In this document: positions 1 to 64,000 of the stretch, in pieces | How positions within the stretch are numbered: position 1 is the stretch's first letter | How the letters are laid out: every line of letters begins with the position of its first letter | From: Parvibaculaceae bacterium PLY_AMNH_Bact1 | Lineage (GTDB): Bacteria; Pseudomonadota; Alphaproteobacteria; Parvibaculales; Parvibaculaceae | NCBI GenBank assembly: GCA_032881465.1 | Contig: CP126168.1 | Coordinates: 3,287,501 to 3,351,500 of the forward strand | Reading direction: 5' to 3' | Length of the DNA: 64,000 bases | The notes under the pieces: model-generated | The model's database searches: none | What the model saw: only the letters and a program-made list of their open reading frames with translations | Told to the model about the DNA's origin: nothing | Made by a program: the position numbers and the translations under genes

Positions 1-111
1 ACGGATCGCTGAAAACAGCTAACGTCCCAACACACACGCGCCCAGCCTAAATCTCTCCTTGTGCTTGTCGTCCACTCACCTTAAGTGACCAGACTGGGCT
101 AGGGGACACGC

Positions 112-1545
112 GTGAGCGACAAAGACAACAAAAACAAAAATCGCTTAGCGAAGGAGGAGAAGCCAGAGCTCGCCTCACCTCTCCTCGACCTGCGCGAACG
201 CAGTCCAAGCGCGCTCGCGCCGCCGCCCCAATCACTCGGCATATGGGAACTGGCCTGGCCAACCATTGTCGCATCCGCGCTCCAGACCATGGTGCGCTGG
301 GCAGACTTCATGATGGTGGGCGATCTTGGCGTCGAAGCTGTTGCGGGCGTAGGCGCCGCGGGACAGATCTATTGGATGATCCAGACGCTGGTGATGGCCT
401 TGTCCACTGGCCTTGTCGCCATTCTCGCCCGCGCGATTGGAGGGGGTAACCGCCAGGAAGCCGATCAGGCACTGCGTCAATCCATCATTATGGGCATTGT
501 CTTTGGCCTGGTCTCCTGGTTCATCGTCCTGCCAATTCTTGAACCCATGATCGGCATTATGGGGGTCACAGACGGCGTCATCGCGTATGGCAGCGACTAT
601 CTGTTCTGGCTCTTGGTTGGCAATGTCCCCTTCGTTCTGGGTTTCATGTTCGCAGCTGCTCTCCGCGCCGCAGGCGATGCGCGTATGCCGCTCTACATCG
701 GCATCCTTGCCAACCTGCTGAACCTGTTCCTGAATTGGGTACTGATCTACGGCAATCTGGGAGCACCAGCCCTGGGCGTCGCGGGGGCTGGCATGGCATC
801 CGCCATCGCCATGTTCGTACAACTCGCTGTCTATTGGGTCATGTGGGCCCGCGGTTTTCTGATCCTGAAACCGCTGCTCAAAGGCTTTCGTTTTGATTGG
901 GGCATGAGCCGCCGCATTCTGCACATCGGCTATCCGGCCTCCATCGAAGGCATGGTGTTTCAAATCGGCATCCTGGCTTTCATGGCGCTCATGAGCGTCT
1001 ACGGAACGGCCGAATTCACCGCCTATCAGATCGGCGTGCAGATCCTTTCCATCTCCTTCCTACCAGGCAATGGGTTCTCGATTGCCGCTGCCACACTTGT
1101 CGGGCAGCACCTGGGTGCAAATGACCCGGACGCCGCCATGCGCTCCGGCTGGCGGTCTCTGGGCATGTCGATGCTCTTTATGGGCGCACTGGGTGCCGCA
1201 TTGATTGCCATGGCCCCCATGTTGGCAGGCTGGTTTATTGACGACGAGGAGGTTATCGCTCTCACTGTCGACTTCATCTGGATATTGGGGATCGCCCAAC
1301 CATTGATGGCCATCGAATTCGTGATTGCAGGCGCATTGCGCGGAGCAGGCGATACACGCTTCCCACTCTTCGCCATTTTCACTGGCCTGTTCGTGTTTCG
1401 CGTATTCCCGGCAATGCTGATCGCGCTTTATTGGGAAGGCTCGATCCAACTGGTCTGGTCCGCGCTGCTGCTGGACTATCTGGTCAAAGGCATCTTGCTG
1501 GCCGAAAGGTTCCGCCGCGGCCATTGGCAAACCATCAAGGTCTAA
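112..1545 (+). CDS. MATE family multidrug/toxin efflux transporter
   Basis: A 477-residue inner-membrane protein with about twelve hydrophobic helices in two homologous halves (roughly residues 47-230 and 265-465), which is the MATE layout. MATE proteins export cationic drugs or metabolites using a Na+ or H+ gradient; the substrate here cannot be told. The first ~45 residues are charged and presumably cytoplasmic. Translation starts at GTG 112, preceded by an AGGGG Shine-Dalgarno at 101-105. The stop codon abuts the stop of the convergent CoA-transferase gene with no spacer. Confidence 0.9.
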   Translation: MSDKDNKNKNRLAKEEKPELASPLLDLRERSPSALAPPPQSLGIWELAWPTIVASALQTMVRWADFMMVGDLGVEAVAGVGAAGQIYWMIQTLVMALSTGLVAILARAIGGGNRQEADQALRQSIIMGIVFGLVSWFIVLPILEPMIGIMGVTDGVIAYGSDYLFWLLVGNVPFVLGFMFAAALRAAGDARMPLYIGILANLLNLFLNWVLIYGNLGAPALGVAGAGMASAIAMFVQLAVYWVMWARGFLILKPLLKGFRFDWGMSRRILHIGYPASIEGMVFQIGILAFMALMSVYGTAEFTAYQIGVQILSISFLPGNGFSIAAATLVGQHLGANDPDAAMRSGWRSLGMSMLFMGALGAALIAMAPMLAGWFIDDEEVIALTVDFIWILGIAQPLMAIEFVIAGALRGAGDTRFPLFAIFTGLFVFRVFPAMLIALYWEGSIQLVWSALLLDYLVKGILLAERFRRGHWQTIKV

Positions 1546-2748
1546 TCATCCGCCGGTGAGAATACCCGCCTCCTGCATGGCCGAGATCTCCGCCTCGTCC
1601 AATCCGGCTTCACGCGCGATAGCAGACGAATGCTGCCCATGGGCAGGGCAAGGCGTCTCGATGTGGGCCTGCACGCCTGCAAGCTGAACCGGCGGCTCCG
1701 CAACCCGAACCGGCCCCAGCAAAGGATGCTCTTCAAGACCAAGCGCGCCAACCGCTGCTACCTGCTCATTGGCAACGACATCGTCCGGAAAGAGGCAGGC
1801 AGCACACGGAACATCATGCTCCTTGAGTTGCGTCAGCGCGTCTGCCGTTGAGAGATGAGAAAACGCACCATCAAGCTCCTTCAGCAACACAGCGACATTC
1901 GCACTACGCGCAAAAATCGAATTGAAACGGTCATCTTCCATGATGTCAGGCCGATCGATAACAGACGAAACGCCCCGCCAATGATCATCCGTCGCCGCCG
2001 CAATAGAAATGTAGCCATCAGCTGTTGCAGACACACGATAGTAATCTGCCATCGGCGCGAAGTCAGTCACGTCATCCCCGAGCAAGGTCTGACGCATCAT
2101 GCCATCCGGCCACAAGAAAAAGAGGCAGGACTGAAGCATTGAGAGATCAATATGTTGCCCCTCCCCCGTCGACGCCCGCGCCAAAAGAGCTGCGGTGATC
2201 CCCTGTGCAACTGTGTAGGCTGTGATTTTGTCAGCGACCAAGGTCTTCATATATTCCGGCGCACCGCCTTCTGCCTGCACACCCGTATAACCCGTCAGGG
2301 CCTGGATCACATGGTCATAAGCCGGGTCATGCGCTTTGGGCCCCTCTTTGCCAAAGCCGGTAATCGCGGCGTAGATGAGCTTGGGATTCGCTGCGCGAAG
2401 CTTTTCACTTCCAAGATTCAAGCGCCGCATGACGCCATCCCGGTAGTTATGCACCAGCACATCAGCGTCTGCCGCAAGACGTTGAAGCAGATCCTGGCCT
2501 TTCGGATCTTTAAGATTGACCGCCAGTGCCCGCTTACCGCGATTGCAATTAGCAAAGAGTGCTGAGATACCGTTCTTCTGACTGCCGATAAACCGCATCG
2601 GGTCACCGATGCCGACAGGCTCAACCTTAATGACCTCAGCGCCCTGCGCCGCCAGCATCATCGAAGAAAGAGACGCGGTCACCATTGTCGACAATTCGAT
2701 GATGCGAACACCCGAGAGAGGCTTTTCCGCCGTTACCTGTTTCGCCAT
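1546..2748 (-). CDS. CaiB/BaiF family CoA-transferase (type III)
   Basis: A 400-residue cytosolic protein of the type III CoA-transferase family, which moves CoA between acyl-CoA and a free acid through an aspartyl-CoA intermediate. It has the usual length. The N-terminal segment ends in GAEVIKVEP (37-45). Asp173 in VADKITAY is the likely catalytic aspartate, and the family motif GEGQHIDLSML (195-205) follows. The substrate is not predictable; the same fold serves formyl-CoA, carnitine-CoA and methylacyl-CoA racemase enzymes. It is a single gene, convergent with the MATE exporter. Confidence 0.88.
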   Translation of the reverse strand: MAKQVTAEKPLSGVRIIELSTMVTASLSSMMLAAQGAEVIKVEPVGIGDPMRFIGSQKNGISALFANCNRGKRALAVNLKDPKGQDLLQRLAADADVLVHNYRDGVMRRLNLGSEKLRAANPKLIYAAITGFGKEGPKAHDPAYDHVIQALTGYTGVQAEGGAPEYMKTLVADKITAYTVAQGITAALLARASTGEGQHIDLSMLQSCLFFLWPDGMMRQTLLGDDVTDFAPMADYYRVSATADGYISIAAATDDHWRGVSSVIDRPDIMEDDRFNSIFARSANVAVLLKELDGAFSHLSTADALTQLKEHDVPCAACLFPDDVVANEQVAAVGALGLEEHPLLGPVRVAEPPVQLAGVQAHIETPCPAHGQHSSAIAREAGLDEAEISAMQEAGILTGG

Positions 2749-2853
2749 CCCGTTCCCCCATTTTTACAGATGATAGGTAGAGCTGGGCGTCTAGTGCAAG
2801 CAGTACCCCCAGAACTGACGCGTTACCACCAGCTCCGAGGGCACTGATCAAAT

Positions 2854-3531
2854 TCAGAAAGCGTATTTCAAGCCAAGGGACAAACCGAAGGACGAATATT
2901 CTGAATCAAGTTCGACATTGCGCACAGGAGCCGGGCCGCCAAACCGATTGAGCTCAGGGTCCTGCGCCAGATCGAAGTAACGCGCAGTGCCTACAATAGA
3001 AAGCTGCTCCGTAATAGGCACAGCAGCCCCAGCGAGCAACTGATAGGCAAAGACCGTATCGTCATCATTGATATTGGCGACAGGGCCATAGCGCACCGAC
3101 GCATCAATATCTGCAAAGCCAATACCCGCGCCAATAAACGGGATAACGTCATCTGAGATTTGGGTGAAGTGCCACTTCCCATTTACGAGCACGCTGAAAA
3201 CCGACTCATCACCGATAGGCGTTTGTGGGTTTCCGTTGAAGTTCAACGCATCCACATCGTTTTCGCGATAGGCGGCTTCAAGCTCAACTGATGGCTGACC
3301 ATATTCTCCTGCAGCAAACGCGTATCCAACGCTGCCCGTGTAGAAGATGTCATCATCAAATTCGATGTCGACATTCCGACTGGGGCCAGTACTGTCTTGG
3401 TCATCAGCGAAGTTGTAGCCAACATCAGCTCCCACATAGAAGCCTTCATTTGCTGCCTGTACGGACGTCGCCGCCAGGAGGCTCGCGCCAAACATGAGCG
3501 CAGCGCTTAATTTCGTAATCGGTTGGGTCAT
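2854..3531 (-). CDS. Outer membrane beta-barrel protein (OmpA-like/porin family)
   Basis: A 225-residue protein with a classical signal peptide, cleavage predicted after Ala26 (SVQA/ANEG). The mature chain starts GFYVGADVGYNF, alternates aromatic and polar residues, and ends in Phe (LGLKYAF), the terminal aromatic signature recognised by the BAM complex. The size fits an eight-stranded barrel. The function is probably structural or a small-molecule channel; no enzyme motif is visible. Start ATG 3531 has a GGGGGA Shine-Dalgarno. A perfect palindrome lies 61 bases upstream of the start. Confidence 0.85.
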   Translation of the reverse strand: MTQPITKLSAALMFGASLLAATSVQAANEGFYVGADVGYNFADDQDSTGPSRNVDIEFDDDIFYTGSVGYAFAAGEYGQPSVELEAAYRENDVDALNFNGNPQTPIGDESVFSVLVNGKWHFTQISDDVIPFIGAGIGFADIDASVRYGPVANINDDDTVFAYQLLAGAAVPITEQLSIVGTARYFDLAQDPELNRFGGPAPVRNVELDSEYSSFGLSLGLKYAF

Positions 3532-3591
3532 TTGTTCCCCCGTTTTTCGGCCAGCGGCTTACATGCCGCAACGGGGATGGTGTCGCACATA

Positions 3592-3610
3592 GATTAGAAC
3601 ACTTCTAATC
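3592..3610. promoter_or_regulatory. Palindromic operator candidate upstream of the barrel protein gene
   Basis: Perfect 8-bp inverted repeat GATTAGAA-cac-TTCTAATC between the PAS gene and the outer-membrane protein gene. The tight 3-nt spacer and lack of a T-tract argue for a dimeric regulator site rather than a terminator. The regulator is unknown. Confidence 0.5.
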
Positions 3611-3668
3611 ACGACGCCGTGCATGGGGTAACAAGTGTGTCAGATCTCGTGACCGAGTTTGCCAGTCA

Positions 3669-4421
3669 CTAGGTTGGCGACTTCTCGCGAATGTGAGCGG
3701 TGAAGATCGGCTTGCCACCGGAGGTTACTTTGGTGATGGTGGCTTCCACAGGAAACTCGGTGCCATCTTTACGAAGCCCAACCACAGCCCCACGCTCGTT
3801 CATGAAGCGCGATGCCTGTTTTGATTTGGCAAAGTCTTCAATTTCCTTGCCGTGATGTTTCCGAAACCGGTCAGGGAGCAGCATGTCGAGCGACTGGCCC
3901 ATAACTTCTTCCGCCGAGTAGCCGAACATCTTTTCAGCTGTCAGGTTAAAGAATGTGATGTGCTGACCCGCATCAACAGAAATGATGGCATCTGCCGCAA
4001 CCGCAAGAATGCGCGACATCAACAGATGTCTTTCCTTGGTGCGCACCATCTCATCCCGTCGGGCTGAATGATCACGAACGGAAATGATGAAACGTTTGTC
4101 GCCGTCAAACGATGCTTCAGAGACGCGCACATCGACAGGCATCTCAAGTCCGTCTTTTGTCCGACCAGTAAGATCAAGATAGCGCGATTGGTTTTGCAAC
4201 CCTTCGCCAGCCCAACGCGCAAGCCACTTCATTGGGTCGGCGCGCTGCCCAGGTTGGCGTGGGACCAATGTCTGAATCTCCGCCCCTTCCAACTCAGCCG
4301 CCTTGTACCCCAACAGCTCTTCAAGCGCACCGTTCACATAGACAATGCGGCCCTCAGCTGTGGAAACCACAATTGCTTCCGGAAGAGATGCAACCAAAGT
4401 CTCATAAAACGCGCCATCCAT
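3669..4421 (-). CDS. Double PAS-domain sensor protein
   Basis: About 250 residues from ATG 4421, chosen because GAGGTGG sits six bases upstream; a longer in-frame start at 4466 lacks a comparable site. Two PAS domains are visible: residues ~5-115 (LPEAIVVSTAEGRIVYVNGA) and ~135-250 (DAIISVDAGQHITFFNLTAE), each with the GYxxxE(L/V)xG and late GTEFPVE-type strands. No kinase, GGDEF or HTH output domain follows, so it is a stand-alone sensory module that probably works by protein contact. The ligand is unknown. It lies downstream of the diiron gene on the same strand, with a gap of about 90 bases. Confidence 0.82.
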   Translation of the reverse strand: MDGAFYETLVASLPEAIVVSTAEGRIVYVNGALEELLGYKAAELEGAEIQTLVPRQPGQRADPMKWLARWAGEGLQNQSRYLDLTGRTKDGLEMPVDVRVSEASFDGDKRFIISVRDHSARRDEMVRTKERHLLMSRILAVAADAIISVDAGQHITFFNLTAEKMFGYSAEEVMGQSLDMLLPDRFRKHHGKEIEDFAKSKQASRFMNERGAVVGLRKDGTEFPVEATITKVTSGGKPIFTAHIREKSPT

Positions 4422-4511
4422 CACAACCACCTCATGTTCTAAAGACCTGCACCACCTAGACATCATTTGGCAGTGAATGTGCTCGCAGGCATGAACCTGC
4501 GAGCACAGTTC

Positions 4512-5633
4512 TTATTCTGCAGCCGCCACGGTGGCGTCCGCATCAGGGTTTCCACCCTCCATCGCTTCCAAGACACTCAGGTCTTCGCTGATCGTAATAC
4601 CGGCTTCTTCGTAAAGCGGGCGCGTCCGTTCCGTCACAAGACCGACACGCGCGATGGCTGGCATCATCAGATCATCCAGTGCGTGGATCTGCCCTGGCGC
4701 CAATTCTTGCCCGAGACCTTGTTCTTCTGCTTCTTCCATACCTTTGAAGAAGTCATCCCGGTCAATGTCAGAATTGTCGAGCACCATCAAGAAGCCTGGG
4801 TCGGCACGTGAGGCGAGCGTATTCGCGTTGGACGACGACGACGCAGACGCCAGAACGTTTACCGCATCAAAGGCAAATTGCGCCATTTCTTCGCGGTCAT
4901 CTTCATGCATCTTCTTGAATACAGGCCCGAGATAGACATGACCGAAGGAAACGTGACGAGATTCGTCCCGCATCACATTAAAGGTCAGCTTCTTCAGCAG
5001 CGGACAATTGGTGGTCCGATACATGTTGTTGAAGGCACCAAGAGCCAAGCTTTCAACAATCATGTTCATACCGATCATGACTTTTTCGTGTTTATCCGAT
5101 TGCAGCGTTGCATCAATCAACGCTTTGAGCCATGGCGTCATCGGATAGGTCATCGCAATTTTTTCGCAATATTTTGCATAGACCTCAACGTGCCGTGCTT
5201 CATCCATGGTCTGCGTTGCAGCATAGAGCTTCGCACCGGAATCTGGCACAGAGTGCGTGACACAGGCTGCCGTCATTAGGGCACCTTGTTCACCATGCAG
5301 AAACTGAGACAAGAGCTGCGCTGTCGAGTGCGCCGTGAACGTTTCCTGTTGAGACTTTGAAAGCTTTGAGAAGAACGGCATCTGATGATAGGCGCTCGAG
5401 CGGTCTGCAATCAGGGGGTTGGAGGGATCAACTTCATGATCCCACGGAAGCAGTTCATCTGAGTCCCACTGGTTCTGCTTTGCGCGATTGTAAAGATCTT
5501 CAACCTTGTCTTCGCCAAATTCATAAGCGAAGTGCCAGGCGATATCCATCGGGTTCTTGTAAATGTCGTCCGGGTTCATCGTGACTTTCCAGTCACCCTT
5601 CTCGACAACCTTTGAATTGCTGGGTGCAGTCAT
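4512..5633 (-). CDS. Ferritin-like diiron oxygenase-type protein
   Basis: A 373-residue helical protein with a complete diiron ligand set on four helices: Glu115 (GEQGAL), Glu145/His148 (DEARH), Glu194 (VESLALG) and Glu224/His227 (DESRH). This is the ribonucleotide reductase R2/AurF/acyl-ACP desaturase-like superfamily, whose members activate O2 for hydroxylation, desaturation or N-oxygenation. The exact substrate is not deducible. A 2Fe-2S ferredoxin gene lies just upstream on the same strand and is a natural electron donor. Both genes carry the same two-part operator upstream, indicating co-regulation from separate promoters. The tail after residue 345 is acidic and low-complexity. Start ATG 5633 has an AGGAGG-type site. 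Confidence 0.82.
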   Translation of the reverse strand: MTAPSNSKVVEKGDWKVTMNPDDIYKNPMDIAWHFAYEFGEDKVEDLYNRAKQNQWDSDELLPWDHEVDPSNPLIADRSSAYHQMPFFSKLSKSQQETFTAHSTAQLLSQFLHGEQGALMTAACVTHSVPDSGAKLYAATQTMDEARHVEVYAKYCEKIAMTYPMTPWLKALIDATLQSDKHEKVMIGMNMIVESLALGAFNNMYRTTNCPLLKKLTFNVMRDESRHVSFGHVYLGPVFKKMHEDDREEMAQFAFDAVNVLASASSSSNANTLASRADPGFLMVLDNSDIDRDDFFKGMEEAEEQGLGQELAPGQIHALDDLMMPAIARVGLVTERTRPLYEEAGITISEDLSVLEAMEGGNPDADATVAAAE

Positions 5634-5697
5634 TCATTCCTCCTGTGCGCTCCAAGCGCCTATTGATCTCGAAACCACCCGGCCGACGCCTCAATAA

Positions 5698-5711
5698 TGA
5701 CGCCTGCGTCA
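5698..5711. promoter_or_regulatory. Palindrome TGACGC-CT-GCGTCA upstream of the diiron gene
   Basis: Perfect 6-bp inverted repeat about 65 bases upstream of the diiron protein start. The identical 14-base sequence recurs at 6161-6174 upstream of the ferredoxin gene, which supports a shared regulator binding site. Confidence 0.6.
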
Positions 5712-5720
5712 TTTTTTGTT

Positions 5721-5734
5721 TTGACGTGAATCAA
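5721..5734. promoter_or_regulatory. CRP/FNR-type box TTGAC-GTGA-ATCAA upstream of the diiron gene
   Basis: Matches the TTGAy-N4-rTCAA form bound by the FNR/FixK/NnrR branch of CRP-family regulators. It lies 9 bases beyond the TGACGC palindrome. A second box in the same relative order precedes the ferredoxin gene. Regulator identity is inference. Confidence 0.5.
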
Positions 5735-5763
5735 ATGGCCGAATTTTCTTTTGGGAAAGAAAC

Positions 5764-6084
5764 TCAATACTGCCGTTCAGGCAGAAGCACCGTCATACCT
5801 TCAAGCTCATCAGACACTTTGATCTGGCAGCTCAGACGACTTGTTTCATTCACGTCGAAGGCAAAATCGAGCATGTCTTTTTCAAGCTCGTCGACGGGCC
5901 CGACCTTTTCCGCCCATTCCTCCGGGATGTAGCAGTGACAGGTGGCGCAGGCACACGCACCGCCGCAGTCCCCATCAATTCCAGGCACTGTGTATTTAAT
6001 GGCGCCTTCCATCAGGGTCAGGCCGTTGGTGACATCCACCTCATGTTCGGTCCCACCAAACTCCACAAACTTGATTTTTGTCAT
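5764..6084 (-). CDS. 2Fe-2S ferredoxin (adrenodoxin/putidaredoxin type)
   Basis: A 106-residue ferredoxin whose cluster motif C-x5-C-x2-C lies in GDCGGACACATCHC (residues ~39-52), with the fourth cysteine near residue 86 (LSCQIKV), as in the vertebrate-type/P450-reductase class. It carries electrons to oxygenases. No P450 gene is in the window; the adjacent diiron protein (4512-5633) or the desaturase (7106-8005) are the likely acceptors. A ferredoxin reductase is not encoded nearby. It is divergent from the TetR operon across a 196-base region holding three palindromes. Confidence 0.9.
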   Translation of the reverse strand: MTKIKFVEFGGTEHEVDVTNGLTLMEGAIKYTVPGIDGDCGGACACATCHCYIPEEWAEKVGPVDELEKDMLDFAFDVNETSRLSCQIKVSDELEGMTVLLPERQY

Positions 6085-6160
6085 GCAACCACCGCTCCCA
6101 AAGATCCTGGAAAAAGCCAGTTCAGAGCCCTTTCACCTATTGACTGGCGCCACACTAACG

Positions 6161-6174
6161 TGACGCCTGCGTCA
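6161..6174. promoter_or_regulatory. Palindrome TGACGC-CT-GCGTCA upstream of the ferredoxin gene
   Basis: Exact copy of the 14-base palindrome at 5698-5711, about 77 bases upstream of the ferredoxin start. The octamer CCTATTGA also recurs on the gene-proximal side in both promoters (5659-5666 and 6137-6144). Confidence 0.6.
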
Positions 6175-6180
6175 TTTTCT

Positions 6181-6194
6181 TTGACTTGCGTCAA
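6181..6194. promoter_or_regulatory. CRP/FNR-type box TTGAC-TTGC-GTCAA upstream of the ferredoxin gene
   Basis: Perfect 5-bp inverted repeat of the FNR/FixK/NnrR form, placed 6 bases beyond the TGACGC palindrome. The same module order is seen upstream of the diiron gene. Confidence 0.5.
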
Positions 6195-6210
6195 GAGCGT
6201 CCACGATCTA

Positions 6211-6237
6211 CTCAATGTTGCTATTGACAACATTGAG
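6211..6237. promoter_or_regulatory. TetR-type operator in the TetR/desaturase promoter
   Basis: Perfect 10-bp inverted repeat CTCAATGTTG-N7-CAACATTGAG. It overlaps the -35 element (TTGACA, 6224-6229) of the promoter below and lies 43 bases upstream of the TetR start, the expected layout for autorepression. A third partial half-site (CGACAACATGG) follows at 6262. Confidence 0.7.
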
Positions 6238-6252
6238 ATTATCCACTAGAAA
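6224..6252 (+). promoter_or_regulatory. Sigma70-type promoter of the TetR/desaturase operon
   Basis: TTGACA (6224-6229), 17-base spacer, TAGAAA (6247-6252). The -35 hexamer lies inside the 10-bp operator palindrome. Confidence 0.6.
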
Positions 6253-6280
6253 TGTAGGCATCGACAACATGGAAGCATGA

Positions 6281-6898
6281 ATGACATACCACCACGGCAA
6301 TCTGAAACAGGCCCTTCTCGACAGGGCTGCGGAAGTGATCGCAGACAAGGGAATTGAAGCCCTGAGCCTGCGCGGCCTTGCCCGCGACGTTGGCGTGTCT
6401 CACGCGGCACCAGCGCGGCATTTTCGCGACAAAAAAGCCCTGCTCAGCGCACTTGCGACAGAAGGCTACCTAAGGTTCAGCGCCTATGTGACCAACGCGG
6501 CTGAACAGGCGGGGAGCGATCCCGTTACCAGATATAACGCCATGGGCAGGTCCGTCATCCGCTTCGCACTGACTTATCCAGCCTACTACGCCACCTTCAA
6601 TCATCCAGACGTGACGCAGCAGGCAGACGAAGACCTGCTAAAGAGCCATAAAGAATATATGGAGATCGTCCTGATGGCAGCGGCTGAAGCACAAGCCGCT
6701 GGCTGGCAGCCTGATATTGACCCGCTTGTACTGATGGCATTTTCATCCGCTGCAGCCGCCGGCGCTGCAAATATGGTCACCAACAGGCGCGGCAGTGACA
6801 TCTTTGAAGGCCGCGACCTCGAAGATCTCGCAGAACAAATCATCAATCTCGTCGTGCCACCAAGCGCCGACCAGTGCGCCCCAAACAGCAAAACCTGA
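6281..6898 (+). CDS. TetR/AcrR family transcriptional regulator
   Basis: A 205-residue repressor-type protein. The N-terminal HTH is typical (YHHGNLKQALLDRAAEVI, then LSLRGLARDVGVSHAAPARHF at about residues 27-48), and the ligand-binding half resembles the WHG-type C-terminal domain found with lipid and xenobiotic genes. It is first in an operon with a small membrane protein and a desaturase, and opposite the ferredoxin/diiron genes, so it probably senses an acyl or related ligand and controls one or both sides. The upstream 10-bp palindrome is its likely operator. Confidence 0.88.
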   Translation: MTYHHGNLKQALLDRAAEVIADKGIEALSLRGLARDVGVSHAAPARHFRDKKALLSALATEGYLRFSAYVTNAAEQAGSDPVTRYNAMGRSVIRFALTYPAYYATFNHPDVTQQADEDLLKSHKEYMEIVLMAAAEAQAAGWQPDIDPLVLMAFSSAAAAGAANMVTNRRGSDIFEGRDLEDLAEQIINLVVPPSADQCAPNSKT

Positions 6899-6917
6899 CC
6901 GGGCTAAGGAGAATGAC

Positions 6918-7109
6918 ATGGAAATCTTGAAGGCAATCTACCCCTGGGGACCATTCCTCTTTGGGGTTGGGTTCTTGGCACCACTCATCGCCGCGATCAT
7001 GAGCAGCATTGGCGTCACGCCGCCGCTAGGTCTAACTGAGATCCAAACCGGTCTGATCGTCGGCGGCACCTGGGGCCTGATCGCCAAGTTCGGAGGGCGC
7101 TGGATATGA
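6918..7109 (+). CDS. Small two-helix membrane protein, desaturase partner candidate
   Basis: A 63-residue protein from ATG 6918, preceded by a strong AAGGAG. A much longer in-frame start at 6795 would overlap the TetR gene and is not favoured. It has two hydrophobic segments (about 9-30 and 42-58) joined by a short polar loop (PPLGLTEIQ). Its stop overlaps the desaturase start (ATGA), so the two are translationally coupled. I do not recognise the family. The context suggests an accessory membrane subunit of the desaturase. Confidence 0.72.
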   Translation: MEILKAIYPWGPFLFGVGFLAPLIAAIMSSIGVTPPLGLTEIQTGLIVGGTWGLIAKFGGRWI

Positions 7110-8005
7110 GCACCACAGAAACACTGAGCCCTGTTGAATTGGATAAGGACGAAGAGCGTCGTCTTTACCGAGAAGAAATGGCGATTGCCAAAAAGTATAT
7201 CGGCCCCTTTCCCGTTGTGATGGCGCTTTGGTGCTTCTCCAACCTTCTATGCTGGTTCGCCCTTTGGCCGCTCGTAATTTTCGATGTCATTCCACTTTGG
7301 GTGGGCTTCATCATTGCGACAGCCAATGTTGCGCTTTGTTATCTCCCCTCACACGAAGCCCAGCATTCTAATTATGCCAATCCGGGCACACCGCTTCGGT
7401 GGCTGAACGAGCTGATCGGCTACGTATCAACAATCCCCCTGGTGCTGCCCTTCAAGATCGCCCGCTACACCCATATGCTTCATCACAAGCACACAAATGA
7501 TCCCAAGCTCGACCCCGACTATGAAGTGATCGCGCCCACATGGCAGCAAGCGGTCCTCAAAACCATTCGCCGTATGCAACCGGGATTCCCGAACTCCTAT
7601 GGCGTTGTTCTGTCAGAAAACGCTGATGATCCTGCGGCGCAGCGGGCGGGCCTTGAAGGTATGGTACAGTCTCTCGCCTATTGGGGAATTCTCTGCGCCC
7701 TTGCCTGGAGCGGTTACGCACTCGAGGCAGCGTTCCTCTGGTGGGTGCCACGAATGCTCGGCACCATCTATATCTCACTCTTTCTCAGCTGGTGGCCACA
7801 CCACCCCATGAACGAGATGGGTCGCTACCGCAACACACGGTCATTCAGTCACAAACTGGGGAACATTGTTGCCTTCGGCATGGAAGACCACATCATCCAC
7901 CATCTGCATCCGGGCATGCCGCTCAACCGCAACAAAGCAGCCTTTCGTGAACTGCGACCAATTCTGGAAGCCCGTGGGTGCCGCCTGGAGGATCAGCACG
8001 GCTAA
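7106..8005 (+). CDS. Membrane fatty acid desaturase/hydroxylase family protein
   Basis: A 299-residue integral membrane diiron protein. Histidine boxes are present: HEAQH (83-87), HMLHH (123-127), HHP in WWPHHP, and DHIIHH (261-266), with two pairs of hydrophobic helices around them. This superfamily desaturates or hydroxylates acyl chains, alkanes or carotenoids using O2 and electrons from a ferredoxin or cytochrome. The nearby 2Fe-2S ferredoxin is a possible donor. It is the third gene of the TetR operon and coupled by ATGA to the small membrane protein. Acyl versus alkane substrate is undecided. Confidence 0.86.
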   Translation: MSTTETLSPVELDKDEERRLYREEMAIAKKYIGPFPVVMALWCFSNLLCWFALWPLVIFDVIPLWVGFIIATANVALCYLPSHEAQHSNYANPGTPLRWLNELIGYVSTIPLVLPFKIARYTHMLHHKHTNDPKLDPDYEVIAPTWQQAVLKTIRRMQPGFPNSYGVVLSENADDPAAQRAGLEGMVQSLAYWGILCALAWSGYALEAAFLWWVPRMLGTIYISLFLSWWPHHPMNEMGRYRNTRSFSHKLGNIVAFGMEDHIIHHLHPGMPLNRNKAAFRELRPILEARGCRLEDQHG

Positions 8006-8166
8006 TCACCGGAATGCTAAGCCTCATATGATCTTTATCAAGGCAGACCTTCCGCTTTTCGATCACTCTCTTTGACGACGCGCATAGTGCGACCCGAAGC
8101 GGTCGCCTCCTGCCCGCAATCGGTGTAAACATCCGCTGGCGGGAATTTATCGCAAAGGTGGTCATC

Positions 8167-9291
8167 ATGATTGGCGCAAGCTTCACGCTTATCGAAGTCT
8201 TTGGAATAAAAATCAGGGTCAACATAAGTTGGGCCTTTATTGCCATCCTGTTGGCCTGGGGGCTGGCTGAAGGCTATTTCCCCACCATCCACGAGAAACT
8301 GCCGCAAGCGACATATTGGTGGATGAGCATTGTCGCCGTGCTGGGACTATTTGCCTCCATATTGCTGCATGAACTTGCCCACTCCTTGGTCGCGCGCGCC
8401 TACGGTATGGAGATAACCGGCATCACGCTCTGGTTGCTGGGGGGCATCGCAGAACTGAAAGGCGAGCCCCCATCGCCAAAGGTCGAACTCCTTATGGCGA
8501 TTGCAGGCCCGGCCATGAGTGTGTTCCTGGGAACTCTATTTTGGTTGAGCGCCGGAGCTTTGGAAGCTTTCGTGTCTGTCGCCACCGTGTTGAGCTATCT
8601 CGGCATGCTCAATCTCATTCTGGCGGCGTTCAACATGGTGCCAGCCTTTCCCCTCGACGGCGGGAGGGTCGCGCGCGCCATCATCTGGATGCGAACCGGT
8701 GACTATCTGACAGCGACAAAGACAGCCGCCCGCATGGGATCACTGTTCGGATTGGGCCTCATCATTGTCGGACTGATGGGTCTGTTTACAGGTGCCGGGT
8801 TCGCCAGCCTTTGGTGGGTCGTGCTTGGCATGTTCGTGCGCTTTGCTGCAGACTCCTCAAACTTTCAGGCACAGACAAAGAATGTGTTGGCGCAAAAAGC
8901 CGTGCGGGAGTTCATGACACCGAACCCCATCACCGTTTCCGCAGAAACCCCCGTCGCCGGTCTGATCGAAAATTATATCTACCACTACGACTTTGAGTTT
9001 TTCCCGGTCATGGATGGTGGGCGCGTCGTCGGCAGTGTCAGCTTGAAGGAGGTTCGCACCCAGCCCCTCAACCGCCATGGCGACACACGGGTGCGTGACA
9101 TCATGAAGCCCGTCACCGCCAATGCAATCGTCAACCCTCGCGACCTGGCCGCAAATGTGATGGCACGAATGCAGGAGACGGGGGCCAGCTTGCTCATGGT
9201 GATGGATCGAGACGATCTGGTGGGCGTGATTGCAACAAAAGACCTGCTCCGCATCGTCGCCATTCAATCAGCACTCGAACAGGCTGAATAG
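8167..9291 (+). CDS. Site-2 protease family zinc metalloprotease with CBS domains
   Basis: About 374 residues from ATG 8167, with AAGGTGG five bases upstream; a GTG at 8158 is in frame but overlaps that site. It is an M50 peptidase with the zinc motif HELAH (about 68-72) in a membrane helix and the second metal site in FPLDGGR (near residue 165). The C-terminal ~130 residues form a CBS pair (FMTPNPITV..., IMKPVTANA...), as in the Rip3/SpoIVFB-CBS type. It cleaves transmembrane substrates, with CBS domains usually sensing nucleotides. The substrate is unknown, and there is no anti-sigma factor beside it. Confidence 0.88.
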   Translation: MIGASFTLIEVFGIKIRVNISWAFIAILLAWGLAEGYFPTIHEKLPQATYWWMSIVAVLGLFASILLHELAHSLVARAYGMEITGITLWLLGGIAELKGEPPSPKVELLMAIAGPAMSVFLGTLFWLSAGALEAFVSVATVLSYLGMLNLILAAFNMVPAFPLDGGRVARAIIWMRTGDYLTATKTAARMGSLFGLGLIIVGLMGLFTGAGFASLWWVVLGMFVRFAADSSNFQAQTKNVLAQKAVREFMTPNPITVSAETPVAGLIENYIYHYDFEFFPVMDGGRVVGSVSLKEVRTQPLNRHGDTRVRDIMKPVTANAIVNPRDLAANVMARMQETGASLLMVMDRDDLVGVIATKDLLRIVAIQSALEQAE

Positions 9292-9469
9292 CTGCATCCG
9301 GCAAACCTGCTCTTTACGCGAGGTCAAATCCCTACCCACATTTTCAATATGACTTTTTGTCAGTTTTTTGTTCACAGACGCCAGGTGAGGCTCTAACATT
9401 TCCCCATCGATATTCACGAATGGCGGCACCAGGCCGCACCAACATTGAAACGACCCGGGGAGATGCCGC

Positions 9470-11275
<1,806 letters not shown>

Positions 11276-11301
11276 ACTCAAACATCATTGCTGCAAATGA
11301 C

Positions 11302-11331
11302 AAAGGGCGTCTCTCGCAAGGCGCCCTTTTT
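11302..11331 (+). terminator. Rho-independent terminator after the monooxygenase gene
   Basis: Stem AAAGGGCG (11302-11309) with CGCCCTTT (11322-11329), followed by a T-tract. The A/T-flanked stem may also serve the convergent nitroreductase gene. Confidence 0.8.
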
Positions 11332-11379
11332 CAATGTGGAAGCCGCCCTGATGGGGTAGCGACATTGATAGAGAGCTCC

Positions 11380-12021
11380 TTAGCCCACCTGGCTCACAAT
11401 AGTCTCTCGCGACTTGCGGACCTTTTTCATCGGCAGCAACCAGTCACCCGTTGGATCACGATAGCCGAGCGGCAAAAGAACCACGGAACGCAAGCCGCGT
11501 TCTTTCAAACCCAGAATTTTGTCAACTTCAGCCGGGTCGAAGCCTTCCATCGGCGTGCTGTCAACTTCCTGCTCAGCAGCAGCGATGAGCGCAAAACCCA
11601 AAGCGATGTAGGCCTGGCGCGCTGCATGGGCGTAATTGACCTCTGCGTCACGCGGCAGATACATCGCCTTCAGATTGTCGTAATAGGCATTCAGCATCGG
11701 TATCTCACCGCGCTCTTCAGTCATGTGGCGAGTGACAGCATCAATACGTTCCTCGGTGTAATTGTCCCACGCAGCAAACACCAGAAGATGAGACCCGTCC
11801 GTGATCGGCGACTGATCGTGGGCAACTTTACGAATTTCACCCAATACGTCTGGATTTGTGACCACGAGAAGCTCAAACGGTTGAGTGCCGCTCGATGTCG
11901 GCGTCATGCGGACCGCCTCGACAATCGCATCGACCTTCTCCTGCGGCACGGGCTTTGACGGGTCCATTTTCTTGGTGGCATACCGCCAGTTCAGAAGGTC
12001 GGTAAGAGTCTTATGAGTCAT
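11380..12021 (-). CDS. Nitroreductase family NAD(P)H-dependent FMN oxidoreductase
   Basis: A 213-residue protein with NfsB-like features: N-terminal LLNWRYATKKMDP, then VRMTPTSSGTQPFELLVV with the FMN-contacting serines near residue 43, and the C-terminal LGLKERGLRSVVLLPLGYRD strand typical of the family. It reduces nitro-aromatics or quinones with NAD(P)H as a homodimer. It is divergent from an HxlR-type regulator, a frequent pairing in which the regulator senses electrophiles and induces the reductase. Confidence 0.88.
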   Translation of the reverse strand: MTHKTLTDLLNWRYATKKMDPSKPVPQEKVDAIVEAVRMTPTSSGTQPFELLVVTNPDVLGEIRKVAHDQSPITDGSHLLVFAAWDNYTEERIDAVTRHMTEERGEIPMLNAYYDNLKAMYLPRDAEVNYAHAARQAYIALGFALIAAAEQEVDSTPMEGFDPAEVDKILGLKERGLRSVVLLPLGYRDPTGDWLLPMKKVRKSRETIVSQVG

Positions 12022-12054
12022 TCTTCAGGTCCTGTTGTCGGCATCAACATAAAG

Positions 12055-12073
12055 CAGTATACTTTTGTTACTG
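12055..12073. promoter_or_regulatory. Possible HxlR operator between nitroreductase and HxlR genes
   Basis: Inverted repeat CAGTA-N9-TACTG in the 125-base divergent region, with a TATAAT hexamer just downstream at 12078-12083. The arms are short, so it is moderately supported. Confidence 0.35.
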
Positions 12074-12146
12074 AGGATATAATCAGAACTAGAAGCCACC
12101 GCAAGAGGGCACAGGATTGACCCCCGGTTACACAAAGGGAACTGAC

Positions 12147-12524
12147 ATGTCTGAGACCAGCCGATGCCCTGATTGTAAACGCATCAATGAGGTTCTGTCC
12201 CGCGTTGGGGATCGCTGGAGTGTGCTTGTCATAATCTCGCTCTCTCAGTACGGAACCCTTCGTTTCAACGAGTTAAAGCGGAACCTCGGTATCTCGCAGC
12301 GCATGTTGAGCCGCACTTTGCGTGAACTGGAGCGCGACGGTCTCGTCAACCGCACCCAATACCCAACCATCCCGCCGAAAGTGGAGTACACCCTCACACC
12401 ACTCGGCGAGTCTTTTCGCGAGCCGGTTGCCGAATTAGGAAATTGGGCACTTGAGAACCTGGCAACCATTGACACCGCCCGCGAGGCCTATGACGGACAG
12501 GCGGACAAGCAAAAAGTGGGATAG
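12147..12524 (+). CDS. HxlR family winged-helix regulator
   Basis: About 125 residues from ATG 12147 (AAAGGGA six bases upstream; a TTG 30 bases earlier is in frame but poorly supported). Domain features are CPDCKRINEVLSRVGDRWSVLVI (residues 7-29), the HTH RFNELKRNLGISQRMLSRTLRELERDGL, and the wing YPTIPPKVEYTLTPLG. HxlR proteins often sense reactive electrophiles through an N-terminal cysteine; Cys7 and Cys10 are candidates. It is divergent from, and probably regulates, the nitroreductase. Confidence 0.88.
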   Translation: MSETSRCPDCKRINEVLSRVGDRWSVLVIISLSQYGTLRFNELKRNLGISQRMLSRTLRELERDGLVNRTQYPTIPPKVEYTLTPLGESFREPVAELGNWALENLATIDTAREAYDGQADKQKVG

Positions 12525-12540
12525 CAGGACACGCTGCGAA

Positions 12541-12630
12541 TGGCGGAGAGACAGAGATTCGAACTCTGGGTACTGTTGCCAGCACAACGGTTTTCGAGAC
12601 CGCCCCGTTCAACCACTCCGGCACCTCTCC
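12541..12630 (-). tRNA. tRNA-Ser (anticodon CGA)
   Basis: A 90-base class II tRNA on the minus strand with CCA encoded (12541-12543). The acceptor arm GGAGAGG pairs with the 3' TCTCTCC. The anticodon stem and loop read CGGTCT-CGA-AAACCG. A long variable arm is present (GTGCTGGCAACAGTAC), and the T-arm contains GTTCGAATC. The CGA anticodon reads UCG serine codons. Nothing else is recognised between this gene and the operator at 12791. Confidence 0.93.
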
Positions 12631-12784
12631 GCGATAGACCACGTAAGCGATCTTTGGTTGTGGCGGCGGAATGTATCAGAAGTCGCGCCCAATACAAGAC
12701 TGCACAAGGCCATACCCACAGGTCCTGCAGACGGGCCACCCTCGTCATAATCCACCCGATATCGCCCTTTTCTGCCGCGACCTC

Positions 12785-12812
12785 TTGAATTAGATGCATA
12801 TGCATCTATATT
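12785..12812 (+). promoter_or_regulatory. Promoter of the 4Fe-4S/SCP2-marR operon
   Basis: TTGAAT (12785-12790), 16-base spacer, TATATT (12807-12812). The spacer is filled by the palindrome at 12791-12808. Confidence 0.55.
12791..12808. promoter_or_regulatory. MarR-type operator, perfect 18-bp palindrome
   Basis: TAGATGCATATGCATCTA is fully self-complementary and sits between the -35 and -10 elements. The second gene of the downstream operon encodes a MarR regulator, so autorepression here is the simplest reading. An in-frame ATG within the palindrome (12794) is not used as the start for this reason. Confidence 0.72.
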
Positions 12813-12844
12813 TGAAGCCAACCAGATTGGCAGAGGTTCAAGGC

Positions 12845-14191
12845 ATGCGACTAGACGATCACCCCACCGTCCTCAAAGTGAGAGCATCCGCTGCATCAAA
12901 GGAGCGGGCCGAGCCCCTCAACGCCACCTGGCTGAAAGAGCTTTGCAAGAAAGCGGGCGCAGACGATGTGGGCCTCGTCTCCCTGGACCGGCCCGAGATT
13001 GCCGACCAGAAGGCAGACATCCTCTCCATTCTGCCGGAAACAAAAACGCTCATCAGCATCGTCTCTCGCATGAACAAGGATGCAGTCCGCACCGCGACAC
13101 GCTCTATCGCCAATCACGAATTCCACGAGACCTATCAGTCGGTGAACGAAGCCGCCCGGAAGATCGTGAAAGAACTGGAAGCCATGGGCATTCCCGCGGT
13201 GAATGCAGTCGCCGCCTTCCCCATGGAAGTGCAGGACTTCCCCGGTAAAAGCTGGCCCGTCTCCCACAAGCCCATCGCGGAAGCCGCCGGCATGGGCAAG
13301 ATCGGATTTCATCGCAATGTCATTCACCCAAAGTTTGGCAACTTCGTTCTGCTCGACACAATCCTCATTGGCGCAGCGGTCAGCGACGACAGCAAACCGC
13401 TCGACTACAATCCATGCGTTGAATGCAAACTCTGTGTCGCGGCCTGCCCTGTCGAGGCCATTGGCCCAGACGGAAGCTTCAACTTTTCCGCCTGCTACTC
13501 CCACAATTACCGGGAGTTCCTCGGCGGCTTCCTTGACTGGACAGAGCAGGTAGCTGATGCAAAAGACAAGCATGACTACCGGGAGAAAGTAAGTGAGGGA
13601 GAAGTCGTCTCCATGTGGCAAAGCCTCTCTTTCAAACCAAGCTACAAGGCCGCCTACTGCATATCGGTTTGCCCTGCAGGCGAAGACGTTATCAGCCCTT
13701 ATCTGGAAGACAGGGTCGGGTTTGCTGACCGCCACGTCAAACCGCTGCAACAGACCGCAGAAACCATTTACGTGTTACCCAACTCAGATGCTGAAAGCCT
13801 CATCCCGTCGCGCTTCCCCGCCAAGACAGTGAAGCAGGTTCGCTGGAATGTTGGGGCGAATGATGTTTTCAGCTACCTGTTCAACATCACGCTCACCTTT
13901 CAACGCCGCAAAGCAGGTGACCTGAACGCGACCTACCACCTGCGCCTCACCGGTGATATGCCGCTTGAAGCCACGATCACCATCGCCAGAAAACGAATTG
14001 AAATCGAGTTTGGCCTCAAAGGAGAGCCTGACCTGACCATTGAGACAAGTGCGGAAGCTTGGATGGGTGCCTTTGAAGGCGGTTTCAGTTTGGAAAACGC
14101 CATCAAAGACAGGACCGTAAAACTGGACGGCCCCCACGAGCTGTTCCATCGTCTCGCGGTCTGCTTCCCTACCTATGGCGACATCAACTAA
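12845..14191 (+). CDS. 4Fe-4S (epoxyqueuosine reductase-like) protein fused to an SCP2-like domain
   Basis: About 448 residues from ATG 12845. The N-terminal ~300 residues resemble the QueG/4Fe-4S reductive family: FPGKSWPVSHKPIAEAAGMGKIGFHRN at 132-158, then C191-x2-C194-x2-C197-x3-C201-P, and further cysteines at 217, 272 and 276. The C-terminal ~100 residues (from about 350) look like an SCP2 sterol/lipid-transfer domain (LRLTGDMPLEATITIARKRI, then ...GFSLENAIKDRTVKLDG). True QueG has no SCP2 part, so a redox enzyme acting on a bound hydrophobic substrate is plausible but unproven. The gene after it encodes a MarR regulator. Confidence 0.75.
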   Translation: MRLDDHPTVLKVRASAASKERAEPLNATWLKELCKKAGADDVGLVSLDRPEIADQKADILSILPETKTLISIVSRMNKDAVRTATRSIANHEFHETYQSVNEAARKIVKELEAMGIPAVNAVAAFPMEVQDFPGKSWPVSHKPIAEAAGMGKIGFHRNVIHPKFGNFVLLDTILIGAAVSDDSKPLDYNPCVECKLCVAACPVEAIGPDGSFNFSACYSHNYREFLGGFLDWTEQVADAKDKHDYREKVSEGEVVSMWQSLSFKPSYKAAYCISVCPAGEDVISPYLEDRVGFADRHVKPLQQTAETIYVLPNSDAESLIPSRFPAKTVKQVRWNVGANDVFSYLFNITLTFQRRKAGDLNATYHLRLTGDMPLEATITIARKRIEIEFGLKGEPDLTIETSAEAWMGAFEGGFSLENAIKDRTVKLDGPHELFHRLAVCFPTYGDIN

Positions 14192-14202
14192 GGTTGGACC
14201 GC

Positions 14203-14700
14203 ATGACCACACATCAAAACAAGACCACACAGCAAGCCATTCATATTGGATCGTCCTGTGCCTGCTTTGCCGTCCGCAAGATGACACGGGCGGTGACGCA
14301 GCTCTACGACCATCATCTGTCTGAGGCAGGACTGCGCATCACCCAGTTTACATTGATGAACGCCATTTCCGGCTTTGGTCAGGTGCCCGTCTATGTCCTG
14401 GCAGAAGAACTTGTCATGGACAGAACAACGCTCACCCGCAATCTGAAGCCACTGATCAAAGCAGGTCTCGTTGCCAGCATTCCTGATGAAAAAGATGCCC
14501 GTGTCCGCAACCTGTCTCTGACAGCCGACGGGGCCGAACGCCTAAAGACGGCCACACCTTATTGGGAGCGCGCTCAGGCAGAATTTGTCGAGAAGGTGGG
14601 AGAAAGCTCCTGGGCAGAGGTCTCGCAAGGAATCTCTCTGATTGACCGGGCCTTGAGTGTGGGACCCCGCCCCTCCGATAGAATGATGAACACCCGGTAG
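14203..14700 (+). CDS. MarR family transcriptional regulator
   Basis: About 165 residues from ATG 14203, with AAGG ten bases upstream; a TTG at 14194 is in frame. The winged HTH is clear: YVLAEELVMDRTTLTRNLKPLIKAGLV (about 64-90), followed by the wing IPDEKDARVRNLSLTADGAERL. Upstream helices (CACFAVRKMTRAVTQLYDHHL) form the dimer and ligand part. It follows the 4Fe-4S/SCP2 gene after 11 bases, so the two form an operon. The 18-bp palindrome in that promoter is its likely target. Confidence 0.9.
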   Translation: MTTHQNKTTQQAIHIGSSCACFAVRKMTRAVTQLYDHHLSEAGLRITQFTLMNAISGFGQVPVYVLAEELVMDRTTLTRNLKPLIKAGLVASIPDEKDARVRNLSLTADGAERLKTATPYWERAQAEFVEKVGESSWAEVSQGISLIDRALSVGPRPSDRMMNTR

Positions 14701-14747
14701 GCAAAAGCCTACTGGCAGTCAGTGCGCATTCGCATTAGTTTGAGCCC

Positions 14748-15482
14748 ATGCAACGCGAAGAACATACGCCGCTGCTCCGCGCGCGCGCCTGGGCCATCCA
14801 TCTCTTCACAGCCTCCGGGGTCATTCCGGGTCTGCTTGCAATAGAAGCGACATTTGCCGGGGATGGACGCATGGCACTGCTCTGGCTGGGCCTGGCGCTT
14901 ATCATTGACGGTCTGGACGGCCCGCTTGCGCGGCGCTTTGAAGTGACGCGCTACACACCACGGTTTGACGGCGCCATCCTGGACCTCGTGATTGACTACC
15001 TGACTTACACAGCCATTCCTGCCCTGATGATCTGGCAGCTGAATATGGTGCCAGAGGGATGGGGGTTCGCCGCCGCCAGCTTTGTGATGGTCACCGCCCT
15101 TTATTGCTTCGGCAATCGGGACATGAAGACCAACGACAATTATTTCGAAGGGTTTCCGGCAACCTGGAACATGGTGGTGCTGTGCTTCTTCATTCTCGAC
15201 AGCAGCCAAATGATCAACCTGGCTGTGATCGCCTTTTTGGGCGCTCTCACCTTTAGCCGCCTGAAATTCATTCATCCCTTTCGGGTTGTGCGACTGCGCC
15301 TGATCACAATTTTCATGACCGCGACATGGGGCATTAGCAGCACCTGGCTTCTGATCGCAAAGGCCAACGCACCGTTACTGGAAAGTGAGTCTGGCGCATT
15401 TGCCGCCTGGCTCTTCTCATCCCTCTACTTTGTTGGCTTTGGGGTTGTCCGGTCTTTCCAGCAGAACATTAAAAACACCTAG
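14748..15482 (+). CDS. pcs: Phosphatidylcholine synthase
   Basis: A 244-residue CDP-alcohol phosphatidyltransferase with about eight membrane helices. The catalytic motif is DGLDGPLARR...FDGAILDLVIDYLTY (DG-x2-AR...G-x3-D-x3-D). Bacterial Pcs condenses free choline with CDP-diacylglycerol to make phosphatidylcholine in the inner membrane, a trait common in alphaproteobacteria. Length and the spacing of the motif fit Pcs better than PgsA or PssA. It is a single gene after marR and convergent with the DUF5666 gene. Confidence 0.9.
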   Translation: MQREEHTPLLRARAWAIHLFTASGVIPGLLAIEATFAGDGRMALLWLGLALIIDGLDGPLARRFEVTRYTPRFDGAILDLVIDYLTYTAIPALMIWQLNMVPEGWGFAAASFVMVTALYCFGNRDMKTNDNYFEGFPATWNMVVLCFFILDSSQMINLAVIAFLGALTFSRLKFIHPFRVVRLRLITIFMTATWGISSTWLLIAKANAPLLESESGAFAAWLFSSLYFVGFGVVRSFQQNIKNT

Positions 15483-15491
15483 TCGTCGCCT

Positions 15492-17123
15492 CTAGCGCTG
15501 TGGTCCTGGCGGCGATGGTGGCGGTCTCAAAGCAGCGGGCACACCATCTGGCAGTTCACCGCCATCAATCAGCATATCTCTGAGACGAAGACGCATCGCC
15601 GGCGGCAATGACGAGGGATCAAACCCTTCTCGTTGTGCCACATCCCGCAGTCGGAGCAGGCCAGCAATGGCCGCCAGCTCAGAATGAGCACCGGCAAGCT
15701 GCGCCGGGTCAATCCCCGCCTCGAGCAAACGAGCGCGCATGGCCTGAAACTGAGGCATCGGCAAGGGATCAACGCCCTCACCAACTGCATATTCTTTAAT
15801 CATATCTTGATGTTCGAGGAACGTTGCAAACCGTTCCGGATTAAATCGGAGGATCCCCTCTTCCGTCGCATCTGCCCCTCCCAGCTCCATCAATGCCGAA
15901 AGCTGGTCAGCGGTAATAGGTCGAGCGGCATCAAGAAATACGCCGGGCATGCCTTTAGCGGCCACGAGCGCTCTCACCTGCGCAATGTCGGGAAGGTTTG
16001 TTGGATCGATGGTAAGCCGATCAATCCCGCGCGCCTCAATTTGATTGCGCAACAGGTCCGGAATTTCGCCAGCACGCAGATTGCCGTTTTCGAGAGCCTG
16101 CGGAATGTTCCTCAAGAGACCCGGTATCTGAATACGCGGTTGAGGACTGACCGAAATCTCATCTTCAAGCCATCGTCCCTTAAACAATGCTGCCGGTAGC
16201 CCTTCTTCAGAGAAACGTGGAACAAGTCCTTCCGGAAGGGTCCAGTTATGTCCTGCCACATAGTGCAGACCGGAAAGATCCGATGCGACAAACCCTTGCA
16301 CAAGCAGATCAGACATGCGCCCCCCAAAAGGTTCGCTCGGGGCTTTAACAAAATCTGTCACTTCAAACGCGCGTGCCCGGACAATCCCGCGGAGCAACAC
16401 CTCGTCCCCAGCGTCGATGGTGCGTCCATTAATGAGCGGCCGATCAAACTGCAATCCTCCGAGTGCCAGTCCTTCCCCGTCCGCGAGCAGGGCAACACCT
16501 CGGACAAATGCGCCCCGGGAAGGGGACACGGGATCAATGCGGGTTGCGACAACCTGCTCATCCGGCCCCCTGAGACCACTAATCCGCACCCACTCATCAA
16601 CAAGCGGCAGTCGATCGCTCTGTGCGACCTGAATGGTCTGACCAAGTACGGTGATGGTGCGGGTGGCCTCGTCAACATCACTCACCGGCCCTAGGGCAGC
16701 ATGCCGAACCTCAACCAGTTGTGCTTGATAGCGCTCACCCATGGGGCGGGCTTCAACCGCAACAACTTGACCAATAGCAAAGTCGTCGGGCGTTCCTTCA
16801 GTCCCGTCCACAACCACCGGGGTTTCATCTTCATAGTCGATATGCACACCGTTGACGACGATGCTGCCAAAGGCCGTAATGACGCCGAAGATTCCGGTTC
16901 CACCGACACCGTCATCACCACCGCTTGCCTGCGCGACACCCGATACAAAACCGGTCCCACCGACACCTTCATCACGATCAGCCCCGTCAACGTCAGTGTA
17001 CCCAGTGCCGCCAACGCCCGCATCCGGGGAAGACGTACCCGTGGGGACCATAGCAACAGGTCCAAGCCCAGCACATCCTGCTACCAAACTCGCAGCAATA
17101 AGGAGAACAAGAACACGGATCAT
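15492..17123 (-). CDS. DUF5666 domain lipoprotein
   Basis: A 543-residue lipoprotein: the signal peptide ends in lipobox LVAGC with Cys17 as the acylation site. Next come three spaced GVGGTG motifs (36-41, 53-58, 72-77) and then repeated beta-rich DUF5666 modules (FGSIVVNGVHIDYEDE..., DDFAIGQVVAVEARP..., RGAFVRGVALLADG...) to about residue 290. The C-terminal ~240 residues are helical and Pro/Leu-rich, ending in a proline-rich tail. The function is unknown; it is probably anchored at the periplasmic face of a membrane. Its start overlaps the DUF6502 stop by 4 bases, so the two are coupled. Confidence 0.82.
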   Translation of the reverse strand: MIRVLVLLIAASLVAGCAGLGPVAMVPTGTSSPDAGVGGTGYTDVDGADRDEGVGGTGFVSGVAQASGGDDGVGGTGIFGVITAFGSIVVNGVHIDYEDETPVVVDGTEGTPDDFAIGQVVAVEARPMGERYQAQLVEVRHAALGPVSDVDEATRTITVLGQTIQVAQSDRLPLVDEWVRISGLRGPDEQVVATRIDPVSPSRGAFVRGVALLADGEGLALGGLQFDRPLINGRTIDAGDEVLLRGIVRARAFEVTDFVKAPSEPFGGRMSDLLVQGFVASDLSGLHYVAGHNWTLPEGLVPRFSEEGLPAALFKGRWLEDEISVSPQPRIQIPGLLRNIPQALENGNLRAGEIPDLLRNQIEARGIDRLTIDPTNLPDIAQVRALVAAKGMPGVFLDAARPITADQLSALMELGGADATEEGILRFNPERFATFLEHQDMIKEYAVGEGVDPLPMPQFQAMRARLLEAGIDPAQLAGAHSELAAIAGLLRLRDVAQREGFDPSSLPPAMRLRLRDMLIDGGELPDGVPAALRPPPSPPGPQR

Positions 17124-17971
17124 TTTGCGTCCTCCCCTTTACTGCTCTCCGGCCCATCTTGCTCAGCGTAGAAATAGACACCGAATGTCATCCGGTTACT
17201 GCCGTCACCGCGTTCACGATCTTCCGTCGCAAACTCCAGCGCCTGCTTGTTTGCTTCACGAACGGCTTCGGCACCAAGTTCCTGCGCAAGCAAACGCAGC
17301 TTTTCAATTGAGGCGTCCGTAAGCCCCCAATAAAACGTCGCCCGATCGATGAAGCGCGGGTCCTGCCCTTCAAGATTGTGCAGGCCTGCGGATACATGGT
17401 CACGCAGATTTCGGCCAAAAAAGTGAAGCGCTTCCACCTCAGCTTCCGGTGTCGCAAATGCTTCTGTATTCAGTTCAACAAGACCATCATCTCGCCGCAA
17501 GACCACATTGAGCCGCAGCCAGTCGTCCAGAACCGCACGGGACCGAACATCCTGGCTCACCTCACCCACCAACTCCTCGAAACTGGGAGATCCGTCCGAT
17601 CGCTTTTCGAACAAAGCCTGCGGGCTGCCGTCCGTCTGGGCAAATGGAGTACGTCCCATCCAAATCCCGATGAGCTTTGACCCCATGGACGCTGCACTTG
17701 GTGGACGAGGTGCATCTTCTGTGGTCTCCATAAGGCGCTTCACATCCTTGCGGTGAACACCACTCATCACACTGATGGCGCTTTGCGTGACGCGTCCCGT
17801 CTTTGCAGCCTCCTGTCGTGCGGCCTCCACATAAAGCGCCTTCAGCTCTTCAACAATTTGAGGAAGTTGCACGCCCCGCCGCACCAAACCGCGGACGAGC
17901 GGCCGCAATATGGTGCGTACAGCACCTACAAGCGGCCCTGTCGGCCCATCTTTTTCCAGGATTTTCCCCAT
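17120..17971 (-). CDS. DUF6502 family protein, possible HTH regulator
   Basis: A 283-residue soluble protein without a signal peptide. The N-terminal part (about 35-85) reads like a helix-turn-helix: LPQIVEELKALYVEAA, then VTQSAISVMSGVHRKDVKRLME. The remainder is mostly helical with no catalytic motif I recognise. It is the first gene of a two-gene unit with the DUF5666 lipoprotein (ATGA overlap), a pairing I believe is recurrent. Two identical-architecture palindromes lie just upstream, so self-regulation is a reasonable inference. Confidence 0.72.
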   Translation of the reverse strand: MGKILEKDGPTGPLVGAVRTILRPLVRGLVRRGVQLPQIVEELKALYVEAARQEAAKTGRVTQSAISVMSGVHRKDVKRLMETTEDAPRPPSAASMGSKLIGIWMGRTPFAQTDGSPQALFEKRSDGSPSFEELVGEVSQDVRSRAVLDDWLRLNVVLRRDDGLVELNTEAFATPEAEVEALHFFGRNLRDHVSAGLHNLEGQDPRFIDRATFYWGLTDASIEKLRLLAQELGAEAVREANKQALEFATEDRERGDGSNRMTFGVYFYAEQDGPESSKGEDAK

Positions 17972-17994
17972 ATTTGGAGACTAGCTGAAGTTTT

Positions 17995-18011
17995 GTGGGA
18001 AAACTACCCAC
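17995..18011. promoter_or_regulatory. Operator candidate 1 upstream of the DUF6502 gene
   Basis: GTGGG-aaaacta-CCCAC, 23 bases upstream of the DUF6502 start. It has the same 5-7-5 architecture as the site at 18024-18040; their centres are 29 bases apart. Confidence 0.6.
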
Positions 18012-18023
18012 ATTTTTGTTGAC

Positions 18024-18040
18024 GTGGGATTTTTTCCCAC
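18024..18040. promoter_or_regulatory. Operator candidate 2 upstream of the DUF6502 gene
   Basis: GTGGG-attttttCCCAC. On the opposite strand it reads GTGGG-aaaaaat-CCCAC, closely matching the first site. Paired sites suggest cooperative binding. Confidence 0.6.
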
Positions 18041-18160
18041 ATATATTGATCATGTTGCTGACGTTGTTGGCAACACCTGGTGAGCACTAGGCCCCTGTCG
18101 GCACAGTTTCCTTCTGGCCGGTCAGCATCCTCACCCCTTGGGTCTATGTTTTATTAGGTA

Positions 18161-18191
18161 GGGCCGGAGGAGTCGCAAGCACCTCCGGCCC
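18161..18191 (-). terminator. Strong hairpin downstream of the GST gene
   Basis: Perfect 10-bp stem GGGCCGGAGG / CCTCCGGCCC with an 11-base loop, 29 bases past the GST stop. There is no clear T-tract, so termination is likely but not certain. The rest of 18041-18219 shows nothing recognisable. Confidence 0.5.
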
Positions 18192-18219
18192 ACTACTTTC
18201 TAATCCACCATCCAGAAAT

Positions 18220-19035
18220 TCAGGCCCTGAGACTTCCGGTTTTAACCCGCTCAAGGATCTGCGCATAATGAGCGCCGAGGTCCGGGGCAAAGGCCGGATG
18301 TGCTAGACAGTTGCTCAAATGCGCCATGGCGCGGGGAAAGCGATCCTTGAGACCTTCATCAAACAACGGAACAAGTCCGGCTTCATCGAGAACCGACCGG
18401 TTGTAGTGAGACAGAGCGAACTCCACCATCTCCGCTGCAAAGCAAACATCTGCCAGCGAGACATCATCTCCCACGAGATACGCACGACCCTCGATAGCGT
18501 TTTCAATGCCGGTCATATAAGTATCAACCGCTTTCTCAGTCGCGTCATAAAGATCCTGAGATATCGTTTTACCAGCCAGCATCAAAAGATACTTCTGTGT
18601 GTCACGGGCAAAGACCAAACTTACATCTAGAAAGCTGTCGATCCGGGAGGCCTCAAAGACATCCCGTCCATAAATAGGATGATCGTTGGTCGACAATCGG
18701 GCTACAGCGCGCGCAATACTGTTGGACTCGAAAATACCAACCTTACCGTCCGGACTGAAAGCGGCGGGCACCGTGCCGAAAGGGTGCGCTTCCAGAAACG
18801 CATCTGTCTTATGAAGCACACCGGCAAAACCCGTTCTGGCCTCGCGCATTGTCGGCGACCCAGGCGCCTTATCCCCATCGCTCAGTGGTCGGGCATCGAC
18901 GTCCCACAACCAATCAACAAGCTCACGAGGTTTGGCACCACGCACATCCACCTCAACATCACAGAGCCGCGCCGTGACGGTCGCCTTGTTGATACGGGGA
19001 TTTGGCAGGTAGGAGAAAAGTCGAAGATCAGCCAT
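18220..19035 (-). CDS. Glutathione S-transferase family protein
   Basis: About 271 residues taking ATG 19035 as start (MADLRLFSYLPNPRINKATVTARL, a normal thioredoxin-fold beginning); an in-frame ATG at 19116 would add 27 unconserved residues and cover the palindrome at 19056. The N-terminal half ends with FGTVPAAFSPDGKVGIFESNSIARAVARL, the glutathione-binding cis-Pro and Glu-Ser signature, and resembles the elongation factor 1-gamma type. The C-terminal half is the all-helical GST domain with YLVGDDVSLADV. The substrate is unknown. It is divergent from a TetR/dioxygenase operon. Confidence 0.82.
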   Translation of the reverse strand: MADLRLFSYLPNPRINKATVTARLCDVEVDVRGAKPRELVDWLWDVDARPLSDGDKAPGSPTMREARTGFAGVLHKTDAFLEAHPFGTVPAAFSPDGKVGIFESNSIARAVARLSTNDHPIYGRDVFEASRIDSFLDVSLVFARDTQKYLLMLAGKTISQDLYDATEKAVDTYMTGIENAIEGRAYLVGDDVSLADVCFAAEMVEFALSHYNRSVLDEAGLVPLFDEGLKDRFPRAMAHLSNCLAHPAFAPDLGAHYAQILERVKTGSLRA

Positions 19036-19055
19036 AGGATCGCACCCAGAAACGT

Positions 19056-19074
19056 AAGTTCGAAAAAGGAACTT
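19056..19074. promoter_or_regulatory. Operator candidate between the GST and TetR genes
   Basis: Perfect 6-bp inverted repeat AAGTTC-N7-GAACTT in the divergent region, suited to the TetR protein encoded at 19153. Confidence 0.4.
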
Positions 19075-19117
19075 GAGTAGCATAGGCTGAATTTCACGCA
19101 GCTGCCGATCAATCATC

Positions 19118-19145
19118 TTGCGCCAAGTTTAATTTTTTATATAAT
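19118..19145 (+). promoter_or_regulatory. Promoter of the TetR/dioxygenase operon, probably leaderless
   Basis: TTGCGC (19118-19123), 16-base spacer, TATAAT (19140-19145). The -10 ends only 7 bases before the start codon at 19153 and there is no Shine-Dalgarno, so transcription should begin at or next to the ATG. Confidence 0.5.
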
Positions 19146-19152
19146 CACCATT

Positions 19153-19740
19153 ATGCCAAAAAAAGTTGACCATACCAAGAGACGCCGCGCCTTTGCTGAG
19201 GCCGCCATCGAAGTCATTGGAAAACAGGGGTTGGATGCGGTGCGTCTCGTAGATGTTGCCCGCGTCGCAGGCGTCACCACCGGAAGCCTCACCCACTATT
19301 TCAACGACAAAGACCAGTTGATTGCAGCGGCCCTGGAAGAAGTCATTGCCCAGGCTCACCGCCGTGGAAACGAGGCGTCAGACAGCCTGTTCGAGGCAGC
19401 AGCAGCCTTCCTACCGCTTAACGAAGACGGGCAGCTTGCAGCCCGCGTCTGGCTCGCCTTTTTTGATCAGGCGCTGACAAGCAACACACTCTCCGATATT
19501 CACCGGCAATATTACGACGAGTTTCAATCGAGCCTGGTTGAGCGCCTCACCAAGGAGAGCGATGCTCCCAAAGAACGTCTCACTATGCTGGCAGACGCCA
19601 TTATCGCCATCGTTGATGGCCTGCTGGTGCGAGCAACCCTCGATCCAAGCGGCTGGCCGGCTCAAAAACAGCTCGATCACCTGAATCTGATGCTTCGCTC
19701 CTTGTTGGGCGACACAATGAGAGTGGAGGAAATCCTATGA
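19153..19740 (+). CDS. TetR family transcriptional regulator (BetI-like)
   Basis: A 195-residue regulator with HTH RRAFAEAAIEVIGKQGLDAVRLVDVARVAGVTTGSLTHYFNDKDQLIAAAL (about 10-60). The C-terminal half resembles the BetI/AcrR C-terminal domain (LNEDGQLAARVWLAFFDQAL). It overlaps the following dioxygenase gene by ATGA, so the pair is co-translated, and it probably controls that gene and the divergent GST. The ligand is unknown. Confidence 0.88.
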   Translation: MPKKVDHTKRRRAFAEAAIEVIGKQGLDAVRLVDVARVAGVTTGSLTHYFNDKDQLIAAALEEVIAQAHRRGNEASDSLFEAAAAFLPLNEDGQLAARVWLAFFDQALTSNTLSDIHRQYYDEFQSSLVERLTKESDAPKERLTMLADAIIAIVDGLLVRATLDPSGWPAQKQLDHLNLMLRSLLGDTMRVEEIL

Positions 19741-20639
19741 CCACACCCAAAGTAGAGACCCTGCCGGCAACGGCCACCAAAGATGAGATCATGGCCGTGA
19801 TCAATCGCGACGGCGCGGTCATCCTGAAAGATGTGTTGAGCCCGGAGCAAGTCGTCGCCCTGAATGCGGAAATCGGACCCTATGTGAACGCCACAGAAGA
19901 AGGCCGTGACGACTTTACCGGCCGCCACACGACACGGACCGGCGCCCTTGTAGCCCGCTCGCCAATGTGCCGGGAAATGGTAATGAATGAGAGTATTCGG
20001 GGTGCTGTTGCCGACTTCCTGTTGCCAAACTGCGAAGCCTATCAGCTGCATCTCACCCAGGTGATCCGCATCAAGCCGGGACAGCCAGAGCAATCCATCC
20101 ATCGCGACCGTTGGGCCTGGGGCAAATACCTGCAGGGGATTGAGCCGCAACTCAACACCATCTGGGCCGCAACGGACTTTACGAAGGAAAATGGCGCCAC
20201 TCAGGTAGTGCCGGGTTCCATCGATTGGCCAGATGACCGGGTGCCCCAACCAGATGAAATCGGCTATGCCGAAATGTCCGCCGGATCTGTCCTGATTTAT
20301 ACAGGCTCAGTCTTCCATGGTGGCGGCGCCAACAAATCCAATGGAGACCGGGCCGGGATCAACATCACCTATACGCTCGGCTGGCTCCGGCAGGAGGAAA
20401 ATCAGTACCTTTCCTGCCCACCGGAAATCGCCAAAGATTTCGATCCGGAGCTTCAGGCACTGCTGGGATACGCAATGGGATCCTATGCGCTGGGCTATTT
20501 CACTCCGCCGCTGCCAGCTGGCCAGGGTCCCGAAGTCGTACCGCCAGAATTCGCACTCGGCGTCAAAAGCTCGGGCTCTGCCTTTGGATCTGCGGAACTT
20601 CTGGAGGCCGTCTCAAACAGTGGCCCCGCCCAAAAATAG
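19737..20639 (+). CDS. Phytanoyl-CoA dioxygenase family protein
   Basis: A 300-residue Fe(II)/2-oxoglutarate oxygenase. The facial triad is visible: His122 and Asp124 (SIHRDRW) and His194 (SVFHGGGANKSNGDRAG), with Arg205 positioned to bind 2-oxoglutarate. The PhyH superfamily hydroxylates branched acyl-CoAs, ectoine and many natural products; the substrate here is not predictable. It is coupled to the TetR gene upstream (ATGA). It has the usual length for the family. Confidence 0.86.
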   Translation: MTTPKVETLPATATKDEIMAVINRDGAVILKDVLSPEQVVALNAEIGPYVNATEEGRDDFTGRHTTRTGALVARSPMCREMVMNESIRGAVADFLLPNCEAYQLHLTQVIRIKPGQPEQSIHRDRWAWGKYLQGIEPQLNTIWAATDFTKENGATQVVPGSIDWPDDRVPQPDEIGYAEMSAGSVLIYTGSVFHGGGANKSNGDRAGINITYTLGWLRQEENQYLSCPPEIAKDFDPELQALLGYAMGSYALGYFTPPLPAGQGPEVVPPEFALGVKSSGSAFGSAELLEAVSNSGPAQK

Positions 20640-20710
20640 CTTTAAGCCCCAAGCGCTTGAAAAACCGGCAAATACGGGCCTTAAACCGGCCCGAATTCGC
20701 CCAAACCCAG

Positions 20711-20738
20711 TTGACAGTCCCCGCGCCACGGCTATAGT
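20711..20738 (+). promoter_or_regulatory. rplU-rpmA promoter
   Basis: TTGACA (20711-20716), 16-base spacer, TATAGT (20733-20738), about 80 bases upstream of rplU. Confidence 0.65.
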
Positions 20739-20819
20739 GCGCGCCACTCACAGCGGTCCCCGACCTCCATCCGGATTGTCGGCAGGGCCGCTGGATTTTG
20801 TTTTGCATGGAATTTCAAG

Positions 20820-21137
20820 ATGTTCGCAGTTATCCGCACAGGCGGTAAGCAATATCGGGTCGCTAAAGACGACGTGATCAAGGTCGAAAAACTCGGCGGC
20901 GAAGCCGGCGACAAGGTCGATCTGACCGACGTTCTGATGGTTGGCGGTGAAGGCACTGACACAAAAGTCGGCGCACCTCTGATCAGTGGCGCTTCAGTGA
21001 AAGCTGAAATCGTCGAACAGGGCCGCTCGCGCAAGATCACGGTCTTCAAAAAGAAGCGCCGTCACAATTACCGCCGCACAGCCGGTCATCGTCAGCACGA
21101 GACGCTGTTGAAAATCACGGACATCGCTGCAGGCTAA
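20820..21137 (+). CDS. rplU: 50S ribosomal protein L21
   Basis: A 105-residue protein starting [25 protein letters not shown], the L21 signature. The basic core [21 protein letters not shown] binds 23S rRNA. It has the standard length. It is the first gene of the rplU-rpmA transcription unit, ahead of obgE as in most bacteria. Confidence 0.97.
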
Positions 21138-21169
21138 CGCCGGCGCGGTCCTCAGGGAGTTAGAGAAAA

Positions 21170-21451
21170 ATGGCTCATAAAAAAGCAGGCGGTTCATCCC
21201 GTAACGGTCGCGACAGTGAAGGCCGCCGTCTTGGCGTCAAGAAATCTGGCGGCCAGGCAGTGATCCCAGGCAACATCATCATCCGTCAGCGCGGAACCAA
21301 ATGGCACCCAGGCGAAAATGTTGGCATGGGCAAAGATCACACGATCTTTGCAACTGTTGAAGGCACAGTGAATTTCCGCACCCGCGCAGGCGGCCGGACC
21401 TATGTCTCCGTCCTTTCATCGGACGTACCGGCAGCGAAAGCAGCAGACTAA
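21170..21451 (+). CDS. rpmA: 50S ribosomal protein L27
   Basis: A 93-residue protein with the L27 start [18 protein letters not shown], whose N-terminal tail reaches the peptidyl transferase centre, and the core [21 protein letters not shown]. No cleavable N-terminal extension of the Firmicutes type is present. It follows rplU after 32 bases and is followed by a strong terminator. Confidence 0.97.
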
Positions 21452-21502
21452 ATAGCAGGGGCAACCGTCACCTGCGGGTGGCGAACAGACCTGAAGATTT
21501 CG

Positions 21503-21536
21503 AGAGAGAGATGGTTCGCCATCTCTCTCTTTTTTT
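21503..21536 (+). terminator. Rho-independent terminator after rpmA
   Basis: A 12-bp stem (21503-21514 with 21519-21530) closed by a TTCG tetraloop and followed by a run of T. It is a textbook intrinsic terminator. Confidence 0.95.
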
Positions 21537-21580
21537 GTTCTCTCTCGGCACAAAAGCATTCAGATCTGGGAGGGATTTCC

Positions 21581-22123
21581 ATGATTGCCGAAACATTGAG
21601 TCTTGCAGGCGATAAGGTGAAGCTGCGTCCGTTCACATTGGACGATGCATCCAATGTGCAAGAGCTCGTCAGCAACTGGAATGTGGCTTCGATGGTAGCG
21701 CGCATTCCCCATCCCTACCCTGACGGGGCGGCAGAAGAGTGGATCTCTGGCCACAGTGAACGCCGCGCGGCAGGCGACCACTGGCCCTTTGCCATTGAAA
21801 CAAAAAAATCAGGATTTGTCGGTGCTATCGGCCTGTCCAGAACCGAGAGCGGATCTTTCGAAATTGGGTACTGGATCGGTGAACCCTATTGGGGCCGGGG
21901 CATAGCCTCTGAGGCAACTCGGGTCCTCGTCGAGTTCGCCTTCGACATTCTGGGCCTTGATCACATCGCATCAGGGCATTTCAAAGACAACCCCGCATCG
22001 GGACGGATACTGACCAAAATCGGCTTTCAAAAGACCGGCGAAGAGAAACGCTTCTGCTTGGCACGCGGAGAAGAGCTAGACTGCATCACCCTTATTCTGG
22101 CAGCGGAAAACGCGACGCGATGA
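21581..22123 (+). CDS. GNAT N-acetyltransferase (RimJ/RimL type), first of three
   Basis: A 180-residue GNAT. It starts with the RimJ/L-type LRPFTLDDASNVQELVSNWNVASMV, followed by the shared motif PHPYPDGAAEEWISGH. The acetyl-CoA site is in GYWIGEPYWGRGIASEATRVLVEFAF, and FKDNPASGRILTKIGFQKTGE lies near the C-terminus. It is homologous to the next two genes. The acceptor (protein N-terminus or small amine) is unknown. It is coupled by ATGA overlap to the second copy. Confidence 0.88.
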   Translation: MIAETLSLAGDKVKLRPFTLDDASNVQELVSNWNVASMVARIPHPYPDGAAEEWISGHSERRAAGDHWPFAIETKKSGFVGAIGLSRTESGSFEIGYWIGEPYWGRGIASEATRVLVEFAFDILGLDHIASGHFKDNPASGRILTKIGFQKTGEEKRFCLARGEELDCITLILAAENATR

Positions 22124-22635
22124 CCACGATCCTGACCACAGACCGCCTGTGTCTCCGTACCTTCGAGCCGGAGGATGCAGCCCTCGTCGCTGAATATGTG
22201 GGCGACTGGGATGTCTGTTCCAAACTCACCCGTGTGCCTTACCCCTATACGCGGGAAATGGCAGACCAATGGATCGCAAGCCACGATGCTTCACCTGACA
22301 TCATCTGTGCAATCGAACTAGACGGTGAGCTTGCAGGATGCATTGCTCAGGAGCTTGAATATGGCTACTGGCTCGGCAAGCCCTTTTGGGGCAAAGGCAT
22401 TATGACGGAGGCGTCGCGCGCCTTCGTCACCTACCTCTTCAAAGACGAAGGCATGCATGATCTCGGCGCCTCCTTTTTTAAGGACAACCCCGCTTCCGGC
22501 GTGGTGCTTGAGCGCTCTGGCTTTTCAGTTACCGGCGAAAGCAAGGTCTTCTGCCTTGCGCGCGACGAAGAGGTGGAACGCTATGACGTCACAACCAATC
22601 GGCATGTCTGGGAAGACCTAAAGGATAGCTGGTAG
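22120..22635 (+). CDS. GNAT N-acetyltransferase (RimJ/RimL type), second of three
   Basis: A 171-residue paralogue of its neighbours, sharing VPYPYTREMADQWIASH and GYWLGKPFWGKGIMTEASRAFVTYLF, with FFKDNPASGVVLERSGFSVTGE at the C-terminal acetyl-CoA cleft. The start codon overlaps the stop of the first copy, so translation is coupled. The target is unknown. Confidence 0.87.
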   Translation: MTTILTTDRLCLRTFEPEDAALVAEYVGDWDVCSKLTRVPYPYTREMADQWIASHDASPDIICAIELDGELAGCIAQELEYGYWLGKPFWGKGIMTEASRAFVTYLFKDEGMHDLGASFFKDNPASGVVLERSGFSVTGESKVFCLARDEEVERYDVTTNRHVWEDLKDSW

Positions 22636-22639
22636 GCAT

Positions 22640-23215
22640 ATGAAACGCATCTTCACAATGCCCGGCGAGAGACAACCTGTTCTGGAAACAGAACGGCTGA
22701 CACTCCGTGCTTTCAGGCATGAGGACGCCAAGACCGTTTGCAGGTTAGCCGGTGATTGGGAGGTGGCACGCATGATGGCGCCTGTGCCCTACCCATACCC
22801 TCTCGCAGCCGCAGGAGATTGGATCAGAAGCCACGGACAGTCTGCCGCCGACGGCATCGATCTCACCTTCGCCATTTGGTTGAAAGACGTACTTATCGGC
22901 TCGATTAACATTGAGAACCGGGGCGACGATACAGTCGGCATCGGGTATTGGATCGGCAAAGATTATTGGAGCAAAGGCTATGCAAGCGAGGCGGTCACTA
23001 AAATCCTCCGCTACGCTTTCGGCGAGCTCAGCATTAACCTTCTTCTCACGGACCTCTTCGCCGACAACCTCGCATCTGCCCGTGTTTTAGAGAAAGCGGG
23101 CTTTACTTTCTCATGTGAAAAGTCGGGCTGGAGCGAAGCCAGACAGGAAACATGCCCTAAACGTGAGTATCGCTTGACCCAAGAGCGCTGGCAGGCTCAA
23201 AAGGGGCTGTTATGA
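22640..23215 (+). CDS. GNAT N-acetyltransferase (RimJ/RimL type), third of three
   Basis: A 191-residue paralogue with the same landmarks: [17 protein letters not shown], then [26 protein letters not shown] and [19 protein letters not shown]. It is slightly longer at both ends than the other two. The stop overlaps the obgE start (ATGA), tying this cluster to the obgE-proBA operon. Confidence 0.87.
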
Positions 23216-24261
23216 AATTTCTGGACCAAGCAAAAATCTATATTCGCTCAGGCGATGGCGGCGCTGGCTCAATCAGCTTCCGGCGGGAGAAGTATGTCCA
23301 GTTCGGTGGGCCCAATGGCGGCGATGGTGGTCGCGGCGGCCATGTGATCGTGGAATGCGTTGACGGCCTGAACACCCTCATCGACTACCGCTACCGCCAG
23401 CACTTCAAAGGCAAGACCGGCGTCCACGGCATGGGTCGGGACCGCTCCGGTCCCAATGGCGAAGACGCGATCCTGCAAGTGCCCATCGGCACGCAGATCT
23501 TTGAAGAAGACAATGAAACACTGATCGCCGATATGACAGAGGTGGGTCAGCGGGTTGTCCTGCTGCAGGGCGGCAATGGCGGCTTCGGCAACGCCCACTT
23601 CAAGACCGCGACCAATCAGGCACCCCGCCACGCAAACCCAGGCCTGGAAGGCAAGGAGATGTGGATCTGGTTGCGGCTGAAACTTATCGCCGATGCCGGG
23701 CTGGTCGGCCTTCCCAATGCTGGCAAGAGCACCTTTCTCGCTGCCGTCTCGCGCGCGAAACCAAAGATTGCCGACTATCCCTTCACCACCCTCAATCCTA
23801 ACCTCGGTGTGGTGGATCTCGACGGCGACGGATTTGTACTGGCCGACATTCCAGGCCTCATCGAAGGGGCACATGAAGGTGCGGGCCTGGGTGATCGATT
23901 CCTCGGACATGTAGAACGCACAAATATTCTTCTCCACTTGGTTGATGCAACAGAAGAAGACGTTGTTGGTGCCTATCAAACCATCAAAGGCGAACTGGAA
24001 GCTTATGGCCAAGGATTGAACGAGAAGCCTGTCATCGTTGCACTCAATAAATGCGATGCGTTGACCGATGATGTCGTTGCCGAACGCAAAGCAGCGCTTG
24101 AGGACGCAGCGGGCCAGGAGATCATGACCCTCTCCGGTGTGTCCGGCGAAGGTGTGCGCCCCGTGCTCCACAAGCTGCTCAAAGAAATCAATCTGCATCG
24201 CAGGAAAGAAGCCCAGCCTGAAGAAGACGAGGTATCCACCTCACAAGGGTGGCAGCCATGA
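23212..24261 (+). CDS. obgE: Obg family GTPase
   Basis: A 349-residue ribosome-associated GTPase. The glycine-rich Obg fold covers residues 1-158 ([30 protein letters not shown]). The G domain follows with [11 protein letters not shown] (G1), [14 protein letters not shown] (G2), DIPGLIEG (G3) and NKCD (G4). The C-terminal tail after about 330 is short and acidic. It functions in 50S assembly and stress/cell-cycle control. It has a conserved position after rplU-rpmA and an ATGA overlap with proB. Confidence 0.96.
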
Positions 24262-25397
24262 GTTCCCGGCTGGAGCATGCAAAACGCATTGTCGTCAAAA
24301 TCGGATCAGCCCTTCTTGTTGACAGCGAGACAAGCAAGCTGAATCGGTCTTGGTTGGACGCCCTCATGGATGACATCGCGGCGATGCGCGGACAAGGCCA
24401 GGATATTGTCATTGTCTCATCAGGCGCCATTGCCCTCGGACGTCATACTCTGGGATTGCCCGACGGATCACTGAAGCTGGAGGAGAGCCAGGCCGCAGCG
24501 GCAGCTGGGCAAATTCATCTGGCGCACGCCTTTCAGGAAGCCCTGGCGGAGCGCAATCTCTCCACAGCTCAAGTCCTCGTCACACTGGACGACACCGAAG
24601 AGCGACGCCGCTATCTGAACGCGCGCTCTACAGTCACAACACTCCTAAAGCTTGGCGCCGTTCCCGTGATCAACGAGAACGACACCGTCGCCACGGCAGA
24701 AATCCGCTACGGCGATAATGACCGACTGGCTGCACGCGTCGCCTCCATGATCAGCGCCGACTGTCTTGTGCTTCTCTCTGATATTGATGGGCTCTATTCA
24801 GCGCCTCCCGGCGAGGCGTCCGCGAAACACATCCCCGAGGTCGCCCACATCACAGCAGACATTGAGGCCATGGCCGGAGATGCAGGGTCGGATCTGTCGC
24901 GTGGCGGCATGAAGACGAAAATCACCGCGGCGCACATTGCCACGCAAGCCGGCTGTCATATGGTCATCACCAATGGGCGCAACATCCATCCGCTGAAAGC
25001 CTTGGCGGAAGGAGCCAAGTGCACCTGGTTTGACGCCCATTCCGACCCCAACACGGAGCGCAAACGTTGGATCGCAGCCGCTCTCCAGGCGTCGGGCGCA
25101 CTTTTGGTTGATGCAGGTGCCGCTAAGGCACTTGGCGAAGGCCGTTCACTTTTGCCCGCAGGCGTCGTCGGCATCGAAGGCACGTTTGATCGCGGCGACG
25201 CGGTTCTCGTAAAAAATGGAACTGGCGAAGAGCTCGCACGCGGTCTCTCAGCCTATTCCAGCGGGGACGCTAAGGAAATCGCGGGACATAACAGCAGTGA
25301 AATTGAAGCCCTTCTGGGCTATCGTGGACGATCTGAGATGATCCACCGGGACGATCTGGTTCTAAAGAAAACACTCAGAAGTGAGAACAAAGGATAG
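24258..25397 (+). CDS. proB: Glutamate 5-kinase
   Basis: About 379 residues from ATG 24258, which overlaps the obgE stop as ATGA and has AAGGGTGG upstream. The amino acid kinase domain ([13 protein letters not shown], then [20 protein letters not shown] and [17 protein letters not shown]) is followed by a C-terminal PUA domain (about 275-379, [15 protein letters not shown]). It phosphorylates glutamate, the first and feedback-inhibited step of proline synthesis, and works with the ProA encoded next. Confidence 0.96.
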
Positions 25398-25401
25398 AGG
25401 C

Positions 25402-26691
25402 ATGAGCATCGCCGATCTGAATGCAGCAAATGACGATATTGAAGCCATCATGGCAGATATCGGCGCGCGCGCGCGCAGAGCCGCAAAGACGCTCGCCACC
25501 GTGCCGACCAAACAAAAAGATGCAGCGCTTCTGGCAAGCGCCATGCTTGTCCGCGCCAATGCGGGAGACATCCTAGAAGCCAACGCAAAGGACATGGAGG
25601 TAGGTCGCGCCAAAGGTCTTTCAGCACCAATGATGGATCGCCTCATGCTGGACGATGCCCGCGTTGAGGCCATCGCCAAAGGCATTGAGGAAGTCGCAAG
25701 CCTGAAAGACCCCATTGGCGACGTGATGGCGGATTGGGAACAACCCAGCGGCCTAAACATTTCCCGTGTTCGCGTACCCCTTGGCGTCATCGGCGTCATC
25801 TATGAAAGCCGTCCCAATGTAACGGCAGATGCAGCCGTCCTCTGCTTGAAGGCAGGCAACGCTGCGATCCTCCGTGGAGGCTCTGAGAGTTTTCATTCAA
25901 GTCGCGCCATTTTTGAGTGCCTCGAAGAGGGCATGGCTGCCGCCAATCTGCCTGACGGCGCGGTGCAGATTGTGCCCACAACCGATCGCGCAGCCGTGGG
26001 CGAAATGCTGAAAGGTCTGGATGGCAATCTCGATCTCATCATCCCACGCGGCGGACGCTCGCTGGTGGAGCGCGTACAAAACGAAGCCCGCGTGCCTGTC
26101 TTCGCGCATCTCGATGGACTGTGTCATGTCTATGTGGACAGGGATGCAGACCTCAAGATGGCACAGGAAATTGTCGTGAATGCCAAGATGAGGCGCACGG
26201 CCATTTGCGGTGCGGCAGAAACAGTGTTGGTCGACAAGGCAGCCGCAGACAAGAATTTGAGCCCCATCGTAGCAAGCTTGATTGAAGCGGGCTGTGAAGT
26301 GCGCGGCGACGATGCGACGCAAGCAGCTGATACCCGCGTGAAGCCCGCAACAAATCAGGACTATGAGACCGAATATCTCGATGCGATCATCTCAATCGCC
26401 GTGGTGGACGATGTGAAAGACGCCATGCGCCACATAAGCGAGTATGGCTCGGACCATACCGATTGCATTGTGACCGAAAATGCAGATACAGCGGTGCGTT
26501 TTCTCAATGAAGTCGACAGCGCCATCGTGCTGCACAATGTCTCAACCCAGTATGCAGACGGCGGTGAATTTGGCATGGGTGCAGAGATCGGGATTGCCAC
26601 GGGCAAGTTTCACGCGCGCGGACCTGTCGGACTGGAACAGCTCACCAGCTTTAAATACCAGGTGCGCGGAACCGGTCAGACACGGCCCTGA
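25402..26691 (+). CDS. proA: Glutamate-5-semialdehyde dehydrogenase
   Basis: About 429 residues from ATG 25402 (AAAGGATAGAGG upstream), four bases after proB. It is a member of the aldehyde dehydrogenase superfamily; the catalytic cysteine is in [16 protein letters not shown], and [21 protein letters not shown] is the ProA signature. It reduces glutamyl-5-phosphate with NADPH to the semialdehyde, which cyclises toward proline. It probably forms a complex with ProB. Confidence 0.96.
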
Positions 26692-26700
26692 ACCTGTACG

Positions 26701-27291
26701 GTGAACCTTCCTCTCGTAACATCTCCCGGCCTGAAAGTCGGGTTGCTTGGCGGCTCGTTTAATCCCGCCCACGAGGGACATCGCCTTGTATCACTGATGG
26801 CGCTCCGCCAATTGCAGCTTGATCAGGTCTGGTGGCTGGTTTCTCCGCAAAACCCACTCAAGTCAGCGAGTGACATGGCACCGCTGGAGGCGAGAATGCA
26901 GGGCGCAAAGCAGTGTGCCGCTCACCCGCGACTTGTCGTCACCGACATAGAAACTCATCTGGGAACCAGGTTCACGGTCGATACTGTGGAGGCGCTCAAA
27001 GAACGCTACAGAGAAGTCCACTTCGTCTGGCTGATGGGCGCGGACAACATGATCCAATTGCCGCGCTGGGCAAAATGGCGTGACCTGGTAGAAGCTATCC
27101 CGATGGCGATCTACCCCCGTCCGGGCTTTAACTTAAAAGCCCGCCTGTCGCCAGCAGCCACGACCTATCGCTCCAACTGGCTAGACCCCTCCGATGCCCC
27201 CATGATCCCAAGGCTCACGGCACCTGCTCTTTGCTTCCTCGAAGGCCCTCAGAATCCAATTTCTGCCACGCAGCTGCGTCAGGAAAGCTGA
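26701..27291 (+). CDS. nadD: Nicotinate-nucleotide adenylyltransferase
   Basis: A 196-residue nucleotidyltransferase with the motif GGSFNPAHEGH near residues 15-25, the active-site histidines that bind ATP, and FVWLMGADNMIQLPRWAKW downstream. It converts nicotinate mononucleotide to deamido-NAD in NAD synthesis. The start is GTG 26701 without a strong Shine-Dalgarno, nine bases after proA, so translation may be coupled. Its place between proA and rsfS is usual for alphaproteobacteria. Confidence 0.94.
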   Translation: MNLPLVTSPGLKVGLLGGSFNPAHEGHRLVSLMALRQLQLDQVWWLVSPQNPLKSASDMAPLEARMQGAKQCAAHPRLVVTDIETHLGTRFTVDTVEALKERYREVHFVWLMGADNMIQLPRWAKWRDLVEAIPMAIYPRPGFNLKARLSPAATTYRSNWLDPSDAPMIPRLTAPALCFLEGPQNPISATQLRQES

Positions 27292-27493
27292 AGACGCCGG
27301 ACAACACCAACTTAAGTCATTGAAATTTATAATGAATTGGAGACGCCCATCATCAATGCGGGGTTTCATTGAATTGTCGCGAGCAAGCAGTCATATTTCC
27401 CTTGAGAAGCGCGAACCGCGTCTCTCGCAGAGGTCAAAAAGCCCCTGCTGTCATCATGCATAGGGACCCCGAAACGGGGACAAGGAGTTATCC

Positions 27494-27934
27494 CTGAGCG
27501 CTCAAAATCTGGACGCAAATGTCCAATCTCAGTCATCACAGGGCCGCAAAGCCGCTCTCTCGACTGATGAAAAATCAACCCACACCCAATCAAACGCCAT
27601 GCTCGATCTCGTTCTGACTTGTCTCGATGATGACAAGGCTGAAGAAATCGTATCGATCAGTCTTGAGGGAAAATCTGCGATCGCCGACCATATGGTCGTC
27701 GCAAGCGGCCGTTCCCAACGACATGTCAGTGCATTGGCGGATCACCTCACACGGCGCATGAAGGAAGAAGGCTTCGGCAGCGCGCGCGTGGAAGGTCTCA
27801 CACAGTCAGATTGGGTTCTGATCGATGGCGGCGATGTGATCGTTCACATTTTCCGGCCAGAGGTTCGCGAGTTCTACAAGCTGGAAAAGATGTGGTCGGC
27901 CGATGTAACGGCTGAGCGGATCGCCATCAGCTAA
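27494..27934 (+). CDS. rsfS: Ribosomal silencing factor RsfS, probable CTG start
   Basis: The core (from the in-frame ATG at 27599) is a normal RsfS: LDLVLTCLDDDKAEEIVSISLEGKSAIADHMVVASGRSQRHVSALADHL, then SDWVLIDGGDVIVHIFRPEVREFYKLEKMW. It binds L14 and blocks 30S-50S joining. ATG 27599 has no Shine-Dalgarno, while a perfect AAGGAG at 27482-27487 is followed six bases later by CTG 27494 in frame. No ATG, GTG or TTG occurs in frame between the upstream stop (27461) and 27599. The extended form adds 35 residues (146 in total), and N-terminal extensions are known in alphaproteobacterial RsfS. If CTG is not used, the gene is 27599-27934. Confidence 0.8.
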   Translation: MSAQNLDANVQSQSSQGRKAALSTDEKSTHTQSNAMLDLVLTCLDDDKAEEIVSISLEGKSAIADHMVVASGRSQRHVSALADHLTRRMKEEGFGSARVEGLTQSDWVLIDGGDVIVHIFRPEVREFYKLEKMWSADVTAERIAIS

Positions 27935-27935
27935 A

Positions 27936-27978
27936 GCATTTTCAACAAAAGTTGCAGACTTTTGTGGTTCGAAAATGC
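27936..27978. repeat. REP-like palindromic intergenic element
   Basis: Outer arms GCATTTTC / GAAAATGC and inner arms ACAAAAGT / ACTTTTGT form a long interrupted hairpin right after rsfS. It resembles the AAGCATTTTC...GAAAATGC palindromes scattered through many Rhizobiales genomes. Only one copy is seen in this window. Confidence 0.5.
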
Positions 27979-28042
27979 GACAGAGAAGAAAGCTGAGCCC
28001 GGTTTTTTAGCGGTCTAAAACATCACGGGCTCTGAACACGCG

Positions 28043-28528
28043 ATGCGGGTAGAGATAATTGCCGTGGGCCGAATGAAACCGGGCCCCGAGAAGAGCCTTT
28101 TCGACAATCTCGCAAAACGGTTTGACGGCCAGGGCAAGGCGTTGAGCCTTGGACCGCTGTTGCTCACCGAAGTGGAAGAGAAGAAAAATCTCGGGCGCGC
28201 AGAGCTAGCCGCCCGCGAAGGTGAGAAGATCCTTCAGGCCTTGCCCAAGGGCGCGAAACTCATCGTCCTGGATGAGCGCGGCCGATCGTTGAAAAGCAAA
28301 GAATTTTCACAAAAGCTGAGTCTTTGGCGCGACGAAGGTGCACACGCCTGTGCATTCGTGATTGGCGGAGCGGGAGGCTTAAGCGACGAAGTCAGAAATC
28401 GCGCAGATTTCAAGCTCTCGTTCGGGTCTCAAACATGGCCACATATGATGGCGCGGGTTATGTTGTGCGAACAATTGTACCGAGCAGCAACAATTCTCGC
28501 AGGCCATCCCTACCACCGAGATGGGTAG
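28043..28528 (+). CDS. rlmH: 23S rRNA pseudouridine(1915) N3-methyltransferase
   Basis: A 161-residue SPOUT-class enzyme: N-terminal MRVEIIAVGRMKPGPEKSLFDN, AdoMet knot FVIGGAGGLSDEVRNRADFKLSFG, and C-terminal MARVMLCEQLYRAATILAGHPYHRDG. It methylates pseudouridine 1915 in helix 69 of assembled 70S ribosomes. It has the standard length and its conserved neighbour rsfS. A weak 7-bp hairpin (27995-28001 with 28026-28032) precedes the start. Confidence 0.95.
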   Translation: MRVEIIAVGRMKPGPEKSLFDNLAKRFDGQGKALSLGPLLLTEVEEKKNLGRAELAAREGEKILQALPKGAKLIVLDERGRSLKSKEFSQKLSLWRDEGAHACAFVIGGAGGLSDEVRNRADFKLSFGSQTWPHMMARVMLCEQLYRAATILAGHPYHRDG

Positions 28529-28668
28529 ACAAACCCTCGACTCTAGACAGGTTGTGACCCGCTCAGTAGGGTCGCTTCCTTCTCACAGATGAAGAGCGAT
28601 TCTTTATTTTCCGCGCTGGCATTCGTGTCAACGCATTGTGCCCCAAAGACGTCAGGAGAGACACTTAA

Positions 28669-30252
28669 ATGGCACGCGCGACAAACACAGAACCCGTCGT
28701 ACTTGCCATTCTGGATGGGTGGGGAAACCGCGCGGACACCGACGGCAACGCGATCGCCAATGCCAAGACACCCATCTTTGATCGCCTGGCCGCACGGGGC
28801 ATGCGAACAATGCTGGCAGCAAGCGGGGAGGCCGTCGGCCTTGGTCCCGATCAGCCGGGCAATGTCGAAGCCGGACACCGTGCCATCGGCGCGGGCCGGA
28901 CAGAACAACAATTTGCCGTGCGCGTGAACGCCGCCTTTGCCGGTGACGGGCCCGAACCCATTGCAGATAATAGAGAGTTACAGGATCTCATCTTGAAAGC
29001 GCGCAGCGTGGGTGGCGCAATTCATCTTGTCGGATTGATTTCACCTGCAGGCGTTGAGGGCCATCAGTATCACTTGGCTGTGCTGGCAGCGCTCATGAGC
29101 CACGAAGGTGTCCAAGTCTGGATCCACGCGATTCTGGATGGTGAGGATGCAGGCGCACAAAGCGGTGCGGACTGCCTCGGCGAATTTCTGCATGACATTG
29201 AGGGGGCGGACAATGCGCAGCTCGCATCGGTCATGGGACGACGCTATGCCTTTGATCGGCTTCAACGCGAAGGACAAACAAGCCTCGCACTCAAGGCAAT
29301 CGCAGATGCAGGCGCCAGCTCAATTGACTACGCGGTCCCCTATGTCGCGGAGTGCTATGAAAAAGGCCTTTGTGACGCAGACATTCCACCTGCCATTCTG
29401 ACTGGCTATGGAGGCCTGCGTCAGGACGATGCCCTGTTGCTCGCGCTTTTGCGGGCGGATGGGGCCGCACCGTTGATGACGGCCTTGTCTGGAACAACCG
29501 AGGCATCAGCCGGTGCCGTTGCTCCGATAGAGCTGTCTGCGGTGTGCAGCCTCACGCCACTCGCCGATCCATTGCGCGACCATATACAAACTCTTTTCGA
29601 GGAGCCACGCCTGAACGGAACCTTGAGTGAAGCCCTGGCAACCGCCGGCAAAAGGCAACTCTATCTGTGCGATGAGGCATCTCCTTTTGCACTCGGCACC
29701 TATCAGCTGGGTGGCAGACCGGCTGCCTTTGAAGGCGAGAGCCACCTTGCTCTGCCAAGCCCCAAACGCCAGCAGTTTGAGAAAAAGCCAGAGCTTGCGG
29801 CACTTGATTTGGCAAATGAGGTCGTGAGTGCTGTGAAAGCAGGAAGTGCGGATGCGATCATCGTACACTTTCCAAATGTTGGCCTCGCCGCTCGCACCGG
29901 CGATCCGGCTTTGGTCAAAAAGGCAGCAGAGATCGTCGACAAGGCGCTCGGCAAAATCACAGCCATCCTGGAAAAGCGTGGCGGCACTCTGATGATCACA
30001 GCATCCCACGGCAACGCCGAAGACATGCGCGCCGACGATGCAGGAAAAGCCAATGCGCGTAACACCCGAGCATCCGTACCGCTCGTAATCGATGGACCGC
30101 CAGCCGCAATAGCAACCATTGCACTGAAGCCCGGCCGTCTTGAAGATGTAGCGCCCACCTTGCTGGCCCTCTTCAAGGCGCCACCGCCCCAGGAAATGAC
30201 GGGTATATCACTCCTGGTGTCCAATGAGGCAGAGGCCCATGAGGCCGTTTAA
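28669..30252 (+). CDS. GpmI-like (cofactor-independent phosphoglycerate mutase) pseudoenzyme
   Basis: A full-length 527-residue protein that aligns end to end with 2,3-bisphosphoglycerate-independent phosphoglycerate mutase (LAILDGWG, GPDQPGNVEAGHRAIGAGR, LPSPKRQQFEKKPEL, MTGISLLV). Asp16 is kept, but the catalytic Ser of GNSEVGH is Val66. The metal ligands of NPDMVGH are Gly405 and Arg409, the Asp of TADHGN is Ser446 (His447 kept), and the His of TAHTTN is Asn465. The substrate His of GGVHSH is Glu130, and the Lys of EKYxHV is Ser338. It cannot work as a normal mutase. The reading frame is intact and well translated (AGGAGAG site), so this is not a decayed gene. It overlaps envC by 14 bases. 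A structural or sensory role is inference. Confidence 0.85.
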   Translation: MARATNTEPVVLAILDGWGNRADTDGNAIANAKTPIFDRLAARGMRTMLAASGEAVGLGPDQPGNVEAGHRAIGAGRTEQQFAVRVNAAFAGDGPEPIADNRELQDLILKARSVGGAIHLVGLISPAGVEGHQYHLAVLAALMSHEGVQVWIHAILDGEDAGAQSGADCLGEFLHDIEGADNAQLASVMGRRYAFDRLQREGQTSLALKAIADAGASSIDYAVPYVAECYEKGLCDADIPPAILTGYGGLRQDDALLLALLRADGAAPLMTALSGTTEASAGAVAPIELSAVCSLTPLADPLRDHIQTLFEEPRLNGTLSEALATAGKRQLYLCDEASPFALGTYQLGGRPAAFEGESHLALPSPKRQQFEKKPELAALDLANEVVSAVKAGSADAIIVHFPNVGLAARTGDPALVKKAAEIVDKALGKITAILEKRGGTLMITASHGNAEDMRADDAGKANARNTRASVPLVIDGPPAAIATIALKPGRLEDVAPTLLALFKAPPPQEMTGISLLVSNEAEAHEAV

Positions 30253-31522
30253 CACAGCCTGCACCCTGACCAGCGCTGTGCTGGTAAGCACGGGCCTTTT
30301 TTTGGGCCCCCCGTCCTTAGCAAATGAGACCGACCCGACGCGCCTCCAGAAACTAGAAGGCGAAATCGAAGACCGGGTCGAGCGCCGCAAGCAATTAGAG
30401 GCAGAGGCAAACGCGCTTGCCGAAGAAGTACAAGAGATCAGACAACAGCTAATCGAGGCGGCTGCCAGGGTCCAGGCTCGCGAACGCGACGTAACGGACT
30501 CAGAAACCCGGCTCGCTGGTCTGGAAGCTGCTCAGGCGGTACTTCTTGCACAGCTGGAAACACGCCGAGCAGAGCTCACGGACACCCTCGCCGCCCTGCA
30601 ACGACTTGACCGAAACCCGCCACCAGCGCTCGCGGTGCGCCCGGACGATGCGGTGTCAGCGATGCGAAGCGCTCTTCTGCTCTCAACCATCGTGCCGAAG
30701 CTCGAGACAGACGCCCGAGAGATACGAGAGCGGCTGGAAGAGCTGGAGAAGGTAAAGTCAGATCTGATCGCCGAACAGGAGACCTTTGATACCGCCTCTC
30801 TCGATCTCACAGGAGAGCGGGAAACGCTGAACCAATTACTGAAGGCAAAAGTCACCGCTGAGGCTGCGGCCCGCGCATTGGCCGAAGAGGAAGCGGCAGC
30901 CCTTGCCACACTTTCTCGTGAGGCCAAAAGCCTCAAAGACCTGATCGCGCGCCTGGAGGCCCGGGCGGCAAGCAGAACGCCTGCCCCGCGCCCGACCTTT
31001 ACCGAACGCGGCGCATCACCGCAGACAGATCCCACACCAGCCGAGCGCCAGATCGCTGCAATCGCGCCTAATCTCGCACCAGGCCACCTATTTTCAGCTT
31101 CCAGAGGCCTCATTCGCCCTCCAGTTGAGGGAATTGCGCTCGGACGCTATGGAACGGATGACGGCGTGGGCGGAACGGTACAAGGGTTAACGCTTGAGAC
31201 CCGGCCTGAAGCCCCCGTAACAGCCCCATTTGACGGCAGAATTGCTTTTGCAGGACCCTTTCGCCGCTATGGGCAACTCTTGATCCTGGAGGTCGGCGAG
31301 GGGTACCATCTGCTCCTTGCGGGCATGACCCGAATCGACGGAATTGTTGGCCAAAACGTGCTGGCAGGAGAACCCGTCGGCGCGATGGGGCTGACCCGCT
31401 CTGAAGAGTCTTCGAACGCTGGTAGCGACAAGCCAGCGCTCTATATCGAGTTGAGGCGAAACGGATCCCCCGTCGACCCAAGACCCTGGTTTGTCGCAAG
31501 TGATAGGAAGGCCCGAGGCTGA
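30239..31522 (+). CDS. envC: EnvC-like murein hydrolase activator (degenerate M23)
   Basis: About 427 residues from ATG 30239, which gives a clean signal peptide (TLTSAVLVSTGLFLGPPSLA); ATG 30224 is also in frame. A long coiled coil (about 30-245, rich in E, R, L, A) is followed by a Pro-rich linker and a LytM/M23 fold (APVTAPFDGRIAFAGPFRRYGQLLILE... ALYIELRRNGSPVDPRPWF). The zinc motif HxGxD is missing (GLTLE in its place), as in activator-type EnvC proteins that switch on amidases at the septum. It overlaps the GpmI-like gene before it and ctpA after it. Confidence 0.86.
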   Translation: MRPFNTACTLTSAVLVSTGLFLGPPSLANETDPTRLQKLEGEIEDRVERRKQLEAEANALAEEVQEIRQQLIEAAARVQARERDVTDSETRLAGLEAAQAVLLAQLETRRAELTDTLAALQRLDRNPPPALAVRPDDAVSAMRSALLLSTIVPKLETDAREIRERLEELEKVKSDLIAEQETFDTASLDLTGERETLNQLLKAKVTAEAAARALAEEEAAALATLSREAKSLKDLIARLEARAASRTPAPRPTFTERGASPQTDPTPAERQIAAIAPNLAPGHLFSASRGLIRPPVEGIALGRYGTDDGVGGTVQGLTLETRPEAPVTAPFDGRIAFAGPFRRYGQLLILEVGEGYHLLLAGMTRIDGIVGQNVLAGEPVGAMGLTRSEESSNAGSDKPALYIELRRNGSPVDPRPWFVASDRKARG

Positions 31523-32850
31523 TGAATAGGTCCATAATTGCAAGTTTTGCTATTGGCACGCTGGTAGCCGGCGTAACAGTCTTTGCGCTTCAACCACTGA
31601 CCAACCACTCTGCGGCCAATGCAGCCAATTCAGAGACTTATCGACAACTCAACCTGTTTGGCGATGTCTTTGAACGCGTTCGCGCTGACTATGTCGAACC
31701 AACAGAAGACTCAGAGCTGATCGACAACGCGATCAACGGAATGCTCCATTCGCTCGACCCGCACTCGAGCTACCTGAACCCGAAAAGCTTCCGCGACATG
31801 CAAGTACAGACCCGCGGCGAGTTTGGCGGCCTGGGCATTGAAGTCACCATGGAGAACGGCCTGATCAAAGTCGTAACCCCGATTGACGACACGCCGGCGC
31901 AAAAAGCGGGCCTGCTGCCAAACGATCTCATCACACATTTGGACGACACGCCGATCTTGGGGCTCACCCTTGGCGAGTCTGTTGAAAAAATGCGCGGACC
32001 TGTCGACACAACAATTTCACTCACTGTCCTGCGCGAAGGCGTGGACGAACCGTTTGATGTGAAAGTCACCCGCGACATCATCACCATTCGCTCCGTCCGC
32101 TTCGAGCGGGATGACGACATTGGGTATATCCGGATCACAAGCTTCAACGAGCAGACATCCACCGGGCTGGATGATGCTATCGAAGAATTGTCAGAGTTGA
32201 TCGGTGAAGACCGCCTGAAAGGCTATGTCCTTGATCTGCGGAACAATCCCGGTGGCCTGCTCGACCAGGCCATTGCTGTCTCTGATGCGTTCCTCGACAA
32301 AGGCGAAATCGTTTCAACGCGAGGACGCCGAACAGAAGAAACGCAGCGCTACAATGCCCGGGGTGGGGACAAGGTAGAGGGCAAGCCAGTTATTGTTCTG
32401 ATCAACGGCGGATCCGCCAGCGCGTCCGAGATCGTAGCCGGTGCTCTCCAGGACCATGAGCGCGCAACAGTTCTCGGCACACGCTCATTCGGCAAAGGCT
32501 CTGTCCAGACGATCATTCCTTTGGGCTCTGACGGCGCAATCCGACTAACAACGGCGCGCTATTTCACGCCGAGTGGTACATCCATTCAGGCCACCGGTAT
32601 TGAGCCTGACATTGAAGTACACCAGGAAGTGGACGATGAGCGCCAGCGCAGAATAACCGGTGAAGCAGCCTTGCCAGGACATCTGGAAGCAGAAAATGGC
32701 AAGGAAGAAGCTTCTGGCTCACCTTCCTACGTCCCATCAGACCGCGCTGACGACCTTCAGCTGCAATATGCCTTGGACCTTCTAAATGGCGTGCGGACCT
32801 ATGAAGTGAAAGCAAACACAGACGAACAGAGCGCAACGGTCGCTAACTAA
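31522..32850 (+). CDS. ctpA: Carboxy-terminal processing protease (S41A)
   Basis: A 442-residue periplasmic protease with an N-terminal membrane anchor/signal (residues 5-25) and a PDZ domain (about 95-175, GGLGIEVTMENGLIKVVTP). The S41 catalytic domain has NGGSASASE (295-303) carrying the serine and Lys325 in RSFGKGSVQT. It trims envelope proteins from their C-termini and often controls peptidoglycan hydrolases. Its start overlaps the envC stop (TGATG), so envC and ctpA are coupled, matching a shared role in cell-wall remodelling. Confidence 0.94.
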   Translation: MNRSIIASFAIGTLVAGVTVFALQPLTNHSAANAANSETYRQLNLFGDVFERVRADYVEPTEDSELIDNAINGMLHSLDPHSSYLNPKSFRDMQVQTRGEFGGLGIEVTMENGLIKVVTPIDDTPAQKAGLLPNDLITHLDDTPILGLTLGESVEKMRGPVDTTISLTVLREGVDEPFDVKVTRDIITIRSVRFERDDDIGYIRITSFNEQTSTGLDDAIEELSELIGEDRLKGYVLDLRNNPGGLLDQAIAVSDAFLDKGEIVSTRGRRTEETQRYNARGGDKVEGKPVIVLINGGSASASEIVAGALQDHERATVLGTRSFGKGSVQTIIPLGSDGAIRLTTARYFTPSGTSIQATGIEPDIEVHQEVDDERQRRITGEAALPGHLEAENGKEEASGSPSYVPSDRADDLQLQYALDLLNGVRTYEVKANTDEQSATVAN

Positions 32851-32971
32851 ACAGATACCAGGCAGCGGTAAAATGGGAGCAGTAGGCTCACAATCTGGCC
32901 GCTGCTGGGCAAATTGGAAAAGCCTGAGACGTGAGGCCGCGGCTCCGGCTTTGAGAAGCGGATAACGCACG

Positions 32972-33412
32972 GTGCAGATACGCAACGCTGAAGACGATGA
33001 CATCAAGGACGTGATTTCGCTTTGGGAACATTGCGGATTGACACGCCCCTGGAACGATCCTCGCTCAGATATCGCATTAGCGCGACAAACGCCCACATCA
33101 CGGCTAATGATTGGCGTTGATGAGGACCGAATTGTGGCAACAGCCTTGGTCGGATGTGATGGGCACCGCGGATGGCTCTACTACATGGCGGTTGACCCCG
33201 ATCAGCAAGGGAAAGGGCTGGGTCGAAGAATGCTCCATGCGGCTGAAGAATTCGTCCAATCCCAGGGCGCTGCAAAGCTGCAATTGATGGTCCGAACGGA
33301 CAACACCCAAGCATCTGGCTTCTACCAAACATCAGGGTACCTAGCAGAAGACGCGATTGTCTTTGGCAAACGGTTCGACGGGAAGACATGGGCAGTGCGA
33401 GGGGCAGAGTAA
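32972..33412 (+). CDS. GNAT family N-acetyltransferase
   Basis: A 146-residue GNAT starting at GTG 32972 (MQIRNAEDDDIKDVISLWEHCGLTRPWNDP), which resembles the YpeA/RimI-like family. The acetyl-CoA loop is VDPDQQGKGLGRRML, followed by LMVRTDNTQASGFYQTSGY. The acceptor is unknown. It is coupled to the next gene by a TAATG overlap. Confidence 0.86.
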   Translation: MQIRNAEDDDIKDVISLWEHCGLTRPWNDPRSDIALARQTPTSRLMIGVDEDRIVATALVGCDGHRGWLYYMAVDPDQQGKGLGRRMLHAAEEFVQSQGAAKLQLMVRTDNTQASGFYQTSGYLAEDAIVFGKRFDGKTWAVRGAE

Positions 33413-34605
33413 TGGTAAGCAGTTCACCTGCAAGCGCTGAAAAACGTCGCCTATTGCCAAGTATGCAGGCAAGCAGGGTCAGCCCACTGGCAGTCGGCGC
33501 TTTCGCCGTCGCCCTGTCATACGGCGCCGTCATCCTTTGGCTCTGGGCAACGGGCAATCCGACCTATATTGGCCCGCAACAGGTCATTGAGCTAACCGCT
33601 GAACCCGCCATTCCCGCGCCAGACATCTTGCGATCCGGGACAGCCGATGACCCCATCACACCCGAACCCCTTGAAGATACGAGCGTATCTCTCCCACTGC
33701 CCCTTTCGCTGGAACCCAAAGTTCCAGAAACGCCGCAGCCTGAAACAGCTGCGGCACCTCAAAGTCCGCCGCCGCCAACGCCTACAATAAATGTAACAGC
33801 TCTACCTGCAGCTCCCTTACCCGGACTGATCACCAGCGGTCCCCATGGCCCTCTACCAGTCATTGGCGCTGCGGGACAGCGCTCATCAACTGCCTACGCC
33901 CGCCCCTCGGGCCTCACGGCGGCTAATGTGCGCCTGCCCCGCGTGGCGTTGGTTGTCGGTGGGCTAGGCATCTCCGAGACGGCGACACGAAACGCGATCG
34001 AGAAACTACCACCAGAAATTACCCTGTCTTTCGCCCCTTACGGACGTAACCTCCAAAACTGGATAGACCAGGCGCGTGCCGCAGGCCACGAAGTCCTGCT
34101 GGAACTCCCCATGGAGCCTTATGACTATCCAGCCAACGACCCTGGGCCCTATACCCTGCTCACATCGCTGAGTGCCGGTGACAATCTGGATCGCCTATCT
34201 TGGCTGATGAGCCGCTTTACGGGTTACGTCGGCGTGACATCCTATCAGGGCGCAAAATTTACCTCAGACAAAGCTGCCATGGAGCCCATTCTCGAGGCGC
34301 TTGAAAGTCGCGGCATCATGTATGTCGATCCGGGCACCAGCCGCAGAAGCACAGCTCCAGAGTTAGCTCAAGAGCTTGGGCTTCCATGGACCAAAGGCAA
34401 CCGCGCTGTCGACCCGACCCGCACCCCGCGCGCCATTGACGAAGCACTTGTTGCTCTTCAGCAGCAAGCCAGCCAGAACGGTGTTGTTGTCGGTCTCGGC
34501 ACCGCCTTCCCAGTGACCATTGAGCGCATCGCGAAATGGACAGAAAACCTTGGGCAAGACGACATTGTTCTGATACCCGTGAGCGCAACCGCCATAGACG
34601 GCTAG
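33412..34605 (+). CDS. Divergent polysaccharide deacetylase family protein (DUF610/YibQ-like)
   Basis: About 397 residues from ATG 33412 (overlapping the GNAT stop, with GAGGGG upstream). One transmembrane helix (about 23-45) is followed by a ~120-residue Pro/Glu-rich spacer. The deacetylase-like barrel runs from about 175: VALVVGGLGISETATRNAIEKLPPEITLSFAPYG, HEVLLELPMEPYDYP, and GVTSYQGAKFTSDKAAMEPILEALESRGIMYVDPG. It is probably periplasmic and acts on or near the cell wall. Its place after envC-ctpA is typical of alphaproteobacteria. The enzymatic activity of this family is uncertain. Confidence 0.86.
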   Translation: MVSSSPASAEKRRLLPSMQASRVSPLAVGAFAVALSYGAVILWLWATGNPTYIGPQQVIELTAEPAIPAPDILRSGTADDPITPEPLEDTSVSLPLPLSLEPKVPETPQPETAAAPQSPPPPTPTINVTALPAAPLPGLITSGPHGPLPVIGAAGQRSSTAYARPSGLTAANVRLPRVALVVGGLGISETATRNAIEKLPPEITLSFAPYGRNLQNWIDQARAAGHEVLLELPMEPYDYPANDPGPYTLLTSLSAGDNLDRLSWLMSRFTGYVGVTSYQGAKFTSDKAAMEPILEALESRGIMYVDPGTSRRSTAPELAQELGLPWTKGNRAVDPTRTPRAIDEALVALQQQASQNGVVVGLGTAFPVTIERIAKWTENLGQDDIVLIPVSATAIDG

Positions 34606-34629
34606 TGCACATTCGTTTCTGGGAAGCCC

Positions 34630-35136
34630 ATGTCAGCAAAATCAACCGAACTGCCTTATCGCCGCTGTGTTGGCATTATGCTCATCAATTCGGAAGGAAA
34701 AGTCTGGATCGGTGACCGGATCGGCTATTCCGATGACAGCCATGACACCGCTTGGCAGATGCCCCAGGGCGGCATTGACAAGGGTGAGGAGCCGGCCACT
34801 GCCGCACTGCGCGAGCTCGCCGAAGAAGCCGGAACGAACAAAGCAGAGATCGTTCAAGAATCTGCGCATTGGTACAATTACGATCTGCCCAAGGAGATTG
34901 TTGGCAAGGCGCTGAAAGGCAAATACAGAGGGCAAACGCAACGCTGGTTCTTGCTGCGCTTCACGGGCGAAAATAGCGACATCGATATTGCCGCCGATGA
35001 CCATCAGGAATTCTCCGCCTGGCGTTGGGAGGACATTGATGAGCTTGAAAGCCTCATCGTACCGTTTAAGCGTCAAGTCTATAGCCAGGTAGTCGCTGAG
35101 TTTCGGGACACAATCAAAGCACTCGCGGATAGATGA
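34630..35136 (+). CDS. rppH: RNA pyrophosphohydrolase
   Basis: A 168-residue Nudix hydrolase. The Nudix box is GGIDKGEEPATAALRELAEEAGT (about 47-69), and the N-terminal YRRCVGIMLINSEGKVWIGDR and C-terminal FKRQVYSQVVAEF match RppH. It removes pyrophosphate from 5'-triphosphate mRNA to trigger decay; in some alphaproteobacteria it is described as a diadenosine polyphosphate hydrolase. Its 3' end overlaps the convergent gene by 23 bases. Confidence 0.94.
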   Translation: MSAKSTELPYRRCVGIMLINSEGKVWIGDRIGYSDDSHDTAWQMPQGGIDKGEEPATAALRELAEEAGTNKAEIVQESAHWYNYDLPKEIVGKALKGKYRGQTQRWFLLRFTGENSDIDIAADDHQEFSAWRWEDIDELESLIVPFKRQVYSQVVAEFRDTIKALADR

Positions 35137-35554
35137 ACGCGGTCTCGCCGAGCACGAGATAGCGAAAAAGCTCGACCGCATCGATAGGAACGGAAATCGA
35201 CGTCGTCACTAGCCATAGAGCAAGGTAGACACCGACAACACTCCTCCAGGTAATTTCGTTCCGCTGGTGCAAAACGAAAATCAGCGCAGGTGCCCAGAAT
35301 AGAATGTGTCCCAAGGCCAAAAGTCGCACCGGGCCAAACGTTGCAGCGATTGGATATCCCATCAGGTAGTTAGCGAAAGCAGCAGCAGCGACAACCTGCA
35401 ACAAGCGGTTGTGGCGGTTGAACATCAAAACGACAAAGGACGCAAACTGCAGTCCTGTCATCCAGTTTAGCCAGACTTGAAGGTAGGGAGGAAATGCTGC
35501 TGAATGAGATTGCATATCATCAAATGAGTATCGGAACCAGACTATGTCATCCAT
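35114..35554 (-). CDS. Hypothetical four-helix membrane protein
   Basis: A 146-residue protein with four predicted membrane helices (about 25-45, 50-70, 75-95, 105-125). It has no family I recognise. Support for it being real: an excellent GAGGAGG Shine-Dalgarno five bases before ATG 35554, and consistent hydrophobic periodicity. Its 3' end overlaps rppH on the other strand. Confidence 0.65.
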   Translation of the reverse strand: MDDIVWFRYSFDDMQSHSAAFPPYLQVWLNWMTGLQFASFVVLMFNRHNRLLQVVAAAAFANYLMGYPIAATFGPVRLLALGHILFWAPALIFVLHQRNEITWRSVVGVYLALWLVTTSISVPIDAVELFRYLVLGETAFIYPRVL

Positions 35555-35637
35555 CAGGACCTCCTCTTGGAGGCCTATGGTACCTACGCCTAGGGACGAT
35601 TCAGGGAACCATTTGTCAAACGGACTCCAGCCACTTC

Positions 35638-36459
35638 TTACGCCGCCAGTGCCTGAGCCTTACGGGTGCGCCGCTGCCAGACCTTCCACACGATCGGCTC
35701 CATCATCCGCATGAAGCGACCATGGGGGGCGATGCCGACGGCTTTCGCAATCATGGACACAAGCCGGTTGGTATGAGTTCGCTTGTAGAGCACCAATGCC
35801 CGCGCTTCATACGCCGCCGCATATTTTTCGCGCTCATACGCCGCTCCATCGCCAGGCTTCGTATTTGCGGCGAAATAGGCTGACGCCAATTCATCGTCAT
35901 CGGCCTCGTTAACCCGCAAGAGCGCAACCTTTGCTTTCTCAAACATTGAGGGCTGCTCATCAATTTCGTTGAGCGTGTCGTAGAACAGTTTGTAATGACG
36001 GAATTCATCGGCCGCAATACGTTGCGCCACTTGGCGAAGCACCGGCTCCTCAGTTGCTTCTTTGATCGCTGTATAGAAGGACGATGTCCCACTCTCCACG
36101 ACACAGCGTGCAACCATCTCACCAGCCCGCGAGCCACGCACACTCTCTGTCGCATCCGTTGGAATCTGATAAATCTCCTGGAAACGCTTGAAAGCCTGGT
36201 CGAACGAGAAGTCAGGATCAGCGAGCTCTGCCCAGCGGGCAAGTGCAGCGCCGTGCTGCTCTTCTTCACGTCCCCATTGTTGAATGGTTTCCTGCACGGT
36301 CGGAAGATCTGAAAATACATTCGTGAGATAGGTGACATAGTCACCAGCATTGTACTCCACCATCGCAGCGGCCTTGACGGCTGCAAGCAGGTCACGATCA
36401 ACCTTTGTGGCATCAAACTGATCCCACGCGATGTCATCCAAAGTCCAATGATCGTCCAT
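35638..36459 (-). CDS. Ferritin-like diiron protein (acyl-ACP desaturase-like fold)
   Basis: About 273 residues from ATG 36459 (AGGA six bases upstream; an in-frame ATG at 36474 is an alternative). A complete diiron set is visible: Glu35 (MVEYNAGDY), Glu66/His69 (EEEQHG), Glu122 (VVESGTSSFY) and Glu152/His155 (DEFRHY). It resembles soluble fatty acid desaturase-like and tRNA-hydroxylase-like ferritins; the function is not assignable. It lies downstream of the ATP synthase operon on the same strand, separated by that operon's terminator, so it is probably transcribed independently. Confidence 0.78.
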   Translation of the reverse strand: MDDHWTLDDIAWDQFDATKVDRDLLAAVKAAAMVEYNAGDYVTYLTNVFSDLPTVQETIQQWGREEEQHGAALARWAELADPDFSFDQAFKRFQEIYQIPTDATESVRGSRAGEMVARCVVESGTSSFYTAIKEATEEPVLRQVAQRIAADEFRHYKLFYDTLNEIDEQPSMFEKAKVALLRVNEADDDELASAYFAANTKPGDGAAYEREKYAAAYEARALVLYKRTHTNRLVSMIAKAVGIAPHGRFMRMMEPIVWKVWQRRTRKAQALAA

Positions 36460-36532
36460 GCTCAATCCTGTCATCTCTCGGTCATGAGATAGTATAGCGG
36501 CACCCGCCAAAAGCGCGAAATTGACGCCAAAG

Positions 36533-36559
36533 AAAAAGGCGGCACCCGAGAGTACCGCC
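36533..36559 (-). terminator. Rho-independent terminator of the atp operon
   Basis: On the minus strand, GGCGGTAC pairs with GTGCCGCC (8 bp, one G-U pair) around a 6-base loop, followed by a run of T just past atpC. Confidence 0.85.
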
Positions 36560-36585
36560 TGAAATCTTAGGGTCTTTGCACTGGA

Positions 36586-36984
36586 TCAAACCGCAGCGCG
36601 CAGCTCCTGAAGCTGGTCAAGGTGAGCCTGCGCCTTGGCTTTTGCTTCATCCGTAGACGCATCCTGAACATCTTCTCCAGCATCCTTGATCCGCTGATCA
36701 AGGGCCGCTGCGTCGAGCTCGGACAGGGGCACAGCCTCTTCCGCCAGAACGGTAAGGCCAGCTGGGGTTACTTCCGCAAACCCACCGCGCACGAAGATGC
36801 GCATGTCATTACCGTCCGTGCCAGTTACATCCAGCACGCCAACACGCAGCGTCGACATGACGGGTGCATGGCCGGCGAGCACACCGAAGTCACCTTCGGA
36901 ACCTGGCACAACGACCATCTCAGCTTCCGTCGACATCAAAAGACGCTCAGGAGCTACGAGATCAAATTTCAGCTTCTCAGCCAT
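36586..36984 (-). CDS. atpC: ATP synthase F1 epsilon subunit
   Basis: A 132-residue protein starting EKLKFDLVAPERLLMSTEAEMVVVPGSEGDFGVLAGHAPVMSTLRVG, the epsilon beta-sandwich signature. The C-terminal helical hairpin (about 88-132) is present and can inhibit ATP hydrolysis. It is the last gene of the atpHAGDC operon, 28 bases after atpD. Confidence 0.96.
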   Translation of the reverse strand: MAEKLKFDLVAPERLLMSTEAEMVVVPGSEGDFGVLAGHAPVMSTLRVGVLDVTGTDGNDMRIFVRGGFAEVTPAGLTVLAEEAVPLSELDAAALDQRIKDAGEDVQDASTDEAKAKAQAHLDQLQELRAAV

Positions 36985-37012
36985 GAGGCAAACCTCTGTT
37001 CAAGCTCTGAAG

Positions 37013-38461
<1,449 letters not shown>

Positions 38462-38492
38462 TCAACGCGAGGCCTGCGTCCAACAAAATATT

Positions 38493-39386
38493 TTAGAGCG
38501 CTTCAGCACCCGAAATAATCTCAATCAGTTCTTTCGTAATCTGAGCCTGGCGGGAGCGGTTATAGGTGATCGTCAGCTTGTCGATCATCTCACCCGCATT
38601 CCGCGTCGCATTGTCCATGGCGGACATACGCGCACCCTGCTCAGAAGCAGAATTCTCTAGAAGACCCCGGAAGATCTGCACCGCTATATTTCGTGGCAGC
38701 AATTCTTTCAGAATGTCTGTTTCTTCTGGTTCGTACTCATACGCCGCACCACCCAGATCAACACTTTCGTCTTCAGCACCTTCGACAGTTTCAATCCGCG
38801 CAGGGATCAACTGCAAAGCTGTTGGGATCTGCGTCACAACGCTTTCAAATTCAGAGTAGAAAAGCGTGCAAATATCAAATTCGCCAGCGTCAAAGAGCGA
38901 CAACACCTGTTCGGCGATAGCGTCAGCGTTCGAGAACGCAACCTGCTTCACTTCAGACAGGTCGACGAAATCAACAAAGAGGTCGCCATAAAGGCGCTTC
39001 AACTGGTCACGGCCTTTTTTGCCGACAGGCAAAATCTTGACCGTCTTACCCTGGCCCTGAAGACGGATGATTTCTTCCCGCGCCAGACGCACGATCGAAG
39101 AGTTAAACCCACCGCAAAGCCCACGCTCAGACGTCGCAACAATCAACAGATGCGTATCATCTTTGCCAGTGCCCACCATCAATTCTGGCGCACCATCGCG
39201 GCCTTCCATACCAGCAGACAAGTTCGCCAACACACCGCTCATCCGAGCAGCATAAGGACGTGCCGCTTCGGCAGCTTCCTGCGCACGGCGCAGCTTCGCT
39301 GCCGCCACCATCTGCATGGCGCGGGTGATCTTCTGCGTGTTTTTCACGCTTGAGATCCGGTTTCTTAGTTCCTTAAGGCTGGCCAT
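38493..39386 (-). CDS. atpG: ATP synthase F1 gamma subunit
   Basis: A 297-residue central stalk protein: the N-terminal helix [33 protein letters not shown] and the C-terminal helix [41 protein letters not shown] form the rotating coiled coil. The middle domain has [14 protein letters not shown]. It is in the standard order between atpA and atpD. Confidence 0.97.
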
Positions 39387-39418
39387 ATGCCATCAGTCCT
39401 GTTTGATCAGAAGAAGGC

Positions 39419-40947
<1,529 letters not shown>

Positions 40948-40948
<1 letters not shown>

Positions 40949-41508
40949 CAGCCAGCCTCTTTCATCGCAAATTTGAGGTTATTGAGTTTGGTGCGGAGTG
41001 AGGAGTCAATCATGCGACTTCCCACTTTGACAACGAGACCGCCAAGCAGCTCCTTGTCCACCCGTGTTTCGATTTGTACGTCACGACCCATCGCGGCATT
41101 GAGCGCTTCTTTTAGCGCCGCAACCTGAGGATCGCCCAGCGGGTGAGCGCTGGTGACATCAGCAGAAATTTCACCGCGCGAGCTCGCCAGAAGCTGGCCA
41201 TAAGTGCGGATCATATCCTGAAGTGCAAAAATTCGGCGGTTGGCAATCACCACGCCGATAAAATTCTGGGTCAAGGTCTGAACGCCAGCCTTTGTCAGGA
41301 TCGCTGACATGGCGGCGGCCTGCTCTTCGGTGGAGAAGACAGGACTTCTCACAAGCCGTTTCAGGTCATCAGATGTATCGATCAGACCGCTCAGACCCGT
41401 GAGGTCTGCAGCGACCGCATCAAGGGCAGAGGCCTGCTCAGCCAGCTCGAAGAGAGCTGTTGCATAGCGACCGGCAACGCCGGAAGCGAGTGATTTATCA
41501 GCTGACAC
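40948..41508 (-). CDS. atpH: ATP synthase F1 delta subunit
   Basis: A 186-residue peripheral stalk protein: [26 protein letters not shown] at the N-terminus, and the C-terminal signature [58 protein letters not shown]. It is the first gene of atpHAGDC. The Fo genes (atpIBEF) are not in the window, as is usual for alphaproteobacteria. The 274-base gap to priA (41509-41782) should contain the operon promoter; only a weak TTGCAC-N17-TACCAC match is visible on the minus strand (41650-41678). Confidence 0.95.
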
Positions 41509-41782
41509 GTGTGTGCTCGCAACGCTTGGTTTAGGACAGTTACCTTAGATTCCGGGATGGCCCGGACAATCAGGATAACCTCCTGAAAACATTGATGTTA
41601 TGGCAATGGGAAATAGACCAGAAAACTGACCAGCCCCGAAACCGGGCGTGTGGTAACACGCAGGCATAGCAGGTGCAATGCCCCAGCCCAGAAAATCGCG
41701 CAGGTGCGGCAATTCGGCGTCATTTTTGTCGCACTTTGCCCGTAGACGGACCATTGCCAACGAGTCCGCCAGAACCAATCAA

Positions 41783-43996
41783 TCAAAGGAAAGAGTAGGG
41801 ATCCACATCTACCGAAACCCGGACCGCGTTAGGCACCTTTACCCGTGACAGCCACTCCGCCACATAATCCTGGATCGGCACGTTTCTTGTGCTTTTCACC
41901 AGGAATCGCACCCTGTGTCGGCCACGGAGAAGCGCGAGAGGCGCAGGCGCAGGCCCGAAGACACTGATTCCCTCCTGGGGACCGTGAGATCGCGCCAGCT
42001 CTCTTGAAACACCGTGCACCTGTTGTGGGTTAGGGCCTGAGACCACAATTCCCACCAGGCGCCCATAGGGTGGGTAACCCGTGCGCTCCCGCATGGAGGC
42101 CTCCCGCTCCAGAAAGCGATCCCGCTCTCCTTGGATGAGAGCCTGCATGACCGGGTGTTCGGGCATATAGGTCTGGAGGTAGACCCGCCCTGGTCGCTCT
42201 GCCCGGCCTGCCCGCCCAGCCACCTGATGAAGCAGCTGGAAGGTGCGCTCGCCTGCGCGCAGGTCCCCATTTTCAAGCCCCAGATCAGCATCCACCACGC
42301 CCACGACCGTCAGAAGCGGAAAATTATGGCCCTTCGCCACAATCTGGGTGCCGACAATCACATCCACCTCATGATCCGTAATCTGCCGGATCGCCTCGGC
42401 ATGCGCCGCAGGGCCGCGCAAACTGTCCGACGACAGAAGCGCCAGCCGTGCCTCAGGGAATTTCTGAACCACTTCCTCAGCGATTCTTTCCACCCCTGGC
42501 CCGCACGCGATGAGAGAATCCTCATCATTACAGGACGGGCAGACGCTGGGCACCGGCGCCGAGTATCCGCAATGGTGACAGGTCAGTTCCTTACGAAACC
42601 GGTGCTCCACAAGCCAACTATCACACTCTGGACAGCCAATCCGATGTCCACAAGTCCGGCAAAGTGTAAGCGGCGCATAACCTCGGCGATTGAGGAAGAG
42701 CATCGACTGCTCTCCCTTCGCCAGCGCCTCCGCCATTTCTCTCACAAGGGGAGGCGAGATCCACTCTCCCTTTTCAGGCGGGTGCGCGCGCATATCAATC
42801 GCCCCGACAGCTGGCATAACCGCTGCCCCATGGCGTTCAGGAAGAACCAGATGGTCATATTTGCCCGACCAGACATTCGCCATACTTTCAAGCGACGGTG
42901 TCGCCGACGCCAGCACAACAGGGAAACCGCCGAGCGAGCCCCGCACCACACTCATATCCCGGGCATTGTAGGCAACGCCCTCTTCCTGTTTGAAGGCACT
43001 CTCATGCTCTTCATCCACGACAATGAGACCGAGGTCGGGATAGGGCAGAAAAAGCGCAGAACGCGCGCCCACCACCGCTTTCGCTGTTCCATCAGCCACC
43101 GCGCGCCAGACACGCTTTCGCTCTTTGGTAGAGAGATCCGAATGCCATTCGGCCGGACGACAGCCAAACCGCGCCTCAAACCTCTGCAAAAACTGACCCG
43201 TCAGCGCAATTTCTGGCAGCAGGATCAAAGCCTGACGCCCCTTTGCCAGAGCCGCAGCAACAGCTTCAAAATAGACTTCCGTCTTGCCAGAGCCTGTCAC
43301 ACCATCCAGCAGTTGAGCGGAAAACCCACCTTGTTCGATACGTGCGGTCAGCTGGTCAGCCGCAAACTGTTGATCTTCAGAAAGATCAGCGCCTACGCGC
43401 GCCAAATCCGGCTCCTCAAAAGGCGCATCCGCAGGCAACTCCACCGCTTCAAAGGTGCCCGCATCAATAAGACCGCGAACAACAGCCGTAGAGACACCCG
43501 CCTCATCTGCAATCTCACGGGTTGTCCGTGCGAAACCATCCTTTGCCAGTTCCAGAACCTTTTCTCGGCCTGGCGTCATGCGAGATGGGGGTGGCCCACC
43601 CAGCCGGTACACGGTACGCACGCCTGCCGGCTCCAATGCACCCGGCACCCTGACCGCCAAGCGCAACACAGCGCCTGGTGGAGAAAGTGTGTAGACAGCA
43701 ATCCAATCAACAAACTGACGCAACGCCTGGGTCATAGGCGGCGCATCAAGTTTGTCGATAATTGATTTCAATCGATTATGACCAACTTCGCCACTGCCCT
43801 CGCCCCAGACGACCCCCAGCACTTCCCGTGGCCCCAAAGGCACAGTCACATAATCACCTGTACCGATGGTGAGCGTGTCAGGGACCGAATAGTCATAAGG
43901 TCCAGGAAGCCCAAGCGGCAGCAGAACAGAGACAACGCGCTGCTTCCGGGGCGCTTCATCCTTAAAAAGATCGCTGTCTGAAAATTCACTCGGCAT
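41783..43996 (-). CDS. priA: Primosomal replication protein N' (PriA helicase)
   Basis: A 737-residue superfamily 2 helicase. The N-terminal DNA-binding domain starts VLLPLGLPGPYDYSVPD. Walker A is GVTGSGKTEVY (about 232-242) and Walker B VVDEEHESAFKQEEG. Eight zinc-binding cysteines lie in CRTCGHRIGCPEC ... CHHCGYS ... CPSC, and helicase motifs V-VI read VVGVVDADLG and QVAGRAGRAERPG. It restarts stalled replication forks. Its position next to atpHAGDC is conserved in alphaproteobacteria. It is divergent from the transaldolase gene. Confidence 0.96.
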   Translation of the reverse strand: MPSEFSDSDLFKDEAPRKQRVVSVLLPLGLPGPYDYSVPDTLTIGTGDYVTVPLGPREVLGVVWGEGSGEVGHNRLKSIIDKLDAPPMTQALRQFVDWIAVYTLSPPGAVLRLAVRVPGALEPAGVRTVYRLGGPPPSRMTPGREKVLELAKDGFARTTREIADEAGVSTAVVRGLIDAGTFEAVELPADAPFEEPDLARVGADLSEDQQFAADQLTARIEQGGFSAQLLDGVTGSGKTEVYFEAVAAALAKGRQALILLPEIALTGQFLQRFEARFGCRPAEWHSDLSTKERKRVWRAVADGTAKAVVGARSALFLPYPDLGLIVVDEEHESAFKQEEGVAYNARDMSVVRGSLGGFPVVLASATPSLESMANVWSGKYDHLVLPERHGAAVMPAVGAIDMRAHPPEKGEWISPPLVREMAEALAKGEQSMLFLNRRGYAPLTLCRTCGHRIGCPECDSWLVEHRFRKELTCHHCGYSAPVPSVCPSCNDEDSLIACGPGVERIAEEVVQKFPEARLALLSSDSLRGPAAHAEAIRQITDHEVDVIVGTQIVAKGHNFPLLTVVGVVDADLGLENGDLRAGERTFQLLHQVAGRAGRAERPGRVYLQTYMPEHPVMQALIQGERDRFLEREASMRERTGYPPYGRLVGIVVSGPNPQQVHGVSRELARSHGPQEGISVFGPAPAPLALLRGRHRVRFLVKSTRNVPIQDYVAEWLSRVKVPNAVRVSVDVDPYSFL

Positions 43997-44139
43997 GTAT
44001 CAACCTTAACCCTTCAACAAGGGTGCGCGCAGTAACTCTCTTTCTCTCCTTGGCAAATTCGTCAAGGCGATGGACAATGCGGCCCACACAACAATGAAGT
44101 CCGACGATTGGGCAGCGGGATCAGAGGCCACAACACAAC

Positions 44140-44799
44140 ATGAAGTTTTTTATCGATACAGCAGACATTGATGAGATTCGCGACCTGAGCGACTCTGGCT
44201 TGCTTGATGGTGTCACAACCAATCCATCACTCGTTGCCAAAACAGGCCGCGACTTTTTCGAAGTTGTAAAAGAGATATGCGGAACGATCGATGGCCCGGT
44301 CAGCGCGGAAGTAACAGCGCTTGATGCAGACGGCATGATCAAGGAGGGCAAGACAGTTGCAAAACTGGCTGACAATATTGTCGTCAAGCTGCCGCTTGTG
44401 TGGGAAGGTTTGAAAGCCTGTCGTGCACTGACCGCAGAAGGTATCAAGACAAATGTCACGCTCTGCTTCTCAGCAACGCAAGCTTTGCTCGCCGCCAAAG
44501 CGGGCGCAACCTACGTGTCCCCTTTCGTCGGGCGTCTGGATGACATTCACATTGATGGCATGGAGCTGATCGAAGACATTCGCGCCATCTACGACAATTA
44601 CGATGAGCTTGCGACCGAAATTCTGGTTGCATCCATTCGCAATCCAAACCACGTAAAAGACGCAGCACTAATCGGTGCAGATGTTGTGACCGTTCCGCCT
44701 GCAGTCTTACGCACACTCGTTGCGCATCCGCTAACAGACAAAGGCCTTGCAGCCTTCCTCGCGGACTGGGAGAAAACCGGGCAGAAAATCTCGGGTTAA
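44140..44799 (+). CDS. tal: Transaldolase / fructose-6-phosphate aldolase family
   Basis: A 219-residue short-type transaldolase (TalC/FSA): [32 protein letters not shown], Schiff-base lysine in NIVVKLPL, and [23 protein letters not shown]. It moves dihydroxyacetone units in the pentose phosphate pathway or cleaves fructose 6-phosphate. Small transaldolases and FSA cannot be separated by eye. No strong Shine-Dalgarno is seen. The coding end overlaps a longer in-frame form of the DUF484 gene that I do not accept. Confidence 0.92.
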
Positions 44800-44824
44800 G
44801 AGCAAAAACAGGAACTCTCAAAGT

Positions 44825-45568
44825 ATGTCGCGTCCAATAGACCCAAGCCAGCAACAAACGCCGCCCCACCATACGGACGGACAGCTCACTGCAGACACGG
44901 TGAAGCAATACCTGCTGGCAAATCCCGATTTTATCCTGGACGATATGGACCTTATTACGTCCATGAGTGCGCCGAAGAACGCAGCCGGTGACAATGTCCT
45001 CGATCTTCAAAGTGTCATTATTGAACGTTTGCAACATAAGGTCGGGCAGCTCCGCGACATCCAGGCAGAACTCATTGACGCTGCCTCCATCAATGCTCTA
45101 ACCCGCGACCGCGTGCTGGTAGCAGTCCTGAAGCTCATGGATGCCAAAAGTTTTGAAGAACTCATCGCCTTCATCACAGAGCCTTCCGGACTCGCGGCTG
45201 CACTCGACCTTGATACGGTTGCCCTTGCGGTTGAAAGCAAAGCAGACGTGCCGGGACTTGGCGTCAGGGGGTTACGCATTCTCGAGGCAAATGGTGTTGA
45301 CGCACTCATTGGATCAGGCGAGCCCTACTGCCTGAGCGCGGAGATCAACTCAAACCCGGGCCTCTATGGCGGCTCCGCGCCTCACGTCAGATCAGAAGCC
45401 TTGGTGCGCCTGACTTTCTCAAAATCCACACCACCTGGAATCCTGGCGCTCGGCTCAGCCCACCCGGAACAGTTTCACCCAACCCAGGCAGCAGACCTGC
45501 TTGAGTTTATGGGCCGCGTCGTTGAACGCGCGGTGCGCTTATGGTTGGACCTGCCCAGAGACCAATAA
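44825..45568 (+). CDS. DUF484 family protein
   Basis: About 247 residues from ATG 44825 (AGGAA upstream). The family mark is TADTVKQYLLANPDFILDDMDLI, followed by a helical linker (DLQSVIIERLQHKVGQLRDIQAELI) and a GAF-like domain to the end (PEQFHPTQAADLLEFMGRVVERAVRLWL). The biochemical function is unknown; DUF484 genes typically sit directly ahead of xerC, and here the two overlap by 28 bases. Confidence 0.9.
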   Translation: MSRPIDPSQQQTPPHHTDGQLTADTVKQYLLANPDFILDDMDLITSMSAPKNAAGDNVLDLQSVIIERLQHKVGQLRDIQAELIDAASINALTRDRVLVAVLKLMDAKSFEELIAFITEPSGLAAALDLDTVALAVESKADVPGLGVRGLRILEANGVDALIGSGEPYCLSAEINSNPGLYGGSAPHVRSEALVRLTFSKSTPPGILALGSAHPEQFHPTQAADLLEFMGRVVERAVRLWLDLPRDQ

Positions 45569-46554
45569 CCGGCCGTCTAAACGGCCCCCCAGATGAAGTT
45601 GCGGCAGCGATTGCCAGTGCAGCTTCAGCAACGAAAGCCGTTTCCAGCTATCTAACGTTTCTCACCAGCGAGAAACGGGCAAGCCCCAAAACCATTGAGA
45701 ACTACGCGCGTGACCTCATGCGCTTTTTCGAGTTCCTATTCGACCATTTGGAAGGCGATGCCAACCTCGACGATCTGGCAAACCTCTCTGTCAGTGACTT
45801 TCGCGCCTTCCTGGCACATCGCCGCCGCGAGGGCTTAAGCGCTAAGAGCATTGCCCGAACACTCTCAACACTGCGCGGCTTTTACGGACATCTGGAACGC
45901 GAAGGTCTTGCGACCAACCATGCCCTTAAACGCCTGAAGACACCCAAAATCCCGCACAGTATTCCCAAGCCAGTATCGGAGACAGGGGCGCTCAATCTGT
46001 TGGAGGACGCAAAAACAATTTCAGCTGAACCCTGGGTTGCCGCACGCGACACCAGCATTGTAACCCTGCTCTATGCATGTGGACTGCGGATCACAGAAGC
46101 ACTTTCCCTCAACCAATGCGATGCGCCCTTCAGCGAGACATTGCGCATTATCGGTAAGGGCAACAAAGAACGCATCGTCCCTGTGTTGCCCGCAGCAAAG
46201 GAAGCTGTGGATCAGTACCGTGTCCTCTGCCCTCATCCACTTGATGGAGACGATCCCTTGTTCGTAGGCGTACGGGGCAAAAGGCTCAATCCGCGAGAAG
46301 TGCAAAAACTCATGACAAACCTGCGCGCACGCTTAGGGCTTCCCGATACGGCCACACCTCATGCGCTTCGCCATTCGTTTGCGACGCATCTCTTAAGTGC
46401 GGGAGGCGATCTGAGATCTATTCAGGAACTGCTCGGCCATGCGAGCCTCTCCTCAACGCAGGTCTATACCGAAGTTGATGCTGACCGGCTGCGGGAGATT
46501 TATGACAGGGCGCACCCCGCCCAAAAAGGGGCTGGGTCAACCAGAAAGTCATAA
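45541..46554 (+). CDS. xerC: Tyrosine recombinase XerC
   Basis: A 337-residue tyrosine recombinase. The N-terminal SAM-like domain (YLTFLTSEKRASPKTIENYARDLMRFFEFL) is followed by the catalytic domain with Arg183 (CGLRITEAL), Lys206 (GKGNKER), His274/Arg277 (HALRHSFATHL), His300 (LLGHASLSSTQVY) and Tyr309. With XerD it resolves chromosome dimers at dif. The first ~30 residues are extra relative to the E. coli protein, so a slightly later start is possible. No att or dif-like site is seen nearby, so this is the housekeeping enzyme and not a phage integrase. Confidence 0.92.
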   Translation: MVGPAQRPITGRLNGPPDEVAAAIASAASATKAVSSYLTFLTSEKRASPKTIENYARDLMRFFEFLFDHLEGDANLDDLANLSVSDFRAFLAHRRREGLSAKSIARTLSTLRGFYGHLEREGLATNHALKRLKTPKIPHSIPKPVSETGALNLLEDAKTISAEPWVAARDTSIVTLLYACGLRITEALSLNQCDAPFSETLRIIGKGNKERIVPVLPAAKEAVDQYRVLCPHPLDGDDPLFVGVRGKRLNPREVQKLMTNLRARLGLPDTATPHALRHSFATHLLSAGGDLRSIQELLGHASLSSTQVYTEVDADRLREIYDRAHPAQKGAGSTRKS

Positions 46555-46561
46555 GCTCTGA

Positions 46562-47965
46562 CTACATGTGTAGCGGGCGACCATCCACCGCGAGGGCAGC
46601 TTCTTTGACAGCCTCGGACAATGTTGGATGAGCATGACAGGTGCGCGCAATATCTTCTGCCGCGCCGCCAAACTCCATTACCGTCACAGCTTCGTGGATC
46701 ATCTCGCCAGCCTGAGTGCCGATGATGTGAACCCCCAAAACCTTGTCGGTCTTTTTGTCCGCCAGGATTTTTACAAAGCCGTCTGTCTGCTGGTTTGCTT
46801 TCGCGCGCCCATTCGCCGTAAAGGGGAACTTGCCTGCACGATACTCAATACCGGCTTCTTTCAATTCTTCTTCGGTCTTCCCGACACTCGCCACTTCCGG
46901 TTGCGTATACACAACGCCGGGAATGACATTGTAATTCATATGAGGTGATTGGCCCGCCAGTCTTTCCGCCAAGACCACACCCTCTTCCATCGCTTTGTGC
47001 GCAAGCATAGGCCCGATGATCGCGTCGCCAATCGCATGCACCCCATCTACATTGGTTTTGAGATGCGCATCCACTTTGATGCGACCGCGCTCATCAACAT
47101 CCACACCGGCCTTATCGAGACCCAGACCTTCCGTATAAGCGACCCGTCCGATACAGACCAGAACCACGTCCGCATCCAACACTTCGGCGTCACCACCTTT
47201 GGCGGGCTCAACAGATACCTTGAGACCCTTGCCGCTCTTTTCAACGCCGGTCACTTTGGAGCCAAGCTTGAAGGTAAATTTCTGTTTCTTCAGAACACGC
47301 TGAAAGGTCTTTGCCACCTCTCCATCCATGCCCGGCAGGATCCCTGGTAGAAATTCAACAACTGTGACGTCAGAACCAAGACGGTTCCAGACAGAACCAA
47401 GCTCCAGACCAATGACACCACCGCCAACGACGACGAGCTTGCCGGGAACCTTCTCAAGTTCAAGCGCACCGGTTGAGGAGACAATCTGTTTTTCATCAAC
47501 GTCGATGCCCGGAAGGCTTGCAACATCGGACCCCGTTGCCAGCACAATGTCGGAGGCTTTAAGTGTCCGAGACCCACCTTCCGTGAGCGCAACTTCAACT
47601 TCACCGGCACCTTTAAGCGTGCCAGTGCCCTTCACCCATTCAATCTTGTTTTTCTTGAACAGAAATTCGATGCCTTGCGTGTTTCCGTCAATCGCCTGCT
47701 GCTTGAAACTCTGCATGGCGCCAAGGTCGAGCTTCGGCTTACTGATTTTGATGCCCATTTTCTCAAAATGGTCCGTCTCAGCAAAAAGTTCGGAGGCATG
47801 AAGAAGCGCTTTTGACGGGATACATCCGACATTGAGGCAAGTGCCGCCAAGCGCATCGCGCTTTTCAACACACGCCACGCTCATGCCCAATTGAGAGGCC
47901 CGGATTGCACATTCATAGCCGCCAGGGCCAGCACCGATGACAATTAGATCGAACGTGTCGGACAT
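46562..47965 (-). CDS. lpdA: Dihydrolipoyl dehydrogenase (E3)
   Basis: A 467-residue flavoprotein: FAD motif GAGPGGYECAIRASQLG, redox disulfide GGTCLNVGCIPSKALLH, NAD Rossmann VVVGGGVIGLELGSVW, and C-terminal active-site HAHPTLSEAVKEAAL with His-Pro. It reoxidises dihydrolipoamide of the 2-oxoglutarate (and possibly pyruvate) dehydrogenase complex. It is the last gene of the sucCDAB-lpd run, convergent with xerC, 7 bases apart. Confidence 0.97.
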   Translation of the reverse strand: MSDTFDLIVIGAGPGGYECAIRASQLGMSVACVEKRDALGGTCLNVGCIPSKALLHASELFAETDHFEKMGIKISKPKLDLGAMQSFKQQAIDGNTQGIEFLFKKNKIEWVKGTGTLKGAGEVEVALTEGGSRTLKASDIVLATGSDVASLPGIDVDEKQIVSSTGALELEKVPGKLVVVGGGVIGLELGSVWNRLGSDVTVVEFLPGILPGMDGEVAKTFQRVLKKQKFTFKLGSKVTGVEKSGKGLKVSVEPAKGGDAEVLDADVVLVCIGRVAYTEGLGLDKAGVDVDERGRIKVDAHLKTNVDGVHAIGDAIIGPMLAHKAMEEGVVLAERLAGQSPHMNYNVIPGVVYTQPEVASVGKTEEELKEAGIEYRAGKFPFTANGRAKANQQTDGFVKILADKKTDKVLGVHIIGTQAGEMIHEAVTVMEFGGAAEDIARTCHAHPTLSEAVKEAALAVDGRPLHM

Positions 47966-48040
47966 GGGAGAAGCCTACCTTCGCTTTAAACAGCAGATTG
48001 CGCAGGCGTCTCATCAAGGAAACACCTGCCGCTAGAGTTT

Positions 48041-49309
48041 TCAGAGATCAAGAAGCAAACGCTGCGGATCTTCCAGGCATTCCTTGACCCGCACCAGGAA
48101 GGTTACAGCTTCTTTACCGTCAACAATCCGGTGATCATAGGACAGTGCCAGATACATCATAGGACGCACCTGGATCTCACCATTCACAACCATCGGCCGT
48201 TCCTGGATCTTGTGCATGCCCAAAATGCCTGATTGCGGCGCGTTCAAGATTGGTGTCGACATCAGCGAACCATACACACCGCCATTGGAGATGGTAAAAG
48301 TGCCACCCTGCAAATCATCGATCTTAAGGTTCCCATCACGGGCTGCCTGACCATAAGCGTTGATTGCCTTCTCAATGCCAGCAAGCGACAGGTCCTGAGC
48401 ATCCTTCAAAACAGGCACAACAAGACCTTTGTCAGTCCCGACCGCAACACCGATATTATAGAAATTCTTGTAGACCAGCTCGTCGCCATCAATCTCAGCA
48501 TTCACTGCCGGGATGTCTTTAAGCGCCGTAATACAGGCTTTGACGAAAAAGCTCATAAAGCCCAAACGCACACCATGCTTTTTCTCAAACAATTCTTTGT
48601 ACTGGGAGCGCGCCGACATCACTGCGCCAAGGTCCACTTCGTTGAACGTCGTGAGCATAGCAGCGGTGTCTTGCGCCTCTTTAAGGCGTGTCGCGATGGT
48701 CCTGCGAAGACGGGTCATCCGAACCCGCTCTTCACGAGCTCCCTGATCAGCAGCTGGGCCGCTAGCAGGTTTCGCCGCAGCTGGAACCGCGATAGGGGTC
48801 GCTGGCGCAGACGGTGCTGCAGCCGGAGCCGCCGCCCCTTTGGCCTCGAGCACAGCCAAGACATCGCCTTTGACGATCCGACCATCTTTACCACTGCCGG
48901 AAATAGTCGATGGATCGAGGCCGTTTTCATCAATCAGCTTTTTGACCGCCGGAGACAAGGCCTCATTACCGCTCTCCGATGCCGCAGCAGGCGCAGGTTC
49001 AGCTTTTGGTGCTGGCTCTGCTTTGACTTCTTCTTTCGCCGCCGCTGGCTTTGCTTTGACAACAGCACCGTCGCCATCCCCAATCATGCCGAGCAGCGCG
49101 TCCACTTCCACGGTTTCACCAGTTTCAACGGTGATCTCCGCCAGTACGCCTGCAGCAGGAGACGGAAGCTCAATCGTCACCTTGTCCGTTTCCAGTTCAA
49201 CCAGCGGTTCATCAACAGCGACAGCATCCCCTGCCTGCTTGAACCATTGGATCACCTCTGCCTCTGTGACGGATTCACCGAGCGTGGGGACGCGAATTTC
49301 AGTGCTCAT
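48041..49309 (-). CDS. sucB: 2-oxoglutarate dehydrogenase E2 (dihydrolipoyl succinyltransferase)
   Basis: A 422-residue E2. One lipoyl domain has its lysine in [15 protein letters not shown] (residue ~43). An Ala/Pro/Lys-rich linker and the E3-binding domain ([32 protein letters not shown]) come next. The catalytic core ends with [33 protein letters not shown] (active-site His and Asp). It transfers succinyl groups to CoA in the TCA cycle, together with SucA and Lpd encoded alongside. Confidence 0.97.
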
Positions 49310-49332
49310 AATTTCCTGCCGTTTTCTATCAG

Positions 49333-52278
49333 TCAGTCGACGATCAATGCTTCAGAAAGAAGCTGGTTCAGTTCTTGAAGATGTTTACTCATAAGACCCG
49401 TTGCTGGTGACGCCGCCGCGGGGCGTCCAGCATAAGCTGCCCGACGTTTCCGCGCACCGACATGCGACAACACCCATTCGATATTCGGTTCCACAAAGAA
49501 CCAGGCGCCCATGTTTTTGGGCTCTTCCTGGCACCAAACGAATTCCGCATTCGCAAACCGCCCCAGTTCCTTGATCAGTGCACGCGCTGGGAAAGGATAG
49601 AGCTGCTCGACACGCAAGATGTACACATCGTCAATGCCGTGCTCTTCGCGCTTCTCGTAAAGGTCGTAATAGACCTTGCCAGTACACATCACGACACGGC
49701 GGATCTTTTTGTCATCCACCAGCTTGATCTTCTGATCAGGCAAAAGTTCGGCGTCATCCCACAACAAGCGATGGAACGAACTATCAGGCCCAAGCTCTTT
49801 CAGTGTTGAAACAGCCCGCTTGTGCCGCAGAAGCGACTTCGGTGTCATGATGATCAGCGGCTTGCGGAAGTTCCGGTGCATCTGGCGCCGCAGCACATGA
49901 AAATAGTTCGCAGGCGTCGAACAATTCACCACCTGCATATTGTCTTCGGCACAAAGCTGCAGATAGCGCTCCAACCGTGCCGACGAGTGTTCAGGGCCCT
50001 GGCCTTCATATCCGTGGGGCAACAACATCACGAGGCCACACATACGCAGCCACTTGCGCTCACCACTGGAAATGAACTGGTCAATCACCACCTGCGCGCC
50101 ATTAGCGAAATCGCCAAACTGCGCTTCCCACAGAACGAGCGAATTGGGTTCAGCAAGGCTGTAGCCATACTCAAAGCCAAGCACCGCATTTTCCGACAGC
50201 ATGGAGTTGATCACTTCAAACTCTGCGTCACCGGTTGCAACAGAGTTAAGCGGAATAAAACGGTCTTCGTTCACCTGGTCATTCAGAACAGAGTGACGCT
50301 GAACAAACGTCCCGCGTTCAGAATCCTGGCCGACCAAACGAACGCCCGTTCCTTCGTTCAACAAAGACCCGTAAGCCAGATGCTCAGCCATGCCCCAGTC
50401 AATTCCGGCTTCGGTCTCAATCATCTTCCGACGATTTTTCAGCAACCGCTGCAGAGTCTTATGGGCATTGAAGTCATCAGGAACTGATGTGATCTTCTCA
50501 CCAATTTCAACAAGGGTTTCATGCGGAACGGCAGTTTCCCCGCGACGGGCATCGCCCTGCGCCTGAGAAAAACCAGCCCATTTTCCATCAAGCCAGTCTG
50601 CTTTGTTTGGACGGAAGCCTTTTGCAGCAGCGAGATCGCCATCCAGCTGTGCACGGAAACCAGTGATCCGTTCATCAACGTCAGCTTGCGTGACCAGCCC
50701 TTCATCCACCAACCGCTTGGCGTAGATTTCAAGCGTCGTAGATTGATTGCCAATCTTTTTGTACATGAGCGGCTGCGTCAAAGACGGATCGTCGCCCTCA
50801 TTGTGACCAAAGCGGCGATAGCAGAACATGTCAATCACAACAGGCTTGCCGAATTTCTGGCGAAACTCGACTGCAACCTTTGCCGCGTGCACCACGGCTT
50901 CGGGATCATCCCCATTCACATGGAAAATCGGTGCGCCCACCATTTTCGCCATGTCAGATGGATAGGGCGACGACCGTGAATGGTGCGGCGCTGTTGTAAA
51001 CCCGATCTGATTGTTGACGATAAAGTGGATCGACCCGCCAGTACGGTGACCTTTCAAGCCGGAGAGTCCAAGACACTCAGCAACAACACCCTGACCTGCA
51101 AAGGCAGCGTCACCATGGAGAAGCAGCGGGATCACAGATCCCCGCTCACGGTCATGAAGCTGGTCCTGCTTCGCCCGGGCCTTGCCGAGCACAACCGGGT
51201 CGACAATTTCCAGGTGAGATGGATTAGCCGTCAGCGACAAATGCACCTTGTTGCCGTCAAACTCACGGTCTGACGATGCACCAAGGTGGTATTTCACATC
51301 CCCTGAGCCATCCACATCTTCAGGGTTGGCCGAGCCGCCATAGAATTCATGGAAAATGGCCTGATAGGGTTTGCCCATCACATTGGTCAGTACGTTCAGA
51401 CGACCACGGTGAGGCATGCCCACCACAATCTCTTTCGCACCAAGGGCACCACCGCGCTTGATGATCTGTTCAAGTGCCGGGATAGTCGCTTCCGCGCCAT
51501 CAAGACCAAAACGTTTCGTGCCGGTATATTTCACCGCAAGAAATTTCTCGAAGCCTTCGGCGTGAATGAGCTTGTCGAGAATGGCAAGACGCCCTTCCCG
51601 CGTAAAACTAATCTCCTTGTCGCGGCCCTCAATGCGTTCCTGAATCCATGCTTTCTCTTCTGGATCGGAAACGTGCATAAACTCAACAGCGAATGTGCCG
51701 CAATAAGTCCGACGCAGGATTTCCAGCATCTCGCGGATCGTCGAGGTCTCAAGACCCAGCACATAATCAAGGAAGATCGGCCGGTCGAAATCTTCTGGAC
51801 CAAAACCGTAGCTTTCAGGCTGCAGTTCTGGGTGATGGCTCTCTTCGCGCAGCGCCAACGGATCCAGATCCGCATCCAGATGGCCACGAATACGGTAGGC
51901 GCGGATCATCATGATTGCGCGAACGGAATCGAGCGTGGAGGCTCGAATGCTTTCCTCAGACGCCTCTGGCGCACGTGCCTGCAATTTGGTGCGAATGATT
52001 TTTTCGTCGGCTGCTGGCCAATTGCCGTCAAGCGCACTGACCATCTCACCATTGGCGTGCATTGGCCAGTCCTGGCGCTTCCAGGAAGCTCCCTGCGCTT
52101 CCTTCAACACATCAGCGGTCTCGTCACCCAACGATGAGAAAAAGGTCCGCCATTCCGCATCAACAGATTGGGGGTCATTCTGAAAACGGGCGTAAAGCTC
52201 TTCAACAAAGGGGGCGTTGGTACCAAACAGGAACGAAGTCCGTTCAAGCTGTTCGTTTGAACTGCTCTTGCTCATCAT
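49333..52278 (-). CDS. sucA: 2-oxoglutarate dehydrogenase E1
   Basis: About 981 residues from ATG 52278 (the next ATG, 52275, is equally possible; the longer in-frame opening at 52311 begins with TTG). The N-terminal [39 protein letters not shown] is the E1o E2/E3-contact peptide. The thiamine diphosphate domain has [18 protein letters not shown] and [13 protein letters not shown], and [14 protein letters not shown] is present. It decarboxylates 2-oxoglutarate. It lies 23 bases upstream of sucB. Confidence 0.97.
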
Positions 52279-52402
52279 GGCTGGTGCGGGTCTTCCCCGC
52301 ACTCCTCTCAAACTCTCGCCAGGGAGGTCAGAAAGCAGATTTCCGGGCGAGGTCGTATGGTTAATTTCCTGAGTGTGCCACGCAGGTCGTTAACTAGCCA
52401 TT

Positions 52403-52434
52403 TAAAACCGCGAGACAAAAACACAAGTCTCACG
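52403..52434 (-). terminator. Hairpin upstream of sucA, downstream of sucD
   Basis: On the minus strand CGTGAGAC pairs with GTCTCGCG (one G-U) around a 10-base loop and is followed by GTTTTAAA. It may attenuate read-through from sucCD into sucA. Confidence 0.45.
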
Positions 52435-52473
52435 CCAGAAAAAGTGATGAGTCAGACCCGCGTTAAGAGGTGA

Positions 52474-53349
52474 TTAACCTTTAAGCACATCCGCCAAAGT
52501 TGTTCCCAAAGCAGACGGTGACGGCGAGACGGTGATGCCAGCAGAACGCATCGCTTCCATCTTGTCTTCCGCGCCACCTTTACCACCGGCAATGATCGCA
52601 CCAGCATGGCCCATCCGGCGTCCGGGAGGTGCCGTAACACCTGCGATGAAACCAACGACCGGCTTTTTCACCTTAGACGCTTTGAGAAACTCAGCCGCTT
52701 CTTCTTCCGCTGAACCGCCGATCTCACCAATCATGATGATGGATTCAGTCTGATCATCGCCAAGGAACATGTCGAGACAGTCGATAAAGTTCGTGCCATT
52801 GACCGGATCACCCCCGATACCAATACACGTGGACTGTCCCATGCCCGTTGCTGTTGTCTGAGCAACCGCTTCATAGGTGAGCGTCCCAGAACGCGAAACA
52901 ATACCCACAGAACCAGCCTGGTGAATATGACCCGGCATGATGCCGATCTTGCACGCACCCGGCGTGATGACGCCTGGACAGTTAGGCCCCACAAGACGTG
53001 TCTTGGACCCACTGAGCGCCCGCTTCACTTTCACCATATCAAGGACAGGGATGCCCTCTGTGATGCAGACGGCAAGTTCGATGCCTGCATCAATTGCCTC
53101 TAGGATCGCATCCGCTGCAAAGGGCGGCGGCACATAGATGGCCGACGCCGTTGCACCTGTCTTCTCGACAGCCTCAGCAACCGTGTTGAACACTGGAAGA
53201 TCAAGGTGCGTAGAGCCGCCTTTGCCGGGGCTCACGCCACCAACCATTTGTGTTCCATAGGCAATTGCGCCTTCAGAGTGGAAGGTGCCCTGATTGCCGG
53301 TAAAGCCCTGACAGATCACTTTGGTGTTTGCATCAACGAGAACAGCCAT
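52474..53349 (-). CDS. sucD: Succinyl-CoA ligase alpha subunit
   Basis: A 291-residue protein: N-terminal CoA-binding domain [35 protein letters not shown], and phosphorylated histidine in [13 protein letters not shown] near residue 247. It forms the heterotetramer with SucC that makes GTP or ATP from succinyl-CoA in the TCA cycle. It overlaps the sucC stop by one base (TAATG). Confidence 0.97.
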
Positions 53350-54518
53350 TACTTGGCCTCCTTCACGGCTTTAACGATTTTGTCTGCCGCGTCGGCAAGA
53401 TCAGAAGCAGAAATAATCGGCAGGCCTGACTTGGCCATAATCTCTTTCCCCTGCTCCACATTGGTTCCTTCAAGACGGACAACCAACGGCACGTCCAGCT
53501 TGACTTCTTTAGCAGCAGCAACAACGCCTTCCGCCACAACATCGCAGCGCATAATGCCCCCAAAGATATTCACCAGAATGCCTTCAACATTCGGGTCAGA
53601 CAGGATGATTTTGAAGGCCGCAGTGACCTTCTCCGTTGTTGCACCACCACCCACATCAAGGAAGTTGGCAGGCTCTGATCCATAGAGCTTGATGATGTCC
53701 ATGGTCGCCATGGCGAGACCGGCACCGTTGACCATGCAGCCAATCGTGCCATCAAGCGTCACATAGTTGAGGTCATACTTCGACGCCTCAATCTCGTGTG
53801 CGTCCTCTTCGTCAAGATCGCGCAGCTCCAGCAGGTCTTTATGTTTGTAGAGCGCGTTGTCATCGAAGTTCATCTTCGCATCTAGGCAAATCACATCACC
53901 TGACCCCGTCACAACCAGAGGATTGATTTCGAGCAAGCTCATGTCTTCGCCGACAAAGGCGTCATAGAGCTTTGAGATCAAAGCGACGGCCTGCTTGGCC
54001 GTATCACCTGACAGACCAAGTGCGTAGGCAACCTTGCGACCATGGAAACCGGAAATGCCGCTAGCTGGATCAATATCAAATGTCAGGATCTTCTCAGGTG
54101 TGCTTGCAGCAACCTCTTCGATGTCCATGCCGCCTTCCGTAGAAGCGATGAAGGAGACACGCGAATTGGCGCGATCCACGAGAGCAGAGAGATAAAGCTC
54201 TGACGCGATATCAGATCCGTCTTCAACGTAGATGCGGCCAACTTTTTTGCCCTCAGGTCCGGTCTGATGGGTGACCAGGGTCATGCCCAACATGCGCTCA
54301 GCTTCCTGGCGGACTTCGTCAATAGATTTGACGACCTTTACGCCGCCTCCTTTGCCGCGACCACCTGCATGGATTTGCGCTTTGACAACCCAAACCGGGC
54401 CACCCAATTCTTCCGCAGCCTTCACCGCTTCATCGACGCTAAATGCGGGTTTCCCCTTGGGAACGGGCACGCCATATTTAGCGAGCACCGACTTGGCTTG
54501 GTATTCATGGATATTCAT
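53349..54518 (-). CDS. sucC: Succinyl-CoA ligase beta subunit
   Basis: A 389-residue ATP-grasp protein starting [22 protein letters not shown], with [16 protein letters not shown] for nucleotide binding, and ending with the CoA-ligase domain ([37 protein letters not shown]). It partners with SucD. In relatives mdh usually lies directly upstream of sucC; here about 2.8 kb of other genes intervene. Confidence 0.97.
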
Positions 54519-54634
54519 GGGCAGTCCACCGGCTGGATCGACGCGAATCTGCGTCGGAAATGGTGAGAAAGAGACGGGCCGTTTATAGCACCCAAGGTCT
54601 GCATATCAACTGGCAAGACGCTGCCAACGGCGCT

Positions 54635-55231
54635 TTATTCCGCCAATGCGTGCTGATTGACCTTTGACGCAAGGGCAGTCAGAACTGACTTCAGCAGGTC
54701 GACCGCCTGGTCGGCACTCAGTCGCTGAACACCACGAAGATGTCGCCAGCTGTCCCAACTGGTTATCAGTTCGACCTGTGCAACCACATCAGCTGTTTTG
54801 CCGAGACAATGAGGCTCAAGCAGTTCTGTCAGGCAGGCTCGATACCGCGCGGCTCGGATCGCCTGCGACGTGGCGACAGACGGCAGAAAACGTCCACCAG
54901 CATCCCCTAAATGCTTGAAATCGGCGGCTGCTTCATAATATCTGGCACGCAGCACTGCCAGTTCCTCAAGCATGGGAACCAACGAGCCCTGAACGGGCAT
55001 AGCTTTTTCGAGGTCGCCAAACAGATCTTCCGCAACATTGCGAATCTCTATTGCCAGATCATCCATCGACGGAAAATGAGCTTCTATCTGTGCTGCCGAC
55101 AGGCCCGTTTCTTGGACAAGGCGCTCAAGCGTCGGAATCACGCGATCGCTGGCAGCCAGGCACAAGGCGGCATCACGAATATTGTCTCGAATAGAGTTCT
55201 CTAGCTGGGTTTTCTGACGGCTTATCGGCAT
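54635..55231 (-). CDS. TetR-like regulator, paralogue 1
   Basis: About 198 residues from ATG 55231 (GGGGGAG immediately upstream; a GTG at 55258 is in frame). The N-terminal region reads as a divergent TetR HTH (RDAALCLAASDRVIPTLERLVQETGLSAAQIEAHFPSMDDLAIEI). The C-terminal part (SWDSWRHLRGVQRLSADQAVDLLKSVL) matches the neighbouring gene (SWEFWRHMRNIQRLSEEKTRRIIGDLV), so the two are tandem duplicates. The target and ligand are unknown. It is the last of three same-strand genes after the MBL hydrolase. Confidence 0.72.
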   Translation of the reverse strand: MPISRQKTQLENSIRDNIRDAALCLAASDRVIPTLERLVQETGLSAAQIEAHFPSMDDLAIEIRNVAEDLFGDLEKAMPVQGSLVPMLEELAVLRARYYEAAADFKHLGDAGGRFLPSVATSQAIRAARYRACLTELLEPHCLGKTADVVAQVELITSWDSWRHLRGVQRLSADQAVDLLKSVLTALASKVNQHALAE

Positions 55232-55333
55232 TGCTCCCCCTGAGAAACAGCGGATCACAGCCGGTTTTTGCGGTCAATCACCCGAAAGGGTGAGGCGGCT
55301 CGCAGCATGTTTAGCCGCCATAGACCGGACCGA

Positions 55334-55912
55334 CTAGGGTGCCCGAACCACCCTTTGGACAAGGTCGCCGATAATCCTGCGCGTCTTCTCTTCGCTCAAT
55401 CTCTGGATATTTCGCATATGACGCCAGAATTCCCAACTGACCAGCGCTTCAACCTGCGCCGCCATGTCATCTGTCTTTTGACCAAAGTGAGGCTGCAACA
55501 TCTCGAAAATACGTGCGCGAAACAGACCGTCCCTGATTGCGCGTTTTTCGCGGATTCTAGGGAACATGTGCTCAGAAGCCTCCGCATAGGTCCGAACAAA
55601 TGCCGTCTCTTCGTAGAGATTGATCCTGATCTCGACCAGCGTAGCAAGCATGCCTGAGAGGTCCCCTGGCTCAGGAAATGCTTCATATTGAGGCGCCAGG
55701 TTGGCATCCAACACATCAGTGATATCAACTGCCAAATCTTCAATCGTTGGATAGATCTGATTGATGACAGCTTCCGACACACCCGATTTCTCGGAGAGAT
55801 TTTTCGGATCAGGGATCTTCCGATCATCGTGCATAAGTCGGAAGACAGCCTTCCTGACCTTTTCCCGCACAGCCTCCTGATCAACGCCCAGATTGCCTAA
55901 ATCAACGCCCAT
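55334..55912 (-). CDS. TetR-like regulator, paralogue 2
   Basis: A 192-residue protein with a divergent TetR-type HTH (REKVRKAVFRLMHDDRKIPDPKNLSEKSGVSEAVINQIYPTIEDLAVDI) and a C-terminal helical domain like that of the gene at 54635. In both, the first HTH helix region is shorter than in classical TetR. Its leader contains an 18-bp tandem repeat immediately before the start codon, with an overlapping out-of-frame upstream reading frame. The ligand is unknown. Confidence 0.72.
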   Translation of the reverse strand: MGVDLGNLGVDQEAVREKVRKAVFRLMHDDRKIPDPKNLSEKSGVSEAVINQIYPTIEDLAVDITDVLDANLAPQYEAFPEPGDLSGMLATLVEIRINLYEETAFVRTYAEASEHMFPRIREKRAIRDGLFRARIFEMLQPHFGQKTDDMAAQVEALVSWEFWRHMRNIQRLSEEKTRRIIGDLVQRVVRAP

Positions 55913-55922
55913 GACGATTTTG

Positions 55923-55975
55923 CCGACCCCATTTTCAGTCCCGACCCCATTTTCAGTCCCGACCCCATTTTCAGT
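55923..55975. repeat. 18-bp tandem repeat, 2.9 copies, in the leader of a TetR-like gene
   Basis: The unit CCGACCCCATTTTCAGTC is repeated exactly at 55923-55940 and 55941-55958, with 17 of 18 bases at 55959-55975. On the transcribed strand each unit carries AAAATGGGG, so an upstream frame with in-frame 6-residue repeats (MGSGLK) opens here and ends just inside the TetR-like gene. The rest of 55976-56093 holds no gene. Confidence 0.85.
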
Positions 55976-56093
55976 AGGGACAACGATAAGCCAGTGAGTG
56001 CGTTTGGAAAGGGGGTGCCACCATTAACTTACAAAAAAGTAGGCAAAACCCGATCACATAAAAGTGAGCGGATCAGTTTACTTTATAAAATCC

Positions 56094-57170
56094 CTACAAC
56101 CCGCCATAGTCGATCTCATCCGAGCCAGCCGGGAGATGAACCCGCAACCCATCATACCCCAGGAGAACCCCTGCGGACCTCACGTCAGATACGCCGCGCA
56201 TGAAGATGCCTTCCATTACGCCAAGCGGCATCGGCGGCACAATATGATTGTAGATAAGCAGCTCAGCATTCGCCTCATTGGCAATCTCCGCGGCATCAAC
56301 AGGTGAGGTATGGACCTCAGACGCATCTGTCAGAATCTTTGCCGTGGTTGACTGACCGCTGTTCCGAAGGGCACCAATGATCGTATGAATGTTCGCCATC
56401 CCCATCACCTCATGCACCATGACATCTGCATCCGCCCCAAAGCGGACCATATTTTGGTCTCGCACCGTATCTCCCGAGAACACGACAGAGCGATCTCTAA
56501 AGTCGATCCGGTAGCCATAAGCATTTTCCAGCGGCACATGATCAACCTTGAACGCTGTGATTTTCAGATCACCATCTTCAATAACAGTGACGGTCTCATC
56601 ACGACTGGGCACAACAAAAGAAGTTGAGCTGATTGCCTGAGCTTGCGGCGCAAAAACCTCTTCACCGTGATGATCAATCCGGGATTTGCTGTCGATCCCA
56701 AAAGCATTGAAAGTGCCGTTGGCGAGCTCTTCCACACCAGGAGGGCCATAGAGCTCCAGCGGCGACGTCCGACCAGCTGCCCAGCTGTTCATCGCAATAT
56801 CACCCAGCCCTGCAATATGGTCTGAATGCAGGTGGGTATAAAGCACACCCTCAAGACGCTCCATCGGCACACGCAGCTGCTGCAAACGTTGCGCCCCACC
56901 CGTTCCACTATCAACAAGGAAGACGCGCCCACCGGCCGCGACGAGGGTACAAGGCCCGGCACGGTCAGGATCGGGAAAAGGCCCGCCAGTCCCGCAGAAA
57001 ATAAGCGTCAGGCTGTCTGAATCAGACAGGTCGATCGGGTCTGCGGACACCACCGCATTGACGCCGCGCTCTAGAACTACGTCCTGGATCGCTGGAATTC
57101 TCAAACCAACAGCCACCAGCATTCCAAGCACCAGGATGGCCCCCACACCAACCAATAAAACGCGCTTCAT
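56094..57170 (-). CDS. MBL-fold metallohydrolase (RNase Z-like), membrane-anchored
   Basis: About 358 residues from ATG 57170; the longer in-frame start at 57206 falls inside an operator-like palindrome. The N-terminal hydrophobic segment (VLLVGVGAILVLGMLVAVGL) is an export signal or anchor. The metallo-beta-lactamase fold follows: FCGTGGPFPDPDRAGPCTLV, the zinc motif THLHSDHIAGLGD (HxHxDH), and VVFSGDTVRDQNMV. It belongs to the RNase Z/arylsulfatase-like group of MBL hydrolases; an exported location argues against tRNA processing. The substrate is unknown. Confidence 0.85.
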   Translation of the reverse strand: MKRVLLVGVGAILVLGMLVAVGLRIPAIQDVVLERGVNAVVSADPIDLSDSDSLTLIFCGTGGPFPDPDRAGPCTLVAAGGRVFLVDSGTGGAQRLQQLRVPMERLEGVLYTHLHSDHIAGLGDIAMNSWAAGRTSPLELYGPPGVEELANGTFNAFGIDSKSRIDHHGEEVFAPQAQAISSTSFVVPSRDETVTVIEDGDLKITAFKVDHVPLENAYGYRIDFRDRSVVFSGDTVRDQNMVRFGADADVMVHEVMGMANIHTIIGALRNSGQSTTAKILTDASEVHTSPVDAAEIANEANAELLIYNHIVPPMPLGVMEGIFMRGVSDVRSAGVLLGYDGLRVHLPAGSDEIDYGGL

Positions 57171-57192
57171 TCTCTCAGCCCCCACTGTCATA

Positions 57193-57206
57193 TTGACCCA
57201 GATCAA
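57193..57206. promoter_or_regulatory. CRP/FNR-type box TTGAC-CCAG-ATCAA upstream of the MBL gene
   Basis: Inside a 7-bp inverted repeat ATATTGA-N6-TCAATAT. Same TTGAC-N4-RTCAA form as the two boxes near 5.7 and 6.2 kb. Confidence 0.45.
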
Positions 57207-57209
57207 TAT

Positions 57210-57230
57210 ATTGACACAAATAGTGTCAAT
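57210..57230. promoter_or_regulatory. TetR-type operator upstream of the MBL gene
   Basis: Perfect 8-bp inverted repeat ATTGACAC-N5-GTGTCAAT, adjacent to the FNR-type box. The two TetR-like genes downstream on the same strand are candidate binders. Confidence 0.55.
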
Positions 57231-57258
57231 ACCAAAAAGAAATTGAGGGCCAGGTCAT

Positions 57259-57288
57259 AAAAAAAACGGGACCCAAAGGCCCCGTTTT
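57259..57288 (-). terminator. Rho-independent terminator after mdh
   Basis: AAAACGGG (57263-57270) with CCCGTTTT (57281-57288), followed on the minus strand by a run of T. It lies 22 bases past the mdh stop and separates mdh from the MBL gene. Confidence 0.85.
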
Positions 57289-57310
57289 CAAAACTCAGAC
57301 TGACTGAGAT

Positions 57311-58746
<1,436 letters not shown>

Positions 58747-59484
58747 ATGCCAAAGGGGTTAAATACGCAGATTGGTGATGAAGCGATAAGCTCATCCACC
58801 TTGGATCATCAGATCCAACAACCAGCAACCAAAAGAAGCCGTATCCGAAAGTCAGGGATCGCCGCCACTATGGCTGCAGGTCTTATGCTATCGGGATGTG
58901 CATCGCCCATTATTGGGGCGCTGACAATCGGCGAAGTCGCATCCATCGCAGGTCTCGTGTCGACCTTCATGTCCGGTCAGGATCTGACAGAGCATGCTTT
59001 GTCAGCAGCAACCGGCAAGGACTGCAGGATCCTGGAAGCGATGCTACGTTCTGAACGCGATTTCTGCGTTGACCATAGCGACAGCGCGACGCAGAACGAT
59101 TTCGAAGGCGTCGTAGCGCTCTTTAACGAGGGCCAAGGGTCAACAACAACAATCGCAGCAGCTGACACAGACACTGAAATTTCTTCAGAAGCAGACCTGA
59201 TTGCACTGGGCTTTGCCCCTATCGATCGCGGGATCGCCCGTGACCGTTTTGCGCTGGAAACAGCGAGCGCGGAACCGAAAGAGCGGAAGAGACAGCCAGT
59301 TGCGTTTGGCATGCTACAGGCCTCCTACGGGCAGTCTTGGTCCTATGAGCTGACCACCCGCAGAGACGGATCGAGATATGCGGAAGCTGGCACCACCCAG
59401 CAGCTCGCCAGCGCAGAGCCAAAGGCGTTACCGGGCACACGAACAGATGGTGCAGTGATCCTGCCTGAGCCTGTCGCGAACTAA
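58747..59484 (+). CDS. Hypothetical lipoprotein with an extended N-terminus
   Basis: A 245-residue protein of unknown family. The lipobox LSGC puts the acylated cysteine at residue 51, after the basic stretch KRSRIRK and a hydrophobic segment (GIAATMAAGLM). About 28 polar residues precede the normal signal region, which is unusual. No convincing later start is available, although TTG 58801 is in frame. The mature part is Ala/Thr-rich with a Gln/Ser-rich tail and no catalytic motif. A good terminator follows. Confidence 0.65.
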   Translation: MPKGLNTQIGDEAISSSTLDHQIQQPATKRSRIRKSGIAATMAAGLMLSGCASPIIGALTIGEVASIAGLVSTFMSGQDLTEHALSAATGKDCRILEAMLRSERDFCVDHSDSATQNDFEGVVALFNEGQGSTTTIAAADTDTEISSEADLIALGFAPIDRGIARDRFALETASAEPKERKRQPVAFGMLQASYGQSWSYELTTRRDGSRYAEAGTTQQLASAEPKALPGTRTDGAVILPEPVAN

Positions 59485-59507
59485 GCGCGAGAGCAACGAG
59501 ATTTTAA

Positions 59508-59532
59508 AGGGCGGCTTTTGGCCGCCTTTTTT
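59508..59532 (+). terminator. Rho-independent terminator after the lipoprotein gene
   Basis: GGCGGC (59510-59515) with GCCGCC (59521-59526), 5-base loop, then six T. It overlaps the end of the convergent hydrolase gene. Confidence 0.9.
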
Positions 59533-60559
59533 ATTGCTGCGCTTCAGGATCCAATGCCGCCGCCCGACGACGCACAACCTCGACCACCAATGGAACAAAC
59601 TGATCAGACATCCCAATCTGAGGATGGTTTGCCTCAGCCACGAGATAAAACCGTCCGTTTGTGGAAAGTGCAGACAACTCAGATTGCATTTCCGTCCAGC
59701 TCGGGAGCATCTCGTCAGGCCAAGCGCCCGCAACAAACACATCCAGCGGAAGCTCTCCCAATCCCTCTTCGGCCACCTTGCGCCCAGCAACAGCCGACCT
59801 CTCCCAGCCTCGCGCTTCTTCCGCCGTGCCACGCATATGAGAGATGGAATTCAAGAGTGCCAGTGATTGCTCATAGTCCGCTCCTTCCAGACCATCAATG
59901 GCGGGAGCGAACAGATCAAAAGCGCGCGGCACCCCAATCATATTGAGCCAGGGTGCCAGCTGGAATCCATTCAGCAGGTCCCGGAAACCTTCTTGTGCAA
60001 ATGGCGGAAAGCGCTCCCCCATGTCCTCATGACTTGAATCCAGCAAAACTAGAACCGACACCCGTGACGGATGGTCTTTCGCAAACACACGGGCGACAAC
60101 GCCCCCATAGGAATGACCAATCAGGATGACCGGACCCGTGATCGAGGCAGCGTCCAGTAGACGGGCCAGACGATCACTGGCGACCCCCGCATCTCTCGGA
60201 GCGCCGCTGTCGTCGCTCCACCCCAAACCGTCCCGGTCATAGGAGCAAACACGGAAGTCAGGCGTCAGCAGTCTCTCAAGGGGCCGCCAGCTGGATGCCG
60301 GATTGCCCATGCCAGATGAGAGCAACACTGTCTGATCACCCTTGCCGCGGCAAACCATGTGAAGGGAGACGTCACCTACGTCATAAAACTCACCGGGCGC
60401 GGGGTAGAGAGACGCCGCCCGCATCTCTCCAATCCGCTGGAACACCATGCCCCCCACAAGGACGGTGAGCACTAGTCCCACGGCGGCAAAGCCTGTCAGA
60501 CGCACAAACCGCCACGGCCTCTTCGCCGACTCTTGCAGGTTTATCGCTCTCTCACTCAT
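59531..60559 (-). CDS. Alpha/beta hydrolase, membrane-anchored
   Basis: A 342-residue protein. An N-terminal transmembrane helix (about 19-41) is followed by an alpha/beta-hydrolase domain: oxyanion strand LLSSGMGNPASSW (80-91), SYDRDGLGWSDDS, nucleophile elbow GHSYGG with Ser150, and a likely acid in LLDSSHEDMGE. The catalytic histidine is probably in AEANHPQIG near the C-terminus. It resembles haloalkane dehalogenase/epoxide hydrolase-like esterases; the substrate is unknown. It is a single gene beside zapE. Confidence 0.86.
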   Translation of the reverse strand: MSERAINLQESAKRPWRFVRLTGFAAVGLVLTVLVGGMVFQRIGEMRAASLYPAPGEFYDVGDVSLHMVCRGKGDQTVLLSSGMGNPASSWRPLERLLTPDFRVCSYDRDGLGWSDDSGAPRDAGVASDRLARLLDAASITGPVILIGHSYGGVVARVFAKDHPSRVSVLVLLDSSHEDMGERFPPFAQEGFRDLLNGFQLAPWLNMIGVPRAFDLFAPAIDGLEGADYEQSLALLNSISHMRGTAEEARGWERSAVAGRKVAEEGLGELPLDVFVAGAWPDEMLPSWTEMQSELSALSTNGRFYLVAEANHPQIGMSDQFVPLVVEVVRRRAAALDPEAQQ

Positions 60560-60670
60560 CTCACCCTCCCATACAGTTTGTATGAATATGGAAAGAGCCT
60601 GCCCCGAATACGAGCAACTGAGGGAACCAATTAATTTGTTGAGCTTGGGGCCGCCGCGCCAGCGGCAAAG

Positions 60671-61789
60671 TCACGGATTATGCGCATCCAGATAGTCTGC
60701 GCTCTGCATCTCCATCAGCCTTGAGGCGGTCCGCTCAAACTCAAAGCTACCATCACCGCTTTTGTAAAGCGCCTGAGGCTCAACGGCAGCAGAGGCTACC
60801 AGCCGCACCTTTCTTTCATAGAAGGCATCTATGAGCGTGACGAAACGTTTGGCTTCATTTCTATTCGCTGCACTGAGTTCAGGAATATGGTCAATGAAGA
60901 CCGTCCTAAAACACTCCGCGATCTTCAGATAGTCAGCAGCCCCCAAAGGCTTCGCGCAGAGATCTGCAAAGCTGAAGCGCGCAACATCATGCACTGCTTG
61001 CGGCACCTCAACAGCCCGCCCCTTCACCGCAAGCGTGCGGGGCTTGGGTTTAAGACTGTTTGTCAGACTATCGAAACAGGCATTCATTTTGCGGTCCGCC
61101 CCCATGTCGAGCGGCACGTAATAGACCGGCATTCCATTCATCCGATCGAGTCGGTAATCCGTGTCGCTGTCGAGCGGCACTACTTCCATGGCCTCTTCCA
61201 CAAGATCAATGAATGGCAGGAACCGGTGACGGTTTAGTCCCCCTTCATAGAGGCCCGACGGCGCCCTGTTGGATGTAGCGACAACAATCACACCCAGCTC
61301 AAACAAGCGGGTAAACAAACGCCCAAGGATCGAAGCATCCGCGATATCGTGAACCTGAAACTCATCAAAACAGAGCAATGTCGCTTCCCGCGCGATTTGA
61401 GAAGCGACAGGCAGGATCGGATCATCCCCCTTGGCCGTCCCTGCTTTCTCTTGTCTGCGCCATGCGAAGATCCGCTCATGGGTCTCCGCCATGAACTCGT
61501 GAAAATGCACCCGGCGTTTTTGGGCAACGGGCGCTGTTTCAAAGAACATGTCCATCAACATGGATTTGCCCCGGCCCACGTCGCCCCAAAGATAGATGCC
61601 CTCTGGCGGACTGACAGGCTGACCCAGGCCAAAAAACCGAAGGCGACCGGTCTTCAGGCCGGGACGCCAATCACTCAGTGCATCGTGCAATCTCTGCAGA
61701 TTGCGCACGGCACGTTCCTGCGCCGGATCATGGGCAATGTCCCCCCCATCCGTCAGTGCGCGATATTTCTGAACCGGGCCGTCTGTCAT
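60671..61789 (-). CDS. zapE: Cell division protein ZapE (AFG1-like ATPase)
   Basis: A 372-residue AAA-type ATPase: Walker A GDVGRGKSMLMD (69-80), HFHEFM, Walker B LLCFDEFQVHDIADA, and VVATSNRAPSGLYEGGLNRHRFLPFI. ZapE destabilises FtsZ polymers at the septum; mitochondrial Afg1 relatives handle respiratory proteins. In related genomes it lies next to mdh-sucCDAB; here two genes separate it from mdh. Confidence 0.94.
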   Translation of the reverse strand: MTDGPVQKYRALTDGGDIAHDPAQERAVRNLQRLHDALSDWRPGLKTGRLRFFGLGQPVSPPEGIYLWGDVGRGKSMLMDMFFETAPVAQKRRVHFHEFMAETHERIFAWRRQEKAGTAKGDDPILPVASQIAREATLLCFDEFQVHDIADASILGRLFTRLFELGVIVVATSNRAPSGLYEGGLNRHRFLPFIDLVEEAMEVVPLDSDTDYRLDRMNGMPVYYVPLDMGADRKMNACFDSLTNSLKPKPRTLAVKGRAVEVPQAVHDVARFSFADLCAKPLGAADYLKIAECFRTVFIDHIPELSAANRNEAKRFVTLIDAFYERKVRLVASAAVEPQALYKSGDGSFEFERTASRLMEMQSADYLDAHNP

Positions 61790-61870
61790 CTAAAGCGTGA
61801 GAATCCGAAAAAAGAACATTTCAAGAACACATCGCCTTTGCTACCCTTCAGGGCAAAAGGAGCAAATGCC

Positions 61871-62206
61871 GTGACCTCACTCATATCTCTCGCCGCGCGA
61901 TTTGAACAGGCATCAAAAAAATATGCCGCCGACAATGACATCAGCCGGACTGAAGAGTGGTTCACCCTCAAAATGCAGGAAGAGCTCGGTGAGCTCACAC
62001 AAGCCTGGATGAAATGGGCAGGACACGGACGACGAAAAGGCAAATCAGCACAAGATCTGCACCATGAAATGTCAGACGAAACAGCGGATCTACTGGGCCA
62101 CATCCTCCTGTTCGCACAACAGAATAATATCGACTTGGAAGCAGCCATCAGCCGCAAATGGCGGTTCGATCCAACCGCCGATGTACCTGCCTCTGAAAAC
62201 GACTAG
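61871..62206 (+). CDS. MazG-like nucleotide pyrophosphohydrolase
   Basis: A 111-residue all-helical protein starting at GTG 61871, with AAAAGGAG nine bases upstream; the upstream in-frame extension through zapE is a shadow. The MazG-type metal motif is seen as KMQEELGELTQAWMKW followed by MSDETADLLGHILLFAQQ (E-x2-E ... E-x2-D). It probably hydrolyses noncanonical NTPs or dCTP-like nucleotides as house-cleaning. Its 3' end overlaps the convergent lyase gene by 4 bases. Confidence 0.8.
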   Translation: MTSLISLAARFEQASKKYAADNDISRTEEWFTLKMQEELGELTQAWMKWAGHGRRKGKSAQDLHHEMSDETADLLGHILLFAQQNNIDLEAAISRKWRFDPTADVPASEND

Positions 62207-63012
62207 CCAAGAAGTTTTGTGAGATCGCCATAAGGAGGATCATCATTTGTGAAGGTGAAGCTTCCCTGATCTCTAATCTCTTTGGCGGCTTTCAAAAACC
62301 CACCAAGCGCCGCGGCCGCCAGGGCACTTCCGGTACTGATCCGCTTAACGCCAACAGCGGCCAGCTGATCAACGGTTAGCGTATGGCCCGGCAGGCCCGC
62401 CAGCACATTGACCGGGCGGTCAACCGAGCGCACCAGCTCTGAAATCTCATCAATATCTGTCAGACCTGGCGCATAAAGCACGTCAGCACCTGCTTCCTGG
62501 TAGGCCTGCAACCGTTCGATGACAGCGTTGAGATTCCGATCACCCACGAGATAGTTCTCGGCGCGCGCCGTCAGAACAAAAGAAACCTCGCCGCTGTGCG
62601 CCATCTCGGCAGCAGCTTCAATCCGAGCCTTTGCCATGTCGAGGGGATAGAGCAAACGCTCCGGCGTCATGTCTTCAATGGATCCGCCCGCAAGCCCGGC
62701 AGCAATGCCAAGCCGGATCGTTTCAGCCACTGCTTCGGGCGCGTCACCCCAGCCATTTTCCATGTCCGCATTCACTGGCAAAGAGGTTGCTTCAACAATC
62801 TGCGAAATATGCGCAAGCATAACCTCACGCCCCACCCGGTTATCCAGTGTACCGATAGAGTAGGCATACCCGGCACTTGACGACGCAAGCGCCTCAAACC
62901 CCAGCCCCTCAAGAAGACGCGCCGTGCCCCGATCATACGGGTTTGGGATGACAAGAGGCTTATCCTGTGTGTGAAGCGCCTTTAAACGTTCGGCTTTTTC
63001 TTTCTGGCTCAT
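62203..63012 (-). CDS. Isocitrate lyase/PEP mutase family protein
   Basis: About 269 residues from ATG 63012 (ACAGGAG upstream). It is a TIM-barrel protein of the isocitrate lyase/PEP mutase superfamily: PLVIPNPYDRGTARLLEGLGFEALASSSAG, PVNADMENGWGDAPEAVAETI (metal/substrate site), GGSIEDM, FVLTARAEN, and VLAGLPGHTLTVDQLAAVGVKRISTG. Members cleave or form C-C or P-C bonds next to a carboxylate (oxaloacetate, 2-methylisocitrate, phosphonopyruvate). The KKCGH-type lyase motif is absent, so the exact reaction is unclear. Confidence 0.87.
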   Translation of the reverse strand: MSQKEKAERLKALHTQDKPLVIPNPYDRGTARLLEGLGFEALASSSAGYAYSIGTLDNRVGREVMLAHISQIVEATSLPVNADMENGWGDAPEAVAETIRLGIAAGLAGGSIEDMTPERLLYPLDMAKARIEAAAEMAHSGEVSFVLTARAENYLVGDRNLNAVIERLQAYQEAGADVLYAPGLTDIDEISELVRSVDRPVNVLAGLPGHTLTVDQLAAVGVKRISTGSALAAAALGGFLKAAKEIRDQGSFTFTNDDPPYGDLTKLLG

Positions 63013-63086
63013 GCGTCTTACTCCTGTTCTGGTCACCCGCTGGATATATGGATAGAGCGGACGGAACGCTCGCCATTTTCGGACGC

Positions 63087-63914
63087 CTACAAAGCTGAAG
63101 GGGTGAGGAACCGTTCCAGAATTTTTCGCTGCTCATCTGTTTCAACGGGCAACCCAAAATGCTGATCCAGCAGCGCGACCATCTCTTCGACATCTGCGAT
63201 CTCATGGACGGTCTGATCTTCACCCTGTTTACGTTCAACAAATGTGTTGTTGAAAATCATCCGCCGCGCCTCAGCGGAGGGGCGTTCCACAATCAGGTTG
63301 TTGGTAAAGAGAGACTCAGGATGGGTCGACGTGTACCAGCTCGATAGTTCGTAGTCGACGGGCGATTGCGGCGTCAGCGTAAACACACACACATTCGCCC
63401 ACTGTTTCCCCAGATCAGCCTGGATGGTGTAGTTCTCGCCATTCTGAACGATGCGGTGATCTTCATGCCGCGTCTGCTGAACAAGATCAGGGACAAGCTT
63501 CAACACGCCTGTCAGGCGAATACCGCCAAACCCACCATCGTAAATGTATGTCCCATCCTCAAAATCAACGCGGATCAGCATATGTGTGAGCGGCGCGGCA
63601 ACTTCATCCGCCACCATCCACCGGACGCGCCCGATTAAGCCCGTCGCCTGGAAGCCCAATTGACGAAGAGCGGCGAGCGCGAGCCCATTCTGCTCGAAGC
63701 AATATCCGCCGCGACAGGCGCCAACGATCTTGCTCTGCAATGTGGCAAGATCAAGCTGCACACCCCGCCCGAACAGAATGCTCAAATTTTCAAACGGAAC
63801 GGAGGTGGCATGAGCAAACTGGATCGCCGTCAAATTCTCCAGTGTCGGCTCGCGGCCGCCCTCATAGCCGATACGGGCGAAATAGGCATCAAGATCGATT
63901 TGAGCGTCAGACAT
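63087..63914 (-). CDS. nat: Arylamine N-acetyltransferase
   Basis: About 275 residues from ATG 63914 (a GTG two codons earlier is in frame). The catalytic triad is visible: Cys72 in RGGYCFEQN, His111 in THMLIRVDF, and Asp126 in YIYDGGFGG. The N-terminal VPFENLSIL and length match bacterial NAT. It transfers acetyl or longer acyl groups from CoA to arylamines and hydrazines. A terminator for the next gene to the right lies directly upstream, so it has its own promoter. Confidence 0.93.
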   Translation of the reverse strand: MSDAQIDLDAYFARIGYEGGREPTLENLTAIQFAHATSVPFENLSILFGRGVQLDLATLQSKIVGACRGGYCFEQNGLALAALRQLGFQATGLIGRVRWMVADEVAAPLTHMLIRVDFEDGTYIYDGGFGGIRLTGVLKLVPDLVQQTRHEDHRIVQNGENYTIQADLGKQWANVCVFTLTPQSPVDYELSSWYTSTHPESLFTNNLIVERPSAEARRMIFNNTFVERKQGEDQTVHEIADVEEMVALLDQHFGLPVETDEQRKILERFLTPSAL

Positions 63915-63928
63915 GGGCACACCACCAC

Positions 63929-63961
63929 AAAAAAGGAGTGCTCCCTATGTAGGAGCACTCC
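63929..63961 (-). terminator. Rho-independent terminator of a gene beyond the right edge
   Basis: Perfect 10-bp inverted repeat GGAGTGCTCC (63935-63944) / GGAGCACTCC (63952-63961) followed on the minus strand by a run of T. It ends transcription arriving from a minus-strand gene outside the window. Confidence 0.85.
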
Positions 63962-64000
63962 CGTCATTTACCTAGAGCCAATTCCGAACTCCAACTGCCT

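Follow-up and report, generated by a model that had tools for sequence, protein, structure and literature searches.

A putative GpmI pseudoenzyme under purifying selection beside envC in an alphaproteobacterial family

We identified, within the 64,000-nucleotide stretch of DNA analysed here (the window), a gene whose product is, clearly at the sequence level, a full-length orthologue of the phosphoglycerate mutase GpmI (iPGM); judging from the residues replaced, it is highly likely to be catalytically inactive, and it is under strong purifying selection, as strong as that on the neighbouring genes. The reading that we favour, and consider fairly probable, is that this is an inactivated, vertically inherited GpmI that was dispensable with GpmA present and has been kept as a folded, cytosolic, non-catalytic binding protein. 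A clade-wide GpmI pseudoenzyme is previously unremarked within the literature searched: the open-licence part of it yielded no earlier report of a GpmI pseudoenzyme, or of GpmI acting with EnvC or CtpA. The initial annotation had described a 527-residue frame without interruption and had proposed that it encodes a pseudoenzyme of the alkaline-phosphatase superfamily kept by selection; the frame, its length and its position are correct, and the proposal is strongly supported by the loss of catalytic residues together with pairwise dN/dS values of 0.03-0.15. The gene and its neighbours in the window are:

28043-28528, + strand: rlmH, the upstream neighbour (Pfam PF02590)
28669-30252, + strand: pseudo-GpmI, 527 aa, two-domain iPGM fold without the catalytic centre (ORF, Pfam, TIGR01307, alignment, AF2, Foldseek)
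30224-31522 (start possibly 30239), + strand: envC-like LytM/M23 protein with a signal-peptide-like N-terminus, overlapping the end of pseudo-gpmI (PF01551)
31522-32850, + strand: ctpA, S41 protease with PDZ (PF03572, PF13180)
33388-34605, + strand: SddA/YibQ homologue (PF04748), also without deacetylase metal ligands (Pfam, alignment; ligands per PMC12440217)

Fold and active-site residues

The Pfam models Metalloenzyme and iPGM_N match the protein across its full length (both iPGM domains), and its closest solved structures are iPGMs (1o99, 1ejj). Its TIGR01307 score of 324 bits is slightly below the curated equivalog cut-off of 330.65, while the genuine alphaproteobacterial GpmIs listed score mostly ~640-700 bits; three related pseudoenzymes (L047, L048 and L049) lie at or just above the cut-off, so that automatic annotation would label them active GpmI, which makes the group a source of misannotation. 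From 44 aligned sequences, AF2 predicted a complete iPGM fold (mean pLDDT 89.6, pTM 0.86), and Foldseek matched this model to 1o98 with a TM of 0.88 over 520 columns. No export signal is evident, since the N-terminus is not signal-peptide-like. The protein is thus orthologous to the GpmI/iPGM family (TIGR01307, PDB 1EJJ/1O98) by sequence, predicted fold, domain order and operon position, but it is without the nucleophile or a complete metal site, its substrate site is mostly gone, and it cannot be filed as a mutase.

We scored 18 sites, numbered after the B. stearothermophilus iPGM (1EJJ), for which the roles of the active-site residues are established. The seven substitutions named in the initial annotation all hold in the alignment (S62 to V66, D403 to G405, H407 to R409, D444 to S446, H462 to N465, H123 to E130, and K336 to S338), and two further substrate ligands are lost (R153 to E159 and R264 to G265). 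Sites retained in the 527-residue protein are D12 (D16), N61, E63, H66, D154 (D160), R185 (R191), R191 (R197), R261 (R262) and H445 (H447). Four of the six metal ligands (D12, D403, H407, D444, H445, and H462) are therefore gone, leaving only D12 and H445; of the eight substrate ligands H123, R153, R264 and K336 are lost, and four remain in the genus of the window. The main positions are:

28714-28716, + strand: Asp16, equivalent to metal ligand D12; conserved in 30/30 scored members of the family, replaced by Gln in the sister order
28864-28866, + strand: Val66 for the catalytic Ser62; V/L/A/G/T/M/P across the family
29056-29058, + strand: Glu130 for His123 (substrate); from the alignment
29143-29145, + strand: Glu159 for Arg153 (substrate); from the alignment, absent from the first list
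29146-29148, + strand: Asp160, equivalent to D154; kept in 35/35 pseudoenzymes
29239-29241, + strand: Arg191, equivalent to R185; kept in 35/35 pseudoenzymes
29461-29463, + strand: Gly265 for Arg264 (substrate); from the alignment, absent from the first list
29680-29682, + strand: Ser338 for Lys336 (substrate); from the alignment
29881-29883, + strand: Gly405 for Asp403 (metal); from the alignment
29893-29895, + strand: Arg409 for His407 (metal); Arg/Lys in 28/31 family members, Arg in 4/4 of the sister order
30004-30006, + strand: Ser446 for Asp444 (metal); from the alignment
30061-30063, + strand: Asn465 for His462 (metal); from the alignment

Positions that are fully lost are enriched in active-site columns (8/15, vs 27/133 other equally conserved columns; Fisher p = 0.008). 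The replacements at the lost sites are variable across the family, as the seven residues found at position 62 illustrate, so these sites harbour no new, conserved catalytic set. We also observed that His407 has become Arg or Lys in 32 of the 35 pseudoenzymes, His being kept in L006, L007 and L018; the pattern suggests a repeated change from His to Arg, in which a positive charge perhaps replaces the metal.

Distribution, selection and history of the loss

Homologue matches were found in 33 of 40 genomes of the GTDB family of the window, the sole family returned for its order. The family alignment comprised 31 homologues from 30 genomes, to which four from a sister order were added (f121, one genus, four genomes). 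All 31 family homologues are without S62, R153, R264, K336, D403, D444 and H462, and all 31 keep D154 and R185; across both orders, S62, D403, D444, H462, K336 and R264 are absent from 35/35 sequences (the catalytic Ser62 from 31/31 and 4/4, respectively). By comparison, 23 genuine GpmIs from other alphaproteobacteria are intact at 18/18 sites. The f121 homologue is at the same locus, is ~30% identical and more divergent, and is predicted to fold over most of its length (pLDDT 79); it has also lost D12 but has R153, and some of its gapped positions (H66, H445) are alignment-dependent. Six other assemblies of the window's genus and 24 further family sequences share the loss, and its recurrence in 35 sequences rules out substitutions private to one assembly or due to sequencing error.

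Low TIGR01307 scores elsewhere in the class come mostly from contig-split genuine genes or unrelated phosphatases, and the order of genomes G159, G262 and G347 is the sole second pseudoenzyme group among the low scorers. A search of plasmids returned only ordinary GpmI-like matches, below 60% identity. Outside the class, an Oscillospiraceae MAG encodes a GpmI homologue (L045, 3001-4509) that keeps the catalytic Ser and carries D444S, H462G and D154T, possibly an independent partial loss in Bacillota.

Against G002, dN/dS is 0.051 for pseudo-gpmI, 0.052 for proA, 0.050 for proB, 0.046 for rlmH and 0.068 for envC; at larger distances dS is saturated and dN/dS is indicative only. No stop interrupts any of the 35 translated homologous stretches. 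The initial annotation had argued for selection from the open frame and its overlap with envC (29 bases for an envC start at 30224, 14 for the ATG at 30239); selection is borne out by dN/dS, but the overlap by itself shows none.

The order obgE-proB-proA-nadD-rsfS-rlmH-gpmI-envC-ctpA-sddA-rppH is found, whole or in part, around the pseudoenzymes of the family and the sister order, and likewise around most of the active alphaproteobacterial GpmIs examined, so that the gene was inherited in place and its position alone is no evidence of a division role. Of the 13 family regions examined, 12 have rlmH in this position; the remaining region (L081) comes from a split contig and covers the envC side alone. 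A recent or horizontal origin is ruled out, the gene being a syntenic orthologue. In the protein tree, a branch of 1.16 substitutions with support of 100/100 divides the genuine GpmIs from the pseudoenzymes, f121 itself being on a long branch. Seven neighbouring genes, put into a tree with a quick method, group f121 with the family (SH-aLRT 97). Alignment, synteny and trees are explained most simply by one inactivation before the split of family and sister order, followed by long retention, although two separate inactivations, in the family and in f121, are possible.

Two further observations concern the locus. One assembly (G028) contains two diverged copies of the whole operon on separate contigs (L083 and L084), each with a pseudo-GpmI, from either a duplication or mixed strains; and open antisense frames at the locus in L012 and L021 are spurious.

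GpmA as the apparent remaining mutase

A search for a second mutase in the genome of the window found no other GpmI and one GpmA above the equivalog cut-off, among eight histidine-phosphatase proteins. Of 37 family genomes, 35 have a GpmA above the cut-off and two, both incomplete assemblies, do not; a GpmA is present in 4/4 f121 genomes. Among 385 alphaproteobacterial genomes sampled, 269 have a genuine-type GpmI (classed as genuine by score alone), 86 have GpmA, and 2 have both, so that the two enzymes nearly exclude each other in this class; all eight pseudoenzyme genomes in this sample carry GpmA. GpmA thus seems to do the mutase chemistry in the pseudo-GpmI lineage: where it is present GpmI is normally absent, while in this lineage GpmI stayed as a dead protein.

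The enzyme pair is that of the non-homologous isofunctional replacement of iPGM by dPGM treated by Foster et al. (2010; PMC2964296), who count Parvibaculum lavamentivorans among the genomes with both. Unlike the case as given there, the iPGM of the Parvibaculum genus appears to be the degenerate protein described here; genome G015 has only the degenerate GpmI. Retention of a dead protein as the fate of a replaced iPGM was not found mentioned in the available text of that paper, and is a third fate in non-homologous enzyme replacement, beside loss or redundancy.

Possible roles of the retained protein

We propose that an active gpmI at the same ancestral place would have given rise to the present gene by vertical descent, and that with GpmA, an unrelated 2,3-BPG-dependent mutase, present, catalysis by GpmI would have been dispensable. 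The nucleophile and the metal and substrate ligands would then have been lost, most simply once, before the split of family and sister order. The protein, predicted to be folded and presumably cytosolic and non-catalytic, would have been retained under the purifying selection seen in the gene, unlike its loss elsewhere in the class. It would act by binding: the surface, the domain interface and perhaps the remaining phosphotransferase-domain cleft would hold a partner, and this binding role was probably already present in GpmI beside the enzymatic one. A GpmI that is dead yet selected is a natural separation-of-function mutant, which makes testable both the reason for the tight linkage of gpmI to envC and sddA and the question whether GpmI does anything besides glycolysis.

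The initial annotation had suggested a scaffold or regulator in the envC-ctpA operon, perhaps responding to 3-phosphoglycerate. The first part is possible, with action via division components on their cytosolic side or via GpmA; we slightly prefer a cytosolic link to the envC-sddA septation operon over a direct regulatory effect on GpmA. EnvC and CtpA are unlikely to be contacted directly, because each of them, unlike pseudo-GpmI, begins with a signal-peptide-like segment. The idea of a 3-phosphoglycerate sensor is weakened, because only D154 and R185 of the eight substrate contacts are universal in the family (six are not kept family-wide, even if four of the eight remain in the genus).

The gpmM-envC-sddA set is an old proteobacterial arrangement, which has been suggested to connect central metabolism with peptidoglycan hydrolysis (PMC12440217). 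The locus described here has the same gene set and order as the E. coli operon, but GpmI and, by its residues, the operon SddA are dead here, ctpA is inserted, and rlmH precedes. In the operon SddA (33388-34605), the Asp-Asp pair has become GG, the first His is a Glu and the second a Tyr. The metal ligands are missing in all aligned operon SddA copies, including those beside an active GpmI, with a few keeping a single Asp; the same loss is found in the Agrobacterium structure 2qv5. This loss is therefore wider than the pseudo-GpmI lineage and is probably older than, and independent of, that of GpmI. A second PF04748 gene in the genome of the window (G000:C1:1471789-1472421) retains all four ligands.

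Genus g2 (G007; also G011, incomplete) has lost the pseudo-GpmI gene, which is therefore dispensable there. In G007 (L125) rlmH is directly followed by envC, and pseudo-GpmI and the operon SddA are both gone, with envC, ctpA, rppH and an intact distal SddA paralogue kept; this joint loss, a single event, hints at a link between the two proteins and proves nothing. Tentatively, and as a lesser possibility, a second, non-enzymatic job of GpmI in the septal gpmM-envC-sddA operon might survive alone here, with the dead mutase in the cytosol and the dead deacetylase in the periplasm as binding parts of septum control, alongside the LytM protein of EnvC type. Metabolic-enzyme folds do take part in alphaproteobacterial cell-cycle and division control: in Caulobacter, CitA controls the cell cycle even when catalytically dead, and FtsZ is bound by KidO, a homologue of oxidoreductases (PMC7083601). 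However, both CitA and GdhZ have enzyme activity and KidO is able to bind NADH, and for pseudo-GpmI a division role is only possible.

The cleft of the phosphotransferase domain might instead have been put to a new use, making the protein a ligand binder or an enzyme of a novel type. Of 16 columns invariant over pseudoenzymes and genuine proteins, 10 are within residues 150-254 of that domain (V150, H153, D157, G158, D160, G190, R191, D196, G249, and D254), and new residues, including R251 and D253, are invariant in both pseudoenzyme groups. Of the columns that do not vary among active enzymes, about one third are also invariant in the pseudoenzymes, among them old substrate-pocket residues (D160 and R191 in the 527-residue numbering), so a ligand site may be retained. 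But most of the old substrate contacts (H123, R153, R191, R261, R264, and K336 in 1EJJ numbering) vary freely in the family, we see no new conserved set of metal ligands or nucleophile, and the retained residues could have a structural role; we consider this account unlikely.

Rather unlikely, in our view, is that pseudo-GpmI regulates or scaffolds GpmA and thereby tunes lower glycolysis. A GpmA-GpmI interaction in E. coli is listed from two studies (PMC8167557), and all pseudoenzyme genomes with adequate assemblies also carry GpmA. The GpmA here matches its model with positions 122-145 skipped, and is thus of the short type without the 25-residue oligomerisation segment, a type described in PMC2964296. 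Yet g2 has the same GpmA and no pseudoenzyme, and the co-occurrence is expected anyway, because GpmA must supply the activity.

The overlap with envC in the window's genus and the loss of the gene in g2 could also point to a relic, either decaying or with its frame kept just for transcription or translational coupling to envC. This is very improbable: dN/dS is ~0.05 with no stops over order-level divergence, pseudo-gpmI and envC do not overlap in other genera, and coupling requires no conserved protein sequence. It is scarcely credible that the protein continues to act as a phosphoglycerate mutase by drawing the needed residues from elsewhere. The overall fold is kept, and three family members score high enough for annotation as GpmI, but the nucleophile and four of six metal ligands are gone here, metal ligands are lost in every homologue, the replacements are not conserved, and GpmA is present.

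A separate arrangement was seen at L129 (4029-9425; G130), a tandem of two GpmI homologues, the second of which has a signal-peptide-like N-terminus and is possibly exported; two ORFs with similar signal-like N-termini follow the tandem, and one of them is envC-like.
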